Shown here in pieces: positions 1-57,207 of a DNA stretch of 57,207 nucleotides. The notes under the pieces were generated by a model. That model was not told the DNA's origin and made no database searches. It was given only the letters and a program-made list of their open reading frames with translations. Every line of letters begins with the position of its first letter. Positions within the stretch are counted from its first letter, which is position 1. Source of the stretch: an uncultured cyanobacterium (GTDB lineage Bacteria; Cyanobacteriota; Cyanobacteriia; PCC-6307; Cyanobiaceae); NCBI GenBank assembly GCA_903858015.1, contig CAIOGZ010000020.1:1-57207 (forward strand), written 5' to 3'. The translations under genes and the position numbers were made by a program.

Positions 1-2
1 CG

Positions 3-443
3 GCCACCACGCTCAACCCCACCACGGGCGCGGTGACCAACGCGGGCACGCAGCCGCTTGCCACCTACATCGCGTCGCCGAATGTCCCGAACTCGGCGCC
101 GAACTGGTGCCCGCCGCAGTTCAGCGCGGCGCAGTGCGCCAGGGTCCCCACGAACTCGCCGCTCAACTACACCGGAAATGTGAGCAGTGTGGGCCAGGCG
201 CTGACGCGCTCGCCGTGGGGCACCCTTGACCAGGGCGGCAACGTGGTGGAAATCACCGACACCATCGCCCCGCCGCCGGCCGCCGGCAACAACAAGATCG
301 TGTGGCGCCGCTGGCATGGTGGCGTGGTCACCGCCACCGCGTACCAGATGTGGATCTCGGCGGTCGGTGTGACGCCGCAGACCATCCCCGGTTACGGCAT
401 CAACCCGTTCCGCGGGTTCCGCGTCGGGGTCCTCGGGCGCTGA
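3..443 (+). CDS. C-terminal part of a sulfatase-modifying-factor (FGE-sulfatase) family protein, cut by window edge
   Basis: The frame is open from the first bases of the window, so the gene starts upstream; about 146 codons are visible before a TGA at 441-443. The motifs GTLDQGGNVVEITD, WRRWHGG and FRGFRVG are the degenerate counterparts of the family signature (GNVWEW, LRGGSW, GFRV). This is the layout of exported SUMF1-like proteins of planctomycetes and cyanobacteria. The two active-site cysteines of true formylglycine-generating enzyme are not visible, so an enzymatic role is not supported. It is distinct in sequence from the two FGE-domain proteins at 3-7 kb. A sorting signal could have been expected at the C-terminus but none is evident. 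Family assignment is fairly likely; function is unknown. Confidence 0.6.
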   Translation, partial: ATTLNPTTGAVTNAGTQPLATYIASPNVPNSAPNWCPPQFSAAQCARVPTNSPLNYTGNVSSVGQALTRSPWGTLDQGGNVVEITDTIAPPPAAGNNKIVWRRWHGGVVTATAYQMWISAVGVTPQTIPGYGINPFRGFRVGVLGR

Positions 444-920
444 TGTCCTCGGCTGCCCCACGGGTATCTGACGGGGGTCGGGTTCGAGTATCACCGGCCC
501 ATCCGGGTCACCACTCGCTGGTGTCACCTATTGATTGGAAACTCAGGTGTAATAGGGCCTGCAATGGTGGGAACCAACTGCATCACCGCACGCAGGTGAC
601 ATGGATGGACTGAAAGCGATGAATGCCATAATTCTTGTCGGCCGCCACAGTTCTAGGGCTGCCGTGAATTAATGAAACCCGACCATTTTCCTGTCGTGAC
701 ACAAGTGCAAATTTCTGTCAACAACATTATCCCTTCATGTTATTGGAAGTGATAATCTCTTTGCGGTTATACGCTGGCTTATGCTCTTCCCTGGCCAGTG
801 CCCACCAAGTCAGTGAACCTTCAAAATCGGAGCCGAAATCGGCTGCCGCTTGGCCAGTGGTGCTCGCCGCGCCGCAGCAGCTCGAATGGCTTGCTCTTGT
901 AAGACGTTCGCAGTGGTGCC
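444..920. other. Intergenic stretch with no supported gene
   Basis: Open frames here are short, lack family motifs and differ in base composition from neighbouring genes. The stretch 600-800 is relatively AT-rich, which suggests decayed or imported DNA. I see no tRNA, repeat or clear promoter. Confidence 0.5.
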
Positions 921-995
921 ATGGATGCCCTGCTGACGCTCTCCTCCAAGGCCCAGCTGGTGATTCCCGCCCGGATGCGCCAGCTGCTGGGGTAG
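921..995 (+). pseudogene. AbrB/MazE-type antitoxin N-terminal stub
   Basis: An ATG opens a 24-codon frame with the start of a SpoVT-AbrB swapped-hairpin domain: LTLSSKAQLVIPARMRQLLG matches the family pattern (sskGQitiPaeiRk.Lg). It then meets TAG at 993-995. Functional members run 70-90 residues, so this is a truncated antitoxin. No partner toxin follows. The identification rests on about 20 residues and is therefore moderate. Confidence 0.5.
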
Positions 996-1310
996 CGAGT
1001 GATGGACTATTGAAGAACGAATTCATCGATGCCGAGGGTGCCGGTATCCCCTTTTTTCCATCACAACTTTACCTTCTGGGCTGGTCCAAAGCCATGCCAA
1101 CTGACTTAGTAGAATCCAGGGAAATCCCCATATAAAGCGTTGGATGCCCAAGGAATATGCATATTCTTCTTCCCAATCCGCCCCCATGGGGTGATGGTAT
1201 TGAGTAGTATTTTTTAGGCTGGAAAACATCGTCAGCGATAAATTTCCTCTATACAATCTATCCTAATGCGTGACGATTTATTTATCAAGTCTCTCGTTCG
1301 ATGCTGCACT
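996..1310. other. Intergenic, no supported gene
   Basis: AT-richer than the flanks, with several stop codons in all frames. It lies between the AbrB stub and the IS1182-like fragment. No recognisable motif. Confidence 0.45.
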
Positions 1311-1413
1311 AGGAGCCTGTCGCACGTAGCCCCGGCCTCCCGCTTCTCCCAAGCAGCCCTCAAATCTGCCCAGATCCCAGTGACAGCAATGGATCTGGGC
1401 GTGAGAATGGGTC

Positions 1414-1842
1414 ATGAGCAAGCCTAAAACCTTCCGTCCCTGGAACCCGGAGCAGACCCTGCTGCTTCCGCCTTCGCCGGTGGAGTGGCTGTCGGCAAAC
1501 CATCTGGTGTTTTTCCTGCTCGACCTGGCCGCAGAGCCGGAACTCTCGGCGATTGATGCGGTCTACGCGGCGAGGGATCGGCGCGGGGTCAAGGCCTATG
1601 AGCCGCGGACGATGGTGATGCTGCTTTTGTACGCCTACTGCGTCGGCATCCCCTCCTCCCGCCGGATCGAGCTGGCCTGCTGGGAAGATGCCGCCTTCCA
1701 CGTGCTCATCGGCAATCAACAGCCCGACCACAGCCGGATCAGTGATTTCCGCCTCGTTCATCTCGATGCATTGGCAGGCCTGTGTGTGCAGGTGCTGCGG
1801 CTGTGCCAGAAGGCAGGCCTGGTGAGCCTGGTGGGCGTGTAG
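1414..1842 (+). pseudogene. IS1182-family transposase, N-terminal fragment
   Basis: The 142-residue product begins MSKPKTFRPWNPEQTLLLPP and carries the DUF772-type N-terminal domain typical of IS1182 (IS5-like DDE) transposases, including the segment YEPRTMVMLLLYAYCVGIPSSR. Family members are roughly 450-500 residues with a DDE catalytic core; here the frame stops after GLVSL, where the catalytic half should begin, so it is inactive. A possible left end of the element is the sequence GGAGCCTGTCGCAC near 1313, but the right end is missing. The break abuts the drmC-like remnant on the other strand, which suggests the fragment arrived in, or recombined into, an older defence locus. Confidence 0.75.
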
Positions 1843-1904
1843 TTCAGACGCCGCAGATCAGTAGCAACGGCCCGCAATGTCTGAGCTGGCAGCGTGAGGC
1901 TCAT
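1843..1904 (-). pseudogene. Possible drmC (phospholipase D-like DISARM protein) N-terminal stub
   Basis: On the minus strand an ATG at 1904 overlaps the original TGA of the drmB-like remnant as ATGA and opens MSLTLPAQTLRAVATDLRRL, which continues for a few residues until the IS1182 fragment. In DISARM loci drmC directly follows drmB, and this stub is in the right place with the tight spacing expected of an operon. The amino-acid evidence alone is weak because only about 20-25 residues remain. Treat the name as an inference from position. Confidence 0.3.
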
Positions 1905-2385
1905 GCGTTGATGAACTCCCAGAAGGAGGGATCACCGAATTCAGGATTGGCCGAAACGGTGGGGCTGACCAGGGCTAGATCAAGGAACTAATTGCGGATC
2001 TCGTACTAGATCTCGGCGATCAATTCACAGCCATGGCAGGCGGCGCCATGGGTGGGCCGGATTTCGAAAGGGTGGATCGGGTCGTGTTCTGAGCAGAAAG
2101 GATCATTGATGCAGAGCTGGCCGCGCTCAAATGCTTTCTCCAGGTAGGCAACGATCCGCTTGCCGGCACCCACCAGGCCGCCAAGCGTTCCCTCCGATCC
2201 GGAGCTGTTGGTGAACAGCAGAATGCCACAACTGATCTCGCTGTAGGCGTAGATGCGCTCGCGAATCGAGCTGGATCCATAGGCGCATTCCCAAGCCATC
2301 TCGGTGATCAGCAGGTGGCTTAGGCTGTGGAGCAGGAGTTGGGGTCGGCGACGATTAGGTAGGCGGGTCCGCCTATGTAGTTGAC
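1901..2385 (-). pseudogene. drmB-like (DUF1998) C-terminal remnant with in-frame stops
   Basis: Read on the minus strand, this is the C-terminal DUF1998 domain. It shows LLLHSLSHLLITEMAWECAY, then GILLFTNSSGSEGTLGGLV, then CINDPFCSEHDP and HGAACHGCELIAE, which are the Cys-rich signatures of DrmB-type proteins. Two TAG codons (2006-2008 and 1988-1990) interrupt an otherwise collinear frame that runs on through NPEFGDPSFWEFINA to the ancestral TGA at 1901-1903. A further frameshift near 2345 separates the upstream piece YIGGPAYLIVAD. DrmB belongs to the DISARM anti-phage system and to related helicase loci. Only the last ~160 of >600 residues remain, fused to the vapC fragment upstream. Clearly dead. 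Confidence 0.7.
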
Positions 2386-2511
2386 ACCAGGCAGGCTGAT
2401 CAACAAGGCCTTTGCTGCGCCGGCGGAGAGAAAGGCCGGGACTCTTGGGGTTCCGGGCTCCCGGATCAGCAGGGGCACCAGCAGCGAGGTGTCCAAGTAG
2501 CAGGCCATCAA
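2386..2511 (-). pseudogene. VapC-like PIN-domain toxin, N-terminal fragment
   Basis: Starts MMACYLDTSLLVPLLIREPG; the Asp in YLDTS is the first acidic residue of PIN-domain RNases. About 42 residues of toxin remain before the frame enters the drmB-like remnant (YIGGPAYLIVAD). Functional VapC proteins have about 130 residues and three further acidic residues, so this one is inactive. Its start overlaps the stop of the upstream antitoxin by four bases, the normal arrangement for such pairs. Confidence 0.6.
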
Positions 2512-2705
2512 TAGCGGGCAGCGCGGCGCAGCTCAGCCATGAAGCTGCCGGCATCCGGCCCTTCATGCATCGGTTGGGTGTTGGTGAACTGGAACAGCTC
2601 CTGCAGATCGAATCCGTCGCTAAGGCGAGCTGGTTCGGCCACGATCCTGGCGATGGCCACCCCTCGTCGTGTGATGACCACCTCAGCCACGCTGATTCGA
2701 TGCAC
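2508..2705 (-). pseudogene. Phd/YefM-type antitoxin with internal deletion
   Basis: The 65-residue product starts MHRISVAE and jumps straight to VVITRRGVAIARIVAEP. In intact Phd/YefM antitoxins about 20 residues forming the DNA-binding fold lie between these two segments, so the N-terminal domain carries an in-frame deletion. The C-terminal toxin-binding tail appears present. It overlaps the vapC fragment start (ATGA-type). With both partners damaged, the pair is a dead toxin-antitoxin locus. Confidence 0.5.
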
Positions 2706-2989
2706 CAGGGGGACATGAAGAGTTGGTCAGATGACCACGATAAGCACCGCCCGGCCTTTCTGACTCCCCGAAGGCGTGCAGAACAACACCCGCTGCTGCC
2801 TGCTGGAGCTAATCCGCACAATTCCGCCATGCAGCACTACCCCGGCATCAGGCGGATGGGGCAGTTCAGGGTTTCTGGCAGGGCCCCATCGGATGGTGGC
2901 GGCCCTCGCATCAGTAGGCCTTACCTGCTGCCCTAACCTCACCACCAGAATCCCGCCGCACCGTAACGGCCCGCGCCTGGCGGCATGCG

Positions 2990-4513
2990 ATGACCCCTCC
3001 CCCAGAACGCGATCAGCTGTTCATCAGCTACAGCCATGTCGATCGGCAGTGGGTGGAGCGGCTGCAGACGATGATTCGGCCGCTGGTGCGCAGCCATGGC
3101 CTGCGTCTCTGGGACGACTCCCAGATCCAACCCGGGGACAAGTGGAGGCAAGAGATCGAAACGGCGCTGGCTGCCGCGAAGGTGGCGCTGCTGCTGGTGA
3201 GCTCGGATTTTCTGGCTTCTGAGTTTGTGACCAACTCGGAATTGCCGCAGCTGCTGACGGTGGCAGAGGAGGAAGGACTGCGCATCCTGTGGGTGCCCCT
3301 GCGGCCCAGCCTTGTCAGGCGCACGCCGATCGGTGCGTATCAGGCTCTGGGGGATCCGGGCCGGCCTCTGGCGCGCATGGACCCTGTGGAACAGGAGGAG
3401 GCGCTGGTGGAGATCGCCCTGGCTATCGAGAAGGCGCTCGCAGCCCGCCACGATTCGCCACCAGGAGCAGGGGCGAAAACACAGGGCGACAGTGCCGGAA
3501 GACCTCGGCAGGCTGCTGCCCCCAGGAGCGGTTCATCGGTTCTTGCCGGCGCTGAGCGGCAGGCCGTTGCAACGGACCGCTCAGGAGCGGCCCAGCCCGA
3601 GATGGCCCAGCCCGAGACAGCGGAGCTAGCTCCTGAGACCATTCCCCTGCAGCGCTTCCCCACCAGCACCTGCCTGTTGCGCGAGGAGGGTGGCCGCTGG
3701 AGCATGGAGCGGCGCCCGCTGCAGGTGGAGGGCTACCGGGAGGTGTTGGGCGGGGGGTTGGCTCTCACCATGGTGAAGATTCCGGCGGGCAGCTTTCGGA
3801 TGGGCTCTCCTGGGGACGAGCCAGACCGATCAGACGATGAAGGCCCCCAGCACGAAGTGACCCTGGGATCTTTCTTCTTGGCGCAAACACCGATCACCCA
3901 GGCCCAGTGGCGGGCGGTGGCGGGTTGGCAGAAGCTGGGGCGCGACCTGGAGCCCGATCCATCGAGGTTCAAGGGCGCGAACCGCCCGGTGGAGCAGGTG
4001 AGCTGGTTTGATGCGCTGGAGTTCTGCCGCCGCCTGAACCAGCGCACGGGTCAGAGTTACGGCCTGCCGAGCGAAGCCCAGTGGGAATATGCCTGCCGTG
4101 CCGGCAGCACCACACCGTTCCATTTCGGGGCCACGCTGACGCCGGAGCTGGCCAACTACGATGGCAATCACGTTTATGGAAACGGCCCCAAGGGCACTTA
4201 TCGCGAGCAGACCATCGACGTGGCCAGCTTCCCGGCCAATGGCTGGGGCCTGCACGACATGCACGGCAATGTGTGGGAGTGGTGCGAAGACCACTGGCAT
4301 GACAGTTACAACTTCGCCCCTGGCGATGACCAACCCTGGTTGATTCCTGCTGCCGCTGATGATGAACGAAGGCTGCTGCGCGGCGGCTCCTGGGTCGGCA
4401 ACCCCAGGTTCTGCCGCTCGGCCTGCCGCGACCACGTTCAGCCCGGCCTTGCCAGCCTCAACGTCGGTTTCCGTGTGGTCTGCCTCCCCCAGGACCCTTC
4501 CCTTAACCCTTAA
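2990..4513 (+). CDS. TIR domain - FGE-sulfatase/C-type-lectin-like fusion, DGR target
   Basis: 507 residues. Residues ~7-150 form a TIR domain: DQLFISYSHVDRQWVERL, then LRLWDDSQIQPGDKW, then LLLVSSDFLASEF followed by TNSELPQLL, whose Glu fits the catalytic position of TIR NADases. A low-complexity linker leads to an FGE-sulfatase domain (~250-500) with MVKIPAGSFRMGSPGDE, PITQAQWRAVAGW, PVEQVSWFDALEFCRRLN, LPSEAQWEYACRAGS, GLHDMHGNVWEWCEDHW and LLRGGSW. The first active-site Cys of true FGE is absent, so a ligand-binding rather than enzymatic role is more likely. Residues 469-491 are the variable region described separately. TIR proteins commonly consume NAD+ on activation; that role here is inferred. 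No signal peptide is seen, so it should be cytoplasmic. ATG at 2990 is the first start compatible with the TIR fold, though its ribosome-binding site is weak. Confidence 0.9.
   Translation: MTPPPERDQLFISYSHVDRQWVERLQTMIRPLVRSHGLRLWDDSQIQPGDKWRQEIETALAAAKVALLLVSSDFLASEFVTNSELPQLLTVAEEEGLRILWVPLRPSLVRRTPIGAYQALGDPGRPLARMDPVEQEEALVEIALAIEKALAARHDSPPGAGAKTQGDSAGRPRQAAAPRSGSSVLAGAERQAVATDRSGAAQPEMAQPETAELAPETIPLQRFPTSTCLLREEGGRWSMERRPLQVEGYREVLGGGLALTMVKIPAGSFRMGSPGDEPDRSDDEGPQHEVTLGSFFLAQTPITQAQWRAVAGWQKLGRDLEPDPSRFKGANRPVEQVSWFDALEFCRRLNQRTGQSYGLPSEAQWEYACRAGSTTPFHFGATLTPELANYDGNHVYGNGPKGTYREQTIDVASFPANGWGLHDMHGNVWEWCEDHWHDSYNFAPGDDQPWLIPAAADDERRLLRGGSWVGNPRFCRSACRDHVQPGLASLNVGFRVVCLPQDPSLNP
4370..4492 (+). 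other. DGR variable region VR1 (3' end of TIR-FGE gene)
   Basis: The end of the FGE domain, from LLRGGSW to GFRVVCLPQ. Aligned without gaps to the equivalent end of the RES-FGE gene, the 69-nt core 4394-4462 differs at 20 positions in 14 of 23 codons. All 20 changes are at first or second codon positions; none of the 23 third positions differ. In 17 of 20 one copy has A, and the other three are also explained if the template had A. Flanks on both sides are identical for 20 bases or more. Upstream of the VR the same two genes differ mainly at third positions (for instance around HGNVWEW), so the pattern is specific to this segment. Confidence 0.85.
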
Positions 4514-4734
4514 ACCCTTAATCCCTCAACACTCGGCTGTTTTTTAACTCTGGCTGTTGGCTGTTGCGAGTCGCGCCGTAGGCGCCGGCGATTTTTAGAT
4601 CTCTCTCCGAGTCTCCACTAGCAAGATCCCAGCCAAACGTTCCTGCTGCGAAGCCCGACTTGATCTGATCCGCCGGCAGGGGCCCATCTCCCCCAAACCC
4701 ATTAGCCTGAGATCACTCGCTTCGCAGGGCTCCC

Positions 4735-5051
4735 ATGCTCACCCTGCCTCGCTCGCTCAGCCTCACCCTGCCTCGCTCGCTCAGCCTCACCCCAGATCAG
4801 TTCGCGCAGGTGTGTGCCGCCAAATTGGTATTCCAGCTGCAGTCCTGGGCCCGAACCGTCGACGGCTGGAGCGTTGGCGCGCCCTGAGCGAGGCTGAAAG
4901 GGAAGGCTTCCCGCCCCTCTGCCCGGATCTGGTGGTGGAGCTGGCCAGCCCGTCGGTTCAGCTGGAGCCGTTGCGGCACAAGATGGCGTCGTACATCAGC
5001 AATGGAGCGCGGCTGGGCTTGCATTTGGTTGCCATCACCACACCATTGTGA
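4735..5051 (+). pseudogene. Uma2-family (DUF820) endonuclease remnant, copy 1
   Basis: Starts MLTLPRSLSLT like the related gene at 7101, but the first 24 bases are tandemly duplicated. The frame then runs into an internal deletion that removes the segment corresponding to the first catalytic acidic residues. In a second frame the distal half remains: RWRALSEAEREGFPPLCPD followed by LVVELASPS and LRHKMASYISNGARLG. Uma2 proteins are PD-(D/E)XK-fold nucleases of ~190 residues that are very abundant in cyanobacteria. This one is broken. It sits between the TIR-FGE gene and the antitoxin gene, mirroring the position of copy 2 after the RES-FGE gene, so gene plus 3' flank seem to have been duplicated together. 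Confidence 0.75.
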
Positions 5052-5078
5052 AATCGATTCCAGTGCCATAGTGGAGAG

Positions 5079-5423
5079 ATGGCCCGCTCAGCTGAATCCA
5101 CCACCGAGGCGAATGCCAGTGTCAGTGGCACTGCCATTACCACTGCCAGTTCCACCGTCGCGGCGGCAGGCGATCTGGATTCAGTGAGAGAGGGCGCAGC
5201 CGTGCCGGCCGTGGAAAGCAGACTGATCAAGCAGGTGGAGCTGCTGCTGCGTGAGTCGGGCAATACCGAACCGTTCGATGCCGCTGCCTGGATGGAGCGC
5301 TGGTTGCACCGCCCCAACCATGCCCTCGGCGGCGCCGCCCCCGAGCTCTACCTGCAGACCCCACAAGGCGAGGCCTTGCTTTCCAACTTGATCGGCGCGA
5401 TGGCGGCGGGCTCCTACATGTGA
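5079..5423 (+). CDS. MbcA/ParS/Xre-type antitoxin (toxin-binding domain, DUF2384)
   Basis: 114 residues. The N-terminal ~50 residues are low-complexity (Ala/Ser/Thr). The C-terminal half has the antitoxin toxin-binding signature: FDAAAWMERWLHRPNHALGG, then APELYLQTPQGEALLSNLIG, ending AAGSYM. In RES-Xre systems this domain caps the RES active site. A typical Xre helix-turn-helix is not evident, so this is the short MbcA/ParS-like form or a truncated Xre. A purine-rich GGAGAG directly precedes the ATG. The next gene begins 10 bases after the stop and encodes the RES protein, the normal antitoxin-toxin order, so the two are almost certainly co-transcribed. Confidence 0.8.
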   Translation: MARSAESTTEANASVSGTAITTASSTVAAAGDLDSVREGAAVPAVESRLIKQVELLLRESGNTEPFDAAAWMERWLHRPNHALGGAAPELYLQTPQGEALLSNLIGAMAAGSYM

Positions 5424-5433
5424 TGCGGCGGCG

Positions 5434-6837
5434 GTGAGCGGGGAGATCAGCATCTGGCGCATCGCCAGTCAGGGCCTCACCTGGAAGGCGAACGACCTCA
5501 GCGGCAACGGCTCCGCCCGCTATCCGGGGCGCTGGAACTCCCTCAATCGCCCCATCGTTTACAGCTCCAGCTCGATCGCCCTGGCCTGCCTGGAAACGGT
5601 GGTGCATCTGGCCGGCGATGATCCGCTGCCATTTCCGCGCCAGCTGGTGCGGATCACCATTCCCAGCCACCACTGGCAGCAGCGCAGGATGTTTGCCAAC
5701 GAGGAGTTCAGCGGCTGGGGCAGCGCCCCCACCCCTGAGCACGCCGAGGATTGGCTTGCGGCCACCCGGGCCTGGGGCGATGCCTGGCTGTTGGGCCTCG
5801 AATCGCTGCTCGCCGAGGTGCCTTCGGTGATCGTGCCGGAGGAAACCAACCTGCTGCTCAATCCCCTCCACCCAGCCCACGGGGAGCTGAAGGCCGAGAT
5901 TGTGCGCCCCTGGGTCTACGACGCCCGTCTGCTTCCCAACGCCCTGGCCGCGACTGCCCGAACCGCGACCGCCCGAGCCGGCACCCCCCAAGCGGGCCCG
6001 CCCTGGCAAGAGCCCCTTGGCGCTGAGCTGGCCCTGGAGATGGTGCCGATCCCGGCTGGGGACTTTCTCATGGGCTCCCCTGAAGACGAACCAGGGCGGA
6101 TGGGCAATGAAGGCCCGCAGCATCGGGTGCGCCTGACGCCCTTCTCCCTGGCCCGCACGCCAATCACCCAGGCCCAGTGGCGACAAGTGGCGAGCTGGCA
6201 GCCGGCGCCAGGCGACCCTCCCTGGGAACGTCAATTGAATCCAGACCCTTCCTTCTTCAAGGGCGATTTGCCCGTGGTGAATCGGCGTCCCGAGCACGAT
6301 CGGCGGCCCGTGGAGCGGGTGAGCTGGTTTGATGCCCAGGAGTTTTGCCGCCGCCTGAGCCGGCGCACGGGCCGCACATACACCTTGCCCAGTGAAAGCC
6401 AGTGGGAATATGCCTGCCGAGCGGGTACAACCACGCCCTATGCCTTTGGAACCACCCTCAGCCAGTGGCAGGCGAATGTTGCCGGTTCAGGCACCACGGA
6501 AGTGGGTAGTTTTCCCGCCAACGCCTGGGGTCTGCACGATATGCATGGCAATGTGTGGGAATGGTGCCTCGATCACTGGCATCACGGTTATGAAGGAGCG
6601 CCAGCGGATGGCAGTGCCTGGTTGAGCACTGCGGAGCAGCAGAATCAATCGTCCACCAAGCCAGTGAAGGGGCTCATCGATGATTTAGAATCAAGGCTGC
6701 TGCGCGGCGGCTCCTGGGACAGCATCCCCGGGTACTGCCGCTCGGCCTACCGCTTCCGCAATCGGCCCGGCAATGCCTACGGCTTCGTCGGTTTCCGTGT
6801 GGTCTGCCTCCCCCAGGGCCCTTCCCTCAACCCTTAA
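5434..6837 (+). CDS. RES domain toxin - FGE-sulfatase/C-type-lectin-like fusion, DGR target
   Basis: 467 residues from a GTG start 10 bases after the antitoxin stop; the TGATG overlap is out of frame. Residues 5-165 are a RES domain: WRIAS, GSARYPGRWNSLNRPIVYSS, ALACLETVVHL, EVPSVIVPEETNLLLNPLHP, YDARLL. The conserved Arg, Tyr, Glu and Ser of NAD+-degrading RES toxins (MbcT/ParT type) have counterparts. A short Ala/Arg linker leads to an FGE-sulfatase domain (~190-460): MVPIPAGDFLMGSPEDEPG, PITQAQWRQVASWQP, PVERVSWFDAQEFCRRLS, LPSESQWEYACRAGT, GLHDMHGNVWEWCLDHW, LLRGGSW. Residues 429-451 are the variable region. RES toxins are normally ~150-200 residues, so the lectin-like C-terminus is an added module, probably a sensor. 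Its FGE domain is the close paralogue of that at 3.7-4.5 kb. Confidence 0.88.
   Translation: MSGEISIWRIASQGLTWKANDLSGNGSARYPGRWNSLNRPIVYSSSSIALACLETVVHLAGDDPLPFPRQLVRITIPSHHWQQRRMFANEEFSGWGSAPTPEHAEDWLAATRAWGDAWLLGLESLLAEVPSVIVPEETNLLLNPLHPAHGELKAEIVRPWVYDARLLPNALAATARTATARAGTPQAGPPWQEPLGAELALEMVPIPAGDFLMGSPEDEPGRMGNEGPQHRVRLTPFSLARTPITQAQWRQVASWQPAPGDPPWERQLNPDPSFFKGDLPVVNRRPEHDRRPVERVSWFDAQEFCRRLSRRTGRTYTLPSESQWEYACRAGTTTPYAFGTTLSQWQANVAGSGTTEVGSFPANAWGLHDMHGNVWEWCLDHWHHGYEGAPADGSAWLSTAEQQNQSSTKPVKGLIDDLESRLLRGGSWDSIPGYCRSAYRFRNRPGNAYGFVGFRVVCLPQGPSLNP
6694..6816 (+). other. DGR variable region VR2 (3' end of RES-FGE gene)
   Basis: Counterpart of VR1, core 6718-6786. It starts after GGSW and ends before GFRVVCLPQ. 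Variable codons end in the same third base as in VR1 (C in ten, G in two, T in two), as expected if the template carried mostly AAC and AAT codons. The unchanged CGTGTGGTCTGCCTCCCCCA stretch at the 3' side is GC-rich and sits where an initiation-of-mutagenic-homing site would be expected. No template repeat with multiple AAC codons and this context occurs elsewhere in the window. Confidence 0.85.
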
Positions 6838-7100
6838 TCCATCAATCCCTCAACACTCGGCTGTTTCTTAACCCTGGCTGTTGGTTTGCGGCTGTTGTGC
6901 TTTGGCTGTCGTGCTTTGTCTGTTCCGGGATGGGGCCTTAGGCGCCGGCGATCGTTCTGCCTCTCCGCCTGCATCTCCCCTCCACCAGCCAGTCCACAAC
7001 CGAACTCCCCTGCTTCGAGGCCCGTCTCGATCTGATCCGCCGCCAATGCCCCATCTTCCTGAATCCCTTTACTTGAACTCACCCATCCCGCAGGGCCCCC

Positions 7101-7713
7101 ATGCTCACCCTGCCCCGCACACTCAGCCTCACTCCTTCCCAGTTCGCGCAGGTGTGTGCGGCCAACCCTGAGGCGGTGCTTGAGCTCGCAGCCGATGGCA
7201 CCCTCATCGAGATGACCCCCATCGGTGGAGCCTCCGGTGCCCGCAACCAGACCCTCGGAGCCCTGCTCTGGCTGGCGATCGAGCAGAGCCGCCTGCCGCT
7301 GAAGCTGTTCGACAGCTCCACGGGCTTCCTGCTCCCCGTAGCCGCAAGGCTTCTCCGAAGGAGTTGGCTCCGTGCGCAGCCCCGACGCCAGCGTGGTGCG
7401 GCTGGATCGTTGGCAGGCGTTGAGCAAGGCCGAGCGGGAGGGCTTTGCGCCCTTGTGCCCGGATCTCGTGGTGGAGCTGGCCAGCCCTGCCGATGAGCCG
7501 CAGACCCTGCGTCACAATCTGGCTGCCTACAAGGCCAATGGGGCGCGTCTCGGCTGGCTGTTGCTGCCGCAAAGCCGCACGGTGGAAATATGGCAGATAG
7601 GGACAGCCGAAACAGCCAACTCTCCCCTGGTGCTCAACGATCCAAACCGGTTGGAGGCGGGCCTGGAGTTCCCCGGCCTGGTGATTGATCCGCGCCGGAT
7701 CTGGGAGATCTGA
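7101..7713 (+). pseudogene. Uma2-family (DUF820) endonuclease, frameshifted copy 2
   Basis: The frame from ATG 7101 gives LSLTPSQFAQVCAANPEAVL, IEMTPIGGASGARNQTLGAL and FDSSTGFLLP. It then leaves register at 7338. The matching continuation is in the next frame: SPDASVVRLDRWQALSKAER, FAPLCPDLVVELASPADEP, LRHNLAAYKANGARLGWLLL, LDPRRIWEI-like end. Between them sits about 27 extra bases containing CTTCTCCGAAGGAG, a small palindrome; a net gain of 25 bases explains the +1 shift. Apart from this insertion the protein would be a full-length ~195-residue Uma2 nuclease with its PD...ELAS catalytic motif. It follows the RES-FGE gene by ~260 bases of flank similar to that after the TIR-FGE gene. Confidence 0.8.
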
Positions 7714-7929
7714 GAACGGCGCTCCCGGTCGGCGTCGGCGCTGTTGGCTTGCGGCCGGTGGCTATTGGATTCAGGGATGGCGGCTTTGGCGCTTTGATTC
7801 ACCGGGCCCACACCGGCAGGCGGGCCAGCAAGGAATTGGTGGAAGCGGGCGGAGCGGAGGAAGCAGCAGCGTCCATCCGTCCCTGGCAGCCAGAAGCGGT
7901 AGAATTGCTTTCTACGTCCCTGGGGTCGT

Positions 7930-8118
7930 ATCGGTGTCAACATCAAGAGTCCCCGGGTTGACGAGCTGATCGGCCAGCTGCGCCAGCTCACCGGGCGCGG
8001 CGCCACCGAGATCGTGCGCGAGGCTCTGGAGGAGGAATTGCGGCGGCAGCGCCGGCTGCAGCGCATCGAGCGGCTGCGCCAGCAGCTGCCCGCCCTGCAG
8101 CAGCAGGCCGGGGCCTAG
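7930..8118 (+). CDS. VapB/PSK-type antitoxin, no canonical start codon
   Basis: The frame ending at TAG 8116-8118 reads GVNIKSPRVDELIGQLRQLT, GATEIVREALEEEL and then an Arg/Gln-rich tail. This is the PSK-type ribbon-helix-helix antitoxin family that partners PIN toxins. Upstream the frame is closed by TAG at 7900-7902, and between that stop and the conserved sequence there is no ATG, GTG or TTG. The best-placed codon is ATC at 7930, with GGGG four bases before it. Either a rare ATC start is used or the ATG has mutated and the antitoxin is poorly expressed or dead. The PIN toxin gene follows 50 bases downstream. Confidence 0.6.
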   Translation: MGVNIKSPRVDELIGQLRQLTGRGATEIVREALEEELRRQRRLQRIERLRQQLPALQQQAGA

Positions 8119-8168
8119 GCGCGCCCCTTTGCGGCAGAAAGCCTCTACGACAGCCATGGCCTGCCGGG

Positions 8169-8576
8169 ATGATCCTCGACACCTCGGTGCTGATCGCGAT
8201 CATCCAGCGGCAGAGCGGCTGGGAGCGCCATCAGCAGGCGCTGGAGGAGGCAGCGCTGCTGCGCATCTCCGCCGGCACCCTGCAGGAGCTCCTCGTGGTT
8301 GCCCACTGCCGTGCGCTGCTGGCTCCTGTGGAAGTCCTGCTGGCCCTGCTCGATCCCGATCTGGTGCCGGTGGATGCCGACCTCGCCCGTCGCGCCCTCG
8401 CCCTCTACCAGCGCTTCGGCAAGGGCCTCGGCAAGGTCTTCGACAAGCGCCTCGGCAAGGACCTCGGCCAAGCCGCCCAGCTGAACTTCGGCGATTGCTT
8501 CGCCGCTGCCCTCGCCGAGCGGGAGCAGCTCCCCCTCGCCTATGCCGGCGAGGATTTCGCCGCTGCGGGCTTCTGA
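8169..8576 (+). CDS. VapC-like PIN-domain ribonuclease toxin
   Basis: 135 residues. MILDTSVLIAII gives the first PIN aspartate, ISAGTLQELLVV the central Glu, NFGDCFAAALAE the third acidic position and YAGEDFAAAG the last. Members of this family cut tRNA or other RNA in the cytoplasm and are held inactive by the upstream VapB-type antitoxin. Between residues ~82 and 105 it has an unusual Gly-Lys-Leu repeat (GKGLGKV, DKRLGKDLG) where relatives have a short GKG-containing loop. This is a small repeat expansion that leaves the frame intact. It lies about 140 bases upstream of narB on the same strand but is unrelated in function. Confidence 0.75.
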   Translation: MILDTSVLIAIIQRQSGWERHQQALEEAALLRISAGTLQELLVVAHCRALLAPVEVLLALLDPDLVPVDADLARRALALYQRFGKGLGKVFDKRLGKDLGQAAQLNFGDCFAAALAEREQLPLAYAGEDFAAAGF

Positions 8577-8714
8577 ACCAGGCGCCCCTCAGCTCCTCCT
8601 CTGGATCCGGGGTCCCGGCAAACCGTAGCGGTTGCAACCGGATGGACCCCAGGGCGGCGCTGCAATGACGGGCCTTGCCTTCCGCTCCTGAGCGCTCCTG
8701 AACCCGCCGCCGCC

Positions 8715-10925
8715 ATGGCCCCCGACCCTTCCCCCAGCCCCCAGCCGGTTCGCAGCCAGTGCCCCTATTGCGGTGTGGGTTGTGGTCTGGAGATGCTGCC
8801 GCCCCGCCCCAGCTCGGACGCCGCCGCGTCGTCGAATGTCGAGGGCGCTGCCCCTGCCGGCCCCTGGCAGGCCCGCGGCGATCGCCTCCATCCCTCCAGC
8901 CGCGGCCAGGTGTGCATCAAGGGCGCCACCGTGGGCGAAACCCTCGATCAAGGCAGGCTCACCACCCCGCTCTGGCGCCAAAGCATCGACCAGCCGTTTG
9001 AGCCGATCAGCTGGGACGGGGCCTTCGATCGCCTCGTCGCCCAGATCCGCCGCACCATCGCCCAGCAGGGCCCAGCGGGCCTGGCGATCTATGGCTCCGG
9101 CCAGTTTTTCAGCGAGGATTATTACCTGGCCAATAAGCTGCTCAAGGGGGCCCTGGGTAGCAATAATTTCGATGCCAACTCACGCCTGTGCATGAGTTCA
9201 GCCGTGGCTGGCTATAGCCGCAGCCTGGGTTCCGATGGACCGCCCTGCTGTTACGACGATCTCGACCAAGCCGATCTCGTGCTGCTGATCGGCACCAACA
9301 CGGCTGAATGCCATCCCGTTCTGTTCCAGCGGCTGCTGAAGCGCCGGCGCCAGCGCCAGGCTGCGCCGCAGCTGGTGGTGGTCGACCCCCGCGCTACGGC
9401 CACCAGCGACGCCGCCGACCTGCATCTGGCCATCCGCCCCGGCACTGATCTTGTGCTCCTGCATGGCATCGGCCACCTGCTGCTGGAGGCCGGAGCGATC
9501 GACCACGGCTTCGTTGCGGCCCACACCGAGGGCTACGCCGAGCTGGCGCAGCTGTGGCAGCTCTGGACACCCGAACGGGTCTGCGATCTGTGCGGCATTG
9601 CCGAAGCCGATTTGCGCCGCCTGGCCAGGCTCTGGGCAGCCAGTGCGGCGGTGTTGAGTTTGTGGTCGATGGGGGTGAACCAGAGCCGCGAGGGCAGCGC
9701 CACGGTGGCTGGCATCGTCAACCTCCACCTCTGCACCGGCCAGATCGGCCGCGAGGGCGCCGGGCCCTTCTCGCTCACCGGCCAACCCAACGCGATGGGC
9801 GGGCGGGAGGTGGGGGGCCTGGCCCAGCTCCTGCCCGGCTACCGCTCCGTCGCCAACCCCGGCCACCGCGCCAGCGTCGAACGCCACTGGGGCTTTGCCG
9901 CCGGTTCGATTGCCGCCACGCCAGGGCTAGCCGTGTGGGAACAGATTGAGGCGATGGAACGGGGTGAGTTGGGGCTCTGGTGGGTGGCCGCCACCAACCC
10001 TTTGGTCAGCCTGCCGTCGCTGAATCGGGTGCGGGCCGCCGTCGCCAACTGTCCGCTGGTGGTGTTGAGCGAAGCCTATGCGGGCAGTGAAACGGCCAGC
10101 CTGGCCCATCTGATCTTGCCGGCGGCCCAATGGAGTGAAAAAAGCGGCGTGATGACCAACTCCGAGCGCCGCCTTACCCTCTGCCCCAGTTTTCGTGATC
10201 CGCCCGGCCTGGCTCGACCCGATTGGGCCATCTTCGCTGAGTTGGGTCGTCGGCTCGGTTTTGTGGAGCAGTTCAGCTATAGCTCTGCTGCCGAGGTGTT
10301 TGACGAGTTTGTAGGTCTCACCACGGGCCGCGTTTGTGATATGGCTGGCCTCAGCCACGCCTTGCTGGCCGCCCATGGTCCCCAGCAGTGGCCCTTCCCG
10401 GCAGGTACCGCCGCCGGCGAAGGTTGGCCGCGCCTCTATGGAGATGGACCCGCCCCCTTTCCCGCCGCAACGGCGGGCCACCGCTTTCCCACCGCCAATG
10501 GCCGGGCCCGGTTATGGGCCGATCCACCGCTTGGCCTGGCCGAGCCGCCGTGCGAACGCTATCCGCTGGTGCTCACCGTGGGGCGCTACCTCGGCCACTG
10601 GCACACGATGAGCCGCAGTGGCAAGGCAAAGCGCTTGGCAAGCATGCATCCGGAACCGTTATTGGAAGTGCATCCCAGCGATGCTGAACGCCATGGCCTC
10701 GTCGATGGTGCCATGGCCTGGGTGCAATCGCGGCGGGGCCAGGTGTGCGCCAAGGTTGTGGTGCGGCAAAGCATTAGGCCTGGCACGGTGTTTCTGCCGA
10801 TGCACTGGGGAGCCAATCAGCCGCAGCCCTGCGAGGCCAATGCCCTGATGCATGAACTGGCATGTCCGTTATCAAAGCAACCTGAACTGAAGGCTGCAGC
10901 CGTTAGGCTTGAGCCTGTAAAATGA
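8715..10925 (+). CDS. narB: Ferredoxin-dependent assimilatory nitrate reductase
   Basis: 736 residues, the usual length for cyanobacterial NarB. The N-terminal [4Fe-4S] site is CPYCGVGCGLEM with the fourth Cys in GQVCIKGATVGE. The molybdopterin domains follow: SGQFFSEDYYLANKLLKG, NSRLCMSSAVAGY, LIGTNTAECHP, GPFSLTGQPNAMGGREVGGL, and the C-terminal dinucleotide-binding domain (TVGRYLGHWHTMSRSGKA, MHWGANQPQPCEANALMHEL). It reduces nitrate to nitrite in the cytoplasm with electrons from ferredoxin and a bis-MGD molybdenum cofactor. There is an extra ~20-residue loop after the first cluster Cys set. It lies at the left edge of the nitrate island, convergent with the Crp-family regulator gene. Confidence 0.97.
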   Translation: MAPDPSPSPQPVRSQCPYCGVGCGLEMLPPRPSSDAAASSNVEGAAPAGPWQARGDRLHPSSRGQVCIKGATVGETLDQGRLTTPLWRQSIDQPFEPISWDGAFDRLVAQIRRTIAQQGPAGLAIYGSGQFFSEDYYLANKLLKGALGSNNFDANSRLCMSSAVAGYSRSLGSDGPPCCYDDLDQADLVLLIGTNTAECHPVLFQRLLKRRRQRQAAPQLVVVDPRATATSDAADLHLAIRPGTDLVLLHGIGHLLLEAGAIDHGFVAAHTEGYAELAQLWQLWTPERVCDLCGIAEADLRRLARLWAASAAVLSLWSMGVNQSREGSATVAGIVNLHLCTGQIGREGAGPFSLTGQPNAMGGREVGGLAQLLPGYRSVANPGHRASVERHWGFAAGSIAATPGLAVWEQIEAMERGELGLWWVAATNPLVSLPSLNRVRAAVANCPLVVLSEAYAGSETASLAHLILPAAQWSEKSGVMTNSERRLTLCPSFRDPPGLARPDWAIFAELGRRLGFVEQFSYSSAAEVFDEFVGLTTGRVCDMAGLSHALLAAHGPQQWPFPAGTAAGEGWPRLYGDGPAPFPAATAGHRFPTANGRARLWADPPLGLAEPPCERYPLVLTVGRYLGHWHTMSRSGKAKRLASMHPEPLLEVHPSDAERHGLVDGAMAWVQSRRGQVCAKVVVRQSIRPGTVFLPMHWGANQPQPCEANALMHELACPLSKQPELKAAAVRLEPVK

Positions 10926-10975
10926 TTGCAGACGCAGACGCAGACGCAGATCTTAGATCGCAGGTTAGCGATTGA

Positions 10976-11548
10976 TCAGGAATCGATCAGGCTTGGCGCT
11001 AGGAGCAGGCAGCCATCGGCGGCAGCCCCTGGGTCAATCAATCCCTGCCGGCGCCAGCGCGCCATGTGGCGAGATACCGTTACTCGAGTATGGTTGACCA
11101 TTTCCGCCAGGCATTCGTGCTTGAGCCGCATCGGCAAGCAGTACCAATTGCCCTTGCGTTGTCCTAGCCGAAGCACCAGCAACTTCAAGAGGGCTCGCAG
11201 GCGCTGCTCCGAGTCTGGAAGGTGTTGGATTGAGAGCAGGGAGGCGCTCCAATTGGCGAGGTCGATTGATTCATTGCTTGCTACTAGCTCTGAAGATGTC
11301 ATCAAGCTGGTGATCCTGATCGCCTCAAGATGAAGGGAGGAGTTGCAGAGCATATTCAGGGGAATTTGATCGCCTGTTTGAAGGAATCCTATCGTAATTG
11401 GTGTGTCTCCAGTTGATTCGAATTGGCGATTGCAAAATGAAACCCTAATCAGTCCTTGGGAGATCTGAAGATGGCTATTGGCTTGTTGATTCGTGGCGTC
11501 AAGGATCAGGGTGTGGCCCACGGGAATCGAGATCGACCGGCTCGGCAT
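10976..11548 (-). CDS. Crp/FNR-family transcriptional regulator in the nitrate cluster
   Basis: 190 residues from ATG 11548. An ATG further upstream would extend the frame into nrtD, so the internal start that falls 13 bases after the nrtD stop is preferred. The N-terminal half resembles a cyclic-nucleotide-binding beta barrel (ISIPVGHTLIL, SQGLIRVS). The C-terminal half has the Crp helix-turn-helix: LPMRLKHECLAEMVNHTRVT followed by VSRHMARWRRQGLI. It is not NtcA, whose sequence is highly conserved. Its place directly after nrtABCD on the same strand suggests it regulates, or is co-regulated with, nitrate genes. The exact start is uncertain. Confidence 0.75.
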   Translation of the reverse strand: MPSRSISIPVGHTLILDATNQQANSHLQISQGLIRVSFCNRQFESTGDTPITIGFLQTGDQIPLNMLCNSSLHLEAIRITSLMTSSELVASNESIDLANWSASLLSIQHLPDSEQRLRALLKLLVLRLGQRKGNWYCLPMRLKHECLAEMVNHTRVTVSRHMARWRRQGLIDPGAAADGCLLLAPSLIDS

Positions 11549-11561
11549 GGTGGGGATCTGG

Positions 11562-12389
11562 TTAGGAATCCGCATGGGCGTGGCGGCGGTAGAGAAAGTC
11601 GAGGGCATGGTTACGCAGATTTCCGTAGCGAGCATCGGCCTGAATATCCTCGTAGCTGCGCGGTCGTTGGAACGGAACCGTAAGGATCTCGCCGATTGTG
11701 GCGGCCGGTCCATTGGTCATCATCACGATCCGGTCGGCGAGGAAAAGGGCCTCATCGATGTCGTGGGTGATCATCAGCACCGTGGGCTTCTTTTCCCTCC
11801 AGATCGCCAGCAGTTCCTCCTGAAGCTCTTCCTTGGTGATCGCATCGAGGGCGCCGAACGGTTCATCGAGCACCAGCACCGCTGGATTGACCGCCAGCGC
11901 CCTGGCGATCGCCACCCGTTGCTTCATCCCTCCGGAGATCTGGCCGGGTCGCTGATCGGCTGCGTCGCCCAGGTGCACCATCTCCAGGTGGTGGTCTACC
12001 ACCCGGCGGCGGGAGGCCGGGTCCAGTTCGGGCCGTGCTGCCTTGACAGCCAGTTCCACGTTCTGGCGCACGCTTTTCCAGGGCAGCAGCGAATAGTTCT
12101 GGAAGACCACCATCCGGTCCGGTCCCGGGCGTTCGATCGGCTGACCAGCCAGGAGCACCTCGCCAGCGCTGGGCCGCAGGAAGCCGGAAACCATATTCAG
12201 CAGGGTGCTCTTGCCGCAGCCGGAGTGGCCGATCACACAGAGGAACTCGCCTTGGTTCACCTGCAGATTGATATCCCGCAGGGCTTCATAGCGGCCCCGG
12301 CGGCTCTCGAAGACCTGGCTGACCTGCTTGAACTCCAGGAAGCGAGAGTGTTCAGGCGGCCGGGGGGAATCCACAAGTGGGGTGGTCAT
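11562..12389 (-). CDS. nrtD: Nitrate/nitrite ABC transporter ATPase
   Basis: 275 residues with Walker [13 protein letters not shown]-loop [11 protein letters not shown], signature [15 protein letters not shown], Walker [13 protein letters not shown] and the switch His in [10 protein letters not shown]. It energises uptake of nitrate and nitrite across the plasma membrane together with NrtC and NrtB. The start overlaps the nrtC stop as ATGA, indicating translational coupling. Closely similar to the N-terminal half of NrtC, as in all NrtABCD systems, but without the C-terminal sensor domain. Confidence 0.95.
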
Positions 12390-14455
12390 CTCAGATCGGG
12401 CATGGGGACGGCGGATGGCGGCAAGGTCACGCTGGCCAGCGGTGGTTGGGCCCCATCCGGCAGGGAACGCAGATAATCGAGGGGCGTGTCCTGGTCAAAG
12501 GCGATGCCATCGGCCAGCAGGAAGGGATGGCGTTCCGGTCGCAGGGCGGCATAGCCGGCCCGGGCCAGGGCGCGGTCGCAGAGGTCCGGCCGGTAGACCT
12601 GGCTGAGGAGTTCCAGCCGGTTCGTGGGGAATGGGCAGAGCCCCCAGCGGCTGAACTGGGTGAGGATCCAGGCCCCCTCCGCCGGATTGGGCACATGGGC
12701 CCGATCGATGTGGTAGCGGTTGAAGTGCAGCAGGGTGCGGGGCTGGTCGTCGGTGCCATCGTCGAACTGGTTGCGCAGGGCGATGGCGGCCCGGCGGCCC
12801 AACCACTGGGGCTGGCTGAGCAGCTTGGCGAGTTCATCACGGCGGCCACCGTCGTCGCAGCTGGCACCTGCCCTCATCAAGCCGGCCCCCAGGGCATCCA
12901 GGGCGTCTGGGTTGGCTTCCGCCCAGGCTTCCGAGCAGGTGAGCACTTTCTCGGGGTGCCCGCTCCAGATATCGAGATCGGTGGCGAGCACATAGCCCTG
13001 CCGATCCTCCACCGCCTCGGCGACGCGGTAGCGTCCGGCCACGAAGCCCTGCACCCGTTCGGTGCGCAGGGCGCCATGCATCGCCATCGGCGAAAGGGCC
13101 TCGAAGCGCACCTGTCGCTCCGGCTCGATGCCCGCTCCGACCAGCCAGTGCCGCACGAGCAACTCGGCGATGCCGAAGCGTTGGGGCACCGCCAGCTGCA
13201 GAGGCTTCCCGCGCCGATCCAGCCAGCGGGCCAGGCTGGGGCGGTCCCGCACCCCTGCCTCGAGCAGGGGGCGGCCGAGGCAGAGGGCATTGCCGTTGCG
13301 GCTTACCGTCATCGCTGTGATCGCCGCCCAGGGCTGGCGCCCCCGCAGGCCGAGGCTGAGGGCCAGGGGGGTGGTGGCCGGTGTGATCGCAGCCTGCAGC
13401 TCACCGGCCACCAGAGCCGCCTCGAGCCGCTCCCATGAGGCGAACGGTACCTGCACCAACTGCAGGCAGTTCCGATCGAAGAGATCCTCAGCCAGGGCCA
13501 GGGCCAAGGGGGCGATGTCTAGGCCGGGCAGGTAGCCGAGCCGCACCAGGCGCGCTCCGGAGCCCACCCCCGGCAGCGCCCGACTGGGCCGGGCAGCCGT
13601 GGCGACAGCTGCGGTCCCTGCGACCGTCGTCGCTTCCGCTGCGGCGATGCTGGCGCGGAGCGTGCGGCGCTGGCGAAGGCGGCGCTGCTGCTGCAGAAAC
13701 CCGATCACCTCAGCCCGCAGGTCGTAGTAGGCGGGGTGCTCCATCACCTCCAGCCGCTGCCGCGGCCGGGGGAAGGGCACGCGCAGGATTTGGCCGATTC
13801 CGGCCTCCGGTCCGTTGGTCATCATCACCACCCGATCGGCGAGGAGCAGGGCCTCATCGACGTCGTGGGTGACCATCACCGTGGTGACCCTGGCCTCTTG
13901 GCAGATCTGCATCAACTGCTGCTGAAGATTGCCGCGGGTGAGGGCATCGAGGGCCCCAAAGGGTTCATCGAGCAGCAGCAACTTCGGCTGGATCGACAGG
14001 GCCCGGGCGATCGCCACCCGCTGCTTCATGCCGCCGGACAGCTCGGCTGGCAGCTTGTCGGCGGCCTGGCTCAGTCCCACCAGCGCCAGGCTGCTGTCCA
14101 CCTTGGCCTTGCGTTCGCTGGCGCTGGCAGCGCCCATCACCTGGTTCACCGCCAGGGCCACGTTCTGGCGGGCCGTTTGCCAGGGCAGCAGCGAGTAGTT
14201 CTGGAACACCACCATCCGGTCCGGGCCCGGTTCGGTCACTTGGCGGCCATCCATCAAGATGCCGCCGCTGCTCGCCTGGGCCAGGCCCGCCATCAGGTTG
14301 AGCAGGGTGCTCTTACCGCAGCCCGAGTGGCCGATCAACGCGATGAACTCGCCCTTGTCGACCTCCAGGTCGATGTCCTTGATGGCTACATAGCGGTCGC
14401 CGTTATCGAGGGGAAACTCCTGGCTGACATCATCAACCGTTAGAAAGGCGGCCAT
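12386..14455 (-). CDS. nrtC: Nitrate ABC transporter ATPase fused to NrtA-like regulatory domain
   Basis: 689 residues from the ATG at 14455, just past the nrtB stop; a start 15 bases earlier would overlap nrtB. Residues 1-265 form an ABC ATPase ([56 protein letters not shown]). After an Ala/Arg-rich linker the C-terminal ~400 residues resemble the substrate-binding protein NrtA (RLVRLGYLPGLDIAPLALAL, PLASVTLPP at the end). In known cyanobacteria this extra domain mediates ammonium-dependent inhibition of uptake. The length is slightly above typical because of the linker. Confidence 0.95.
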   Translation of the reverse strand: MAAFLTVDDVSQEFPLDNGDRYVAIKDIDLEVDKGEFIALIGHSGCGKSTLLNLMAGLAQASSGGILMDGRQVTEPGPDRMVVFQNYSLLPWQTARQNVALAVNQVMGAASASERKAKVDSSLALVGLSQAADKLPAELSGGMKQRVAIARALSIQPKLLLLDEPFGALDALTRGNLQQQLMQICQEARVTTVMVTHDVDEALLLADRVVMMTNGPEAGIGQILRVPFPRPRQRLEVMEHPAYYDLRAEVIGFLQQQRRLRQRRTLRASIAAAEATTVAGTAAVATAARPSRALPGVGSGARLVRLGYLPGLDIAPLALALAEDLFDRNCLQLVQVPFASWERLEAALVAGELQAAITPATTPLALSLGLRGRQPWAAITAMTVSRNGNALCLGRPLLEAGVRDRPSLARWLDRRGKPLQLAVPQRFGIAELLVRHWLVGAGIEPERQVRFEALSPMAMHGALRTERVQGFVAGRYRVAEAVEDRQGYVLATDLDIWSGHPEKVLTCSEAWAEANPDALDALGAGLMRAGASCDDGGRRDELAKLLSQPQWLGRRAAIALRNQFDDGTDDQPRTLLHFNRYHIDRAHVPNPAEGAWILTQFSRWGLCPFPTNRLELLSQVYRPDLCDRALARAGYAALRPERHPFLLADGIAFDQDTPLDYLRSLPDGAQPPLASVTLPPSAVPMPDLR

Positions 14456-14456
14456 C

Positions 14457-15299
14457 TCAGCGCTCCCCACTGGCGATCAGGCTGCCGACCCAGGCCACGA
14501 GTCGATCCAGGGCCAGACCCACCAGGCCAATCACGACGATGGCCAGGATGATCTGGCTAGTGCTGGTGTCGCCGCCGGCGTTGTAGGCATCCCAGATGAA
14601 GAAGCCGATGCCGCCATCGGCCTTCAGCATTTCCGCCGCCACGATCGCCAGCCAGGCCAGGCCGATGGCGATGCGCAGCCCCGTAAACACATAGGGAGCT
14701 GTGGCCGGCATCAAGATGTCCACCAGGTAGGTGCGCTTGCTGAGGCGCAGCACCCGGGCGACGTTGGTGTAATCCTTCGGGATTTCGTTAATGCCGACGG
14801 CCGTGTTGATGATGATCGGCCAGATGGCGGTGATGAAGATCACGAAGATTGCGGCGCTGTCGGCCTGCTGGAACACCAGGAGCGAGATCGGCAACCAGGC
14901 CAGCGGAGGTACGGTGCGCAACACCTGAATCAACGGATCGAAACCACGCCTCAGGAAGCGGTTGGTGCCGATGGCCAGACCCGCTCCAATGCCGACGATC
15001 GCCGCAAGGCTGTAGCCCAAAGCGACGCGCTGCAGGGAGATCAGCAGCTGCAGCCCCAGGCCTTTGGCGGTGCCGCCCGCATCAAAAAATGGATCCTTGA
15101 TGTAGGGGTCCCAGGTCTGGGCGATCACATCAATCGGACCGGGGAAGCCGTTCCGGGCGATTTGCGTCAACAGCTGCCAGAGCAGCAGCGTGAGGCCAAT
15201 GCACACGACTGGGGCCTTGATCTGGAGTGCCAGAGGTGAGTTCAGCCAGCTCTTCGCCCGGCGGCGCTTGCTCTGGGGGGAAGTGGTCAGATTGGTCAT
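14457..15299 (-). CDS. nrtB: Nitrate ABC transporter permease
   Basis: 280 residues from ATG 15299; a TTG one codon upstream is possible. Six hydrophobic segments are visible, with the permease EAA-type loop near residue 220 (IAIGLAWLAIVAAEM). PLAWLPISLLVFQ and AIWPIIINTAVGINEIPKDY are typical of the NrtB/SsuC family. It forms the membrane channel of the nitrate transporter. Separated from nrtA by ~107 bases that hold a strong hairpin, and adjoining nrtC by a one-base gap. Confidence 0.95.
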   Translation of the reverse strand: MTNLTTSPQSKRRRAKSWLNSPLALQIKAPVVCIGLTLLLWQLLTQIARNGFPGPIDVIAQTWDPYIKDPFFDAGGTAKGLGLQLLISLQRVALGYSLAAIVGIGAGLAIGTNRFLRRGFDPLIQVLRTVPPLAWLPISLLVFQQADSAAIFVIFITAIWPIIINTAVGINEIPKDYTNVARVLRLSKRTYLVDILMPATAPYVFTGLRIAIGLAWLAIVAAEMLKADGGIGFFIWDAYNAGGDTSTSQIILAIVVIGLVGLALDRLVAWVGSLIASGER

Positions 15300-15374
15300 C
15301 AATCGGGGCTCAGAACACGGGGAGACTGAGGCGTGGCAGAGGGTTGGGAGCGGGGCGGGCGATGAACAGGAACG

Positions 15375-15402
15375 CCATCACCCCGCTGGAGCGGGGTGAT
15401 GG
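15375..15402 (-). promoter_or_regulatory. Strong hairpin between nrtA and nrtB
   Basis: A perfect 12-bp stem (CCATCACCCCGC paired with GCGGGGTGATGG) with a TGGA loop, located just after the nrtA stop and before nrtB. No T-run follows on the transcribed strand, so it looks like an RNA-stabilising or partially terminating element rather than a full intrinsic terminator. Such hairpins between a binding-protein gene and its permease gene usually keep the binding protein in excess. Confidence 0.6.
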
Positions 15403-15409
15403 GCTTAGA

Positions 15410-16705
15410 TCATTTCAGAGCCTTGATCTTGAGGCTGTTGAGATAGGCCTGGGGGTTGTTGGAGTCAAACTTGGTGCCGTCGAAGAACACCTCCAAGCCA
15501 CGCGAATCGCCGACGGGACCAGCGCCGTAGCCATTGGCCTTGGCAGCGGTCCGCCAGAGGTCGCTGCGATTGACTTGATTGACCAGGGACTTGATGTTGG
15601 TTCCCTTCGGCAGATAGCCCCAGCGGATGTCTTCGGTCACAAACCAGGTGTCATGGCTCTTGTAGGGGAAGGAGGCATTGTCAGCCCAGAATTTCATCTT
15701 CAGGGCGGGGAGATTGGCAACCTTGCCCGTGCCAAAATCGATGGTGCCTTGAAGCCGGGGCAGCAGATCTTCCACACTGGCCTTGACGTACTTATCCTCA
15801 GCGAGGATCTTGGCTAGCTCATTGGTGTTGGCGGGGTTGTCGGCCCACTTCTGGGCCTGTTGCACGGCCATCAGCAGGCGCAGGGTGGCGTTGGGGTGCT
15901 TCTTCACCCAGTCGGCGCGCATCGAGAAGGCCTTCTCGGGGTGATTCTTCCAGAGTTGACCGGTGGTCAGGGCGGTATAACCAAGCTTCTTATTGACCAA
16001 GCGCTCGTTCCAGGGCTCGCCAACACAGAAGATATCCATGGTGCCCGATTTCATGTTGGCGACCATCTGCGGCGGCGGGATCACCACCAGATCAGCTTTC
16101 TTGTTTGGGTCGACACCATTGGCCGATAGCCAGTAGCGCATCCACAGGTCGTGGGTGCCGCCAGGGAAGGTCACAGCAGCCTTAAACTTGTCGCCGGTTG
16201 CATTCTTGCGATCGACCGCCTTGGCCAGACCCGGCGCGGAGGCACTGAACTTGTCCTTTAGAAATTCGTTGGAGGCTGAAATCGCCTGACCATTGAGGTT
16301 CAATCGCGCCAAAATGTACATCGGTACCGGCTGCCTGCTCTTGGTGATCGCCCCGCTGCTCAGCAGATAGGGCATCGGTGAAAGGATGTGGGCGCCATCG
16401 ATGCCGCCGCGGCCACCGCCCAGCTCCAGGTTGTCGCGGGTTACGGCCCAGGAGGTCTGCTTCTTGAGTTCCACTCCAGTCATGCCCTGCTTGACGAAGA
16501 AGCCCTTTTCCTTGGCGATGATCAGGGGGGCAGCATCGGTGAGGGCGATGAAACCAAGCTCCACCTTGGTGGTCTCAGGTTTGCCGGGGGCAGCCTGGAC
16601 GGGGCCGGCGCCCAGCAGGGTGGCGATACCGCCGAACTGAACCACCGCACCGGTGGCGGCGGCCAGGCCGGTGCGCAGGGCTTGGCGGCGAGTGAAAGGG
16701 ATCAT
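15410..16705 (-). CDS. nrtA: Nitrate/nitrite substrate-binding protein
   Basis: 431 residues from ATG 16705. The start at 16750 would place the twin-arginine signal 15 residues in and is less likely. The N-terminus IPFTRRQALRTGLAAATGAV followed by LLGAGPVQA is a Tat-type signal with a probable SPase I site. A lipobox Cys, known in some NrtA proteins, is not present, so the protein may be free in the periplasm. The mature part has the family segments VELGFIALTDAAPLIIAKEK, FPGGTHDLWMRYWLSANGVD, VVIPPPQMVANMKSGTMDIF and FVTEDIRWGYLP. It captures nitrate and nitrite for NrtB. Confidence 0.95.
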   Translation of the reverse strand: MIPFTRRQALRTGLAAATGAVVQFGGIATLLGAGPVQAAPGKPETTKVELGFIALTDAAPLIIAKEKGFFVKQGMTGVELKKQTSWAVTRDNLELGGGRGGIDGAHILSPMPYLLSSGAITKSRQPVPMYILARLNLNGQAISASNEFLKDKFSASAPGLAKAVDRKNATGDKFKAAVTFPGGTHDLWMRYWLSANGVDPNKKADLVVIPPPQMVANMKSGTMDIFCVGEPWNERLVNKKLGYTALTTGQLWKNHPEKAFSMRADWVKKHPNATLRLLMAVQQAQKWADNPANTNELAKILAEDKYVKASVEDLLPRLQGTIDFGTGKVANLPALKMKFWADNASFPYKSHDTWFVTEDIRWGYLPKGTNIKSLVNQVNRSDLWRTAAKANGYGAGPVGDSRGLEVFFDGTKFDSNNPQAYLNSLKIKALK

Positions 16706-17263
16706 GGGGATCTGGTAACGGAAAAGGGCGAAGATCGGCCGCCGGGACATGAAACTGAGCGGTGAACAGAGTCTCTGCCGATCGGCGAAACCGGCTGGAG
16801 GCAGTGGCGGGCTCGGTCGGAGCTGAGCCGTTTCCAGGCCGGAGGCATCAGAGCCAGGTACCCAGCAATGGGAGTCCTGGCGGCATCGTCATCCAAGCAG
16901 GCGCAGACAAGCTGGTTCGGATTGGAAACCGAGTTCCAACCCCAACCGACGGAAGTCGGACCGATTGGTGCTCGAGCGGACCGCTGGGGAGCCGACGACA
17001 CCAGAGCTGAACGGCCCGGCAGTTCGCATTACCTAGCTTCAGCATCTTTGGGAGAAGACACTGTTGCAAGGGCAGCTAAAGCCGCTGCCGGGAGTGCTTG
17101 GGGCGGCTGGTGGATGGAGAGCGACCGGCCAGCGACAACCAGGCTTCACAACAAAGAGCCCAGGGTGACTGTTCAAATCGGCGCCGATGCTTGCCGATCC
17201 AACTAAGGAACCATGCGGCCCTAGCCCGCGTCGGTGGCTTTCGTTACCGAAGCGCCCCCATCG
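16706..17263. other. Intergenic region upstream of nrtA
   Basis: About 560 bases with no convincing gene. It must contain the nrtA promoter on the minus strand. I searched it for the NtcA consensus GTA-N8-TAC and found no match; the only GTA (near 16857) is not followed by TAC at the right distance. No tRNA or repeat seen. Confidence 0.45.
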
Positions 17264-17731
17264 TCAGCTAATCAGCCCAAATTCCTTCAGGGCCCTGGGC
17301 AGGTTGCGCTGCTCGTGGCCGGGGTGGCAGAGCTTGACCAGGGCGAAACGTTCCAGTTCATCGAGGCGGCTCCAGTGCTCAGCGCCGAGGCTGACCCCCA
17401 GCTGCCGGCACGACTCCAGCAGGACGTCGGGGATGGCTTCTCCCGGCAGCCAGGCCGCGCTGCGGAGCGGATCGATCGATCGGGCCGGCCCTTGGGGTAG
17501 GTCGGCGCTACGGGCCAGCAGCCAGCTGCGCAGCCCGTTCAGATCGTCCGCACTGTCGGGCCAGGCCAGCAGCTCGCGCCGTTCCGCCTCGCTCAGCCCA
17601 TGCCAATGGGCCAGCTTCAGCTTCACCCCCGCCAGATCGAGCTTGCGACGCACCGCCATCGGGATGCAGCGCAGATCGTCGCTGAAGTCGGCTTCAAACC
17701 CGAAGATGCGCCGGTATTGGTCGCCACTCAT
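17264..17731 (-). CDS. narM: Nitrate-reductase-associated protein NarM
   Basis: 155 residues beginning MSGDQYRRIFGFEADFSDDL, with RCIPMAVRRKLDLAGVKLKL, HWHGLSEAERREL and LVKLCHPGH. This matches the nitrate reductase associated protein family, a cyanobacterial protein required for active NarB in strains where it has been tested. The ATG at 17731 overlaps the stop of the preceding TrpD2-like gene (ATGA), so expression is coupled. A longer open frame extends upstream but only overlaps that gene. Cytoplasmic, no membrane segment. Confidence 0.85.
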   Translation of the reverse strand: MSGDQYRRIFGFEADFSDDLRCIPMAVRRKLDLAGVKLKLAHWHGLSEAERRELLAWPDSADDLNGLRSWLLARSADLPQGPARSIDPLRSAAWLPGEAIPDVLLESCRQLGVSLGAEHWSRLDELERFALVKLCHPGHEQRNLPRALKEFGLIS

Positions 17732-18834
17732 GCCGCCAGCTCCTGACGCAGCCGCTCGCCGCAGCGGGCCTGCAGCAGGGCCCGGGCTTGATCGAGGGCC
17801 GCCGGCAGGCTGGTGAAGCGCCCCGCCAGCCAGAGGTAGGCCCCCAGATTCCAGAGCAGGGGCTCCGCCAGGGGACCTTCGCCGCAGAGCGCTGCCAGGC
17901 CCTCGCTTCGCCACGTCTCCAGGCTTGTCATGGCCTGTTCCGCTGCGGTGATGCCGTGGTCGCGGGGGTGCAGCAAAATCCGTTCCACCGTTCCATGGCG
18001 AACCCGGGCCGTGATTCCCGCCCGGGTGGTCGGCAGATCGGTGGAGCCCTCCAGACCCTTGACGGTGAGCAGATCGGTCTCGCCCGCCGCCTCCAGGGCC
18101 TCCCAGGCGCGGGTTTCGGTGGGGGGATGCACGAAGCCGCTCACGAGCAGGTGGTCGCCCCGGTGGGGTGTCCAAAGCAATTCCAGACTGGCCAGCGGTG
18201 GCCGTTTGCCGATCGCATCGCGGATGCTGACCAGCCGTTCAGCGGCTTGGAAGTGGTCGGGCTGGTGGGTGAGGGCCAGACCATGGCGATCCAGCCGTTC
18301 CTGAACAGCCGCCAGGGCCAGTCCCCGCCATTCAATACCCAAGGCGTGGAAGAGTTCGGCCAAGGTGACGCCGAACTTCACCGGCATCGGCCCACCGCCG
18401 TGCAGCACCACCGGCTGGCCTGCGGCGGCCAGGGTCAGGGCCAGCAGGGGAAGCAGGGGGGCCGTGCGGCTGCGGCCGTCATAGGGGACGCCAAAGCAGA
18501 GCGGTTTAGGCCCCGACGTGGTGAGGATGGGCCCATGGGCCCGGTAGCCATCCAGCATGCCGGTGAGTTCCAGGGGGGCTGGCCGGCGAATGCGGTGGGC
18601 AATCATGAAGGCCCCGATCTGGGCGTCGTCGACCCGACCCTCCAGCATCAGTTCGATCGCGGCGCGGGCTTCCTCGCGGCTGAGACCCGTGCTGGTGTGC
18701 TCGCCGCTGCCCACCTTGCCGATCAGCTCGCGAAACAGGACCCGATCCGGCCCCAGGGCCAAGAGCCGTTCGGCTCGGCGGTCTACCACCGGTTCGCCAG
18801 CGGCGGCCACCCCTGAATTTGGTAGCGATTGCAA
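17728..18834 (-). CDS. Anthranilate phosphoribosyltransferase family protein (TrpD2-like)
   Basis: 368 residues. Has the glycosyltransferase family 3 layout: an N-terminal helical part (VGSGEHTSTGLSREEARAAI, GRVDDAQIGAFMIAHRIR), then VLHGGGPMP as the phosphate-binding loop and GRSRTAPLLP. The canonical GTGGD motif of true TrpD is altered (GVPYDGRSRT), which places it in the TrpD2/YbiB-like side group whose substrate is not tryptophan precursors. Members sit next to narM/nirA in many picocyanobacteria. It is divergent from nirA and coupled to narM. The start could be an internal codon; 18834 is the first ATG. Confidence 0.8.
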   Translation of the reverse strand: MQSLPNSGVAAAGEPVVDRRAERLLALGPDRVLFRELIGKVGSGEHTSTGLSREEARAAIELMLEGRVDDAQIGAFMIAHRIRRPAPLELTGMLDGYRAHGPILTTSGPKPLCFGVPYDGRSRTAPLLPLLALTLAAAGQPVVLHGGGPMPVKFGVTLAELFHALGIEWRGLALAAVQERLDRHGLALTHQPDHFQAAERLVSIRDAIGKRPPLASLELLWTPHRGDHLLVSGFVHPPTETRAWEALEAAGETDLLTVKGLEGSTDLPTTRAGITARVRHGTVERILLHPRDHGITAAEQAMTSLETWRSEGLAALCGEGPLAEPLLWNLGAYLWLAGRFTSLPAALDQARALLQARCGERLRQELAA

Positions 18835-19204
18835 CAGGGCTCAGGTGGTCCAAGATGGTCCCATTGTCTCTGAGAGCGAAGGCTAGGAGCAGTTCGTCCT
18901 GATTCTGTGATTTCGCCCCAAGGGGGCCGATCCCTGAATCTCCGAGCTGTTTGGTGTGATCCACTCCTCCGGTACGTGCCGGTATGGGGATCCGACCTGG
19001 GTGGACCGCCCAGGGATTCAGCTCGCAGTTCGCTGCTCGACAGGTAGGTCGGCGTTAACGGCCCTCGGCGCCGGGCCGATCGCCACGGCCCCCCGGTCTG
19101 GGGATTGCAGACCAGTTAGCTCGCGGCAGCCCCATCCCCTCGGCCAGCTGCTTTCAACGGCATCGATTGATCGCAGGTTCCCATCCTTTCGCCCCCGCTC
19201 GGCT
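18835..19204. other. Divergent intergenic region between trpD2-like gene and nirA
   Basis: About 370 bases that must hold two divergent promoters. A frame open in register with nirA extends back to 18956 but has no family similarity, so ATG 19205 is taken as the nirA start. One near-match to an NtcA site lies at 18972. Confidence 0.5.
18972..18985 (+). promoter_or_regulatory. Candidate NtcA site (one mismatch) upstream of nirA
   Basis: GTACGTGCCGGTAT fits GTA-N8-TAC except that the last base is T. It lies about 220 bases before the nirA start. NtcA control of nirA is well established in cyanobacteria; this particular site is only a candidate. Confidence 0.25.
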
Positions 19205-20800
19205 ATGTCCGATTCCCCCTCTGCGGCCCCGGCCGCCCCCCTATCCCGGTTGGAAGAAGCCAAGGCCAGCTTCTGCGGCCTCGATCTTGCCCCCCGGCTT
19301 GAGCAGCTCGGCCGCAACGGCTGGGAATCCCTCGATGAGGCCACGCTCACGGTCCACCTCAAATGGCTGGGCATCTTTTTCCGGCCGGTCACTCCGGGGC
19401 GCTTCATGGTGCGGCTCAGGTTGCCGAATGGCGCCATCCGTGCTGAGCAACTGGCCCTGCTGGCCGATGTGGTCGACCGTTGTGGTGAACACGGCAGCGC
19501 CGACATCACCACCCGCCAGAACATCCAGCTGCGCGGTTTACTGCTGGAGGATATGGCTCCGCTGCTCGACGCCCTCGAGCGCGTTGGCCTCACCAGTCGC
19601 CAGTCGGGCCATGACAACCCCCGCAACATCACCGGCAACCCCTTGGCCGGCCTGGATCCCCAGGAGCTTGTCGATACGAGGCCCCTGGTGGATGCGATCC
19701 AGCTTGCCCTGCTGGGCCCCGATGGCCCCCGCAACCTGCCCCGCAAATTCAACGTCGCCGTCGGCGGCGCCCCGGACAGCTTCCTGCTCCACAACGACCT
19801 CGCTTTCCTGCCGGCGCTGCGGGCGGGGGAGTTGGGCTTCAGCGTGCTGGTGGGTGGATTCTTTTCCGCCCAGCGCAACGAACTAGCGGTGCCGCTGGGC
19901 CTTTGGCTCCGCTCGGAGCAGCTGCCTTCCTTCACCCTGGCGTTACTGAATCACTACATCGCCAACGGCAACCGCACGGCCCGTAACCGCAGCCGCTTGA
20001 TGTATCTGATCGACAGCCTTGGCCTCGACGCCTACCGTGCCGCCCTGCGCGCCAGCCATGCCGCCCTGGGCGGAACCGCCGCCGATCTGCTCGACCACGA
20101 TGGCTCCCATCTGGTCCATCGGGCCCCCCGCGATGTCTGCGGTGTCCATCCCCAGAAGCAGGAGGGTTTGTGTTGGGTGGGGCTGAATGTGCCCGTGGGC
20201 CGGCTGCAGGCCGACACCATGGCGGAGTTGGCCCGCCTCGCCCAGGAGTACGGCAGTGGTGATTTGCGCTTCAGCGAAAGCCAGAATGTGGTGATCGCCG
20301 ATGTGGAGCTGCATCGGGTCGAGGCGCTGCTGGCGGAGCCGCTGCTGGGGCGTTACCGCGCCGATCCGGGCCCCCTGCTGGCCGAAGCGGTGAGCTGCAC
20401 CGGCAACCACTACTGCGGCTTTGCCCTGATTCCCACCAAGTCCACGGCCCTGGCGGTGATCGAGGAGTTGGAGAAGCGCCTCGAGTTGCCCGAGGCCGTC
20501 CGCACCCATTGGACCGGGTGTCCCAATGCCTGCGGCCAGCCCTACATGGGCCAGATCGGTCTGATGGGGGCCAAGGCCCGCAAGGATGGCCAGATGGTGG
20601 AAGCCGCCAAGATTTTCCTGGATGGGTCGATGCAGGCTGATGGCCGTTTGGCCGAGCTCCACCACAAGGGGATTCCGCTCGACGAACTGCCAGATTCGCT
20701 GGAGGCCCTGTTGATTGAACGCTTCGGCGCCCGTCGCCGCCAGGCCTCTGCCGATTCTGGAGCCGATGCAGCAGCCGATGCAGCAGCGGTGCCATCGTGA
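19205..20800 (+). CDS. nirA: Ferredoxin-nitrite reductase
   Basis: 531 residues from ATG 19205. Two nitrite/sulfite reductase half-domains are visible (WLGIFFRPVTPGRFMVRLRL, GSADITTRQNIQLRGL; later VGLNVPVGRLQADTMAEL, DLRFSESQNVVI). The siroheme/[4Fe-4S] cysteines lie in SCTGNHYCGFALIPTK and HWTGCPNACGQPYMGQIG. It reduces nitrite to ammonium with six electrons from ferredoxin. The C-terminal tail is a short Ala/Asp repeat. It overlaps the start of the CbiX-like gene (GTGA) and heads a three-gene unit that also makes its cofactor. Confidence 0.97.
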   Translation: MSDSPSAAPAAPLSRLEEAKASFCGLDLAPRLEQLGRNGWESLDEATLTVHLKWLGIFFRPVTPGRFMVRLRLPNGAIRAEQLALLADVVDRCGEHGSADITTRQNIQLRGLLLEDMAPLLDALERVGLTSRQSGHDNPRNITGNPLAGLDPQELVDTRPLVDAIQLALLGPDGPRNLPRKFNVAVGGAPDSFLLHNDLAFLPALRAGELGFSVLVGGFFSAQRNELAVPLGLWLRSEQLPSFTLALLNHYIANGNRTARNRSRLMYLIDSLGLDAYRAALRASHAALGGTAADLLDHDGSHLVHRAPRDVCGVHPQKQEGLCWVGLNVPVGRLQADTMAELARLAQEYGSGDLRFSESQNVVIADVELHRVEALLAEPLLGRYRADPGPLLAEAVSCTGNHYCGFALIPTKSTALAVIEELEKRLELPEAVRTHWTGCPNACGQPYMGQIGLMGAKARKDGQMVEAAKIFLDGSMQADGRLAELHHKGIPLDELPDSLEALLIERFGARRRQASADSGADAAADAAAVPS

Positions 20801-22221
20801 TTGGGCCACGGCTGTCCTGCGTCGTGGCAACCCCCTCCGCCGTGGATCCGTCGCCGCCGCCCGCTGCCCTGCCCAGCCTGACCAACCCGGAGCGCTGGGG
20901 CTGGCTGCAGCGGCTGCGCAACGGCGATTGGCCGATCGAGCCCTGGTTAGCGGCGATTGAGACTGGCCGGCTGGCACTCGAGCAAGATCTGCTGCAGGCA
21001 TTGGCTGATCGGCTTGATTCTTCCGCCGTTGTGCGGCTACTGAGCTGGTGGCTGGCCCAGCCGCAGCGGGATTCGGCCTTGCCCGAGCGGATCTGCAGGC
21101 TCCGCTCTGCCGCTGTGGCCGCAGCGCTTCGCCGGGGCCTGTCCGAGCATCCGGAGCAGCAGCTGCAAGCCATTTTGTTGCCGCTGCTGGGCCACCAGCG
21201 CCAAGCGGCCGATTTTTTCCTGCTGCGACGCATGGTTCTGGAGCCGGCGTCGGCTGTGGTCCGCCGCGCCGCCCTGGAGGGCCTCTGCCTCGGGCTCAGT
21301 GCCTGGCCATTGGCCCGTTTGCGGACCACTTTGGTGCAGTTGGGTACGGACCTCGATCCTCACCTGGCTGCCTCTGCCGTCGATGCGCTGGCCCGCCTGC
21401 CCGATGGCCGCGCCAGCTTGGTGACGCTGCGCTCCGCCAGCCTCGATACCGCCGTTGCCGAGCGGGTTGACCGGCGCCTGGCTGCCTTGCCAGCTTCGCC
21501 GCTGCTCCTGCTGGTGCATGGCCGCGCCGAGGGCGAGATTCCCAGCGAGCTCCAAGACCTGGCCGCTGAGCTCCAGCAACGGCGCCGATCGCCTGTGCTG
21601 CTGCGGGCCCTCACGGATTCAGATCCCGCTGCGCTGCCTAGCTGCGATCAGCCCTTCTGGCTGGTGCCCCTACTGCTGCTGCCCGGAGAGCATGTCCGCC
21701 ACGACCTACCCCGGCTGCGTCAGGCCCTACGGGCCCAGTGCCGGCTGCGCTCGCTGCCATTTCTGGGCAGCTGGCCGGCCTGGCAACGGGCCCTTGGTCA
21801 GGAGCTCCTGCAGATTTTAAGCACTGGCGATTGGCCGCCCGGCAGTGAGCCCCTATTGCTTCATCATCCGGTTGCCTCCCCCTTGGCAGGTCGCTACCTC
21901 AGCCATCTGAGCGCCATGACCGGCGCTCGGGGGCTAGAGGTTCCTTATAATTTAAATACAACCAGTTTAAATGCAACCAGTTCAGATGCAACCAGTTCAG
22001 ATGCAACCAGTTCAGATGCAACCAGTTCAGATGCAACCAGTTCAGCTGTAATCATGCAGAGCATGCTCAACCATCCAGGCCCCCTTGTTCCCCTCACCTT
22101 GGCGGCCAATCGCCTCAGCAACGCCCTGCTGCCAGTCTTCGGTGCATCCGTTGCGGCTCCGCTGCTAACGAGAGCGAAACTGCGTCAGGTTTTGCTCGAA
22201 CGGCTTGAGGTACTCCCATGA
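20797..22221 (+). CDS. HEAT-repeat-like N-terminus fused to CbiX/SirB-type sirohydrochlorin ferrochelatase domain
   Basis: 474 residues, GTG start overlapping the nirA stop. Residues ~25-230 are Leu/Ala-rich helical repeats of HEAT type (for example LDPHLAASAVDALARLPDGR). Residues ~235-375 resemble CbiX/SirB: PLLLLVHGRAEGEIPSELQD gives the first metal-binding His and VPLLLLPGEHVRHDLP the second. A single CbiX domain is about 120 residues, so the protein is a fusion. Residues 389-418 are a five-residue TSSDA repeat. Placed between nirA and cobA, insertion of iron into sirohydrochlorin for NirA siroheme is the obvious role. It overlaps cobA by four bases. Confidence 0.75.
   Translation: MIGPRLSCVVATPSAVDPSPPPAALPSLTNPERWGWLQRLRNGDWPIEPWLAAIETGRLALEQDLLQALADRLDSSAVVRLLSWWLAQPQRDSALPERICRLRSAAVAAALRRGLSEHPEQQLQAILLPLLGHQRQAADFFLLRRMVLEPASAVVRRAALEGLCLGLSAWPLARLRTTLVQLGTDLDPHLAASAVDALARLPDGRASLVTLRSASLDTAVAERVDRRLAALPASPLLLLVHGRAEGEIPSELQDLAAELQQRRRSPVLLRALTDSDPAALPSCDQPFWLVPLLLLPGEHVRHDLPRLRQALRAQCRLRSLPFLGSWPAWQRALGQELLQILSTGDWPPGSEPLLLHHPVASPLAGRYLSHLSAMTGARGLEVPYNLNTTSLNATSSDATSSDATSSDATSSDATSSAVIMQSMLNHPGPLVPLTLAANRLSNALLPVFGASVAAPLLTRAKLRQVLLERLEVLP
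21961..22050 (+). repeat. 15-bp in-frame tandem repeat (TSSDA) in the CbiX-like gene
   Basis: Six units of 15 bp. The central four (21976-22035) are identical ACCAGTTCAGATGCA; the first and last have two to three changes. It encodes T-S-S-D-A. The unit is a multiple of three, so copy-number changes keep the frame. The adjacent sequence (GAGGTTCCTTATAATTTAAA) is AT-rich compared with the gene. Confidence 0.9.
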
Positions 22222-23021
22222 CAGCGGCGACTCCGGCGCAAGCGCAACCAAGGGGCACTGTGTACCTGGTAGGGGCCGGACCCGGTGATCCCGAACTGCT
22301 GACCCTTAAGGCCCATCGTTTGCTGCGTTGTTGCGATGCGCTCGTGCATGATTCTTTGGTGCCAAAGGCCCTGCTCGATTTGGTCCCGGAGCACTGCGAG
22401 AGGCACTTTGTCGGTAAGCGCCGCGGCCACCATTCAGTGCCCCAACCCAGTACGAATGCCATCCTTGTGGAGCTAGCTAGTCGGCATCGCACCGTGGTGC
22501 GGCTCAAGGGAGGAGATCCATTTTTGTTCGGACGCGGCGCTGAGGAGGCGGCCCACCTCGCTGCCCGGGGCGTGCCGGTTGAAGTCGTCCCTGGTGTTAC
22601 CGCCGGCATCGCTGCTCCGGCCTATGTAGGGATCCCTGTCACCCACCGCCGGGCGGGATCCAGTGTCACCTTTGTGACAGGCCATGAGGAGATTGATAAG
22701 GGGCGACCTGGCGTGGATTGGCGTGGCCTAGCCCGCAGCTCGGGAGGGTTGGTCATTTACATGGGTCTCCACAACTTGCGTCACATCTGCCAGGAATTGG
22801 CGGCCGGTGGCCTTGATTCGAAAACTCCTGCCGCTGTGATCCAACAAGGCACTGTGGTGGGACAGCGTCTGCTTGTTTCCTGTCTGGAGGAACTTGCAGA
22901 TAAAGTAGAGATTGAACGATTCACCTCGCCTGCGATCATTGTGGTTGGAGACGTGGTGGGACTAAGGGTTCCTGCCTGCTGCCCGGATCCGGCTGATGTC
23001 GAAATGCCGATTCCTTTTTGA
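22218..23021 (+). CDS. cobA: Uroporphyrinogen-III C-methyltransferase
   Basis: 267 residues. SAM-dependent tetrapyrrole methylase motifs: VYLVGAGPGDPELLTLKAHR, DALVHDSLV, VRLKGGDPFLFGRGAEEA, EVVPGVTAGIAAPAYVGIPV, LVIYMGLHNL. It converts uroporphyrinogen III to precorrin-2 on the way to siroheme. ATG overlaps the preceding stop (ATGA). No CysG-type dehydrogenase or ferrochelatase domain is attached, in line with the separate CbiX-like gene. Some cyanobacterial cobA genes also supply cobalamin synthesis. Confidence 0.95.
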   Translation: MTAATPAQAQPRGTVYLVGAGPGDPELLTLKAHRLLRCCDALVHDSLVPKALLDLVPEHCERHFVGKRRGHHSVPQPSTNAILVELASRHRTVVRLKGGDPFLFGRGAEEAAHLAARGVPVEVVPGVTAGIAAPAYVGIPVTHRRAGSSVTFVTGHEEIDKGRPGVDWRGLARSSGGLVIYMGLHNLRHICQELAAGGLDSKTPAAVIQQGTVVGQRLLVSCLEELADKVEIERFTSPAIIVVGDVVGLRVPACCPDPADVEMPIPF

Positions 23022-23137
23022 TCAAACCGTCGATACAAGCAATTTCATGGATTAAATCTTGGTTTTTAGAGCTCCAGCAAGTATGAGAAAAACCCTCAGG
23101 AAAGATCGATTCCCGTTGGCGATACCCTCAGGAGCAT

Positions 23138-23503
23138 TCAGGGACATTCGATCAGAACTGGCTGATCTGGTTTCAAGAGGCCAGGTAGCAAGAGGCCCGT
23201 CAGATCTCGCAGGCTATCAGCGGGACTTTGCTTCAAAACACCCGGTGCTGCAATCGCCACAGTGGTGAATAGGGTCATCGCAAGGGCGGCAACAACGCCC
23301 TCAACCAAAAAGCGCTTGCGAGGCTGCACCAACGGATGGCGATGCAGATAGGGCTTCGGTTTCTTTGCTGCACTCAAGCGTGGCCGTAGGGCGATGCTGT
23401 TGCGGGGACGCGGGAGATGCAGCGTTGGCCGGGATGGCGAGGCAACCCGAGCGGCTGAGGTGCTCCGATCAGTATTTAATTTGATGCCTAACTCAGTGGT
23501 CAT
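23138..23503 (-). CDS. Hypothetical small protein with one membrane segment
   Basis: 121 residues. The N-terminal ~65 residues are basic and Pro/Arg-rich. Residues ~66-90 form one hydrophobic segment (FLVEGVVAALAMTLFTTVAI), followed by a Leu/Pro-rich tail. No family recognised. The start lacks a clear ribosome-binding site, and the frame lies alone between cobA and the hydrolase gene. A real single-pass membrane protein is possible, but chance is not excluded. Confidence 0.35.
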   Translation of the reverse strand: MTTELGIKLNTDRSTSAARVASPSRPTLHLPRPRNSIALRPRLSAAKKPKPYLHRHPLVQPRKRFLVEGVVAALAMTLFTTVAIAAPGVLKQSPADSLRDLTGLLLPGLLKPDQPVLIECP

Positions 23504-23849
23504 TGGAGCTTTTGACTATCTTCTGCCAATCTTAGGCCGAATCCATGGGCTTGGCAACTCAACACTGCCAGTCTATGCAGCCAACCGCTGCAGCCAGCCA
23601 GGGGTGCGCATGCCCATGGAGGGCTGCGATGGGCCCATCGGTTGCTGGCAGGCGGCAGCATCGAGCGTGGCGTGGACTCAGATCGAACCGCACGAACAGA
23701 GTTAACGTTCTTTGAGTCTGCTTGGATCCATTAGAAGCTCACCACCCCAGTAGGCCAGGGTTGACTGCAGCAAAAGTGCTGAATCCCAGGATCAACAGCT
23801 GATCAGGGGCTCTGACAGGCTTAAAGCACAACTATGCGTTAGCGATCCC
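23504..23849. other. Intergenic, nothing recognised
   Basis: About 345 bases between a doubtful minus-strand gene and the hydrolase gene. No strong hairpin, repeat or RNA gene seen. Confidence 0.4.
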
Positions 23850-24515
23850 TTGGCCTATCCAACGATCCAGGAGCAGGAGATCACCATTCCTGCGGGTGCA
23901 ATCGAGCTGAAGGCCAGCCTCACCCAGGCCGATGACGTGCAGGGGGTCGTGGTTTTTGCCCATGGCAGCGGCGGCAGTCGCACCAGCCCACGCCATCGCG
24001 CCGTAGCCAACCACCTCCAGAAGGCAGGCTTGGCCACATTATTAGTGGATTTGTTCAGTGCAGCGGAGGAATGCAGCGATGCGCAAAATGGTCGCCTACG
24101 TTTTGCCATTCCTTTGCTAACCGGACGACTGGTGGCCGCCATCGACTGGCTGGGGGGGCAGCCCCAGCTGGGCCAAAGGCCAGTGGGGTTATTTGGGGCC
24201 AGCACCGGAGCGGCGGCTGCCCTCTCAGCGGCGGCACTGCGCAGTAGGTCCGTGCGGGCAGTGGTATGCCCCGGCGGTCGCCCCGACCTCGCCCCCGGAG
24301 CCCTGTCCTTGGTGCGCTGCCCAGTGTTGATGATCGTCGGGGGGCGGGATCGGTTTGTGCTGCAGCGCAATCGCGATGCCGCCTCTCAGTTGCTGGCGCC
24401 CCAGGCGCTGGAGGTGGTTCGTGGCGCGTCCCACCTGTTTGAGGAACCAGGCAGCCTTGAGGAAGTCGCGAACCTCTCCCGTACTTGGTTCCAGCGCCAC
24501 TTAGGCCGTCACTGA
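23850..24515 (+). CDS. Alpha/beta hydrolase (dienelactone-hydrolase-like)
   Basis: 221 residues from a TTG start; no in-frame ATG lies upstream. VVVFAHGSGGSRTSPRHRAV is the oxyanion-hole region, GLFGASTGAAAAL carries the nucleophile elbow (GxSxG with Ser), VLMIVGGRDRFV the acid region and GASHLFEEPG the catalytic His. Family members are often fused or adjacent to phosphoribosyltransferases; none is seen here. Cytoplasmic. Substrate unknown. Confidence 0.85.
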   Translation: MAYPTIQEQEITIPAGAIELKASLTQADDVQGVVVFAHGSGGSRTSPRHRAVANHLQKAGLATLLVDLFSAAEECSDAQNGRLRFAIPLLTGRLVAAIDWLGGQPQLGQRPVGLFGASTGAAAALSAAALRSRSVRAVVCPGGRPDLAPGALSLVRCPVLMIVGGRDRFVLQRNRDAASQLLAPQALEVVRGASHLFEEPGSLEEVANLSRTWFQRHLGRH

Positions 24516-24840
24516 ATACGGATTGCTTCCCGCCAATGGGATGGGGGCCTAACGGTGCGGCATCGAGCCGGGAGCTAAAAGCCACCCAAGGCTGAGGGCT
24601 GAGAACTCGATCGGAGCATCGCCATGACGTCCAATAGAAAATCAATACATCAACAGAATTTCCAGCGGCTCAAATCGCAACATCTCGTTGAAATGCATCC
24701 GGCGAGGGCTGCCAGGGAACGGTGTGGCTGATGGGGCAGCACTTCATGCTTCCTTACATTCCCTTGAGTAGACCTGCTTATTTACGTTGGTCCAGCTGCT
24801 TGATCCCCTTAGGGTGTGGGAACCCAGACAGACCAACGCC
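24516..24840. other. Intergenic, nothing recognised
   Basis: About 325 bases. No hairpin with T-run, tRNA or conserved motif detected. It must contain the promoter of the small Cys protein. Confidence 0.4.
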
Positions 24841-25035
24841 ATGAACGCCATGAACGCCATGAACGCTTGGAACAGCCAACAGCAAGGCCTCGCTACCGCC
24901 AACAACGGCAACCTGGGCGAGGCAGACGACGGCCACGATGCAGTCGATGCCTACTTTGAATGCATCACCACCTGCTCCTTGGATGATTCGGAATGCATCA
25001 CGGTCTGCACCACGAGGCTCAGGGACCACAGCTGA
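24841..25035 (+). CDS. Small acidic four-cysteine protein
   Basis: 64 residues if the first of three ATGs is used; the ATG-AAC-GCC codons are repeated in tandem so starts lie at 24841, 24850 and 24859. The C-terminal half, AYFECITTCSLDDSECITVC, holds four Cys in a CxxxC-CxxxC arrangement that could bind metal or form disulfides. An earlier GTG at 24787 is possible but unneeded. It resembles short conserved hypothetical proteins of picocyanobacteria. No function known. It converges on the UPF0045 gene, with a perfect hairpin between them. Confidence 0.65.
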   Translation: MNAMNAMNAWNSQQQGLATANNGNLGEADDGHDAVDAYFECITTCSLDDSECITVCTTRLRDHS

Positions 25036-25154
25036 ACGGAACCAGGTGGGCGAAGCCTGACGCAGGAAGGCGTGGCATCGGGCCCAATCCTCACTTGATC
25101 TGATGGGGCACTGGGTCCGAACCGATTCAACGGCTGATCGGAGCTTGCAACCCC

Positions 25155-25190
25155 CCAAGCCATGGGCTGGTGGCCAAGCCCATGGCTTGG
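25155..25190. terminator. Perfect inverted repeat, probable bidirectional terminator
   Basis: 14-bp perfect stem (CCAAGCCATGGGCT with its complement) around an 8-nt loop, exactly between the convergent small-Cys and UPF0045 genes. No long T-run, but symmetry and location argue for transcription termination in both directions. Confidence 0.6.
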
Positions 25191-25203
25191 CCACAACCTG
25201 TCC

Positions 25204-25506
25204 CTAGGCGCTTAGCAAGGCCTCCACACTGGCGACTTTCTCTTCAAGGCTTTGGTCGCGATCGGTGCGGGTGTTGATCTTGACCACGCTGTGAATTCGG
25301 GGGCAACCCATGGCATGCACCGCCGCATGACAGGCCTCAATCGCAGCAAATACGGGGATCCAATCGCCGGCGATGGACGTTCCATTGGGGTGAAGTTGTA
25401 CCTCAAGGCCTGCTTCCTGCAGCACCCGTTCGCAGGCGGCCACATACGGCGCAAGGGAAACCCCCACCCCCAAGGGAACGACACAGAGATCAACAATCAC
25501 CTTCAT
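25204..25506 (-). CDS. UPF0045 / MTH1187-type thiamine-binding protein
   Basis: 100 residues, MKVIVDLCVVPLGVGVSLAP followed by LEVQLHPNGTSIAGDW and the C-terminal region SVVKINTRTDRDQS. This is the ferredoxin-like-fold family of MTH1187/YkoF relatives, of which some bind thiamine. The length matches. The frame extends upstream but ATG 25506 is the family start. Likely a small cytoplasmic tetramer; physiological role uncertain. Confidence 0.85.
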   Translation of the reverse strand: MKVIVDLCVVPLGVGVSLAPYVAACERVLQEAGLEVQLHPNGTSIAGDWIPVFAAIEACHAAVHAMGCPRIHSVVKINTRTDRDQSLEEKVASVEALLSA

Positions 25507-25792
25507 GGGGTCTCCTGGTTCAAGGCGGCGCTTTGGGGCTACCCACCTGCAGCTTAATGTGGCGCGTCCAGCGGTTTTGCGTCCGCAGCGAACCAAGCCG
25601 CAGCGCAGCAAGCCAAAAACCCCCAGCACCAGCTTCAGGACACCTTCACCAGCAGGCGCCCTGCTGACGTCCACGTAGCACCCGGACGGGTTTCCAACCG
25701 AAGCGCTCGGTGAAACCGACCCTCGCCACCTTGGCCAATACCGTCCAGATTAGAAATTAAGTTATCGGCATCCCCAGTCGGATCCGTCCCCC

Positions 25793-26437
25793 ATGCAGCG
25801 AATCGATCTCCTGCGCGACTGGCTTGGCCAAGGTCTTGTGCGATTGGGCCAGCGCATCGCCTCCCCGGCAGTGGGACCATGGGCACCTCCTCCCCCCCTG
25901 CCGGTTAAGGAACTAAGGGGCGCCATCACCGAGGTCAGTGGCTCAGCCGAGTCCTCCCGACCAGCCCTTGCCGCAGCAGTTAGTCGTTCCGGCTTGCCCA
26001 TAGCGGCCATCTTCAGCCCCGCCAGCCGCGAACCCCTCACGGTGGAAGCTGCCGTTCTCGGCCGCAGTATGTCCCTGTTGAAGCGAGAAGCTGCCGACGC
26101 CCTGGCGGCCTTGGGAGCTGCCCATGCCCTGGTGACATCAGCACGCCTATCCCAAGTCCAACATTTGCGCGATCTGGTGGAACGGGGTAACGCGCCTGTT
26201 GATGCTCTCGCCGCCCTCGCCGCCGATTACCAGGGTTGGCAGAACGACCAAGTCCGCCTGTTTGACGCCATGGCGATGGTGGTGCGGATGGGGGTACCGA
26301 CCAGCACGGCCCTCGAACAGATCGATCCCCAGCTCCATGAGCAGGCGCGCGCCCATCTAGCCAGTCTCTCGGTTGAATACCAACGCAGCCTGCTGATCGA
26401 TCAGTTCCGCGATACCCCTTCGGCCCCTGAGACCTGA
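25793..26437 (+). CDS. Conserved-looking hypothetical protein, 214 aa
   Basis: Starts MQRIDLLRDWLGQGLVRLGQ. A Pro-rich stretch at 50-60 is followed by a mostly helical Ala/Leu-rich body (LLKREAADALAALGAAHALV, WQNDQVRLFDAMAMVVRMGV). No transmembrane segment or known motif. Codon use matches the core genes. It overlaps the end of a minus-strand small gene by 37 bases. Function unknown. Confidence 0.6.
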   Translation: MQRIDLLRDWLGQGLVRLGQRIASPAVGPWAPPPPLPVKELRGAITEVSGSAESSRPALAAAVSRSGLPIAAIFSPASREPLTVEAAVLGRSMSLLKREAADALAALGAAHALVTSARLSQVQHLRDLVERGNAPVDALAALAADYQGWQNDQVRLFDAMAMVVRMGVPTSTALEQIDPQLHEQARAHLASLSVEYQRSLLIDQFRDTPSAPET

Positions 26438-26655
26438 TCGGCCCCGAAATCGAGCTTGCCTTCATTCGACTCAAGTTCGGTGGTTATCGCAAAAATCGCC
26501 CCACGCAGCCAATGGCTCTGCAGCATCAACGCCCTTTGCCGCTGCTGCGGGCAGGCGGGATCGGCCATTTGGTGATGCACCTGCTCCAACCTGCCCAGCA
26601 ACTGGTCGATCCGCAGCCCATAGCTCTCGAAAATGATCCAATCAGCGCACTCCAT
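26401..26655 (-). CDS. Hypothetical small helical protein
   Basis: 84 residues from ATG 26655 (MECADWIIFESYGLRIDQLL). The pattern LGRLEQVHHQMADP and RALMLQSHWLRGAIF suggests two amphipathic helices. No family recognised. Tail-to-tail overlap with the preceding gene lowers confidence, but the amino-acid composition is protein-like. Confidence 0.45.
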   Translation of the reverse strand: MECADWIIFESYGLRIDQLLGRLEQVHHQMADPACPQQRQRALMLQSHWLRGAIFAITTELESNEGKLDFGADQVSGAEGVSRN

Positions 26656-26794
26656 GCCACGGGTCCGGGAGCCCTGAGCAGACCACACCGATGCTTCCAA
26701 GGGGGGGATGGGCGCACATTCACATCACATCGCCTGTCAACGCCCTGTCTTTGTGCTGCTGTTGGGAGCTAGTCGCAGCGCTTTACCCCGGGCA

Positions 26795-27997
26795 TCAGGC
26801 TGAACTTGGGCCCTGCTCGCTTTGCCTGAGCTGCAGCAACCGCCGGTCCAACAGCAGCAGGCCCACCACGGTCGTGACCGTGACCATGATCACAAGAGCG
26901 GCGAACTGAGTTTTATCGATCAGGCCGTTTGCCAGGGCCGTGGACGCAAACACCAGCCCCGGCAGGCCCCTAGGGATCAGGCCGAAGGCCAGCAGCCAGG
27001 GATCGACCCCAGCCCGCCGATCGGCTTGGGAGAGGCCCAGTCCACAGGCCAACTTGCTCGCCAGCGCCATCACCACCAGGAAGGCTGCCAACCACCAGGC
27101 CCGGGGCTCCAACAGGGTGTCGACCGACAACCGCATGCCGATGCTGATGAAATAAAGCGGCAAAAACACCTCGGCCATCACCACGAACACCTCCCTCAGT
27201 GGTTGCTCTGGTGCTTGCAGTTTGGCCAGCAGTACCCCGCCCCAGAGGGCCCCGAGCAGGCTGGTGAGTCCACTGGCCTCGCCCAGCCAGGCACAGCTGA
27301 TTAATAGCAAGAGAATCCCCAGCACCCCCTGGGGCTTACAACCCAAGCTCGGTAGACGGCTAACCCAAAGCCAGCTCAGCGCCGCCAGCAGCAGGCCTAG
27401 CGCCATCGGAGCTAAGGCCAACGCTAGGGATGCCAGCGCCGCCCCTGGCGGGCCTGCCTGGCTTCCGATGCTGCGACTAGCACTGGCACTGGCCAGGCCA
27501 AGCAGGCCAATCGCCGGCAGATCGTCGAGCACGGACACACCCACCAGCAGGCGTCCGGAGGGGGTTTGGAGCGATTGACGTTGGGCAAGCAAGCGCAGGG
27601 TGACACCGGTGCCCGTGGCGCAAAGCACCGCCAGGGTGAGCAGGGCTGGGGCAGGCGCCATGCCGAAGCCAAGCCGCAAGGGCCAGAAGGCGAGCAAGGG
27701 GGTCAGGGCACTCAAGGCCACCACCCGCAGGATTGCGCCCCGTCGTGATGCCAGCAGGTCGGAGCGCACCTCCAGGCCCACTTGGAAAAACAGGGCTAGC
27801 ACCCCGAGTTGGGTGAGCCCCTCCAACGGAGCGATGGCAGCAAACGGCACTACCGAGTTGCCCAACAGGAATCCAACCCCCAGTTCCAGCACGATCGCGG
27901 GGACTGCCCAACGGGCCAGTTGGCCGGCGGACAGGCGGGCCACCCCAACTCCTATCAGCAGGATTAGCAGGGTTGTCAGCAAGCCAGGAGTCTGCAT
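26795..27997 (-). CDS. Cation:proton antiporter (CPA2 / KefB-like, membrane domain only)
   Basis: 400 residues with about 11-12 hydrophobic segments. LGVLALFFQVGLEVRSDLL is the typical CPA2 segment, VSVLDDLPAIGLLGLA gives the paired Asp-Asp of the ion site, and AFGLIPRGLPGLVFAS is the C-terminal signature. It lacks the cytosolic TrkA-N domain of KefB/KefC. Probably exchanges Na+ or K+ for H+ in the plasma membrane. Confidence 0.9.
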   Translation of the reverse strand: MQTPGLLTTLLILLIGVGVARLSAGQLARWAVPAIVLELGVGFLLGNSVVPFAAIAPLEGLTQLGVLALFFQVGLEVRSDLLASRRGAILRVVALSALTPLLAFWPLRLGFGMAPAPALLTLAVLCATGTGVTLRLLAQRQSLQTPSGRLLVGVSVLDDLPAIGLLGLASASASRSIGSQAGPPGAALASLALALAPMALGLLLAALSWLWVSRLPSLGCKPQGVLGILLLLISCAWLGEASGLTSLLGALWGGVLLAKLQAPEQPLREVFVVMAEVFLPLYFISIGMRLSVDTLLEPRAWWLAAFLVVMALASKLACGLGLSQADRRAGVDPWLLAFGLIPRGLPGLVFASTALANGLIDKTQFAALVIMVTVTTVVGLLLLDRRLLQLRQSEQGPSSA

Positions 27998-28004
27998 GGA
28001 GCAA

Positions 28005-28332
28005 AACTAAAGAGATCGCAGCGGCTAGGAGGCCTTGGCAATGATGTCGACCTACCGCTGGAGCTGGTGGCTTGAGAGTTAGCTCTGACCGCTTACCGCT
28101 TGCTGGGTTGCTCGTTGCGGCTTGGACTCGCTAGTAGCGCTCAGTGCTAGGGAGAGCCAGGAAAACCCCGGCCACGGCCGAAACAGTCATGGCGCCTGCA
28201 GGGTTTTCAGGAGACACAAGTGCAGACATCGTGGTTTTCCAGAGCTTCCCTTGGGTCTTCGCCTGCCTAGATTGGATTGGGATAGCTATCTGACGATCCG
28301 CCTCAGTTATCCTCCGCCATCAGCTTACCGCC
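28005..28332. other. Divergent intergenic region, nothing recognised
   Basis: About 330 bases between the antiporter start and the TetR gene. No clear RNA gene, repeat or operator seen. Confidence 0.4.
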
Positions 28333-29030
28333 GTGTCCCGGGCCGCCGCCATCCCCGCCGCCCAACGCCGGGCCCATGCCGTTGAGGCTCTCCTCGATCT
28401 CGCCCGCGATACCTGCCCCGATCAGGTCAGCAGCGCCGCCGTCGCCAAGCGGATGGGGATAGGCCATGGCGCCCTGTTTCGCCACTTCCCCAGTCGGGAT
28501 GCCCTTTGGGTTGAGGCGGTGAGCTGGGCCATCGACGAACTGGAGCGCCATTTTGAGACCACTGCAGCTGGGGCAGCGATCGCTGGGGCAGCGGCAGCTG
28601 GGGCAGCGATCGCTGCCGACCGCGCTGGCATCACATCTCTGCCCTTGTGTGGTAACCGGTGCATCGGGTTGCAGACTTGATGGCTAACCAGGCGGCTTTG
28701 CTCCAGCACCATCCGGGCCTGGTGCGCCTGTTGGTCGCCGACTTGCAACGGCCCGCTACCAGCGCGGCGCGTAAAACCGGCAAAGCCTCCATGCAGCGAT
28801 TGCGGCGACGGCAGGCCCAGCTGATTGCTGCGGCCCAGGCCGGCGGCGCCTTGGAGCCAAACCTGGATCCGCAGGAGCTGGCCGCTCTGTTGGTGGCGAG
28901 CCAACAGGGGCTGATGCTTCAGGCCCTAGCCCACGACGACTTCGCCGACCTGGCCGAGCGCTCTGGCCGTTTTGTGACCCTGCTGCTCAGGATCGACCGG
29001 GAGCGCCGGCAGCCAGGGGCGGCGGCTTGA
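28333..29030 (+). pseudogene. TetR-family repressor, frameshifted
   Basis: From GTG 28333 the N-terminal helix-turn-helix is intact: RRAHAVEALLDLARDT, VSSAAVAKRMGIGHGALFRH, FPSRDALWVEAV. After HFETT the frame is Ala/Gly repeat and stops. The C-terminal ligand-binding half (LVRLLVADLQRP, LEPNLDPQELAALLVASQQG) is in another frame from about 28659. Two 22-bp direct repeats (28564-28585 and 28594-28615, each with a HIP1 octamer) precede the shift. It converges on an efflux-pump gene that it probably once repressed. A sequencing error is an alternative. Confidence 0.7.
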
Positions 29031-30576
29031 ACAACAGCACCAACGGGATGACGGCCACAAACAGCAGGGCCATCAGGCGAAACACATCGCCGTAGGCCAG
29101 CAATGCAGCCTGGCGATCAACCTGGAGACTGAGCACCTGGAGGGCCTGGTCGTGGAGGCCACCACCGTGGCCGGGCCTGGAGGTAAGCCAGAGCTGCAGT
29201 TGCTGGATCCGTTGTTGGAGGCGCGGATCGGTGATCGCCAGGGATTCCACCAGGTGGGCCCGATGCACCGCCCGTTGGTGCTCCAGCACCAGGGTGAGCA
29301 CGGCGATACCGAAGCTGCCCCCCAGTTGGCGGGTGAGGTTGTAGAACCCGGTGCCGGCGGCCACCTCCTGGCGGGGCAGGGATCCCAGGCTGGCCAGGCT
29401 CAGGGGCAGAAACATCAGCACGGTGGTGATGCCGCGGAAGATCAGCGGCCACCAAAGGGCATCGGCACCGGTGTCCGGGCCGATCGATCCGAGCGCCAAC
29501 ATGGTGAACACCATGCCGAGGGCGGCGAAGCCGATCAGCAGGCGTGGGTCGAGCTTGCTCACCACCTTGCCGAGCAGGGCCATGGTGATGCCAGAGGCCA
29601 GGGCACCGGGAAGAATCAGCAGGCCGGTTTGGGTGGCTGTATAGCCAAGAATCGTTTGGGCGAATACCGGCACCACGAACACGGTGCCATAGAGCCCCAT
29701 GCCAAGAACCAGGGAAAAGGCACTGCCGGCAGCCAGGGAACGGTGCCGCAGTACGCGTAAATCCACCGCAGGCTTCCGTCGACGCAGCTCCCACCAAACG
29801 AACAGCGGCAGCGTTAAGGCCACAAGCAGGGCTAAATTGCGGATCGTGGCACTCTCGAACCAATCGAGTTGATGACCCTGCTCTAGCACCACTTGAAGGC
29901 CGCCGAGGCCCAGGGCCAGGAGCAGGATGCCAATCCAATCAACGCTGCCCCGGCTCTCCTGGCTGGCTTGGTTGGCGGCGGGCTGGCCGCTGGCACGATC
30001 CGGTTCGAGAAAGGCCAGGGCCATCGCCACGGTGAGCAGCCCGAAGGGGAGGTTGATAAAAAAGATCCAGCGCCAACCGAGGGTGTCGGTGAGGAGGCCG
30101 CCCAGGGTCGGACCCAGGGCCGGCCCCACGAGTACCACCATGCCGAACACGGCCTGGGTCATGCCCTGCAGCGCCGTTGGCACCGATTGGAACAGGATTG
30201 CCTGGGCCTTAGGCAGCAGGCCTCCCCCCAGCAGGCCCTGCAGAATGCGGGCGGCTACCAGCACGGCGAGGTTCGGGGCCAGGCCACAGAGCATCGAGGC
30301 GCTGGTGAATCCCACCAGGCAGAAAATGAAATAGGTGCGCTGGCCAAACCGCTCGCTCAGCCAGGAGCTGAGCGGAATCATCACCACACTGGCCATCGCG
30401 TAGCCGGTGACCACCCAGCCAACTTCGGCCAGGGTGGCGCCGAGGTTGGCCTGGATTTGGATCAGGGCCACGTTGGTGATGCTGGTGTCGATGATCTCCA
30501 GCAGGGCACCAATCGACGCGGTGATCACCACCGCCCACTGGCGCGGCGTCAGACCTGCTGGTGCAGCTGGGTTCAT
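28987..30576 (-). CDS. MFS drug efflux permease, DHA2/EmrB family
   Basis: 529 residues, 14-TM DHA2 pattern. Motifs include LLEIIDTSITNVALIQIQAN, WVVTGYAMASVVMIPLSSWL, FGMVVLVGPALGPTLGGLL and WRWIFFINLPFGL. It pumps hydrophobic drugs or toxic compounds across the inner membrane with proton antiport. Starts four bases inside the membrane-fusion gene, so the two are translated together. Its 3' end overlaps the tetR remnant by 44 bases tail-to-tail. Confidence 0.93.
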   Translation of the reverse strand: MNPAAPAGLTPRQWAVVITASIGALLEIIDTSITNVALIQIQANLGATLAEVGWVVTGYAMASVVMIPLSSWLSERFGQRTYFIFCLVGFTSASMLCGLAPNLAVLVAARILQGLLGGGLLPKAQAILFQSVPTALQGMTQAVFGMVVLVGPALGPTLGGLLTDTLGWRWIFFINLPFGLLTVAMALAFLEPDRASGQPAANQASQESRGSVDWIGILLLALGLGGLQVVLEQGHQLDWFESATIRNLALLVALTLPLFVWWELRRRKPAVDLRVLRHRSLAAGSAFSLVLGMGLYGTVFVVPVFAQTILGYTATQTGLLILPGALASGITMALLGKVVSKLDPRLLIGFAALGMVFTMLALGSIGPDTGADALWWPLIFRGITTVLMFLPLSLASLGSLPRQEVAAGTGFYNLTRQLGGSFGIAVLTLVLEHQRAVHRAHLVESLAITDPRLQQRIQQLQLWLTSRPGHGGGLHDQALQVLSLQVDRQAALLAYGDVFRLMALLFVAVIPLVLLFKPPPLAAGAPGRS

Positions 30577-31787
30577 GGACGCCGCACAACAACGCTGGCG
30601 GAAAGTCCTGGCAGCAGGTTGAGCTCCTTGCTGTCGCGGGGGTCCAGGTCGATGCGGGCGGTGATGCGCTGTACAACCTTGGTGAAGTTACCGGTGGCAT
30701 TGTCCGGTGGCAGCAGGGTGAAGCGGGATCCGGCGGCGGGGGCAAGGCTGGTTACCTTGCCGCGTAAAACCTTGCCCGGATAGGCATCGATCCGCACCTC
30801 GGCCGCCTGGCCGGGCCTCAGGGCGGTGAGTTGGGTTTCCTTGAAGTTGGCTTCTACCCAGGGATGGCCGTCGACCACCGTCATCAGGGGCTGTCCGGGC
30901 TCCACCTGTCGACCCGGCTCGGCCTGGCGTGATCCGATCCGACCTTGACTAGGGGCGGTGATGCGGGTGTAGGAGAGTTCGAGCTGGGCTTGGGCGTAGG
31001 CGGCCTGGGCTTGCATCACCTTGGCTTGGGCAGCGGCTGCTTTCTGGCGATCCACTCCCACATCCTGAATGCGGGCCTTGGCGGTCTGGCGGCTGGCCTG
31101 GCTGTGGGTGAAATCGGCCTGGGCCTTCTGGTAGGCGGCCACAGCCCTTTCGGCCTCCTGGCGGGAAACCCCTCCCTGGCGGGCCAGGCTCACCAGCCGC
31201 TGGGCATCGGCGGCGGCCCGGGCCAGTTCGCTGTTGGCAGCCAATTGGTCAGCCACCGCTAAACCCTCAGCCGCCCGGGCGGTGCTCACCGAGGCGCCCG
31301 CCTGGCCCAGCATCGCCTGGGCTTCGCGGGCCACCTGTTCGAGATCTGCCCGGGCCCGAAACAGGCGGGCCTTGGCATCGCGGTCGTCGAGCTGCAGCAG
31401 CGGTTGACCGGCCTTCACCTCCTGGTTGTTGTCGACCAGAACGCGCACAATGCTGCCTGGAATCCGGCTGGAGATTTCGGTAAGGTGGCCCTGAACTTGG
31501 GCATTGTCGGTTTCCACCAGTCCCCAGCGGCCCACCAGCCAGGCAGAACCGCCAGCTACGGCCGCCAGGGCAAGCAGGGGTATGAGCCAGCGGCGGTGGA
31601 GAACCTGCTTGGCCTGCTGATCAGGGGGAGCGGCAACATGATTGGCGGCTGGTCGGGCAGCGGAGCCAGGGGCCGGTGGGGAGGGGGGTGCTGCCGTGGC
31701 CCCATGGGAGCGGGAAGCCCCGCTGGAACGCGTGGGGGCAGAAGGGGAAGCAGGCGCCTCCGCATCGGCCGAAGGGGGGGACGCCAT
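30573..31787 (-). CDS. HlyD/EmrA-type membrane fusion protein
   Basis: 404 residues from ATG 31787 (a TTG two codons before is possible). A Ser/Pro/Ala-rich cytoplasmic N-terminus is followed by a single TM (WLIPLLALAAVAGGSAWLVG). Next come the lipoyl half-motif (VDNNQEVKAGQPLLQLDDRD), a long Ala/Gln coiled coil, and the second half (RITAPSQGRIG, VEPGQPLMTVVDG). It links the EmrB-type permease to the outer membrane. Translation of emrB is coupled to it. Confidence 0.92.
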   Translation of the reverse strand: MASPPSADAEAPASPSAPTRSSGASRSHGATAAPPSPPAPGSAARPAANHVAAPPDQQAKQVLHRRWLIPLLALAAVAGGSAWLVGRWGLVETDNAQVQGHLTEISSRIPGSIVRVLVDNNQEVKAGQPLLQLDDRDAKARLFRARADLEQVAREAQAMLGQAGASVSTARAAEGLAVADQLAANSELARAAADAQRLVSLARQGGVSRQEAERAVAAYQKAQADFTHSQASRQTAKARIQDVGVDRQKAAAAQAKVMQAQAAYAQAQLELSYTRITAPSQGRIGSRQAEPGRQVEPGQPLMTVVDGHPWVEANFKETQLTALRPGQAAEVRIDAYPGKVLRGKVTSLAPAAGSRFTLLPPDNATGNFTKVVQRITARIDLDPRDSKELNLLPGLSASVVVRRP

Positions 31788-31795
31788 GGACAATG

Positions 31796-31813
31796 AGTGA
31801 TGACTCGTTCACT
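31796..31813 (-). promoter_or_regulatory. Candidate TetR-type operator upstream of the efflux pair
   Basis: AGTGA-N8-TCACT inverted repeat (AGTGATGACTCGTTCACT on the plus strand), 8 bases before the membrane-fusion start codon and within the expected promoter. TetR repressors of EmrAB-like pumps bind such short palindromes. Only a candidate, as no second site is seen. Confidence 0.3.
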
Positions 31814-32359
31814 ATAACGGACCTTTGATTTTCAATGGTTATCCAGTTGATCAGTAGCTATGCAGAGGTGATGGTTTTTGAGGCAGTGGGCCTAGGTGCG
31901 CTGCCTGCAGATGGGTCCGAACCTGCAGGACAGCCGCAGAGAATTCCGGCCATCGATCTGAAACTTATCCGAACAATTGGCCGATCGGGGTGCGTGGTGA
32001 GGCCCCTGTGGCCGATGCGGAGCGCCGTCTGGGACCCGGCACTGAAGTCCGCCGCTGCATGGACTTCTGCCGCTGAAAACAGATTCGCATTCCGTCGACG
32101 GACTTGATCTGGCAGTCCTTCGGATTGATCGTGTAAGAATGCCATCTCCGGAGGGATCGGCTGTGGTACAAAATCATTTCACCCTGCTCACTCCCTGGGC
32201 AAGAAAGACTGGCCTCGGTTGTAGAGAATATAACTAGATGCGCGACTCGACTGAGGGGGCGAGGGTCGTGTATTTCGCTATTAGCACACAATTTTCATGA
32301 CAACGTCTAGCTTAAACGTTGACTTGCATGCTAGCATCTTATTTTGATCAATAAAGCAA
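31814..32359. other. Intergenic, decayed sequence
   Basis: About 545 bases. The left part is high-GC and has short open frames with no family match; the right part (32200-32360) becomes AT-rich like the following acyltransferase gene, marking the left edge of an imported block. No RNA gene recognised. Confidence 0.45.
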
Positions 32360-34357
32360 ATGCCACCTGGCAACGGGAACGAACTAGATGAATACAGGCT
32401 TGATATTAACGGTCTGAGGGCTGTTGCCGTCTTGGCGGTGATGGTGAACCACTTCAGCCGGCCGATGCTGCCCTCTGGAAACCTCGGTGTTGATCTGTTC
32501 TTTGTTATATCTGGCTATGTTATTACAGCCTCGCTTAGCCGCGATAAGTCAACTGGTCTCAAGCAATTTCTCACTAATTTTTATGCAAAGCGAGCCAAGC
32601 GACTATTGCCTGCCTTGGTGGCATGCATCATTCCTTCGGCAATTCTTATTTGTCTTTTCAACCCCTGGCCCCAGGCTGATATAAAAACAGGCATAGGTGC
32701 GCTATTTGGCGTGTCAAATCTATGGCTATATTTCCAAGATGTTAATTATTTTGGAAAATCGGCAGAGCTGAATGTGTTCACCCAGACCTGGTCTCTTGGT
32801 GTTGAAGAGCAATTTTATTTTATTTTCCCATTCTTTGTCTGGTTTAGCGGCTTTACCAGGGTGAGTCGAAGCGGAGCAAGAAATCTTGCGCTAATTATTA
32901 TTCCCCTGTTGTTGCTATCGCTGATTGCATTTACGTTTTTTGCCAGGACCAATCCAGCGGCATCTTTTTTCCTTGTTACTTCTAGGTTTTGGGAGCTGGC
33001 TGCAGGCTGCCTTGCCTACCTTACCCTGCGCACGTGGCCCCGGTTGCGTTCGTCAACGAATAATCCCATAAATAGCATCTGCTTGATAGCAATAATTTGC
33101 ATTTTCTTTCTCAATGTAAAATCTAAAGAGATTATTGTTTTAGTTTGCTTATCTTCTTATTTGCTTGTTAGCATGAATCGCCGTGATTTTGCCCATTCTG
33201 TTCTTGCATTGCCTGTGCTACAATGGATTGGTAAAATCTCGTATTCAGTCTATTTGTGGCACTGGACTGTAATTGTAATTAGCCGCTGGACTATCGGCAT
33301 ACAGTGGTGGACGGTGCCGTTGCAGATTGGAGCAATTTTTGCGCTGGGATCGATTTCTTATAAGTGGGTGGAAGCTCCTCTTAGGGCGCATAACTGGGGG
33401 AAAGTCCATCCTGCTTTCCTTGGGTTTATTGTTTCTGCTGTGTCAAGTATTGCCCTTTCACTGCTTGTGCTAAATCCTGCATTTTCTCTGTTTAGCGGAA
33501 AACGGGAAGGAGTATTGAAAAAAGAACAACCACTTCTCGAAGAGTACGTAATACCTGGTACCGATTCAAGCTGGAAAGGTGCCCTTTGTGCCATCAAAAA
33601 TGGTGACGACTATCAAACGTTAAGCATTGTCAAGGAAAACTGTACTTTAGGGGATTTTTATTCCGCGAAGCGTCGCGTTCTTGTGATCGGAAATTCATAT
33701 TCAGTAACGTTTCGGCGCGCCTTTGATCGCCTTGTCAAGGAGGATAAGTATGCTATTATCCTTACGTCTGGATTTGGATCAGCGCCAGCGCCTAATACTA
33801 AGCTGAACAATGGCTTTGATGGACTAAGTAGTGATTATTGGCAACGAGTTGTTCCGCCTTTGCTCGCAAGCCTTAAAAAAGATGACATTGTTCTAAACAT
33901 TTCTGATTTAAGTGATTTTTCCGACCCTCAAGAACCCACAAAGAGTGAGGTGCGTCGTAAAATTCTTAATGTTAATCTGAGAAAGTTTGCAGAAGAAGTC
34001 AAGGCTAAGGAGCTAAACTTTGTGATCTTGGGCCCTCTTCCTTTCGCAAGAGATGCCCAATGTGATCCATCGATCGCCACCACACAGTGGTTTCATTCAG
34101 GAGCCACTAGTTGCACCTTTTACACCAAGGTGCGAACCCTTGAAAGAATGGGGCCACTACGCGATCTGCTTGCTGGATTGGAGGCTTCTGCAAAGCTTAA
34201 AGTTCTTGATCTTAATGATATTTTTTGCCCTAGTGATAGATGCACATACAATGCAAAGAATGGTCAAATTCTTTATCGCGACTCGATGTCCCATCCATCC
34301 GACGAAGCTGCCGTTCTTAGTGCTCAAAAAATCCGAGACGCACTGATCTCGTTTTAA
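32360..34357 (+). CDS. OafA/YrhL-type O-acyltransferase with C-terminal SGNH-like domain
   Basis: 665 residues. The N-terminal acyltransferase-3 domain (~1-350) has about 10 TM segments: INGLRAVAVLAVMVNHFSRP with the catalytic His, GNLGVDLFFVISGYVITASL, QTWSLGVEEQFYFIFP, WIGKISYSVYLWHWTVIVIS. The C-terminal ~280 residues resemble an SGNH-like esterase/transferase: VLVIGNSYSVTFRRAF (GNSYS block) and a DSMSHPSDEAA-type final block. It probably acetylates a lipopolysaccharide or exopolysaccharide sugar. The gene is clearly AT-richer than its neighbours, with A/T-ending codons, which argues for recent transfer. Confidence 0.9.
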   Translation: MPPGNGNELDEYRLDINGLRAVAVLAVMVNHFSRPMLPSGNLGVDLFFVISGYVITASLSRDKSTGLKQFLTNFYAKRAKRLLPALVACIIPSAILICLFNPWPQADIKTGIGALFGVSNLWLYFQDVNYFGKSAELNVFTQTWSLGVEEQFYFIFPFFVWFSGFTRVSRSGARNLALIIIPLLLLSLIAFTFFARTNPAASFFLVTSRFWELAAGCLAYLTLRTWPRLRSSTNNPINSICLIAIICIFFLNVKSKEIIVLVCLSSYLLVSMNRRDFAHSVLALPVLQWIGKISYSVYLWHWTVIVISRWTIGIQWWTVPLQIGAIFALGSISYKWVEAPLRAHNWGKVHPAFLGFIVSAVSSIALSLLVLNPAFSLFSGKREGVLKKEQPLLEEYVIPGTDSSWKGALCAIKNGDDYQTLSIVKENCTLGDFYSAKRRVLVIGNSYSVTFRRAFDRLVKEDKYAIILTSGFGSAPAPNTKLNNGFDGLSSDYWQRVVPPLLASLKKDDIVLNISDLSDFSDPQEPTKSEVRRKILNVNLRKFAEEVKAKELNFVILGPLPFARDAQCDPSIATTQWFHSGATSCTFYTKVRTLERMGPLRDLLAGLEASAKLKVLDLNDIFCPSDRCTYNAKNGQILYRDSMSHPSDEAAVLSAQKIRDALISF

Positions 34358-34753
34358 ATTCTATCCAAAGATAGATTTCATTAAAAACACTCTAGCGTTA
34401 GGTTTTGATGCCAGGTTCAGCCAGTAGCGAATTTGTCTCTTGCCGGAATCAATTTTATCCCATGCCAGATATTATTTTGGTAGCCAACTAGCCCATCAGC
34501 TTGGTCACCATCCGAGCTTGCAACCTACGCAGCAGTGGCCTGAGCATTCAGGCTGTCCGATCCCATCCTTCTGAAGAGGCCAGCAACCGCGCAAAACCCT
34601 GTCCAGGGCATCCACGGCCAACCCCCAACAGCAGCGCCGCCACCAGTCCTTCCAGTTCAAAGCTGATCGAAGGCTTGCCTGGCTCAACAATGCTGACCCG
34701 ATCGATGCCACAGCGGGCCGTACCACCTAAAACTTGGCGAAACGAGCCGATCG
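34358..34753. other. Intergenic, possible decayed coding DNA
   Basis: About 395 bases, AT-rich on the left and normal GC on the right. A minus-strand frame (34548-34690) reads protein-like (ISFELEGLVAALLLGVGRG) but matches no family I recognise and has no start. Right edge of the AT-rich block lies near 34500. Confidence 0.35.
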
Positions 34754-36766
34754 ATGCGCCCCTCGATTCCCCTATCTCCGTCCTGGCCTCGGCGCTTCCG
34801 TCCCCTGACGATGGCCTTGGCCGCAGCATGGTTGGGCGCAGCGACTCCCGTCTCGGCGATGGCGGCCCCGGCTGCCGCCGGGCTGGCCACCCTCTACAGC
34901 GGCGGTCCGATCCTGACGATGGCCGGCCCAGAACCCGCCTACGTCGAAGCCCTGGTGGAACAGGAGGGCCGCATCCTCTACGTCGGACCCCTGGCTGCTG
35001 CCATCCGGGCAGCAGGGCCCCGGTCGCGGCGCGTCAACCTGGCCGGCCATGCCCTACTGCCCGGCTTCATCGACGCCCATGGCCACCTGCCCGACTACGT
35101 GGCCACCTGGGGCCGCCCCGACCTCAGCCCCCCGCCGGTGGGCAGCACCCGCCGCATCGCCGACATCCAGGCCACGGTGCGCGCCTACCTGGCCAGCCAC
35201 CCCGCCCCGGCCGGCCAGCTGCAGTTCTTCGTGGGCTACGACGACAGCCTGTTGGAGGAGAAGCGCCACCCCACCCGCGCCGACCTCGATGCGGTGAGCG
35301 CCACGGTGCCGATCCTGCTGATGCATGCCTCCGGCCACCTGGTGGTGGGCAACAGCGCAGCCTTAGCCCTGGCCAAGATCGGCAAGGCCACGCCCGATCC
35401 GGCCGGCGGCCACATCCAGCGGGATCCCGCCACGGGCGAGCCCAATGGGGTGCTGGAGGAAACGGCCGGCCTGCCCTTCATGGCCCTGATCCCCCAGCCC
35501 GAGTTGGCCGAGAAGCTGCGCCGCTTCGATCAGGTGCAGAAATGGTGGGCCAGCTATGGCATCACCACCGCCCAGGACGGCCTCAGCAACCCCGGCAATC
35601 TGGCCCTGCTGCGGGAGGCCGGCCGCCAAGGGCGGCTGATCCTCGATGTGGTGAGCTATCCCTTCTTCCGGGTGCTGGGCGACCTGGCCAGCCTCGATCA
35701 GCGGGCCAAGGGCGTGGAGATCCTCACCCCCGGCAGCAACCGCCGGGCCGCCGGGGCGGCGGCTGCCCCCGCCCCAATCAGCTCGATGCAGTCGAACGCC
35801 GGTCGGGAATATGCCAGCGGCAGCAGCGCGGCGGTGGCTCCCCCGGCCGATGGCGCCGGCACCGCCTCACGGCTCAAGGTGGGCCTTTACGAGAACCACC
35901 TCAAGATCGGCGGCATCAAGCTCACCGGCGATGGCTCACCCCAGGGCAAGACCGCCTACATGAGCCAGCCCTACAGCTCACCCCCAGCGGGCCAGAAGGC
36001 CGATTACCGCGCCTACCCGGTGATGAACCAGCAGGAGGTGAGCGATTGGGTGGCCTTCGGCTACCGCAACAACATTCAGATCATCACCCACACCAATGGC
36101 GATGCCGCCCTCGACCAGTTCCTGGTGGCGGTGCAGCAGGCCCGCGCCAGCTATGGCGCCAAGGATCTGCGGCCGGTGGCAATCCACGCCCAGCTGGCCC
36201 GCCACGACCAGGTGGACCGCATCAAGCAGCTGGGCATCGTGCCGAGCTTCTTCACCGCCCACACCTTCTTCTGGGGCGACTGGCACCGCCAGAGCTTCGG
36301 CGAGCAACGGGCGGCGGGGATCAGTCCCACGGGCTATGCCTACGGCAAGGGCGTGATCTTCAGCAACCACAACGATGCGCCGGTGGTGCCCCCCGACATG
36401 CTGCGCCTGGCCCAGACGGCCGTGGTGCGCACCACCCGCAGCGGCTTTCTGCTCGGTCCGGCGGAGCGGGTGAGCCCGTATGTGGCGCTCAAGGCGATGA
36501 CGGACTGGGCGGCCTATCAGTATTTCGAAGAGAAGAGCAAGGGCACGCTCGAGCCCGGCAAGCTTGCCGACCTAGTGATCCTGGAGCGCGATCCGCTCAA
36601 GGTGGATCCCACCACGATCAGCACGATCAAAGTGGTGGAAACGATCAAGGAGGGCCGGCCGATCTTCCGCCTCGGGGTAGACAAGATCGATGCCGCCGCG
36701 GCCCAGGCAGCCAGTCGGGTCGCACCCAATCCGGAGCTAGCGGAGCAGCGGATTCACCGCCACTGA
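34754..36766 (+). CDS. Exported amidohydrolase, YtcJ-like (amidohydrolase family 3), paralogue 1
   Basis: 670 residues with a signal peptide (RPLTMALAAAWLGAATPVSA). The metal-dependent amidohydrolase barrel shows LYSGGPILTMAGPEPAYVEA, LLPGFIDAHGHLPDY with the HxH pair, LMHASGHLVVGNSAAL, IITHTNGDAALDQFL, AIHAQLARHDQV, SNHNDAPVVPP and KGTLEPGKLADLVIL. YtcJ-like enzymes hydrolyse amides or formamides; the substrate here is unknown. The N-terminus suggests action in the periplasm. About 80 residues near 330-410 are a Ala/Gly/Ser-rich insertion. The next copy of the family is at 44.7 kb. Confidence 0.9.
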   Translation: MRPSIPLSPSWPRRFRPLTMALAAAWLGAATPVSAMAAPAAAGLATLYSGGPILTMAGPEPAYVEALVEQEGRILYVGPLAAAIRAAGPRSRRVNLAGHALLPGFIDAHGHLPDYVATWGRPDLSPPPVGSTRRIADIQATVRAYLASHPAPAGQLQFFVGYDDSLLEEKRHPTRADLDAVSATVPILLMHASGHLVVGNSAALALAKIGKATPDPAGGHIQRDPATGEPNGVLEETAGLPFMALIPQPELAEKLRRFDQVQKWWASYGITTAQDGLSNPGNLALLREAGRQGRLILDVVSYPFFRVLGDLASLDQRAKGVEILTPGSNRRAAGAAAAPAPISSMQSNAGREYASGSSAAVAPPADGAGTASRLKVGLYENHLKIGGIKLTGDGSPQGKTAYMSQPYSSPPAGQKADYRAYPVMNQQEVSDWVAFGYRNNIQIITHTNGDAALDQFLVAVQQARASYGAKDLRPVAIHAQLARHDQVDRIKQLGIVPSFFTAHTFFWGDWHRQSFGEQRAAGISPTGYAYGKGVIFSNHNDAPVVPPDMLRLAQTAVVRTTRSGFLLGPAERVSPYVALKAMTDWAAYQYFEEKSKGTLEPGKLADLVILERDPLKVDPTTISTIKVVETIKEGRPIFRLGVDKIDAAAAQAASRVAPNPELAEQRIHRH

Positions 36767-36806
36767 TTCACCGCCACTGATTTACGGCCACTGATTCACG
36801 GCCACT
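36751..36806 (+). repeat. 14-bp tandem repeat overlapping the amidohydrolase stop
   Basis: Four units of about 14 bp (GATTCACCGCCACT and close variants). The first two are identical; the third and fourth have two or one changes. Each unit ends next to TGA, so the gene ends in the first unit. Probably a replication-slippage product. Confidence 0.75.
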
Positions 36807-36847
36807 GAAGCAAACTTCTAACCCGCAACCCGAACCCCGCAACGACC

Positions 36848-37048
36848 ATGCAACGCCTGCTGATCACCATCGGTGCCGCCTTTCTGGTGGTAGGCCTCCT
36901 CTGGCCCCTGATCAGCAGCAGCGGCCTTGGACGGCTGCCGGGGGACATCAGCATTCAGCGTCCCGGCCTGCAGATCTACTTCCCCTTCACCAGCGGACTG
37001 CTGGTTTCAGCCGGCCTGACCCTGGTGCTCTGGCTGCTGCGGCGGTGA
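36848..37048 (+). CDS. DUF2905 small membrane protein
   Basis: 66 residues with two hydrophobic segments (LLITIGAAFLVVGLLWPLIS and TSGLLVSAGLTLVLWLLRR) around the DUF2905 core LGRLPGDISI. Widely conserved in bacteria, unknown function, inner membrane. Follows the amidohydrolase on the same strand. Confidence 0.88.
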   Translation: MQRLLITIGAAFLVVGLLWPLISSSGLGRLPGDISIQRPGLQIYFPFTSGLLVSAGLTLVLWLLRR

Positions 37049-37089
37049 GCTCAGGCCAGCAAGCGAGTAGACGCTGCGGTCGCGCGAGG

Positions 37090-38122
37090 TCATGGCAGCG
37101 GAGGGCTGCACCAGAGGCTGGCGAGCGGCAGGGCCCAGATCGGGCGGCCGGCAAGTGATCCCATGGGCAGGGAATGGATGCCGTCGTAGAGGATCACGCC
37201 ACCGAGGAAGCGATCACCGGCCAGGCTGGCGAGGCGGCGCAGGCCGGCGCATTGGGCCGCCTGAACGCTGGCCCCAGTCTTAACCTCCACGCCAACAAGC
37301 TGGCCAAGGCGATTGGCGATCACGACATCGACCTCCAGTTGGTCCTTGTCGCGAATCCTTGTCGCGATACATGAAGAGTTCGTAGCTGTCTTCACTCCAG
37401 CTGGCCAGACGTAGTAATTCAGCATAGACATAGCACTCGAGCGCTGGACCAAAAGCGGTCCGGTTCGTCACGAGTTCAGCCAGCCTGAGCCCCAAGAGCG
37501 CACTCAATAACCCGGAATCGAGAAACTGGAGTTTGGGGGTCTTGACCACCCGCGCCAGAGCATTGGCCGACCAGGCCGGTACACGCCGCACCTCCAGCCC
37601 TTTGTCCACGGTGTCGGCGTTGAACAGCCAGGCGCTGACGGCGCCGGAATCCACCCGACCGGCGTTCTGCACAGTCTCTTCCCAGTCGGGCAGCTCCCAT
37701 TGGGCTTTCTGGTCGTCGCTGAGATCGTCATAGTTGATGCCCTCCCGTGGGATCTCCTCACGCGGTGTGGCGGTGAGGCCGCTGAGCAGCGAATCGAAGT
37801 AGGCGAAGATCGCGCCATATTTCTGGTACACGCTGCGGTGGGCCTCATCGATGATCACCAGATCGAAGTGCCCCACCCCGAAGCGCTTGACGCCATGGGC
37901 GTCTTCCGCATTGATGAGCGGCCCAGCGTCTGCTCGCCAACGAGATAACGGAACTCGTAGGCATGCATCAGCTGCGACAGGTTCGCCTCCCCCCAGGGCC
38001 GTTGCAGCTGTGAGTCGTTCACGTACACCCACTCCACCAGCAGCCGATCGTGCGTCGGCAGTAGAAGCAGGCGGTGCGGGGATCGGAGAGAGCGCATTGC
38101 TCAACCCGCACGGCCTCACCAT
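37090..38122 (-). pseudogene. hsdR (type I restriction) remnant fused to a DUF4143 ATPase remnant
   Basis: In the minus strand, residues near 37.7-37.95 kb read [20 protein letters not shown], then [13 protein letters not shown], then [18 protein letters not shown] and [13 protein letters not shown]. This is the helicase part of a type I restriction subunit with an internal deletion between LTATP and REGIN. It runs directly into [33 protein letters not shown], the DUF4143 C-terminal domain of AAA-type ATPases. Near 37355 a 13-bp tandem duplication (TCCTTGTCGCGA twice) shifts the frame; [20 protein letters not shown] and VKTGASVQA follow in the next frame. Two unrelated genes joined by deletion, both dead. 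Confidence 0.7.
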
Positions 38123-38177
38123 GCAATTCCGGCCATTGGCTGGCGATGAAGGCGTACTGGGAGCTCATGGGCTGGGT

Positions 38178-38528
38178 TCAACTCCAGGGCGGCCAGCTGC
38201 GGCGATCAGGGGTGTCCTCCTCCAGCGGCAGGTCGTCGTAACGGAACACCGTGCCGAACGGCGTGAGGGTCTGGAGGGCCTCAAAGCGCTCCGGCAGGGG
38301 AATGCCGTGACTGGCCAGCAGATCGAGGAGCAGACCGATGTTGTGGCTGCGCGGGTAATCGTGCCCATGCAAGGCAAGCAGCGCCTTGATCAGCTTTTCG
38401 GCCGCCTGCTGGGCGTGATAGCCGAGGGTCTCATCGTCGATGGCGGCATCATCCAGCAGCCTATCGAGCACGGCTAGGTCCTGAGCTGCCTTGCGCTGCA
38501 GCAGCTGTGCTTGATCAGAGCGAGTCAT
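38178..38528 (-). CDS. HEPN-domain protein, toxin-type partner of the MNT gene
   Basis: 116 residues from ATG 38528. DQAQLLQRKAAQDLAVLDRL, YHAQQAAEKLIKALLALHGH, then the Rx4-6H-like YPRSHNIGLLLDLL. HEPN proteins of this type are RNases or protein-modification targets paired with MNT nucleotidyltransferases. The C-terminus ends early in SWPPWS, perhaps truncated. The start overlaps the MNT gene by 14 bases. Confidence 0.75.
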   Translation of the reverse strand: MTRSDQAQLLQRKAAQDLAVLDRLLDDAAIDDETLGYHAQQAAEKLIKALLALHGHDYPRSHNIGLLLDLLASHGIPLPERFEALQTLTPFGTVFRYDDLPLEEDTPDRRSWPPWS

Positions 38529-38883
38529 GAAGAACCCGACCCTCGCGGTGCGCGGCGTACTCAAGCGTGCCGGGAATGCGGGAGCGCTCGTCGAAGCGGG
38601 CCTGGCTGGTCACGACCAGATCCACCGACATCAGCACACCGCGCAATGCCTTCTGCAACCGCACCGTTTCGCCATAGCGGCTGGTGAGCTCGAGCTCCAC
38701 CACCAGCAGATCGAGATCGTTGGCGGCGGCCAACTCGCCCCGGGCGGCCGAACCAAAGGCAATCAGGCGCAGCGGTGATGCTGCAGCCACAAGCCGGTCC
38801 ACGACGTCATTCACCTTTTCTGTGGTGACTGCCCAGGGGTGGCCTCGACCACCGGCGGCAATGGCAGGAGTTGCTTGAGTCAT
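38515..38883 (-). CDS. MNT-type nucleotidyltransferase antitoxin
   Basis: 122 residues. RLIAFGSAARGELAAANDLD with LLVVELE gives the GSx10DxD nucleotidyltransferase motif. In HEPN/MNT modules this protein AMPylates its HEPN partner and so neutralises it. The ATG at 38883 overlaps a TGA of a 22-codon mini-frame (ATGA). Operon-like arrangement with the HEPN gene. Confidence 0.78.
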   Translation of the reverse strand: MTQATPAIAAGGRGHPWAVTTEKVNDVVDRLVAAASPLRLIAFGSAARGELAAANDLDLLVVELELTSRYGETVRLQKALRGVLMSVDLVVTSQARFDERSRIPGTLEYAAHREGRVLHDSL

Positions 38884-39043
38884 GGGATGGGAGCCAGCGG
38901 CTGGCGAGCGGCCCGGAACCTGAGGCTAAGGGTGGGAAGCGATTTCATGGTTCCTCCTCCAGCTGCCGCTCCAGCGTCGGGCGGATCAGGCCGAGGGCAT
39001 AGGGCACCTCCTCCAGTGCGTTGAGCCGCAAGGCTTGGGTCAT
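38880..39043 (-). other. Two stacked mini-frames upstream of the MNT gene
   Basis: On the minus strand 39043-38945 encodes MTQALRLNALEEVPYALGLI and 12 more residues; its stop overlaps the ATG of a 22-codon frame at 38948-38880 as ATGA, which in turn overlaps the MNT start as ATGA. The first looks protein-like and may be a remnant of a longer gene. Alternatively they are leader peptides. No family recognised. Confidence 0.35.
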
Positions 39044-39133
39044 GGGGCTTGGGCTTCACTGCGGCGTTGAGCAGATGGGGGAGCCTGGGACCGTGAAGCT
39101 GAATGAACCGGCCGGTCTCGTTAGATTGGCCCC

Positions 39134-39571
39134 ATGCCTGGCTCATCCCTCATCCCTGTTGCGGGGGTCGCCCCTGTCGCCCATCGCTCGGATGTTCTGG
39201 CTCGGCTCTGTGTGGATGCCAGCAATCTGAGGGCGATGGGGCTCGCACGCTGCGCGGTTTTCGGATCGTTTGCGCGTGATCAGGCGATTCACTCTGATAG
39301 TGATGTTGATCTTCTGGTGACCTTCGAGCCTGGTCGTAAAGACTTTGACGCTTATCTTCTGCTGGTGGACCACCTGGAAACCCTTCTGGCCAGGCGCGTT
39401 GATCTGGTGACCACGGAGGGCCTGAGCAGACATCTGGCAGCTTCGGTTCTGGCGGAGAGGCCCTGGATGTCGCCCTCAGCGCGTGAACTGCTGCTGCATA
39501 TTCTGGATGAGACCTCTTATCTCCCGTGGCCGGTGGCCCTGGCTATGCGAGCAAGCCTCGCCCAGCTGTGA
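39134..39571 (+). pseudogene. MNT nucleotidyltransferase, C-terminus joined to foreign sequence
   Basis: 145 residues. CAVFGSFARDQAIHSDSDVD with LLVTFEPGRKDF is the nucleotidyltransferase site, and LLARRVDLVTTEGLS the following strand. The tail MSPSARELLLHILDETSYL looks like the first residues of a DUF86/HEPN partner read in the same frame, and from 39525 the frame runs into mazF sequence out of phase, ending at LAQL. The nucleotidyltransferase domain itself may still fold. A deletion probably removed the HEPN gene and the start of mazF. Confidence 0.65.
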
Positions 39572-39831
39572 TCATTCAGGAAGACGGCTTTACCGAAACG
39601 CTATCGATTGCCGTTTGTACGCTGACCAGCCAGCCGATTGAAGCCCCGATGCTTCGTATCCAGGTGGCACCATCACCCGAAAATGGTCTCCGAGTTGCCA
39701 GCCGCCTGATGGTCGACAAGGTCACCACCGTGCCGAAAAGTCGCCTGGGCCAACGCATCGGCCGCCTAGCCGATGACGACCTACTGCGCCTCAACCGCTC
39801 GTTGCTGGTGTTTCTGGGCCTGGCCCGCTGA
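39526..39831 (+). pseudogene. MazF/PemK-type toxin lacking its start
   Basis: Reads AGGPGYASKPRPAVIIQEDG, ETLSIAVCTLTSQPIEAPM, NGLRVASRLMVDKVTTVPKS, LGQRIGRLADDDLLRLNRSL and VFLGLAR, which is nearly a full MazF. The family begins with about nine residues like MKRGDLVTV before AGGPGY; here a GTG stands at that junction but the conserved RGD segment is missing. No MazE antitoxin gene is seen. Probably inactive. Confidence 0.72.
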
Positions 39832-39847
39832 GCGGATCAGCTCAGCC

Positions 39848-41791
39848 TCACAACCGGAACATCACCTGGGAAATCACCACCCAGGCGTTCTTGTCGCCGA
39901 ACACGTCGTAGGTGGTGAGTTTGTAATTGCCCTCCAGGCCCAGCTGCAGCCAGGGATTCACATCCCACAGCAGGTTGGCGAAGATGCCGCTGTTGACCTG
40001 CAGGCCGAACAGCCCGGAGTCCTGGGCGTGGTCGATGCCATAGCCGAGGTTGAGGCGCAGGTTATCGGCCAGGTACACGTAGAGCTCGCCCCAGCCGCCG
40101 GCGGTGGGCACCGCCTGGTTGGTGGCGCGGTTGTAGGTCTGGAGGATGCCGGCCATGTATTCGCCCAGGCCCTGGCCGCTGTAGAGCTCGCCGCTGAGGC
40201 CGAAGCGGCGGCCCAGGGCGATCTGGCCATCGATGGCGGCCCCCCACACGTTCACCGTGCTGCGATCGGAAACCAGGGTGAGCGGATCGCTGGGGCGGAT
40301 GTTGTCGAGCACCCGCAGCTGGCCCACCACGCCCGACACCCCCAGCTCCACCGGCCGCAGGCTGCGGCCGCCGGCACGGTCGGCGTAGGCGCCGAAGCCG
40401 AGGTTGAGCCGCGCCTCCAGGTTGGGCCAGCCGTTGTCCTCCACGAACTCCTGACCTTGGAGATTGGCCAAATCCACATTGCTGGGCAGGGCGGTGGTGA
40501 CCGGCGAGGAGGCCGCCAGCTGCACCACCCCACCAAAACCTCGGCCCGCCTCGAAGCTGTGCTCCAGCCGGAACTGGGGCCGGTAGGCGCCGGGGTTGCC
40601 GGTGGCTGCTAACTTGCCGTTGGGCAGGGTGTCTGGATCGCGGGGGGCGAACACATCGAAGTTCTGGCCGGCGGCCACCCGCCAGGCGCCATTGCCGATC
40701 TCGCCGTAGGCCACCACGGGCGTGAAGCTGTAGCCCTCCGCCAGCAGGTTGTCCTGCAGCCAGAAGATGGCAAAGGCGCCGGCGGTCCAGTTGCCCCACT
40801 TCGGCCCGCGGAAGGCCGCGTACACCATGCTCTGCTGGGCCGAGAGGTCGTAGGAGGGGGCCGGATCCTTCGGGCTCACGATCAGGGGCTGGCCCGGGTT
40901 GAAGGTGTAGCGGCTGCTTGAGAAGCCCAGCAGCTTGGCCTCGGCCCACAGCCGCAGGGTGGCGCCGCCGGCCTGGAGGGCGAAACCCTTGCCGGGGCTG
41001 TAGGCGGCCGCGGATGCCGGTGCGGTGGGCGCGCCGGGAGGTGCTGATGCGGTCAGGGTGCTGGCAGTGCCTGCAGCTGCGGCGGTTGCAGGGGCGGCGG
41101 GAACGCCGGGTGTGGCGGCCAACGGGCCTGGGGCCGGAGCTGTGGAGCCCGGAGCCGTTGCAGAGGCCATAACCCCGGCGGCTGGGGTGGTGGTGGCTGG
41201 AGGCGCTGGGGCTGATCCGGTTCCAGGGCCGGCGGATTGGGATGAGGCCGCAACGGGTAGGGCACCACCGGCAGGGAATTCGGCCGCGGTGGGAGCGCTG
41301 GAGATGGCGGCACCTGGGATGGCAGCACCAGGGCTGGCGGGCTGGCCCGTGAGCTGCTGACGCAGCTGGGCCAGGTCGGCGGCGAGGGCTTGCTGGCGGG
41401 AGCTTTCGGCGGCCAGTTGGCTCTGCTGGGCCGCGATGCGCTGGCGTGAAGTCGCCAGCTCCTGCTCCAGTCGCTCCAGCCGGCTCAGGGGATCGCCGGG
41501 GATGCGGCAGGCGGGGGCGGCGGCCAGCTTCGCCGCCAGGCCCGGATCGGTACGCAGGAGCTCGACCGGCGCCGTGGTGGCCGCTAACCCCAAGGCGCGG
41601 CGGCACCCGGGCACCGCCAGGCTGGCGGCCACGCCCTGTGGCCCAGGCGCCTCGGCCCGGGCGGGGGGAAGTTGGGCGATCGCAGTGCCTCCCGCCAGCA
41701 GCAGGGGGAGCAGACACGGGCCAGGCCGGTTCAACACGCAGGCAATGGCAAAGCTGGCTGGATGATCGCGATCGACGCGGCGATTCGCCAT
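39848..41791 (-). CDS. Outer-membrane beta-barrel (porin-like) with coiled coil and Pro/Ala linker
   Basis: 647 residues. An N-terminal signal (PCLLPLLLAGGTAIA) is followed by a coiled coil near 110-160 (RLEQELATSRQRIAAQQSQL), a long Ala/Pro/Thr linker to ~275 and a C-terminal barrel of ~370 residues. The barrel has alternating strands (LRLWAEAKLLGFSSSRYTFN, WGELYVYLADNLRLNLGYGI) and terminates in VVISQVMFRL, an aromatic/Leu end typical of barrels. It may be a transport channel for the nearby exported hydrolases; that link is inferred. No SLH domain is evident, unlike major cyanobacterial porins. Confidence 0.75.
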   Translation of the reverse strand: MANRRVDRDHPASFAIACVLNRPGPCLLPLLLAGGTAIAQLPPARAEAPGPQGVAASLAVPGCRRALGLAATTAPVELLRTDPGLAAKLAAAPACRIPGDPLSRLERLEQELATSRQRIAAQQSQLAAESSRQQALAADLAQLRQQLTGQPASPGAAIPGAAISSAPTAAEFPAGGALPVAASSQSAGPGTGSAPAPPATTTPAAGVMASATAPGSTAPAPGPLAATPGVPAAPATAAAAGTASTLTASAPPGAPTAPASAAAYSPGKGFALQAGGATLRLWAEAKLLGFSSSRYTFNPGQPLIVSPKDPAPSYDLSAQQSMVYAAFRGPKWGNWTAGAFAIFWLQDNLLAEGYSFTPVVAYGEIGNGAWRVAAGQNFDVFAPRDPDTLPNGKLAATGNPGAYRPQFRLEHSFEAGRGFGGVVQLAASSPVTTALPSNVDLANLQGQEFVEDNGWPNLEARLNLGFGAYADRAGGRSLRPVELGVSGVVGQLRVLDNIRPSDPLTLVSDRSTVNVWGAAIDGQIALGRRFGLSGELYSGQGLGEYMAGILQTYNRATNQAVPTAGGWGELYVYLADNLRLNLGYGIDHAQDSGLFGLQVNSGIFANLLWDVNPWLQLGLEGNYKLTTYDVFGDKNAWVVISQVMFRL

Positions 41792-41807
41792 GGATCAGCG
41801 GCGATGG

Positions 41808-41927
41808 CACTGCACAGAAAACGCAGATCTGCGGCGACCGCCCTGGAGCAGGCCAACCTTTTTCCCGCTGCCCCAGCCTTACGGCGGCCATCATCTGGTC
41901 CATTTCAACGATGCCCCTCCCGCGGAC
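41808..41927 (+). repeat. Duplicated leader element, copy A
   Basis: About 120 bp very similar to copy B at 43537-43657. Both begin CACTGC-CAGAAAACGCA and share GGCCA-CTGGTC-TTTC-ACGA-GCCCCT further on. In copy B the coding start of the beta-barrel gene lies within it; in copy A the corresponding ATG is lost, so copy A is a remnant leader. CGCAGATCTGCG at 41822-41833 is a perfect palindrome. Confidence 0.7.
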
Positions 41928-41959
41928 CAATCCCTAGCCCAGCCCCCCACGCCCGGCCC

Positions 41960-42085
41960 GGCAACGCGGCGGCTCCGGCGGGAAGTGCGGAGGCGGTGGG
42001 AGCGCTGGAGGTGGGAGCGCTGGAGCTGGCAACAGCTGGGATGGCTGCACCGGTACCTGCGGACTGGCCGGTGAGCTGAAGACGA
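41960..42085 (-). pseudogene. Fragment duplicated from the porin-like gene linker
   Basis: Minus-strand reading gives QLTGQSAGTGAAIPAVASSS and APTASALPAGAAALPG, closely matching the porin-like protein QLTGQPASPGAAIPGAAISS and PTAAEFPAGGALP. It has no start or barrel, so it is a remnant of a second porin copy next to the first. Confidence 0.55.
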
Positions 42086-42135
42086 ACGACTAGGCCCATG
42101 CAGGATAATTTGGCAGGCGTGGCTTTAGAGTTGAT

Positions 42136-43353
42136 TTGATCTTTTTGGCACCGATCTTGAGCCTTAACCGCCGGCGCCGCCATCGCCTCCAGTCGTTGCT
42201 GATCGCCCCATGGGCTCTGGCTGTCTTGGCCATGGCGCCAGAGCTGGTCAGCGCCGCTGCGCCGCCGGCTGGGGTTAGGGCCGCTGGGGTCAAGGCCGGT
42301 GGGGTCAGGACCGTTTTCACCGGTGATGTGATCAACGGCAAGAAAGTGGTGAGTTCACTCAATACCGACGACCTGGAGCCCGGCCGCAAACATCTGCTTT
42401 ATTTCCAGGGTGTGCAGATGTCCACGGGGCAGTATTGGTATGTCTCGGTGATCGTGGCCAAGGGGATCCGGCCTGGCAAGCGTTTCACTTTGACCAGTGG
42501 TGTCCATGGCGATGAGATGAGTTCGGTGCACACCGTTCAGACGATCATGGGTCGCCTCAAGCCGGCCGAAATGACAGGCACCGTGATGGCGGTTCTCGAC
42601 ATTGCCCGCCCGGCGATGGAGAGTATGCAGCGGCGCTGGCCGAGCATGGGCCGGGGCCTGGAGTTGACCGACATGAACCGCGAGTGGCCCGGCAACGAAC
42701 AGGGCCTCGGTGCCGCTAGCCGCCAGGCCGGCCTGCTGTTCAATCGGCTGCTCAGACCCAATACCGATTTAGCCATTGATTTTCATACCGGCACCACGGG
42801 CCTCGACGCTGCCGCCTTTCACATCGGCGACATGCGCATCCCGGAGGTCAAGACGATGATGATGCTCTATCCCGTGCCGATGATCTGGGACAATCCCGTG
42901 TATCCCAGTGTTCTCCACAACGCTTTCATCAAAGCCGGCATTCCCTGTTTTACCCCTGAGATTGGCCCGGCGCGGCGGCTGGATCTGGACATGATTCCCC
43001 TGTTCGTGGATGGCACTCTGAATGTCTTGAAGCACTATGGTGTGATTCCCGGCCCCATCGGGCGCACCGCCGTCGACGCGAATGTGTTGATCGCTCAGAA
43101 CGTTTACACCGTCTTGAGTAGCAAGGGAGGCTTCATTGAATGGCTGGTCAAAATCACCGATAACGTGAGGGCCGGTCAAAAGTTGGCGATTCAGCGCAAT
43201 GCCTTCGGTGAGGTGCTGGCTGAATACACCAGCCCCGTCCAGGGCCGGGTCGCTGGCCTACGCAGCGATGCCACATCGGAGCCCGGTAATGTGCTGCTGT
43301 TCATTCTATCCACTTCAGCCCCAGCTTCTGGCGCGGTTCCCTACGCGGAATAG
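42136..43353 (+). CDS. Exported zinc deacylase/peptidase, M14-like (AstE/AspA family)
   Basis: 405 residues from a TTG; no ATG is found before the conserved region. A signal-like hydrophobic stretch (LLIAPWALAVLAMAPELVSA) is followed by the family core: TSGVHGDEMSSVHTV supplies the zinc His and Glu, LELTDMNREWPGN, AIDFHTGTTGLDAAAFHIGD holds the third ligand, and FTPEIGPA. Members remove acyl groups from amino acids, or succinyl/acetyl from amides. The C-terminal lipoyl-like stretch (VRAGQKLAIQRNAFGEVL) is typical of the family. Probably works with the neighbouring amidohydrolases. Confidence 0.85.
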   Translation: MIFLAPILSLNRRRRHRLQSLLIAPWALAVLAMAPELVSAAAPPAGVRAAGVKAGGVRTVFTGDVINGKKVVSSLNTDDLEPGRKHLLYFQGVQMSTGQYWYVSVIVAKGIRPGKRFTLTSGVHGDEMSSVHTVQTIMGRLKPAEMTGTVMAVLDIARPAMESMQRRWPSMGRGLELTDMNREWPGNEQGLGAASRQAGLLFNRLLRPNTDLAIDFHTGTTGLDAAAFHIGDMRIPEVKTMMMLYPVPMIWDNPVYPSVLHNAFIKAGIPCFTPEIGPARRLDLDMIPLFVDGTLNVLKHYGVIPGPIGRTAVDANVLIAQNVYTVLSSKGGFIEWLVKITDNVRAGQKLAIQRNAFGEVLAEYTSPVQGRVAGLRSDATSEPGNVLLFILSTSAPASGAVPYAE

Positions 43354-43536
43354 ACGTTGGCCGCTCGGATTCTGCCAACTGTTCGATCCCAGATTTCAAG
43401 CCTGGATCGGTGGAGGCGAGCCGGCAGCCCCGGTTTCGCCGCAGCTGACCTTCCCGAGCTACATCACTCGCGGGGACGTTGCCCGTGGCGCTGGCGTACC
43501 CTGAAGTAGTGAAATCCCACGGTCGCTACTCGGTTT

Positions 43537-43657
43537 CACTGCGCAGAAAACGCAAAACTGCGGCATCCGCTCCAGGGCAGGCCTACCTTTTATCGGCCGT
43601 CCCATCGTTTGCATGGCCACGAACTGGTCGCTTTCGACGAAGCCCCTACTGCAGACG
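43537..43657 (+). repeat. Duplicated leader element, copy B (promoter/start of barrel gene)
   Basis: Counterpart of copy A. It begins 76 bases before the ATG of the barrel gene and extends ~45 bases into it. CGCAAAACTGCG could form a small hairpin (CGCA/TGCG) like the palindrome in copy A. It probably contains the gene promoter or leader. Confidence 0.65.
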
Positions 43658-44674
43658 ATGCTGATTCCTTGTGCCCCGGCTTCAGCCCCAGCCCGACGCC
43701 GCAGCAGCTCTGGGGGGGTGGCCCTGGGGCTCGCGGGCCTGCTTCTGGGTTTCCTTCCAGCCCCGCCGGTCCTGGCAACGGAGCTTCCAGCGGGCCCGAC
43801 AACACCCCAAGCCGCCGAAGTCCCCGCCAGCGGCCAGGGCGTTGCGGCAGTTCAAGCCAACCAACCCGTGATCGCCCAGGCCCCGGGCCCGGCCGCTGGG
43901 GGTGGCCAAGGGCAGGAAACACCCCAGGAGTTGCGCAACGAGGAGGCCAGCCTGGCCAGGCAACTGGCCAACCCGGTGGCCTCGCTGATCAGCGTGCCAC
44001 TCCAGTTCAACTACGACCGTGGCATCGGCGTTCAGGAGAGCATCCAGCGGGCCAACCTCAACATCCAGCCGGTGGTGCCCTTCAAGCTCTCGGCCGACTG
44101 GAACCTGATCTCCCGCACGATCCTGCCGGTGGTGAACTTCCAAGGCTTGGCCGGGGCGGAAAGCGGCCAGCTCAATTTCGGCGACACCGTGCAGAGCCTG
44201 TTCCTCTCCCCCGCCAAGCCCGGTCCCAGGGGCGTGATCTGGGGCGTTGGTCCGGTGGCCCTGCTGCCCACCGCCACCGGCCAACTCAGCGGCCTCCACC
44301 AATGGGGCCTCGGACCCACCGGCGTGGCCCTACTGCAACGGGGCCAATGGACGGTGGGCGCCCTGGCCAACCACCTCTGGAGTGTGGCCAACAACGGCTC
44401 CAACGCCAATGTGAATGCCACCTTCCTGCAGCCGTTCCTGGCTTACACCACCCCCAACGCCTGGACCTTCAGCCTCAACACCGAATCCACCTACGACTGG
44501 GCCGCAGGCCAGTGGGCCGTGCCGCTCAACCTGGTGGTGACCAAGGTGACCAAGGTGGGCAACCAGCTGCTGTCCCTGGGAGCGGGAGTGCGTTATTGGG
44601 TCGATGGACCCGATAGCGGCCCCCACGGCTGGGGAGCCCGCTTGGTGGCGACCCTGCTCTTTCCCACCCGCTGA
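43613..44674 (+). CDS. Outer-membrane transporter-like beta-barrel protein
   Basis: 353 residues. A signal peptide (GGVALGLAGLLLGFLPAPPV, LATELPAG) is followed by a ~60-residue Pro/Ala/Gln region and a barrel of ~240 residues. ASLARQLANPVASLISVPLQ starts the barrel; WGVGPVALLPTA and LSLGAGVRYWVDGP are strands; it ends VATLLFPTR with an aromatic strand. This is the MetA/neuromedin-type outer-membrane transporter family common in cyanobacteria and proteobacteria. It precedes the second amidohydrolase by 24 bases on the same strand, so the two are probably co-transcribed. Confidence 0.85.
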   Translation: MATNWSLSTKPLLQTMLIPCAPASAPARRRSSSGGVALGLAGLLLGFLPAPPVLATELPAGPTTPQAAEVPASGQGVAAVQANQPVIAQAPGPAAGGGQGQETPQELRNEEASLARQLANPVASLISVPLQFNYDRGIGVQESIQRANLNIQPVVPFKLSADWNLISRTILPVVNFQGLAGAESGQLNFGDTVQSLFLSPAKPGPRGVIWGVGPVALLPTATGQLSGLHQWGLGPTGVALLQRGQWTVGALANHLWSVANNGSNANVNATFLQPFLAYTTPNAWTFSLNTESTYDWAAGQWAVPLNLVVTKVTKVGNQLLSLGAGVRYWVDGPDSGPHGWGARLVATLLFPTR

Positions 44675-44698
44675 ACCCCATCCCAGTCCCTGCCGCCC

Positions 44699-46615
44699 AT
44701 GACTCCCCTGGCCCCTGTGGTTGTCCCTGGCCTTCGGGCCGCCGGCCTTGGCCTGGCCTTGGGCCTGATCGGTGCCACCGCCTCCCCGCTGGGAGCGGCA
44801 CCGCTGCCGCAGCCCGCCGCCACGCTGTATCGCGGCGGCGACATCCTCACCATGGCGGGGCCCAAGCCCGCCTACGCCGAGGCGCTGGTGGAGAAAGGCG
44901 GGCGCATCCTCTATGTGGGGCCCCTGGCCGGGGCGATCAAGGCCGCCGGTGGCGGCGCCCGCCAGGTGAACCTGGCCGGCCGCACCCTGCTGCCGGGCTT
45001 CATCGATGCCCATGGCCACCTCGTGCTGGCCAGCCACACCCTGCTCAACGCCAACCTGAACGGCGTCAAGAGCATCCCCGAGCTGCTGGGGCGGATGAAG
45101 GCCCACGCCGCCACCCTGCCCGAGGGCGTGATGGTGGAGGGCCTGGGCTACCGGGCTGAACAACTCGCCGAAAACCGCCACCCCAGCAAGGAGGAGCTCG
45201 ACAGCGTGGGCGCCAGCCGGCCGGTGTTCGTGCAGGACGGCTCCGGCCACCAGGGGTCGATCAACTCCATGCTGCTCAAGCAGATGGGCTGGAGCGCCAG
45301 CAGCAAGGATCCGGCCGGGGGGGTGATCTCCCGCAAACCGGGCGGCAGCGAGCCCAGCGGCCCCATCGCCGAAGCGCCGGTGTTTGCGGTGCTGGCGGCC
45401 AAGGCGCCCCTCACCCCGGCCCAGATTCGCCTCGGGGTGGCCAAGGCCGGGGCCCTCTGGACAGCCAATGGCCAAACAACGGCCTCCGAGATGGGTTTTG
45501 GCCTCAGCGATGACGACATCGACGTAGCCCGTCTGATCATCGACGAGAAGCTGCTGCCGATCGACCTACTGCTCTATGTCAAACATTCCTTTCTCGAGCA
45601 GGCCAAGGCGGGCCGCAGCGCCGTGGTCGCCCAGTACGCCGATCCCGCGTCGCGGGCGCCGCGGCTGGATGGCGATGGGCGCTACCTCAACCGGGTGCGG
45701 CTGGCGGGGGTGAAGTTCTGGCTGGACGGCAGCATGGACAACGCCTTCATGTCCCAGCCTTACACCAACAATCCGCCGGGTAATACGGCGAAAAACTTCC
45801 GCGGCCTGGCCGTGGATCCCCAGGCCGCCGTGGAGACCACCGTGGCCACCTACTGGCAGAGCAACCGCCAGGTGGCCGGCCACGCCATCGGCGACCAGGC
45901 GGTCGACAACTTCCTGAGCGCGATCGAGAAGGCCTACGCCGCCCAGGGCCCCGCCGACCACCGGCCGATCATCCAGCACGCCCAGTTCCTGCGGCCCGAC
46001 CAGATCGTGCGGGCCAAAAAGGTGGGGGCGATCACCAGCTTCACCGCCGGCGGCATTTATCCCATGGGCGATTACCTGGCCCGCTTGATGGGCCCGCAGC
46101 GGCTGGCCTGGGCCGGCGTAGCCGGATCGGTGCAGCGGGCCGGCATCCCCTGGACCATGCACCACGACATGCCCGCCGGCGTCAGCCCCAGCCTGATCTA
46201 TGCCCTCTGGAACATCGTGAACCGCACCACCAAATCAGGGTTGGTGCTCGCACCCCAGGAAAAGGTGAGCCCCTACGACGGCCTGCGGGCCCTCACGATC
46301 AACGGTGCCTACCAGTTCCATGAGGAGAAAACCAAGGGTTCGCTTGAGCCCGGCAAGCTGGCCGATCTGGTGGTGCTGAGCGCCAATCCGTTGAAGGTCG
46401 ATCCCATGACCATCAAGGATATCCAGGTGCTGGAAACGATCAAGGAGGGCACCAGCGTCTACCGCAACCCCTCCCTCAGCGCCGGCGGGGCCACCACCGC
46501 AGCAGCCCCGATCAACGAGAAGGACAACTGCCTGGTGCCCCACGACCAGCCCCAGAAACCCCTCAGCCCGGCCCAGCAGGCCACCATGGATCGCCTGCTG
46601 GCGCCAAAGCCCTGA
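44699..46615 (+). CDS. Exported amidohydrolase, YtcJ-like, paralogue 2
   Basis: 638 residues with a signal peptide (LGLALGLIGATASPLGAAPL). Motifs parallel those of paralogue 1: LYRGGDILTMAGPKPAYAEA, LLPGFIDAHGHLVLASHTLL, FVQDGSGHQGSINSML, VAGHAIGDQAVDNFLSAIEK, IIQHAQFLRPDQIVRAKK, MHHDMPAGVSP and KGSLEPGKLADLVVL. It also carries a ~40-residue Cys-containing tail (NEKDNCLVPHDQPQKPLSPA). Substrate unknown. The gene sits between the barrel protein and the AraC regulator on the same strand. Confidence 0.9.
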   Translation: MTPLAPVVVPGLRAAGLGLALGLIGATASPLGAAPLPQPAATLYRGGDILTMAGPKPAYAEALVEKGGRILYVGPLAGAIKAAGGGARQVNLAGRTLLPGFIDAHGHLVLASHTLLNANLNGVKSIPELLGRMKAHAATLPEGVMVEGLGYRAEQLAENRHPSKEELDSVGASRPVFVQDGSGHQGSINSMLLKQMGWSASSKDPAGGVISRKPGGSEPSGPIAEAPVFAVLAAKAPLTPAQIRLGVAKAGALWTANGQTTASEMGFGLSDDDIDVARLIIDEKLLPIDLLLYVKHSFLEQAKAGRSAVVAQYADPASRAPRLDGDGRYLNRVRLAGVKFWLDGSMDNAFMSQPYTNNPPGNTAKNFRGLAVDPQAAVETTVATYWQSNRQVAGHAIGDQAVDNFLSAIEKAYAAQGPADHRPIIQHAQFLRPDQIVRAKKVGAITSFTAGGIYPMGDYLARLMGPQRLAWAGVAGSVQRAGIPWTMHHDMPAGVSPSLIYALWNIVNRTTKSGLVLAPQEKVSPYDGLRALTINGAYQFHEEKTKGSLEPGKLADLVVLSANPLKVDPMTIKDIQVLETIKEGTSVYRNPSLSAGGATTAAAPINEKDNCLVPHDQPQKPLSPAQQATMDRLLAPKP

Positions 46616-46717
46616 GGCGCTCGACCTGCCAGCCCACCCCAACCAGGCGCTCGGGCTCCGAGCCCATCCGCTGCGGCGATCGATAGCCTGTCCCGCGCAC
46701 GCCGCCGCCCGCGCCCG

Positions 46718-47794
46718 ATGCTCACCATCCCGGCTCGGTGGGGACCCTGTTGCCTCAGCGAACCGCGACTGCCTTTCCTCAGCCTGCCCGAAACCTCCGC
46801 CCAGCTCAGTGATCCGGTGCAGGTGGCCGAGAGGCTCTCCACCCTGATGCCCGTACGCAGTTGTGATGCCTTGGAGCGCCCCTCAGCGGCGCGGCCGTTC
46901 CGCTGTCATACCGGTGGCCTGCAGCTCGGCCCCCTCAGCCTGGTGGCGATCTGGGGACCGGGTCTGCGGGGCGAGGTGGAGGGCGCAGCCCAGGCCAGTT
47001 TCATCCTTCCCTACCGCGGCCAGGGGCACTTCCGGCTCGGCCGCCGCAGCCTGCGCAACCTTGCCGGCCGCACCTTGCTTTATCTCCCCCCAGGGCCTTG
47101 GCGCACCAGCAACGACGCCATGGGGGGCATCACGATCCGGCTCGATCCGGCCCTGATCCGCCAGGTGGGCCTCACCATGGCCGGGCCCCGGGCGGCGCCG
47201 CAGCAGGTGCTGGCCGTGGCCAGCCAGCCCCTGGTGGTGTCGATCGAGGAGCCCTCCACCCAGGCGCAGTTCGAGCGGATCTACCGGCTGATGGGCTTCA
47301 TCAACGGCTTGCTGCTGCGCCATGGCGGCGTGGCGGAAGCGCTGCGGCTGGATGATCTGCTGCTGCGCCAGATCGTGGCGGTGCTGGCCCCGGCCCTGCT
47401 GGCCGAACCGGTGGAGCCCGAGGCGGCGGGCAATCCCTGCGCCATCGATGAGCTGGTCGACTGGATCCACGCCCACTGCCACGAACCGATCAGCCTTTCG
47501 GACCTCGAGCAACGCTCCCACTACTCCCGCCGCAGCCTGCAGTACGCCTTCAAGGCCCGCTTCGCCTGCGGCCCGATGCACTACCTCCGCCGCCAGCGGC
47601 TCTGGCGGGCCCGCCGGCTGCTGGCCCAGGCAACGGCCCCGACCAGCCTCACGAGCGTCGCCCTGAGCTGCGGCTACCTCAGCCTGGCCAGCTTCAGCCG
47701 CGATTTCCGCAGCGCCTTCGGAATCGTTCCCTCCAGCTTGCTGCGGGCGCAGCGGCGGCCGGGTGGGCCGGTGGGCCGGGTTAGGCAGGCCTAG
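46718..47794 (+). CDS. AraC-family transcriptional regulator
   Basis: 358 residues. An N-terminal AraC-binding-2-like ligand domain (~50-200; CHTGGLQLGPLSLVAIWG, TLLYLPPGPWRTSND) is followed by the C-terminal double helix-turn-helix: IDELVDWIHAHCHEPISLSD, LEQRSHYSRRSLQYAFKARF, MHYLRRQRLWRARRLL, LTSVALSCGYLSLASFSRDF and FGIVPSSLLR. Probably controls the adjoining amidohydrolase/barrel genes; no target site was found. Cyanobacteria carry few AraC regulators, so its location here is informative. Confidence 0.9.
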   Translation: MLTIPARWGPCCLSEPRLPFLSLPETSAQLSDPVQVAERLSTLMPVRSCDALERPSAARPFRCHTGGLQLGPLSLVAIWGPGLRGEVEGAAQASFILPYRGQGHFRLGRRSLRNLAGRTLLYLPPGPWRTSNDAMGGITIRLDPALIRQVGLTMAGPRAAPQQVLAVASQPLVVSIEEPSTQAQFERIYRLMGFINGLLLRHGGVAEALRLDDLLLRQIVAVLAPALLAEPVEPEAAGNPCAIDELVDWIHAHCHEPISLSDLEQRSHYSRRSLQYAFKARFACGPMHYLRRQRLWRARRLLAQATAPTSLTSVALSCGYLSLASFSRDFRSAFGIVPSSLLRAQRRPGGPVGRVRQA

Positions 47795-47947
47795 CAGGGC
47801 ATCCCGGCGCCCATCCCGGCAAGGGACGCGGCCGGCTGCCAGGGGTTGCCCCGGCTTCTGCACCGGCTTCTGCTTCGGCTTTCCTCGCCTGCCCTCGCCA
47901 GTATCCCGGCCGCTGTGACAGGCTTTGGCGACGCGCCGCCGCCCGCG

Positions 47948-49180
47948 ATGACCGCCGCCCCGTCCCGCCCCGACACCGCCGTGCCGGCCTGGGCCGACGA
48001 CCTCCGCTACGCCACAACCATCCGTCGCCGCAAGACCCGCAGCGTGCGGGTGGGCGATATCTGGATCGGCAGCGACCACCCGGTGGTGGTGCAGTCGATG
48101 ATCAACGAAGACACCCTGGACATCGAGGGCGCCACCGCCGGCATCCGCCGCCTGCACGAGGCCGGTTGCGAGATCGTGCGCGTCACGGTGCCATCCCTGG
48201 CCCATGCCAAGGCGATGGGCGAGATCCGCCAGCGCCTCGAAGCCAGCTACAAGCCGGTGCCGCTGGTGGCGGACGTGCACCACAACGGTATGAAAATCGC
48301 CCTGGAGGTGGCCCAGCACGTAGACAAGGTGCGGATCAACCCGGGCCTGTTCGTGTTCGACAAGCCCGATCCCAACCGCAGCGAATTCAGCCCCGAGGAG
48401 TTCGCCGCCATCGGCGAGCGGATTGCCGCCACCTTTGAGCCCCTGGTGAGCCTGCTCAAGGCCCAGGACAAGGCGCTGCGGATCGGCGTCAACCACGGTT
48501 CGCTCGCCGAGCGCATGCTGTTTACCTATGGCGATACCCCCCTGGGCATGGTGCAGTCGGCCCTGGAGTTCATCCGCCTCTGTGACCGGCTTGATTTTCA
48601 CAACATTGTTGTGTCGATGAAGGCCTCCCGCGCCCCGGTGATGCTGGCCGCCTACCGGATGATGGCCGACCGGATGGACGCAGAGGGATTCCCCTACCCG
48701 CTGCACCTGGGTGTTACCGAAGCCGGCGACGGCGACTACGGCCGGATCAAAAGCACCGCTGGCATCGCCACCCTGCTCTCCGAAGGGCTGGGCGACACGA
48801 TCCGGGTGTCGCTTACCGAGGCACCGGAGAAGGAGATCCCTGTCTGCTACGCAATCCTGCAGGCGCTGGGGCTGCGCAAAACGATGGTGGAATATGTGGC
48901 CTGTCCCAGCTGTGGCCGCACCCTGTTCAATTTGGAGCAGGTTCTGCATCAGGTTCGGAGCGCTACCGCCCACCTCACCGGCCTAGATATCGCCGTGATG
49001 GGCTGCATCGTCAATGGCCCCGGTGAAATGGCCGACGCCGACTACGGTTACGTGGGCAAAACCCCTGGCACCATTTCGCTTTACCGGGGTCGCGATGAGA
49101 TCCGGCGGGTGCCGGAGGCGGAGGGTGTGGCGGCCCTGATTGCCCTGATTCAGGAGGACGGCCGCTGGGTTGACCCCTGA
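47948..49180 (+). CDS. ispG: 4-hydroxy-3-methylbut-2-enyl diphosphate synthase
   Basis: 410 residues from ATG 47948; an upstream open frame has no similarity. [70 protein letters not shown], and the Fe-S cysteines in [14 protein letters not shown] and [17 protein letters not shown]. It makes HMBPP, the penultimate MEP-pathway intermediate, with ferredoxin electrons in cyanobacteria. Typical length and order; core gene. Confidence 0.97.
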
Positions 49181-49249
49181 GCCTTGCAATGGGGGCAGTT
49201 GGCGGCGCTACCTTAAAGGCAGTTTCTGTTCCTTTCGGGGATTGCCTGC

Positions 49250-50581
49250 ATGCGCAGCGGTCGCACCACCTTTGTGGTGCTCCTGGGTCTGGGAGCCTGT
49301 GCCGCAACGGCGGTGATGGCCCGCGAGATGGTTTTGGCTCCCGGGGCCAGCCTGTCAATCAGCGATAGCCCCAAGGAGGTGATGGATCAGGTCTGGCAGA
49401 TCGTGTTCCGTGACTACCTTGACACCACGGGCAAGTACACCCCGGACCGTTGGCGCAAGCTGCGGCGGGATCTGCTTGCCAAGAACTACGACAGTCCGAA
49501 GGATTCCTATGTAGCGATCCGCGGCATGCTCGGCACTCTCGATGATCCCTACACCCGTTTCCTTGATCCCCGTGAATTCAAGGAGATGCAAATCGACACC
49601 TCCGGTGAATTATCGGGGGTGGGTATCCAGCTCAGCCTTGATAAAGATACGAAAGAACTGGTGGTCATTGCCCCGATCGAGGGCTCACCAGCTTCCCGGG
49701 CAGGGGTGAAGCCCAAGGATGTGATCGTTGCCATCGATGGCAAGAGCACCAAGGGAATGAACACCGAAGATGCGGTCAAATTGATCCGCGGCAAATCGGG
49801 TACCGCCGTGACCCTTACCCTACGCCGTAAGACTGAAACGATTCAGCTAGCCCTAACCCGGGAGTTGATCGAGCTGCATGCGGTGACGCACCAGCTGAAT
49901 ACTGCCGCCGATGGATCGAAGCTGGGCTACATACGCCTCAAACAGTTCAACGCCAACGCCGCTGCCGATATGCGCACGGCGCTCCAGGATCTGGAGGGCC
50001 GTGCCGTCCAGGGCTATGTGCTAGATCTGCGCAGTAATCCCGGTGGTCTCTTGGTGGCCAGTGTAGAGATTGCCCGCCAATGGCTTGATGAAGGTGTCAT
50101 CGTCTCCACCAAAACCCGCGATGGCATCCAGGATGTGAAGCGGGCTACCGGCAAAGCGATCACCACCAAACCGCTGGTGGTGCTTGTCAATGAGGGTTCA
50201 GCCAGCGCCAGTGAAATTCTCTCGGGAGCCCTGCAGGAGAACAACCGAGCTGTGCTGGTGGGTCAAAAAACCTTCGGCAAGGGCCTGGTCCAGTCGGTGC
50301 GGGGCCTCTCCGATGGTTCCGGGATGACGGTGACAATCGCCAAGTACCTGACGCCAGCCAACCATGACATCCACCACCGCGGCATCCTGCCCGATGTGCA
50401 AGCCAAACTCACCGAGCAAGAGGCCAAGGGTCTAACGATCGAAGACCTGGGCACCACCAAGGACCCCCAATACCGGGTGGCGGAGAGCACGCTATTGAAG
50501 GGAATCCAGACAGCCGCAACCTTGCAAAAGGCTTATAAGCCCGGCAGTGCCAATCTGCCAGCAGCGCTTGGGGCCAAGTGA
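49250..50581 (+). CDS. Carboxyl-terminal processing protease (S41 family)
   Basis: 443 residues with an N-terminal signal/anchor (TTFVVLLGLGACAATAVMA). A PDZ domain lies at ~110-190 (SGVGIQLSLDKDTKELVVIA, GSPASRAGVKPKDVIVAIDG). The S41 core has LDLRSNPGGLL, NEGSASASEILSGAL with the catalytic Ser, and GQKTFGKGLVQSV with the catalytic Lys. Acts in the periplasm or thylakoid lumen; CtpA relatives trim the D1 precursor, but which of the Ctp paralogues this is cannot be told. Follows ispG by ~70 bases. Confidence 0.93.
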   Translation: MRSGRTTFVVLLGLGACAATAVMAREMVLAPGASLSISDSPKEVMDQVWQIVFRDYLDTTGKYTPDRWRKLRRDLLAKNYDSPKDSYVAIRGMLGTLDDPYTRFLDPREFKEMQIDTSGELSGVGIQLSLDKDTKELVVIAPIEGSPASRAGVKPKDVIVAIDGKSTKGMNTEDAVKLIRGKSGTAVTLTLRRKTETIQLALTRELIELHAVTHQLNTAADGSKLGYIRLKQFNANAAADMRTALQDLEGRAVQGYVLDLRSNPGGLLVASVEIARQWLDEGVIVSTKTRDGIQDVKRATGKAITTKPLVVLVNEGSASASEILSGALQENNRAVLVGQKTFGKGLVQSVRGLSDGSGMTVTIAKYLTPANHDIHHRGILPDVQAKLTEQEAKGLTIEDLGTTKDPQYRVAESTLLKGIQTAATLQKAYKPGSANLPAALGAK

Positions 50582-50608
50582 TCCAGGCCGGACAGACGCC
50601 AGTAACCT

Positions 50609-50899
50609 GTGGTGCCTGATTCAACCGCAACCGATCCTGGTCCGCAGCTGCCGTCCCCGGTGGCAGCTGCGCCGGGTGAACAGTCGGTGCTGTCACTCTG
50701 GGCACTGAAGCCTTGGTGGTGCCAGCCTTGGACGATCCTGCTCACTGGGATTGCCCTGGTGCTTGGCAGCTGGGTACTGCTGCGCCTTTGGTGGATTACT
50801 GCCCTACTCACGATGGCCGTATTGGCCTGGTGGATCTTGTTTTTGATCCTGGTGCCAGCTGCATGGCGCCAAGAGCAGCGGGCCCAGCGATTGGAGTAA
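50609..50899 (+). CDS. Small two-TM protein, DUF6737-like
   Basis: 96 residues from one of two adjacent GTG codons. An N-terminal Pro/Ser stretch, then LSLWALKPWWCQPWTILLTG and a double hydrophobic segment (GIALVLGSWVLLRLWWITAL, MAVLAWWILFLILVPAAW), ending in a charged tail. The KPWWCQPW motif is shared with a family of cyanobacterial and plastid small membrane proteins. Unknown function. Same strand as, and 27 bases after, the protease gene. Confidence 0.7.
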   Translation: MVPDSTATDPGPQLPSPVAAAPGEQSVLSLWALKPWWCQPWTILLTGIALVLGSWVLLRLWWITALLTMAVLAWWILFLILVPAAWRQEQRAQRLE

Positions 50900-50945
50900 C
50901 CAACAGGCATTATTGTGCACTAAGGCATATAAAATGCATGGCGAT

Positions 50946-50963
50946 CAGCGCTAACTGGCGCTG
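50946..50963 (+). terminator. Weak hairpin after the DUF6737-like gene
   Basis: CAGCGC-TAACTG-GCGCTG, followed by GGGAAAACATTTTT. Short stem with T-rich tail some bases later; plausible but weak terminator. Confidence 0.3.
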
Positions 50964-51045
50964 GGGAAAACATTTTTCAGCCCAACCGCGAATGGGTACT
51001 GCCGGATGGAGCGGCAGAATCGCCTCGATTAGGCTCTAGGGTTGA

Positions 51046-51219
51046 TCAGGCCACGGGTTGCATGATCCCGCCGCCGGGCGAGGAGTCATCGTCATCGTTG
51101 TTTTCGGTCTTGGCGGTGATCAAGACATAGATCCCCAGGGCCACCAGGCTCAAGACTGCCGGCACTAAACCGAAGCCGAAGGAGGGCAGACCAGCACTTG
51201 CATCGATCAGCTCGCCCAT
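51046..51219 (-). CDS. Small single-TM protein, 57 aa
   Basis: Starts MGELIDASAGLPSFGFGLVP; one hydrophobic segment (AVLSLVALGIYVLITAKTEN), then an Asp-rich DDDD and Gly/Met tail. The composition and shape are typical of the many small thylakoid or plasma-membrane proteins of cyanobacteria. Not identified with a known photosynthetic subunit. Shorter than ordinary gene-finder limits. Codon use fits real coding DNA. Confidence 0.7.
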   Translation of the reverse strand: MGELIDASAGLPSFGFGLVPAVLSLVALGIYVLITAKTENNDDDDSSPGGGIMQPVA

Positions 51220-51346
51220 GGTGCTTGTTACAGGTGTCTAAGGATCTTAACAAATCTACGCGGGCTCCGGGGGGCAGGGCCGTTGCTGCGTCGATCGGCT
51301 GGCAGCGGCCCTGGCCCCCGGCGGGTGGGCGTTCCCAGGCCCACCT

Positions 51347-51702
51347 CTAGTTGGTCAACCAGACCACTTGGCCATGCTCGTAGCGCTCGGTCTGGTCTGC
51401 CGCTTCAATGGGGGCTGCGATGGTGTCCCGTGTGAAAAAGCCTTCGTAACCTGGCGGTGGCAGCGTTGCACGTATCCAGCGATCAGCAGCGAATAGGAGG
51501 AAGCTTTTGAAAAAATTGTTTTTAAGTTGGGTTCGTCGCTGCATGCGCCCACCACATCCGCGAGGCAGGCAATGCTGAGCTCCCGCAGAACCGCCACAAC
51601 AAAATCCCCATTCTTGTCTCCCTGTGCAGCGCCATCGATGACCTCATTGGCGGTGTGGTGCATGCGACGGCCGAAGTTGCGAACGAAATCTTCCGTAGGC
51701 AT
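51347..51702 (-). pseudogene. Hypothetical protein with a frameshift at an A/T run
   Basis: Frame one (51702 down) reads MPTEDFVRNFGRRMHHTANE, VIDGAAQGDKNGDFVVAVLR, ELSIACLADVVGACSDEPNL. Frame two continues with FFKSFLLFAADRWIRATLPP, YEGFFTRDTIAAPIEAADQT and the stop at 51347. The switch lies at AAAAACAATTTTTTC near 51510-51525. Joined, it is about 117 residues with no known family. Either a real frameshift, a sequencing error at the homopolymer, or programmed slippage. Confidence 0.55.
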
Positions 51703-51726
51703 CGGCTGCTCTTTGAGCCAATTGGT

Positions 51727-54700
51727 TCACACCGTGAGCACGGCAGCGTTGGCCTCCGCCTGGGCCTCCTGGCGGGCGGCCGTCGTCAGCCCATCGGCTC
51801 CGGGCAGCCGCTCCGCCATCGCCCGTAGCCACTCCATCAGCTGCTCGAGCTGCTGGGCTGGTTGCAGTCCCCCAAGTCCCCGGGCCAGCACCTTTGCCGT
51901 GCTGCCACTACCCCCCTGATACACCAAACGCCCATGCAGGTGTTGGGGCAACCCCTGGCGCAGCAGCCGGAAGGCAGGTTCCTCCATCGGCGTTTCCAAC
52001 GCAATGTTGGGTTTGTCCGGCTTGATCCGTGAGAAACCGCAGCGTTTGGCGAGCAGTTTCAACTCCAGTAGTTGCAACAGGCTCTGCACCGGCGCCGGGA
52101 TCGCGCCGTAGCGGTCTGTCCAGGCGGCGGCCAGCTCCACGAGGGCCTCTTTGCTGGCGCAATCGGCGGCTGCGCGGTAGGCGGCCATCTTTTCTTCATT
52201 TTCCGGAATCCAATCGGCTGGGATGAAGGCTGTTACCGGTAGGTCAATTTGGGTGTCGTCGACGGCAGGGATGTCTTGGCCCTGGATCTCAGCCAGGCAT
52301 TCCTGCAGCATTTCCATGTAGAGATCAAAGCCAATGGCCTCCAGCTGGCCGCTTTGCTGCACCCCCAGCAGGTTGCCAACGCCCCGGATCTCCATGTCGC
52401 GCATCGCCAGCTGGTAGCCCGATCCGAGTTGGGCGAACTCTTGGATTGCCCGCAGCCGCTGCCGCGCCGCCTCACTCAATGAGGCATCACCCGGATAGAA
52501 CAGCCAGGCATGGGCCTGGATGCCGCTGCGGCCCACCCTGCCGCGCAACTGATACAGCTGGGCTAGCCCGAATTTGTGGGCATCCTCCACCAAGATCGTG
52601 TTCACCCGCGGAATATCGAGGCCGCTCTCGATGATCGTGGTGCAGAGCATCAGATCAGCTTCGCCGGCATTGAACGCCACCATGGCGCTCTCCAATTCCC
52701 CCTCCGCCATTTGGCCGTGGGCCACCAGTAATTTCAGCCCAGGCAGCATCTGTCGCAGCTTCTCGGCCACGTCATCAATCCCCTCCACCCGTGGCACCAC
52801 ATAGAACACCTGGCCGCCGCGGTCGAGTTCCTGGCGGATGGCGCTGCGCACCGCCTCCTCATCCCTGGCGGCCAGGTGGGTTTTGATCGGTCGGCGCAGT
52901 GGCGGCGGTGTTGTGATCAAGCTCATCTCGCGGACGCCCGAAAGGCTCATGTAGAGGGTGCGGGGGATCGGCGTGGCCGAGAGGGTGAGCACGTCGACGT
53001 CCTTGCGTAGGGCCTTGATTTTTTCCTTTTGATTCACACCGAAGCGCTGCTCCTCATCCACCACCAGCAACCCCAGCTGCTGAAACCCCGTACCTTTGCC
53101 CAGCAACTGGTGGGTGCCCACCACCACATCCACCTGGCCGGCGGCCAGGCCATCGAGGATCGTTTTGCGCTCCGCCGCCGTGCGGAAACGGTTGAGCAGG
53201 GCCACCTTGAGCGGGTAGGGGGCGAAGCGTTCACTCAGGGTGCGCCAGTGCTGCTGGGCTAGCACCGTGGTGGGAGCGAGCAGGGCGCATTGCTTTCCGG
53301 CCGTCACCGCTTTGAAGATCGCCCGAATGGCCACTTCGGTTTTGCCGAAACCAACATCGCCGCATACCAACCGATCCATCGGCTGCGCTTTCTCCATGTC
53401 GCGCTTCACCTCGGCGATCGACTTGAGCTGGTCGGGGGTGGGTTCATACGGGAAGGAATCCTCCAGTTCGTTCTGCCAGGGGCCATCGGGGGGGAAGGCA
53501 AAGCCGGGCGTCTTGTGGCGTTCGGCGTAGAGCTTGACCAGGTCCATCGCCACCCGGGCCACCGCCTTGCGGGCTCGCTCCTTGGCCTTGCTCCAGGCGC
53601 TGCCGCCCATCCGGTTGAGCTCGGGCGGAGCTTCGCTGCTGGCTCGGTAGCGGCCCAGGCTGCCGAGTTGGTCGGCCGCCACCCGCAGGAGGCCATCGGC
53701 ATACTGCACCACCAGGTAATCGCGCGATTCGCCGCCGATCGCTAGTTTTTCCAGCTTCAAAAACCTGCCGATGCCGTGGTTGCGATGCACCACGAAGTCG
53801 CCCGGCACCATCCGCAGCGGATCCACGGTGCGGCTGGCGGCGCGGCGGCGGCGGCGCACGTAGCCGCTGGCGGCCAGGCTGTGCTGGCCAAAAAACTCGC
53901 GGTCGGTGAGCAGCACCAGCTTCCAGGCAGGCAGCTGCAGGCCCTCCAGTTCGGCGCTGCCGCGGCTTTTGAGGGCCACCGGCGTGTTTTGCTCGATCAA
54001 GCGCTCGATCGCGGGGCGATCGAGCGGGTTGGGGACGAAGCGGGCGATGCAGTCGTGCTCCTCCAGCAGGGCCACCGCCCGGCTGGGCTGGGCCGACACC
54101 AGCCACACCCGGGTCTTGGCGGCCTGATAGCCCTTCACCAAGCCGGCCAGGCGCCCAAAGGCATTCGGGTGGGCCGGTACCGCCCGGCTGGCCAGATCAA
54201 AGCTGTTGGGGTGGTGGTCCGTTTCCTGCAATTCCGCTAAATCAAAGCCGCGGAAGGCTTCCAGGGCCTGCAGCGCCGCGGCGGGGGGGCGGTGGAGGCT
54301 GGCGGGCAGTAGCGGACTGGCAGAGGCAGCGCCGCTGGATGATCGAGCAGCTTCGGCAGCCCCACCGCTGCTGCCCAGCTCTTGCAGCACTTCAGCGTGG
54401 TGGGCGGCGGCGTGGTCGAACCATTGCTGGCCGTGGGCGAGGCAGTGGCGCCGCTCCTCCAGGGCCACCAGGGTGCCCGCCGGCAGGTAATCCAACAGCG
54501 AGGCGGGCTGCTCCCAGGCCAGGCCCAGCAGGCGCCGCATCCCCTCCGGCGTTCCCCCCTCCAGCAACAGGTCCAGTGCTGCAGGGCTGAGCAGCGCTTC
54601 CAGTCCCTCCGGCATCTGCTCGCGCAATGCCTCGGCGATCAGCGGCGCGTGACTGGTGGGCGTCAGCCGCACCCGCTCAATCGCATCGAGGGAACGCTGG

Positions 54701-55344
54701 CTGGCCGGATCAAATTCGCGCAGTTTCTCAACCTGCTCGCCGAACAGTTCAAGCCGCACCGGCAGCTCAGCGCTGACCGGAAAAAGATCAATGATGTCGC
54801 CGCGGCGGCTCCAGGTCCCCTCCTGTTCGATCATCGGCACCCGCTCGTAGCCGAGGGCGGCCAGGCTGGCGCCGAGCTGCTCGAGCTCAACGCTGTCGCC
54901 CCGCCGCAGCGTTAGGCAGCGGGCGGCGAGGACGGCCGGTGGGGGGAGGTGGGGTTGGAGGGCGCGCTCGGTGGCCACGATCGCCAGCCGCCTTGACCCC
55001 GCTTCCCCATCCACCAATTCGGCCAGCACCTGCAGCTGCCCCCAGGTGATTTCGCTGGTGGGATCAAACGGTTCGTAGGGAGAGCCCTCGCTGGTGGGAT
55101 AGAGCTGGCAACTTTCCCAGCCCATCAGCTCGAGCAGCGCCGCCCAGCGGCCCGCCTCCTCCAGGGTGGGCACAACCACCAGCAACGGCGCCCCGGCCAC
55201 CGCCGCCAGGGCGCTGCTGACCAGGGCCCGCCCCGGCCGCCCGGCCCCGTCCAGCCGCAGCCGCTCGCTGCGCTCGGTGCGGGCCAGCAGCTCCCGGCTG
55301 AGGGGCACCTGCTGCAGCTGGCGCACCAGGGGGGAGAGGGGCAT
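51727..55344 (-). CDS. mfd: Transcription-repair coupling factor
   Basis: 1205 residues from ATG 55344 ([20 protein letters not shown]); a longer frame to 55515 lacks family similarity. UvrB-like N-terminal part ([40 protein letters not shown]), RNA-polymerase-interaction domain ([20 protein letters not shown]), and RecG-like helicase motifs ([81 protein letters not shown]). Releases stalled RNA polymerase and recruits UvrA to DNA damage. Length is usual. Confidence 0.97.
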
Positions 55345-55407
55345 CGCCGATCGGCCAAGAGAGTCGATCCTCGCAAGTCCTGCACCCGATCGGGCCCGGA
55401 TCCCTCC

Positions 55408-56316
55408 ATGCTGGGGAGAGGCTCTGCTGCCCCCTTGGCTCGCTTCCGTTGCCCCGACTGCCGCGGTCGCACGCTCCGTCTTGCCAAGCCGCTGCCTACC
55501 TTCCCGCGCTGCCATCGCTGCGGCCAGCTGCTGGAGCGGCAGCCCTTGCTGCCTCCGGGCCAGGCCGGCGCCCTGGCCTTCGCAGCTGCTGCCCTGCTGC
55601 TGGCGTCGGTACCCGATTTGCTCCAGGGGATCGCCAGCCTGGCCGTGAGATCCCCCCTCTCCTCCAAGCTGCTACAACGTTTTGAGCCGCCGCCTGATCC
55701 CAACCGCCAGCCCCTGAAACTGCTTCAGCACGGCCTGTTGCAGCAGTTGGCCGAAGCCGATGCCCGCTGGACACCGCGGGTGGAATACCTGGCCGATGGC
55801 GGCACGCGCTACTTCTACCGCCGGCGGCCAGGCGAACCCTCCCTCAACCTCGACCAAATCCGTGGGCTGATCGATCAGCCCCCCAGCTACGACAAGGAAC
55901 GGGAGGCCCTGTTGGAGTTGCTCCACACCCTCCAGGGGGCTGGCGTGCAACTCGAGATCAGCCGCCCCCGCAAGCCGGCGGCGGCGGCCGAGTGGGATGG
56001 CTTCAGCCGCACCCTACGGATTGATCCCTCGGTGGCCGCCCATGGCACCGTTGATTTCGCCAGGGTGCTGAACCACGAAGCCATCCACGTAGCCCAGAGC
56101 TGCCGCGGCGGCGGCCTGCGGGCGGCCCCAAGGCTGTTGAACATCGACAACCAACTCAGCCCGGAATTGGCCGACCAACTCAACCAACCCACCTACGCGG
56201 CAGCCAGTCCGGCGGAACGGGCGCTGGAGGCCGAAGCCTATGCCAATCAAAACAGACTGGGGCTCGGCGAATCCCTGGTGAGCCGGTATTGCCCGCTGCA
56301 GGGATCGTTGCAGTGA
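55408..56316 (+). CDS. Zinc-ribbon membrane protein with HExxH-like motif
   Basis: 302 residues. [13 protein letters not shown] and [17 protein letters not shown] give a CxxC-CxxC zinc ribbon at 15-43. One TM follows ([20 protein letters not shown]). The C-terminal domain contains [13 protein letters not shown], with HEAIH fitting the HExxH zinc-metallohydrolase signature, and EAEAYANQN that may give the third ligand. A membrane-anchored protease is the natural guess; no named family is certain. Divergent from mfd with 63 bases between starts. Confidence 0.75.
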
Positions 56317-56376
56317 GGATCCACAGCTGGGGCCGCCCGTTCAAGCTGCCGCAGCATCGCTGCCGATGATGGGCCG

Positions 56377-56928
56377 ATGACCCAGCCGCCCCTGCGCTGC
56401 CACCTGCTGATCGGTCCGCCGGGAAGCGGCAAGACCACCCTGGCCCATCACCTGGCGCCGCTGCTGGTGGGCGAGAACGGCCAGGCGGCGGTGCTGCTGT
56501 CGACCGATGCGATCCGCGCTGAGCTGTTCGGTGCTGCCGCCGTGCAGGGGCCTTGGCAGGCGATCTGCCCGGTGTTGGGGCAGCGCCTGAAGGCGGTGGT
56601 GGCGGCCGGCAGCCCGGTGATCATCGATGCCACCAACGCCCGCCGCCCCTGGCGCCTGCTCTACACCCAGCAGCTGGAGCTGCCGGCGCCGGTGGAATGG
56701 ATCGGCTGGTGGCTCACCACACCGCTGCCCACCTGCCTGGCCTGGGCGGGGCGGCGGCAGCGGCCGGTGCCCGAAGCGGTGATCCGCGAGTTTCATGCCG
56801 CCATCCATAACCGCCAGTGCGGACCCTGCTGCGCCGAGGGCTTCGCGGCGATCGTGACCCTCAACGCCGCCGCCGGGGAGAGTGAGCCGGATGCGCTGCG
56901 GACGCAGCTGGGGCAGCTGAATCACTAG
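56377..56928 (+). CDS. P-loop ATPase / polynucleotide-kinase-like protein
   Basis: 183 residues. Walker A LIGPPGSGKTTLAHHLAPLL at the N-terminus, LLSTDAIRAELFGAA for the substrate region, and PVIIDATNARRPWRLLYTQQ matching the Walker-B-like IDATN of the T4-PNK-like kinase family (AAA_33). Many relatives phosphorylate nucleic acids or small molecules; substrate unknown. Ends 2 bases before a small hydrophobic frame. Confidence 0.82.
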   Translation: MTQPPLRCHLLIGPPGSGKTTLAHHLAPLLVGENGQAAVLLSTDAIRAELFGAAAVQGPWQAICPVLGQRLKAVVAAGSPVIIDATNARRPWRLLYTQQLELPAPVEWIGWWLTTPLPTCLAWAGRRQRPVPEAVIREFHAAIHNRQCGPCCAEGFAAIVTLNAAAGESEPDALRTQLGQLNH

Positions 56929-56930
56929 AT

Positions 56931-57014
56931 ATGCAGTTCATCGAGCTGATTCTCACAGTCGTCGGACTGATCCTTACAGCCGTCGGACTGTGCCTCGCAA
57001 TCGATCAAACCTGA
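56931..57014 (+). CDS. Possible 27-residue hydrophobic peptide
   Basis: ATG 56931 begins two bases after the P-loop gene stop. The product is MQFIELILTVVGLILTAVGL and seven more residues ending in DQT. It contains an internal 7-residue repeat (LILTVVG / LILTAVG) made by a 21-bp DNA repeat. The single membrane-spanning hydrophobic peptide resembles type I toxin or small membrane-protein size. No known family. No antisense RNA could be identified. Confidence 0.35.
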   Translation: MQFIELILTVVGLILTAVGLCLAIDQT

Positions 57015-57067
57015 CGAGCCAGATGCCGAAAGTCACTCCTATTCGTGATACGTGCCATGGCCCTGGT

Positions 57068-57207
57068 GAGGTGGTCTGGCTTTTCTGGACAGCCCCCATC
57101 GTTAACCTCTGAGGCGGGGCACCGCCCCTGAAAGGGGCTCCCACCGATGAGCAAGCGCCGCACCCACAGTCCCGAGTTCAAGGCCAGGGTCGCCATGGAG
57201 GCGATCA
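57068..57207 (+). mobile_element. IS3-family insertion sequence, left part
   Basis: The sequence TGGTCTGGCTTTTCTGGACA and the GC-rich inverted segment (GGGGCACCGCCCCTGAAAGG) precede the transposase start. It looks like the left end of an IS3-type element; the terminal repeat limits cannot be fixed without the right end, which is outside the window. Confidence 0.6.
57147..57207 (+). CDS. IS3-family transposase OrfA, N-terminal start, cut by window edge
   Basis: Begins MSKRRTHSPEFKARVAMEAI, the highly conserved start of IS3-type OrfA (helix-turn-helix binding protein, ~100 residues). OrfB would follow outside the window. Twenty codons are visible. Confidence 0.8.
   Translation, partial: MSKRRTHSPEFKARVAMEAI

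What the first reader, a model, noticed from the sequence alone, without database searches (positions are those of the whole stretch)
1843..2385. DISARM-like remnant: drmB end plus probable drmC start, cut by an IS1182 fragment
The DUF1998 C-terminus (GSEGTLGGLV, HGAACHGC) is recognisable across two TAG codons. It ends in an ATGA overlap with a frame in drmC position, truncated at the transposase fragment. It shows that a DISARM-type defence system once stood here.
Basis: partly seen in the sequence, partly recalled or inferred. Interest (0 to 1): 0.55.

Follow-up and report, generated by a model that had tools for sequence, protein, structure and literature searches.

The report
Broken remnant of a DISARM operon
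A 517-base scrap of a bacterial anti-phage system (DISARM) survives in a cyanobacterial genome, wedged between a broken jumping gene and a broken toxin-like gene; it is a real but ordinary genetic fossil.

Summary
Confirmed. Window 1828-2344 (minus strand) is the last 148 codons of drmB (stop included), then the first 25 codons of drmC, joined by the operon's ATGA stop/start overlap. The best DrmB model hits at E 3e-27; the drmC start is 25/25 identical to that of a Cyanobium relative with a full-length drmC. Two in-frame TAG codons lie after the DUF1998 (MZB) motif. Relatives carry drmA-drmB-drmC, and at least 5 of 17 named loci have a DrmMI-type methylase upstream, so the parent was class-1-like DISARM. 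The left edge is a break inside an IS1182-family element with 4-bp microhomology, not a plain insertion. The right edge is a 49-bp near-palindromic repeat, then a truncated PIN-domain gene. Searches of this draft genome (99.93% complete) found no drmA of this lineage, no other drmB and no other drmC. Changes in the relic show relaxed constraint. A different DISARM lineage left only the start of drmA (contig C38), while an ARMADA-like set reads open as far as its contigs go (C99/C73). Whether a whole operon stood exactly here, or a dead piece was brought in, is not settled. Fossil of a known defence system; low interest.

The parts
1901..2344 (-). drmB 3' end: last 148 codons including the stop, DUF1998/MZB motif uninterrupted; in-frame TAG at 2006-2008 and 1988-1990; own stop at 1901-1903
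1828..1904 (-). drmC 5' end: ATG at 1904, 25 codons, ATGA overlap with drmB
1309..1831 (+). 5' part of an IS1182-family element; transposase frame 1414-1842 keeps about 139 residues of the transposase and then runs into drmC antisense; 92% identical (1304-1831) to the longer copy at G000:C81
1828..1831 (.). CTGG, 4 bp shared by both parents at the IS/drmC junction
2345..2393 (.). 49-bp near-palindromic repeat between the drmB relic and the PIN-domain gene relic
2395..2508 (-). N-terminal piece (about 38 codons) of a PIN-domain, VapC-like gene whose longer copy is in G001:C42; ends approximate; the piece itself has no Pfam hit, the G001 copy hits PIN

Best explanation
A pseudogene remnant of a class-1-like DISARM operon of the Cyanobium/Synechococcus lineage. 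Ancestrally (inferred from the relatives and from published DISARM work) the helicase DrmA and the DUF1998 protein DrmB form a complex that loads on incoming phage DNA, the methylase marks self DNA, and the PLD protein DrmC is an accessory nuclease. In this genome drmA, about the first three quarters of drmB and about nine tenths of drmC are gone. Shown: what remains, its edges and the stops. Inferred: one deletion joined the inside of an IS1182-family element to drmC at a 4-bp microhomology, another event joined drmB to the 49-bp repeat inside a PIN-domain gene, and the piece now drifts without function. How the piece came to lie at this very spot is left open (first rival).
For: DrmB models hit (best E 3e-27). 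drmC start 25/25 identical to L051 and ATGA kept in L050, L051 and L052. DNA identity 86% to G040 over 1828-2344, 85% to G035 and 83% to G025 over 1828-2338, all three with an open drmB of 632 aa. drmA-drmB-drmC in relatives; DrmMI upstream in 5 loci. In the own genome: no second drmB, no drmA of this lineage, no further drmC. Relaxed constraint: changes private to the window are 9 non-synonymous or stop against 12 synonymous, versus 2 against 37 summed over three relatives; Fisher p 0.0007. Sharp junctions.
Against: Pairwise dN/dS of the relic against the relatives is still only 0.08-0.10 (0.01-0.03 among the relatives), so most of the divergence built up under constraint and decay must be recent. 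The changes were not polarised with an outgroup, the comparison of private changes is not symmetrical (window against three, each relative against the other three), and one of the three relatives, L052, has a damaged operon itself although its drmB is open. The assembly is a draft in 100 contigs, so a missing piece in a gap cannot be wholly excluded.
Confidence: 0.93

Rival explanations
1. A variant of the best explanation rather than its opposite: the DISARM scrap was carried here already dead by recombination between repeats; no whole DISARM operon ever stood at this locus.
For: Both edges are mobile or repeated DNA (IS1182-family fragment left, 49-bp repeat right). In G001 the same TIR-FGE protein and PIN-domain gene are followed by a cytosine methyltransferase, not by DISARM. 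Against the five lineage-A DISARM loci with full or partial operons near the match, window 1-2900 matches only within 1828-2350, apart from a 30-bp stretch of the repeat in L052.
Against: The drmB/drmC junction is kept in its native state; mosaic loss in place by successive deletions is common in defence islands (recalled, from no call).
Confidence: 0.3
2. Assembly chimera.
For: Draft assembly in 100 contigs; the piece lies 1.8 kb from a contig end; IS copies are classic misjoin points.
Against: Outside the window itself the best match in the genus search is 86% (its list is cut at the weak end), there is no second drmB in the genome to be mixed in, and it bears stops of its own.
Confidence: 0.03
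3. The DUF1998 motif belongs to another YprA-type system (ARMADA, Druantia, MrfA) and not to DISARM.
For: DUF1998 is shared by all of these (PMC12458937, passages), and the own genome has such a helicase at C99/C73.
Against: The fragment's four PADLOC hits are all DrmB models while the C73 protein's seven hits are DruE models; drmC follows directly.
Confidence: 0.01
4. The residual frame (first internal ATG at 2299, to the TAG at 2006-2008) is still translated as a stand-alone DUF1998 mini-protein with a function.
For: The MZB motif is uninterrupted and pairwise dN/dS is low.
Against: Changes private to the relic are shifted to non-synonymous and the partner drmA of this lineage is absent. One search lists other short DrmB matches in relatives; they were not examined one by one.
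Confidence: 0.02

Closest known systems
   Same: drmB C-terminus, ATGA overlap and drmC start; 86%, 85% and 83% DNA identity to G040, G035 and G025
   Different: They keep drmA, full drmB and drmC (G025 with a gap in drmA and a broken drmC, G035 cut by the contig end in drmA), and L060, L061, L062, L064 and L065 a DrmMI-type methylase; here only 517 bp are left, with two stops
DISARM on Synechococcus elongatus IITB7 plasmid NZ_CP143860.1 (drmA, DUF1998 protein and drmC annotated)
   Same: Same gene order; 68% DNA identity at the DUF1998 end
   Different: Full-length genes on a plasmid; no methylase among the 10 features listed in the 16.7 kb shown
ARMADA (YprA + BrxHII-like + PglX-like), PMC12458937 (passages read)
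   Same: DUF1998 domain
   Different: DUF1998 fused to the helicase (passages); in this genome that is a separate locus (C99/C73)

Membership tests
DISARM | drmB with DUF1998/MZB domain | tested here: met
   PADLOC DrmB E 3e-27, positions 479-586 of a 606-position model; MZB over cut-off; only the last quarter remains
DISARM | drmC (PLD family) directly downstream | tested here: met
   25 codons at the right place, identical to the start of the 265-aa drmC in L051; L051 DrmC hits DrmC models and PLDc_2; the PLD domain itself is lost here
DISARM | drmA helicase | tested here: not met
   Own-genome searches with two DrmA proteins find only a different-lineage N-terminal piece at C38 and a weak match to the YprA helicase at C99. 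Hence a relic, not a working member
DISARM | operon DNA methyltransferase (DrmMI/DrmMII) | tested here: not met
   DrmMI model hits in the own genome are the ARMADA-like gene at C73 (two stretches) and a weak hit at C51, E 4.9e-4; DrmMI is present in 5 named relatives' loci; DrmMII was not searched genome-wide
DISARM | class-1 helicase drmD | not tested
   The relatives' loci end inside the methylase gene, so drmD was not looked for; hence 'class-1-like'
IS1182 family | transposase with N-terminal DUF772 | tested here: met
   DUF772; one of three plasmid hits is annotated IS1182-like; 3' part missing

The most novel reading that the evidence does not exclude
This genome has dropped two different DISARM lineages (relics at C20 and C38) while keeping an ARMADA-like YprA system, which could reflect redundancy or conflict between YprA-type systems, i.e. 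replacement rather than random decay.
Probability: 0.15. Interest if true: 0.4.

Novelty: new member of a known kind. Interest (0 to 1): 0.15.

Why it matters
It documents turnover of DISARM in picocyanobacteria at base-pair resolution and warns that DUF1998 hits in such genomes may be relics. It does not change how DISARM is understood.

Tried and rejected
A DNA search in plasmids gave three records, among them the S. elongatus relative. Rfam on window 1-5000 found nothing at the gathering score. A repeat scan of 400-1400 found nothing. Ideas rejected: ARMADA/Druantia origin of the DUF1998 piece (and the drmC junction); the DrmA piece at C38 as the missing part of this operon (75-77% identical to lineage B in L037-L039, 37% to L036, 25-30% to lineage A; 34% over other stretches); 'DISARM without methylase' as a new variant (first suggested by L034, L050 and L053; dropped because DrmMI lies upstream in L060, L061, L062, L064 and L065). 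Papers: DISARM with cyanobacteria and drmB (4 papers), with gene names (6), with pseudogene terms (1, unrelated, listing only), with Cyanobium (0). No print record of this relic was seen in those four searches; most subscription papers are not covered. Of PMC12458937, PMC9142583 and PMC9716671 only passages were read; the last reports incomplete DISARM genes (drmMII and drmD) in an Antarctic Synechococcus-like organism.

Full report
Observation. On the minus strand the window encodes ...LLLHSLSHLLITEMAWEC...GSEGTLGGLVGAGKRIVAYLEKAF...THGAACHGCELIAEI, followed by two TAG codons in frame and a final TGA. hmmscan against PADLOC gives four families, all DrmB, best E 3e-27; Pfam gives MZB (DUF1998), 34.2 bits over a cut-off of 24.2. 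The genome search with the DrmB model reports the place as 1967-2335 minus with 2 TAG. This is far beyond chance. The window is the whole of contig C20 of a draft genome of 100 contigs, 99.93% complete.

The drmC start. The drmB stop TGA overlaps an ATG (ATGA, 1904-1901), and the new frame reads MSLTLPAQTLRAVATDLRRLNYTPT. L051's DrmC hits DrmC models (E 2.4e-128) and PLDc_2. Searching the own genome with it gives one hit, window 1818-1904.

Relatives. Of 149 genomes searched, the own one included, 37 have a DrmB match. Over 1828-2344 the window is 86% identical to G040, and over 1828-2338 85% to G035 and 83% to G025. In genome contigs 17 distinct loci encode a relative of the L051 DrmB. All 17 also show DrmA homology (whole or partial) and 14 of 17 DrmC (misses: L068, L071, L074). 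In 5 of these 17 (L060, L061, L062, L064, L065) an ORF upstream of drmA, cut by the edge of the locus, hits DrmMI; the other 12 were not scanned with methylase HMMs, and drmD was not looked for. So the parent was class-1-like DISARM. Not every relative is intact: in L052/L072 (G025) drmA lacks its middle and drmC is in two frames, in L037 drmA is in two pieces, and L071 and L074 show broken drmA. A Fic-type gene stands near drmA in five genomes (L034/L067, L035, L036, L052/L072, L073; Pfam Fic tested on L034 only).

Edges. Matches to IS copies across the genus often begin at about 1309 and end at 1831 (list cut at the weak end); the copy at G000:C81 is 92% identical over 1304-1831 and there the transposase frame goes on. 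drmC homology starts at 1828. CTGG (1828-1831) is shared by both parents. So a break inside the IS meets drmC, and no drmC remainder was found elsewhere. On the right, drmB alignments stop between 2334 and 2350, at 2344 with the closest relative, and a 49-bp repeat (2345-2393) follows; the full pattern occurs four times in 3 of 42 genus genomes: G000 twice, G023 and G032. Then comes the start of a PIN-domain gene that is longer in G001 (Pfam PIN E 8.5e-6; the window's piece alone has no Pfam hit). The neighbouring TIR-FGE protein is 84% identical to its G001 homologue, where a cytosine methyltransferase stands instead of DISARM.

Decay. Among codons where three relatives (L050, L051, L052, all with an open drmB) agree, the window has 12 synonymous, 7 non-synonymous and 2 stop changes. 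The matching private changes in L050, L051 and L052 are 6:0, 18:1 and 13:1 (synonymous:non-synonymous); pooled Fisher p 0.0007. Pairwise dN/dS is 0.08-0.10 against the window and 0.01-0.03 among the three. I infer that the gene was lost late on its branch. The differences were not polarised with an outgroup, the comparison is not symmetrical, and the counts are small.

Rest of the genome. No other DrmB, and no lineage-A DrmA: the hits are C38:139-624 and, weakly, the YprA helicase at C99. The C38 piece is the start of a different-lineage DrmA (75-77% identical to L037-L039, in-frame TGA), its homology ending about C38:142, close to the contig end. C99 and C73 carry a YprA-type helicase, an SNF2-type helicase and a methylase that runs off the contig end. 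PMC12458937 (passages) describes this order, YprA first, as the usual one of ARMADA type I and says that many cyanobacteria have the reverse.

Mechanism. The relic itself most likely does nothing (inference). What a working system does is taken from PMC9142583 (passages): DrmAB is recruited to DNA with a 5' overhang, methylation lowers its ATPase activity, DrmC appears non-essential.

Verdict.

Noticed in passing
L031 (G000:C38) 142-624, minus: Start of a second DrmA from a different DISARM lineage, with an in-frame TGA, its homology ending near the contig end; no matching drmB found in the genome.
   Followed up: partly
L033 (G000:C99) 433-4413 and L032 (G000:C73) 2-8108: ARMADA type I-like set: YprA-type helicase with DUF1998 and a DUF559 end, SNF2 helicase, DrmMI/PglX-like methylase that runs off the contig end; the end of C99 and the start of C73 read the same residues.
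   Followed up: partly
window 507-543: A single copy of the CRISPR-type repeat whose array fills the start of contig C44 (50 copies in the first 4 kb, spacing 72-79 bp); the only copy found in the window.
   Followed up: partly
window 2345-2393: 49-bp near-palindromic repeat with variable centre, also in G000:C6, G023, G032 and looser copies in G021, G011 and G025 loci; may be the paired ends of a small mobile element.
   Followed up: partly
window 2990-4513 and L058 14-1540: TIR domain fused to an FGE-sulfatase (SUMF1-like) domain, 84% identical in G001.
   Followed up: partly
L034 13708-15039; also L035, L036, L052/L072, L073: A Fic-type gene stands near drmA in DISARM loci of five genomes, including L036, whose DrmA is nearer to lineage B.
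   Followed up: partly
L052/L072 (G025:C33): Another DISARM operon in decay: drmB open, but drmA lacks about its residues 498-733 and drmC is in two frames.
   Followed up: no
L061 2571-4439: A GmrSD (DUF262-type) restriction gene sits between drmMI and drmA.
   Followed up: no
window 1-141: First 141 bases are 100% identical to G000:C2:30178-30318, a repeat at the contig end.
   Followed up: no
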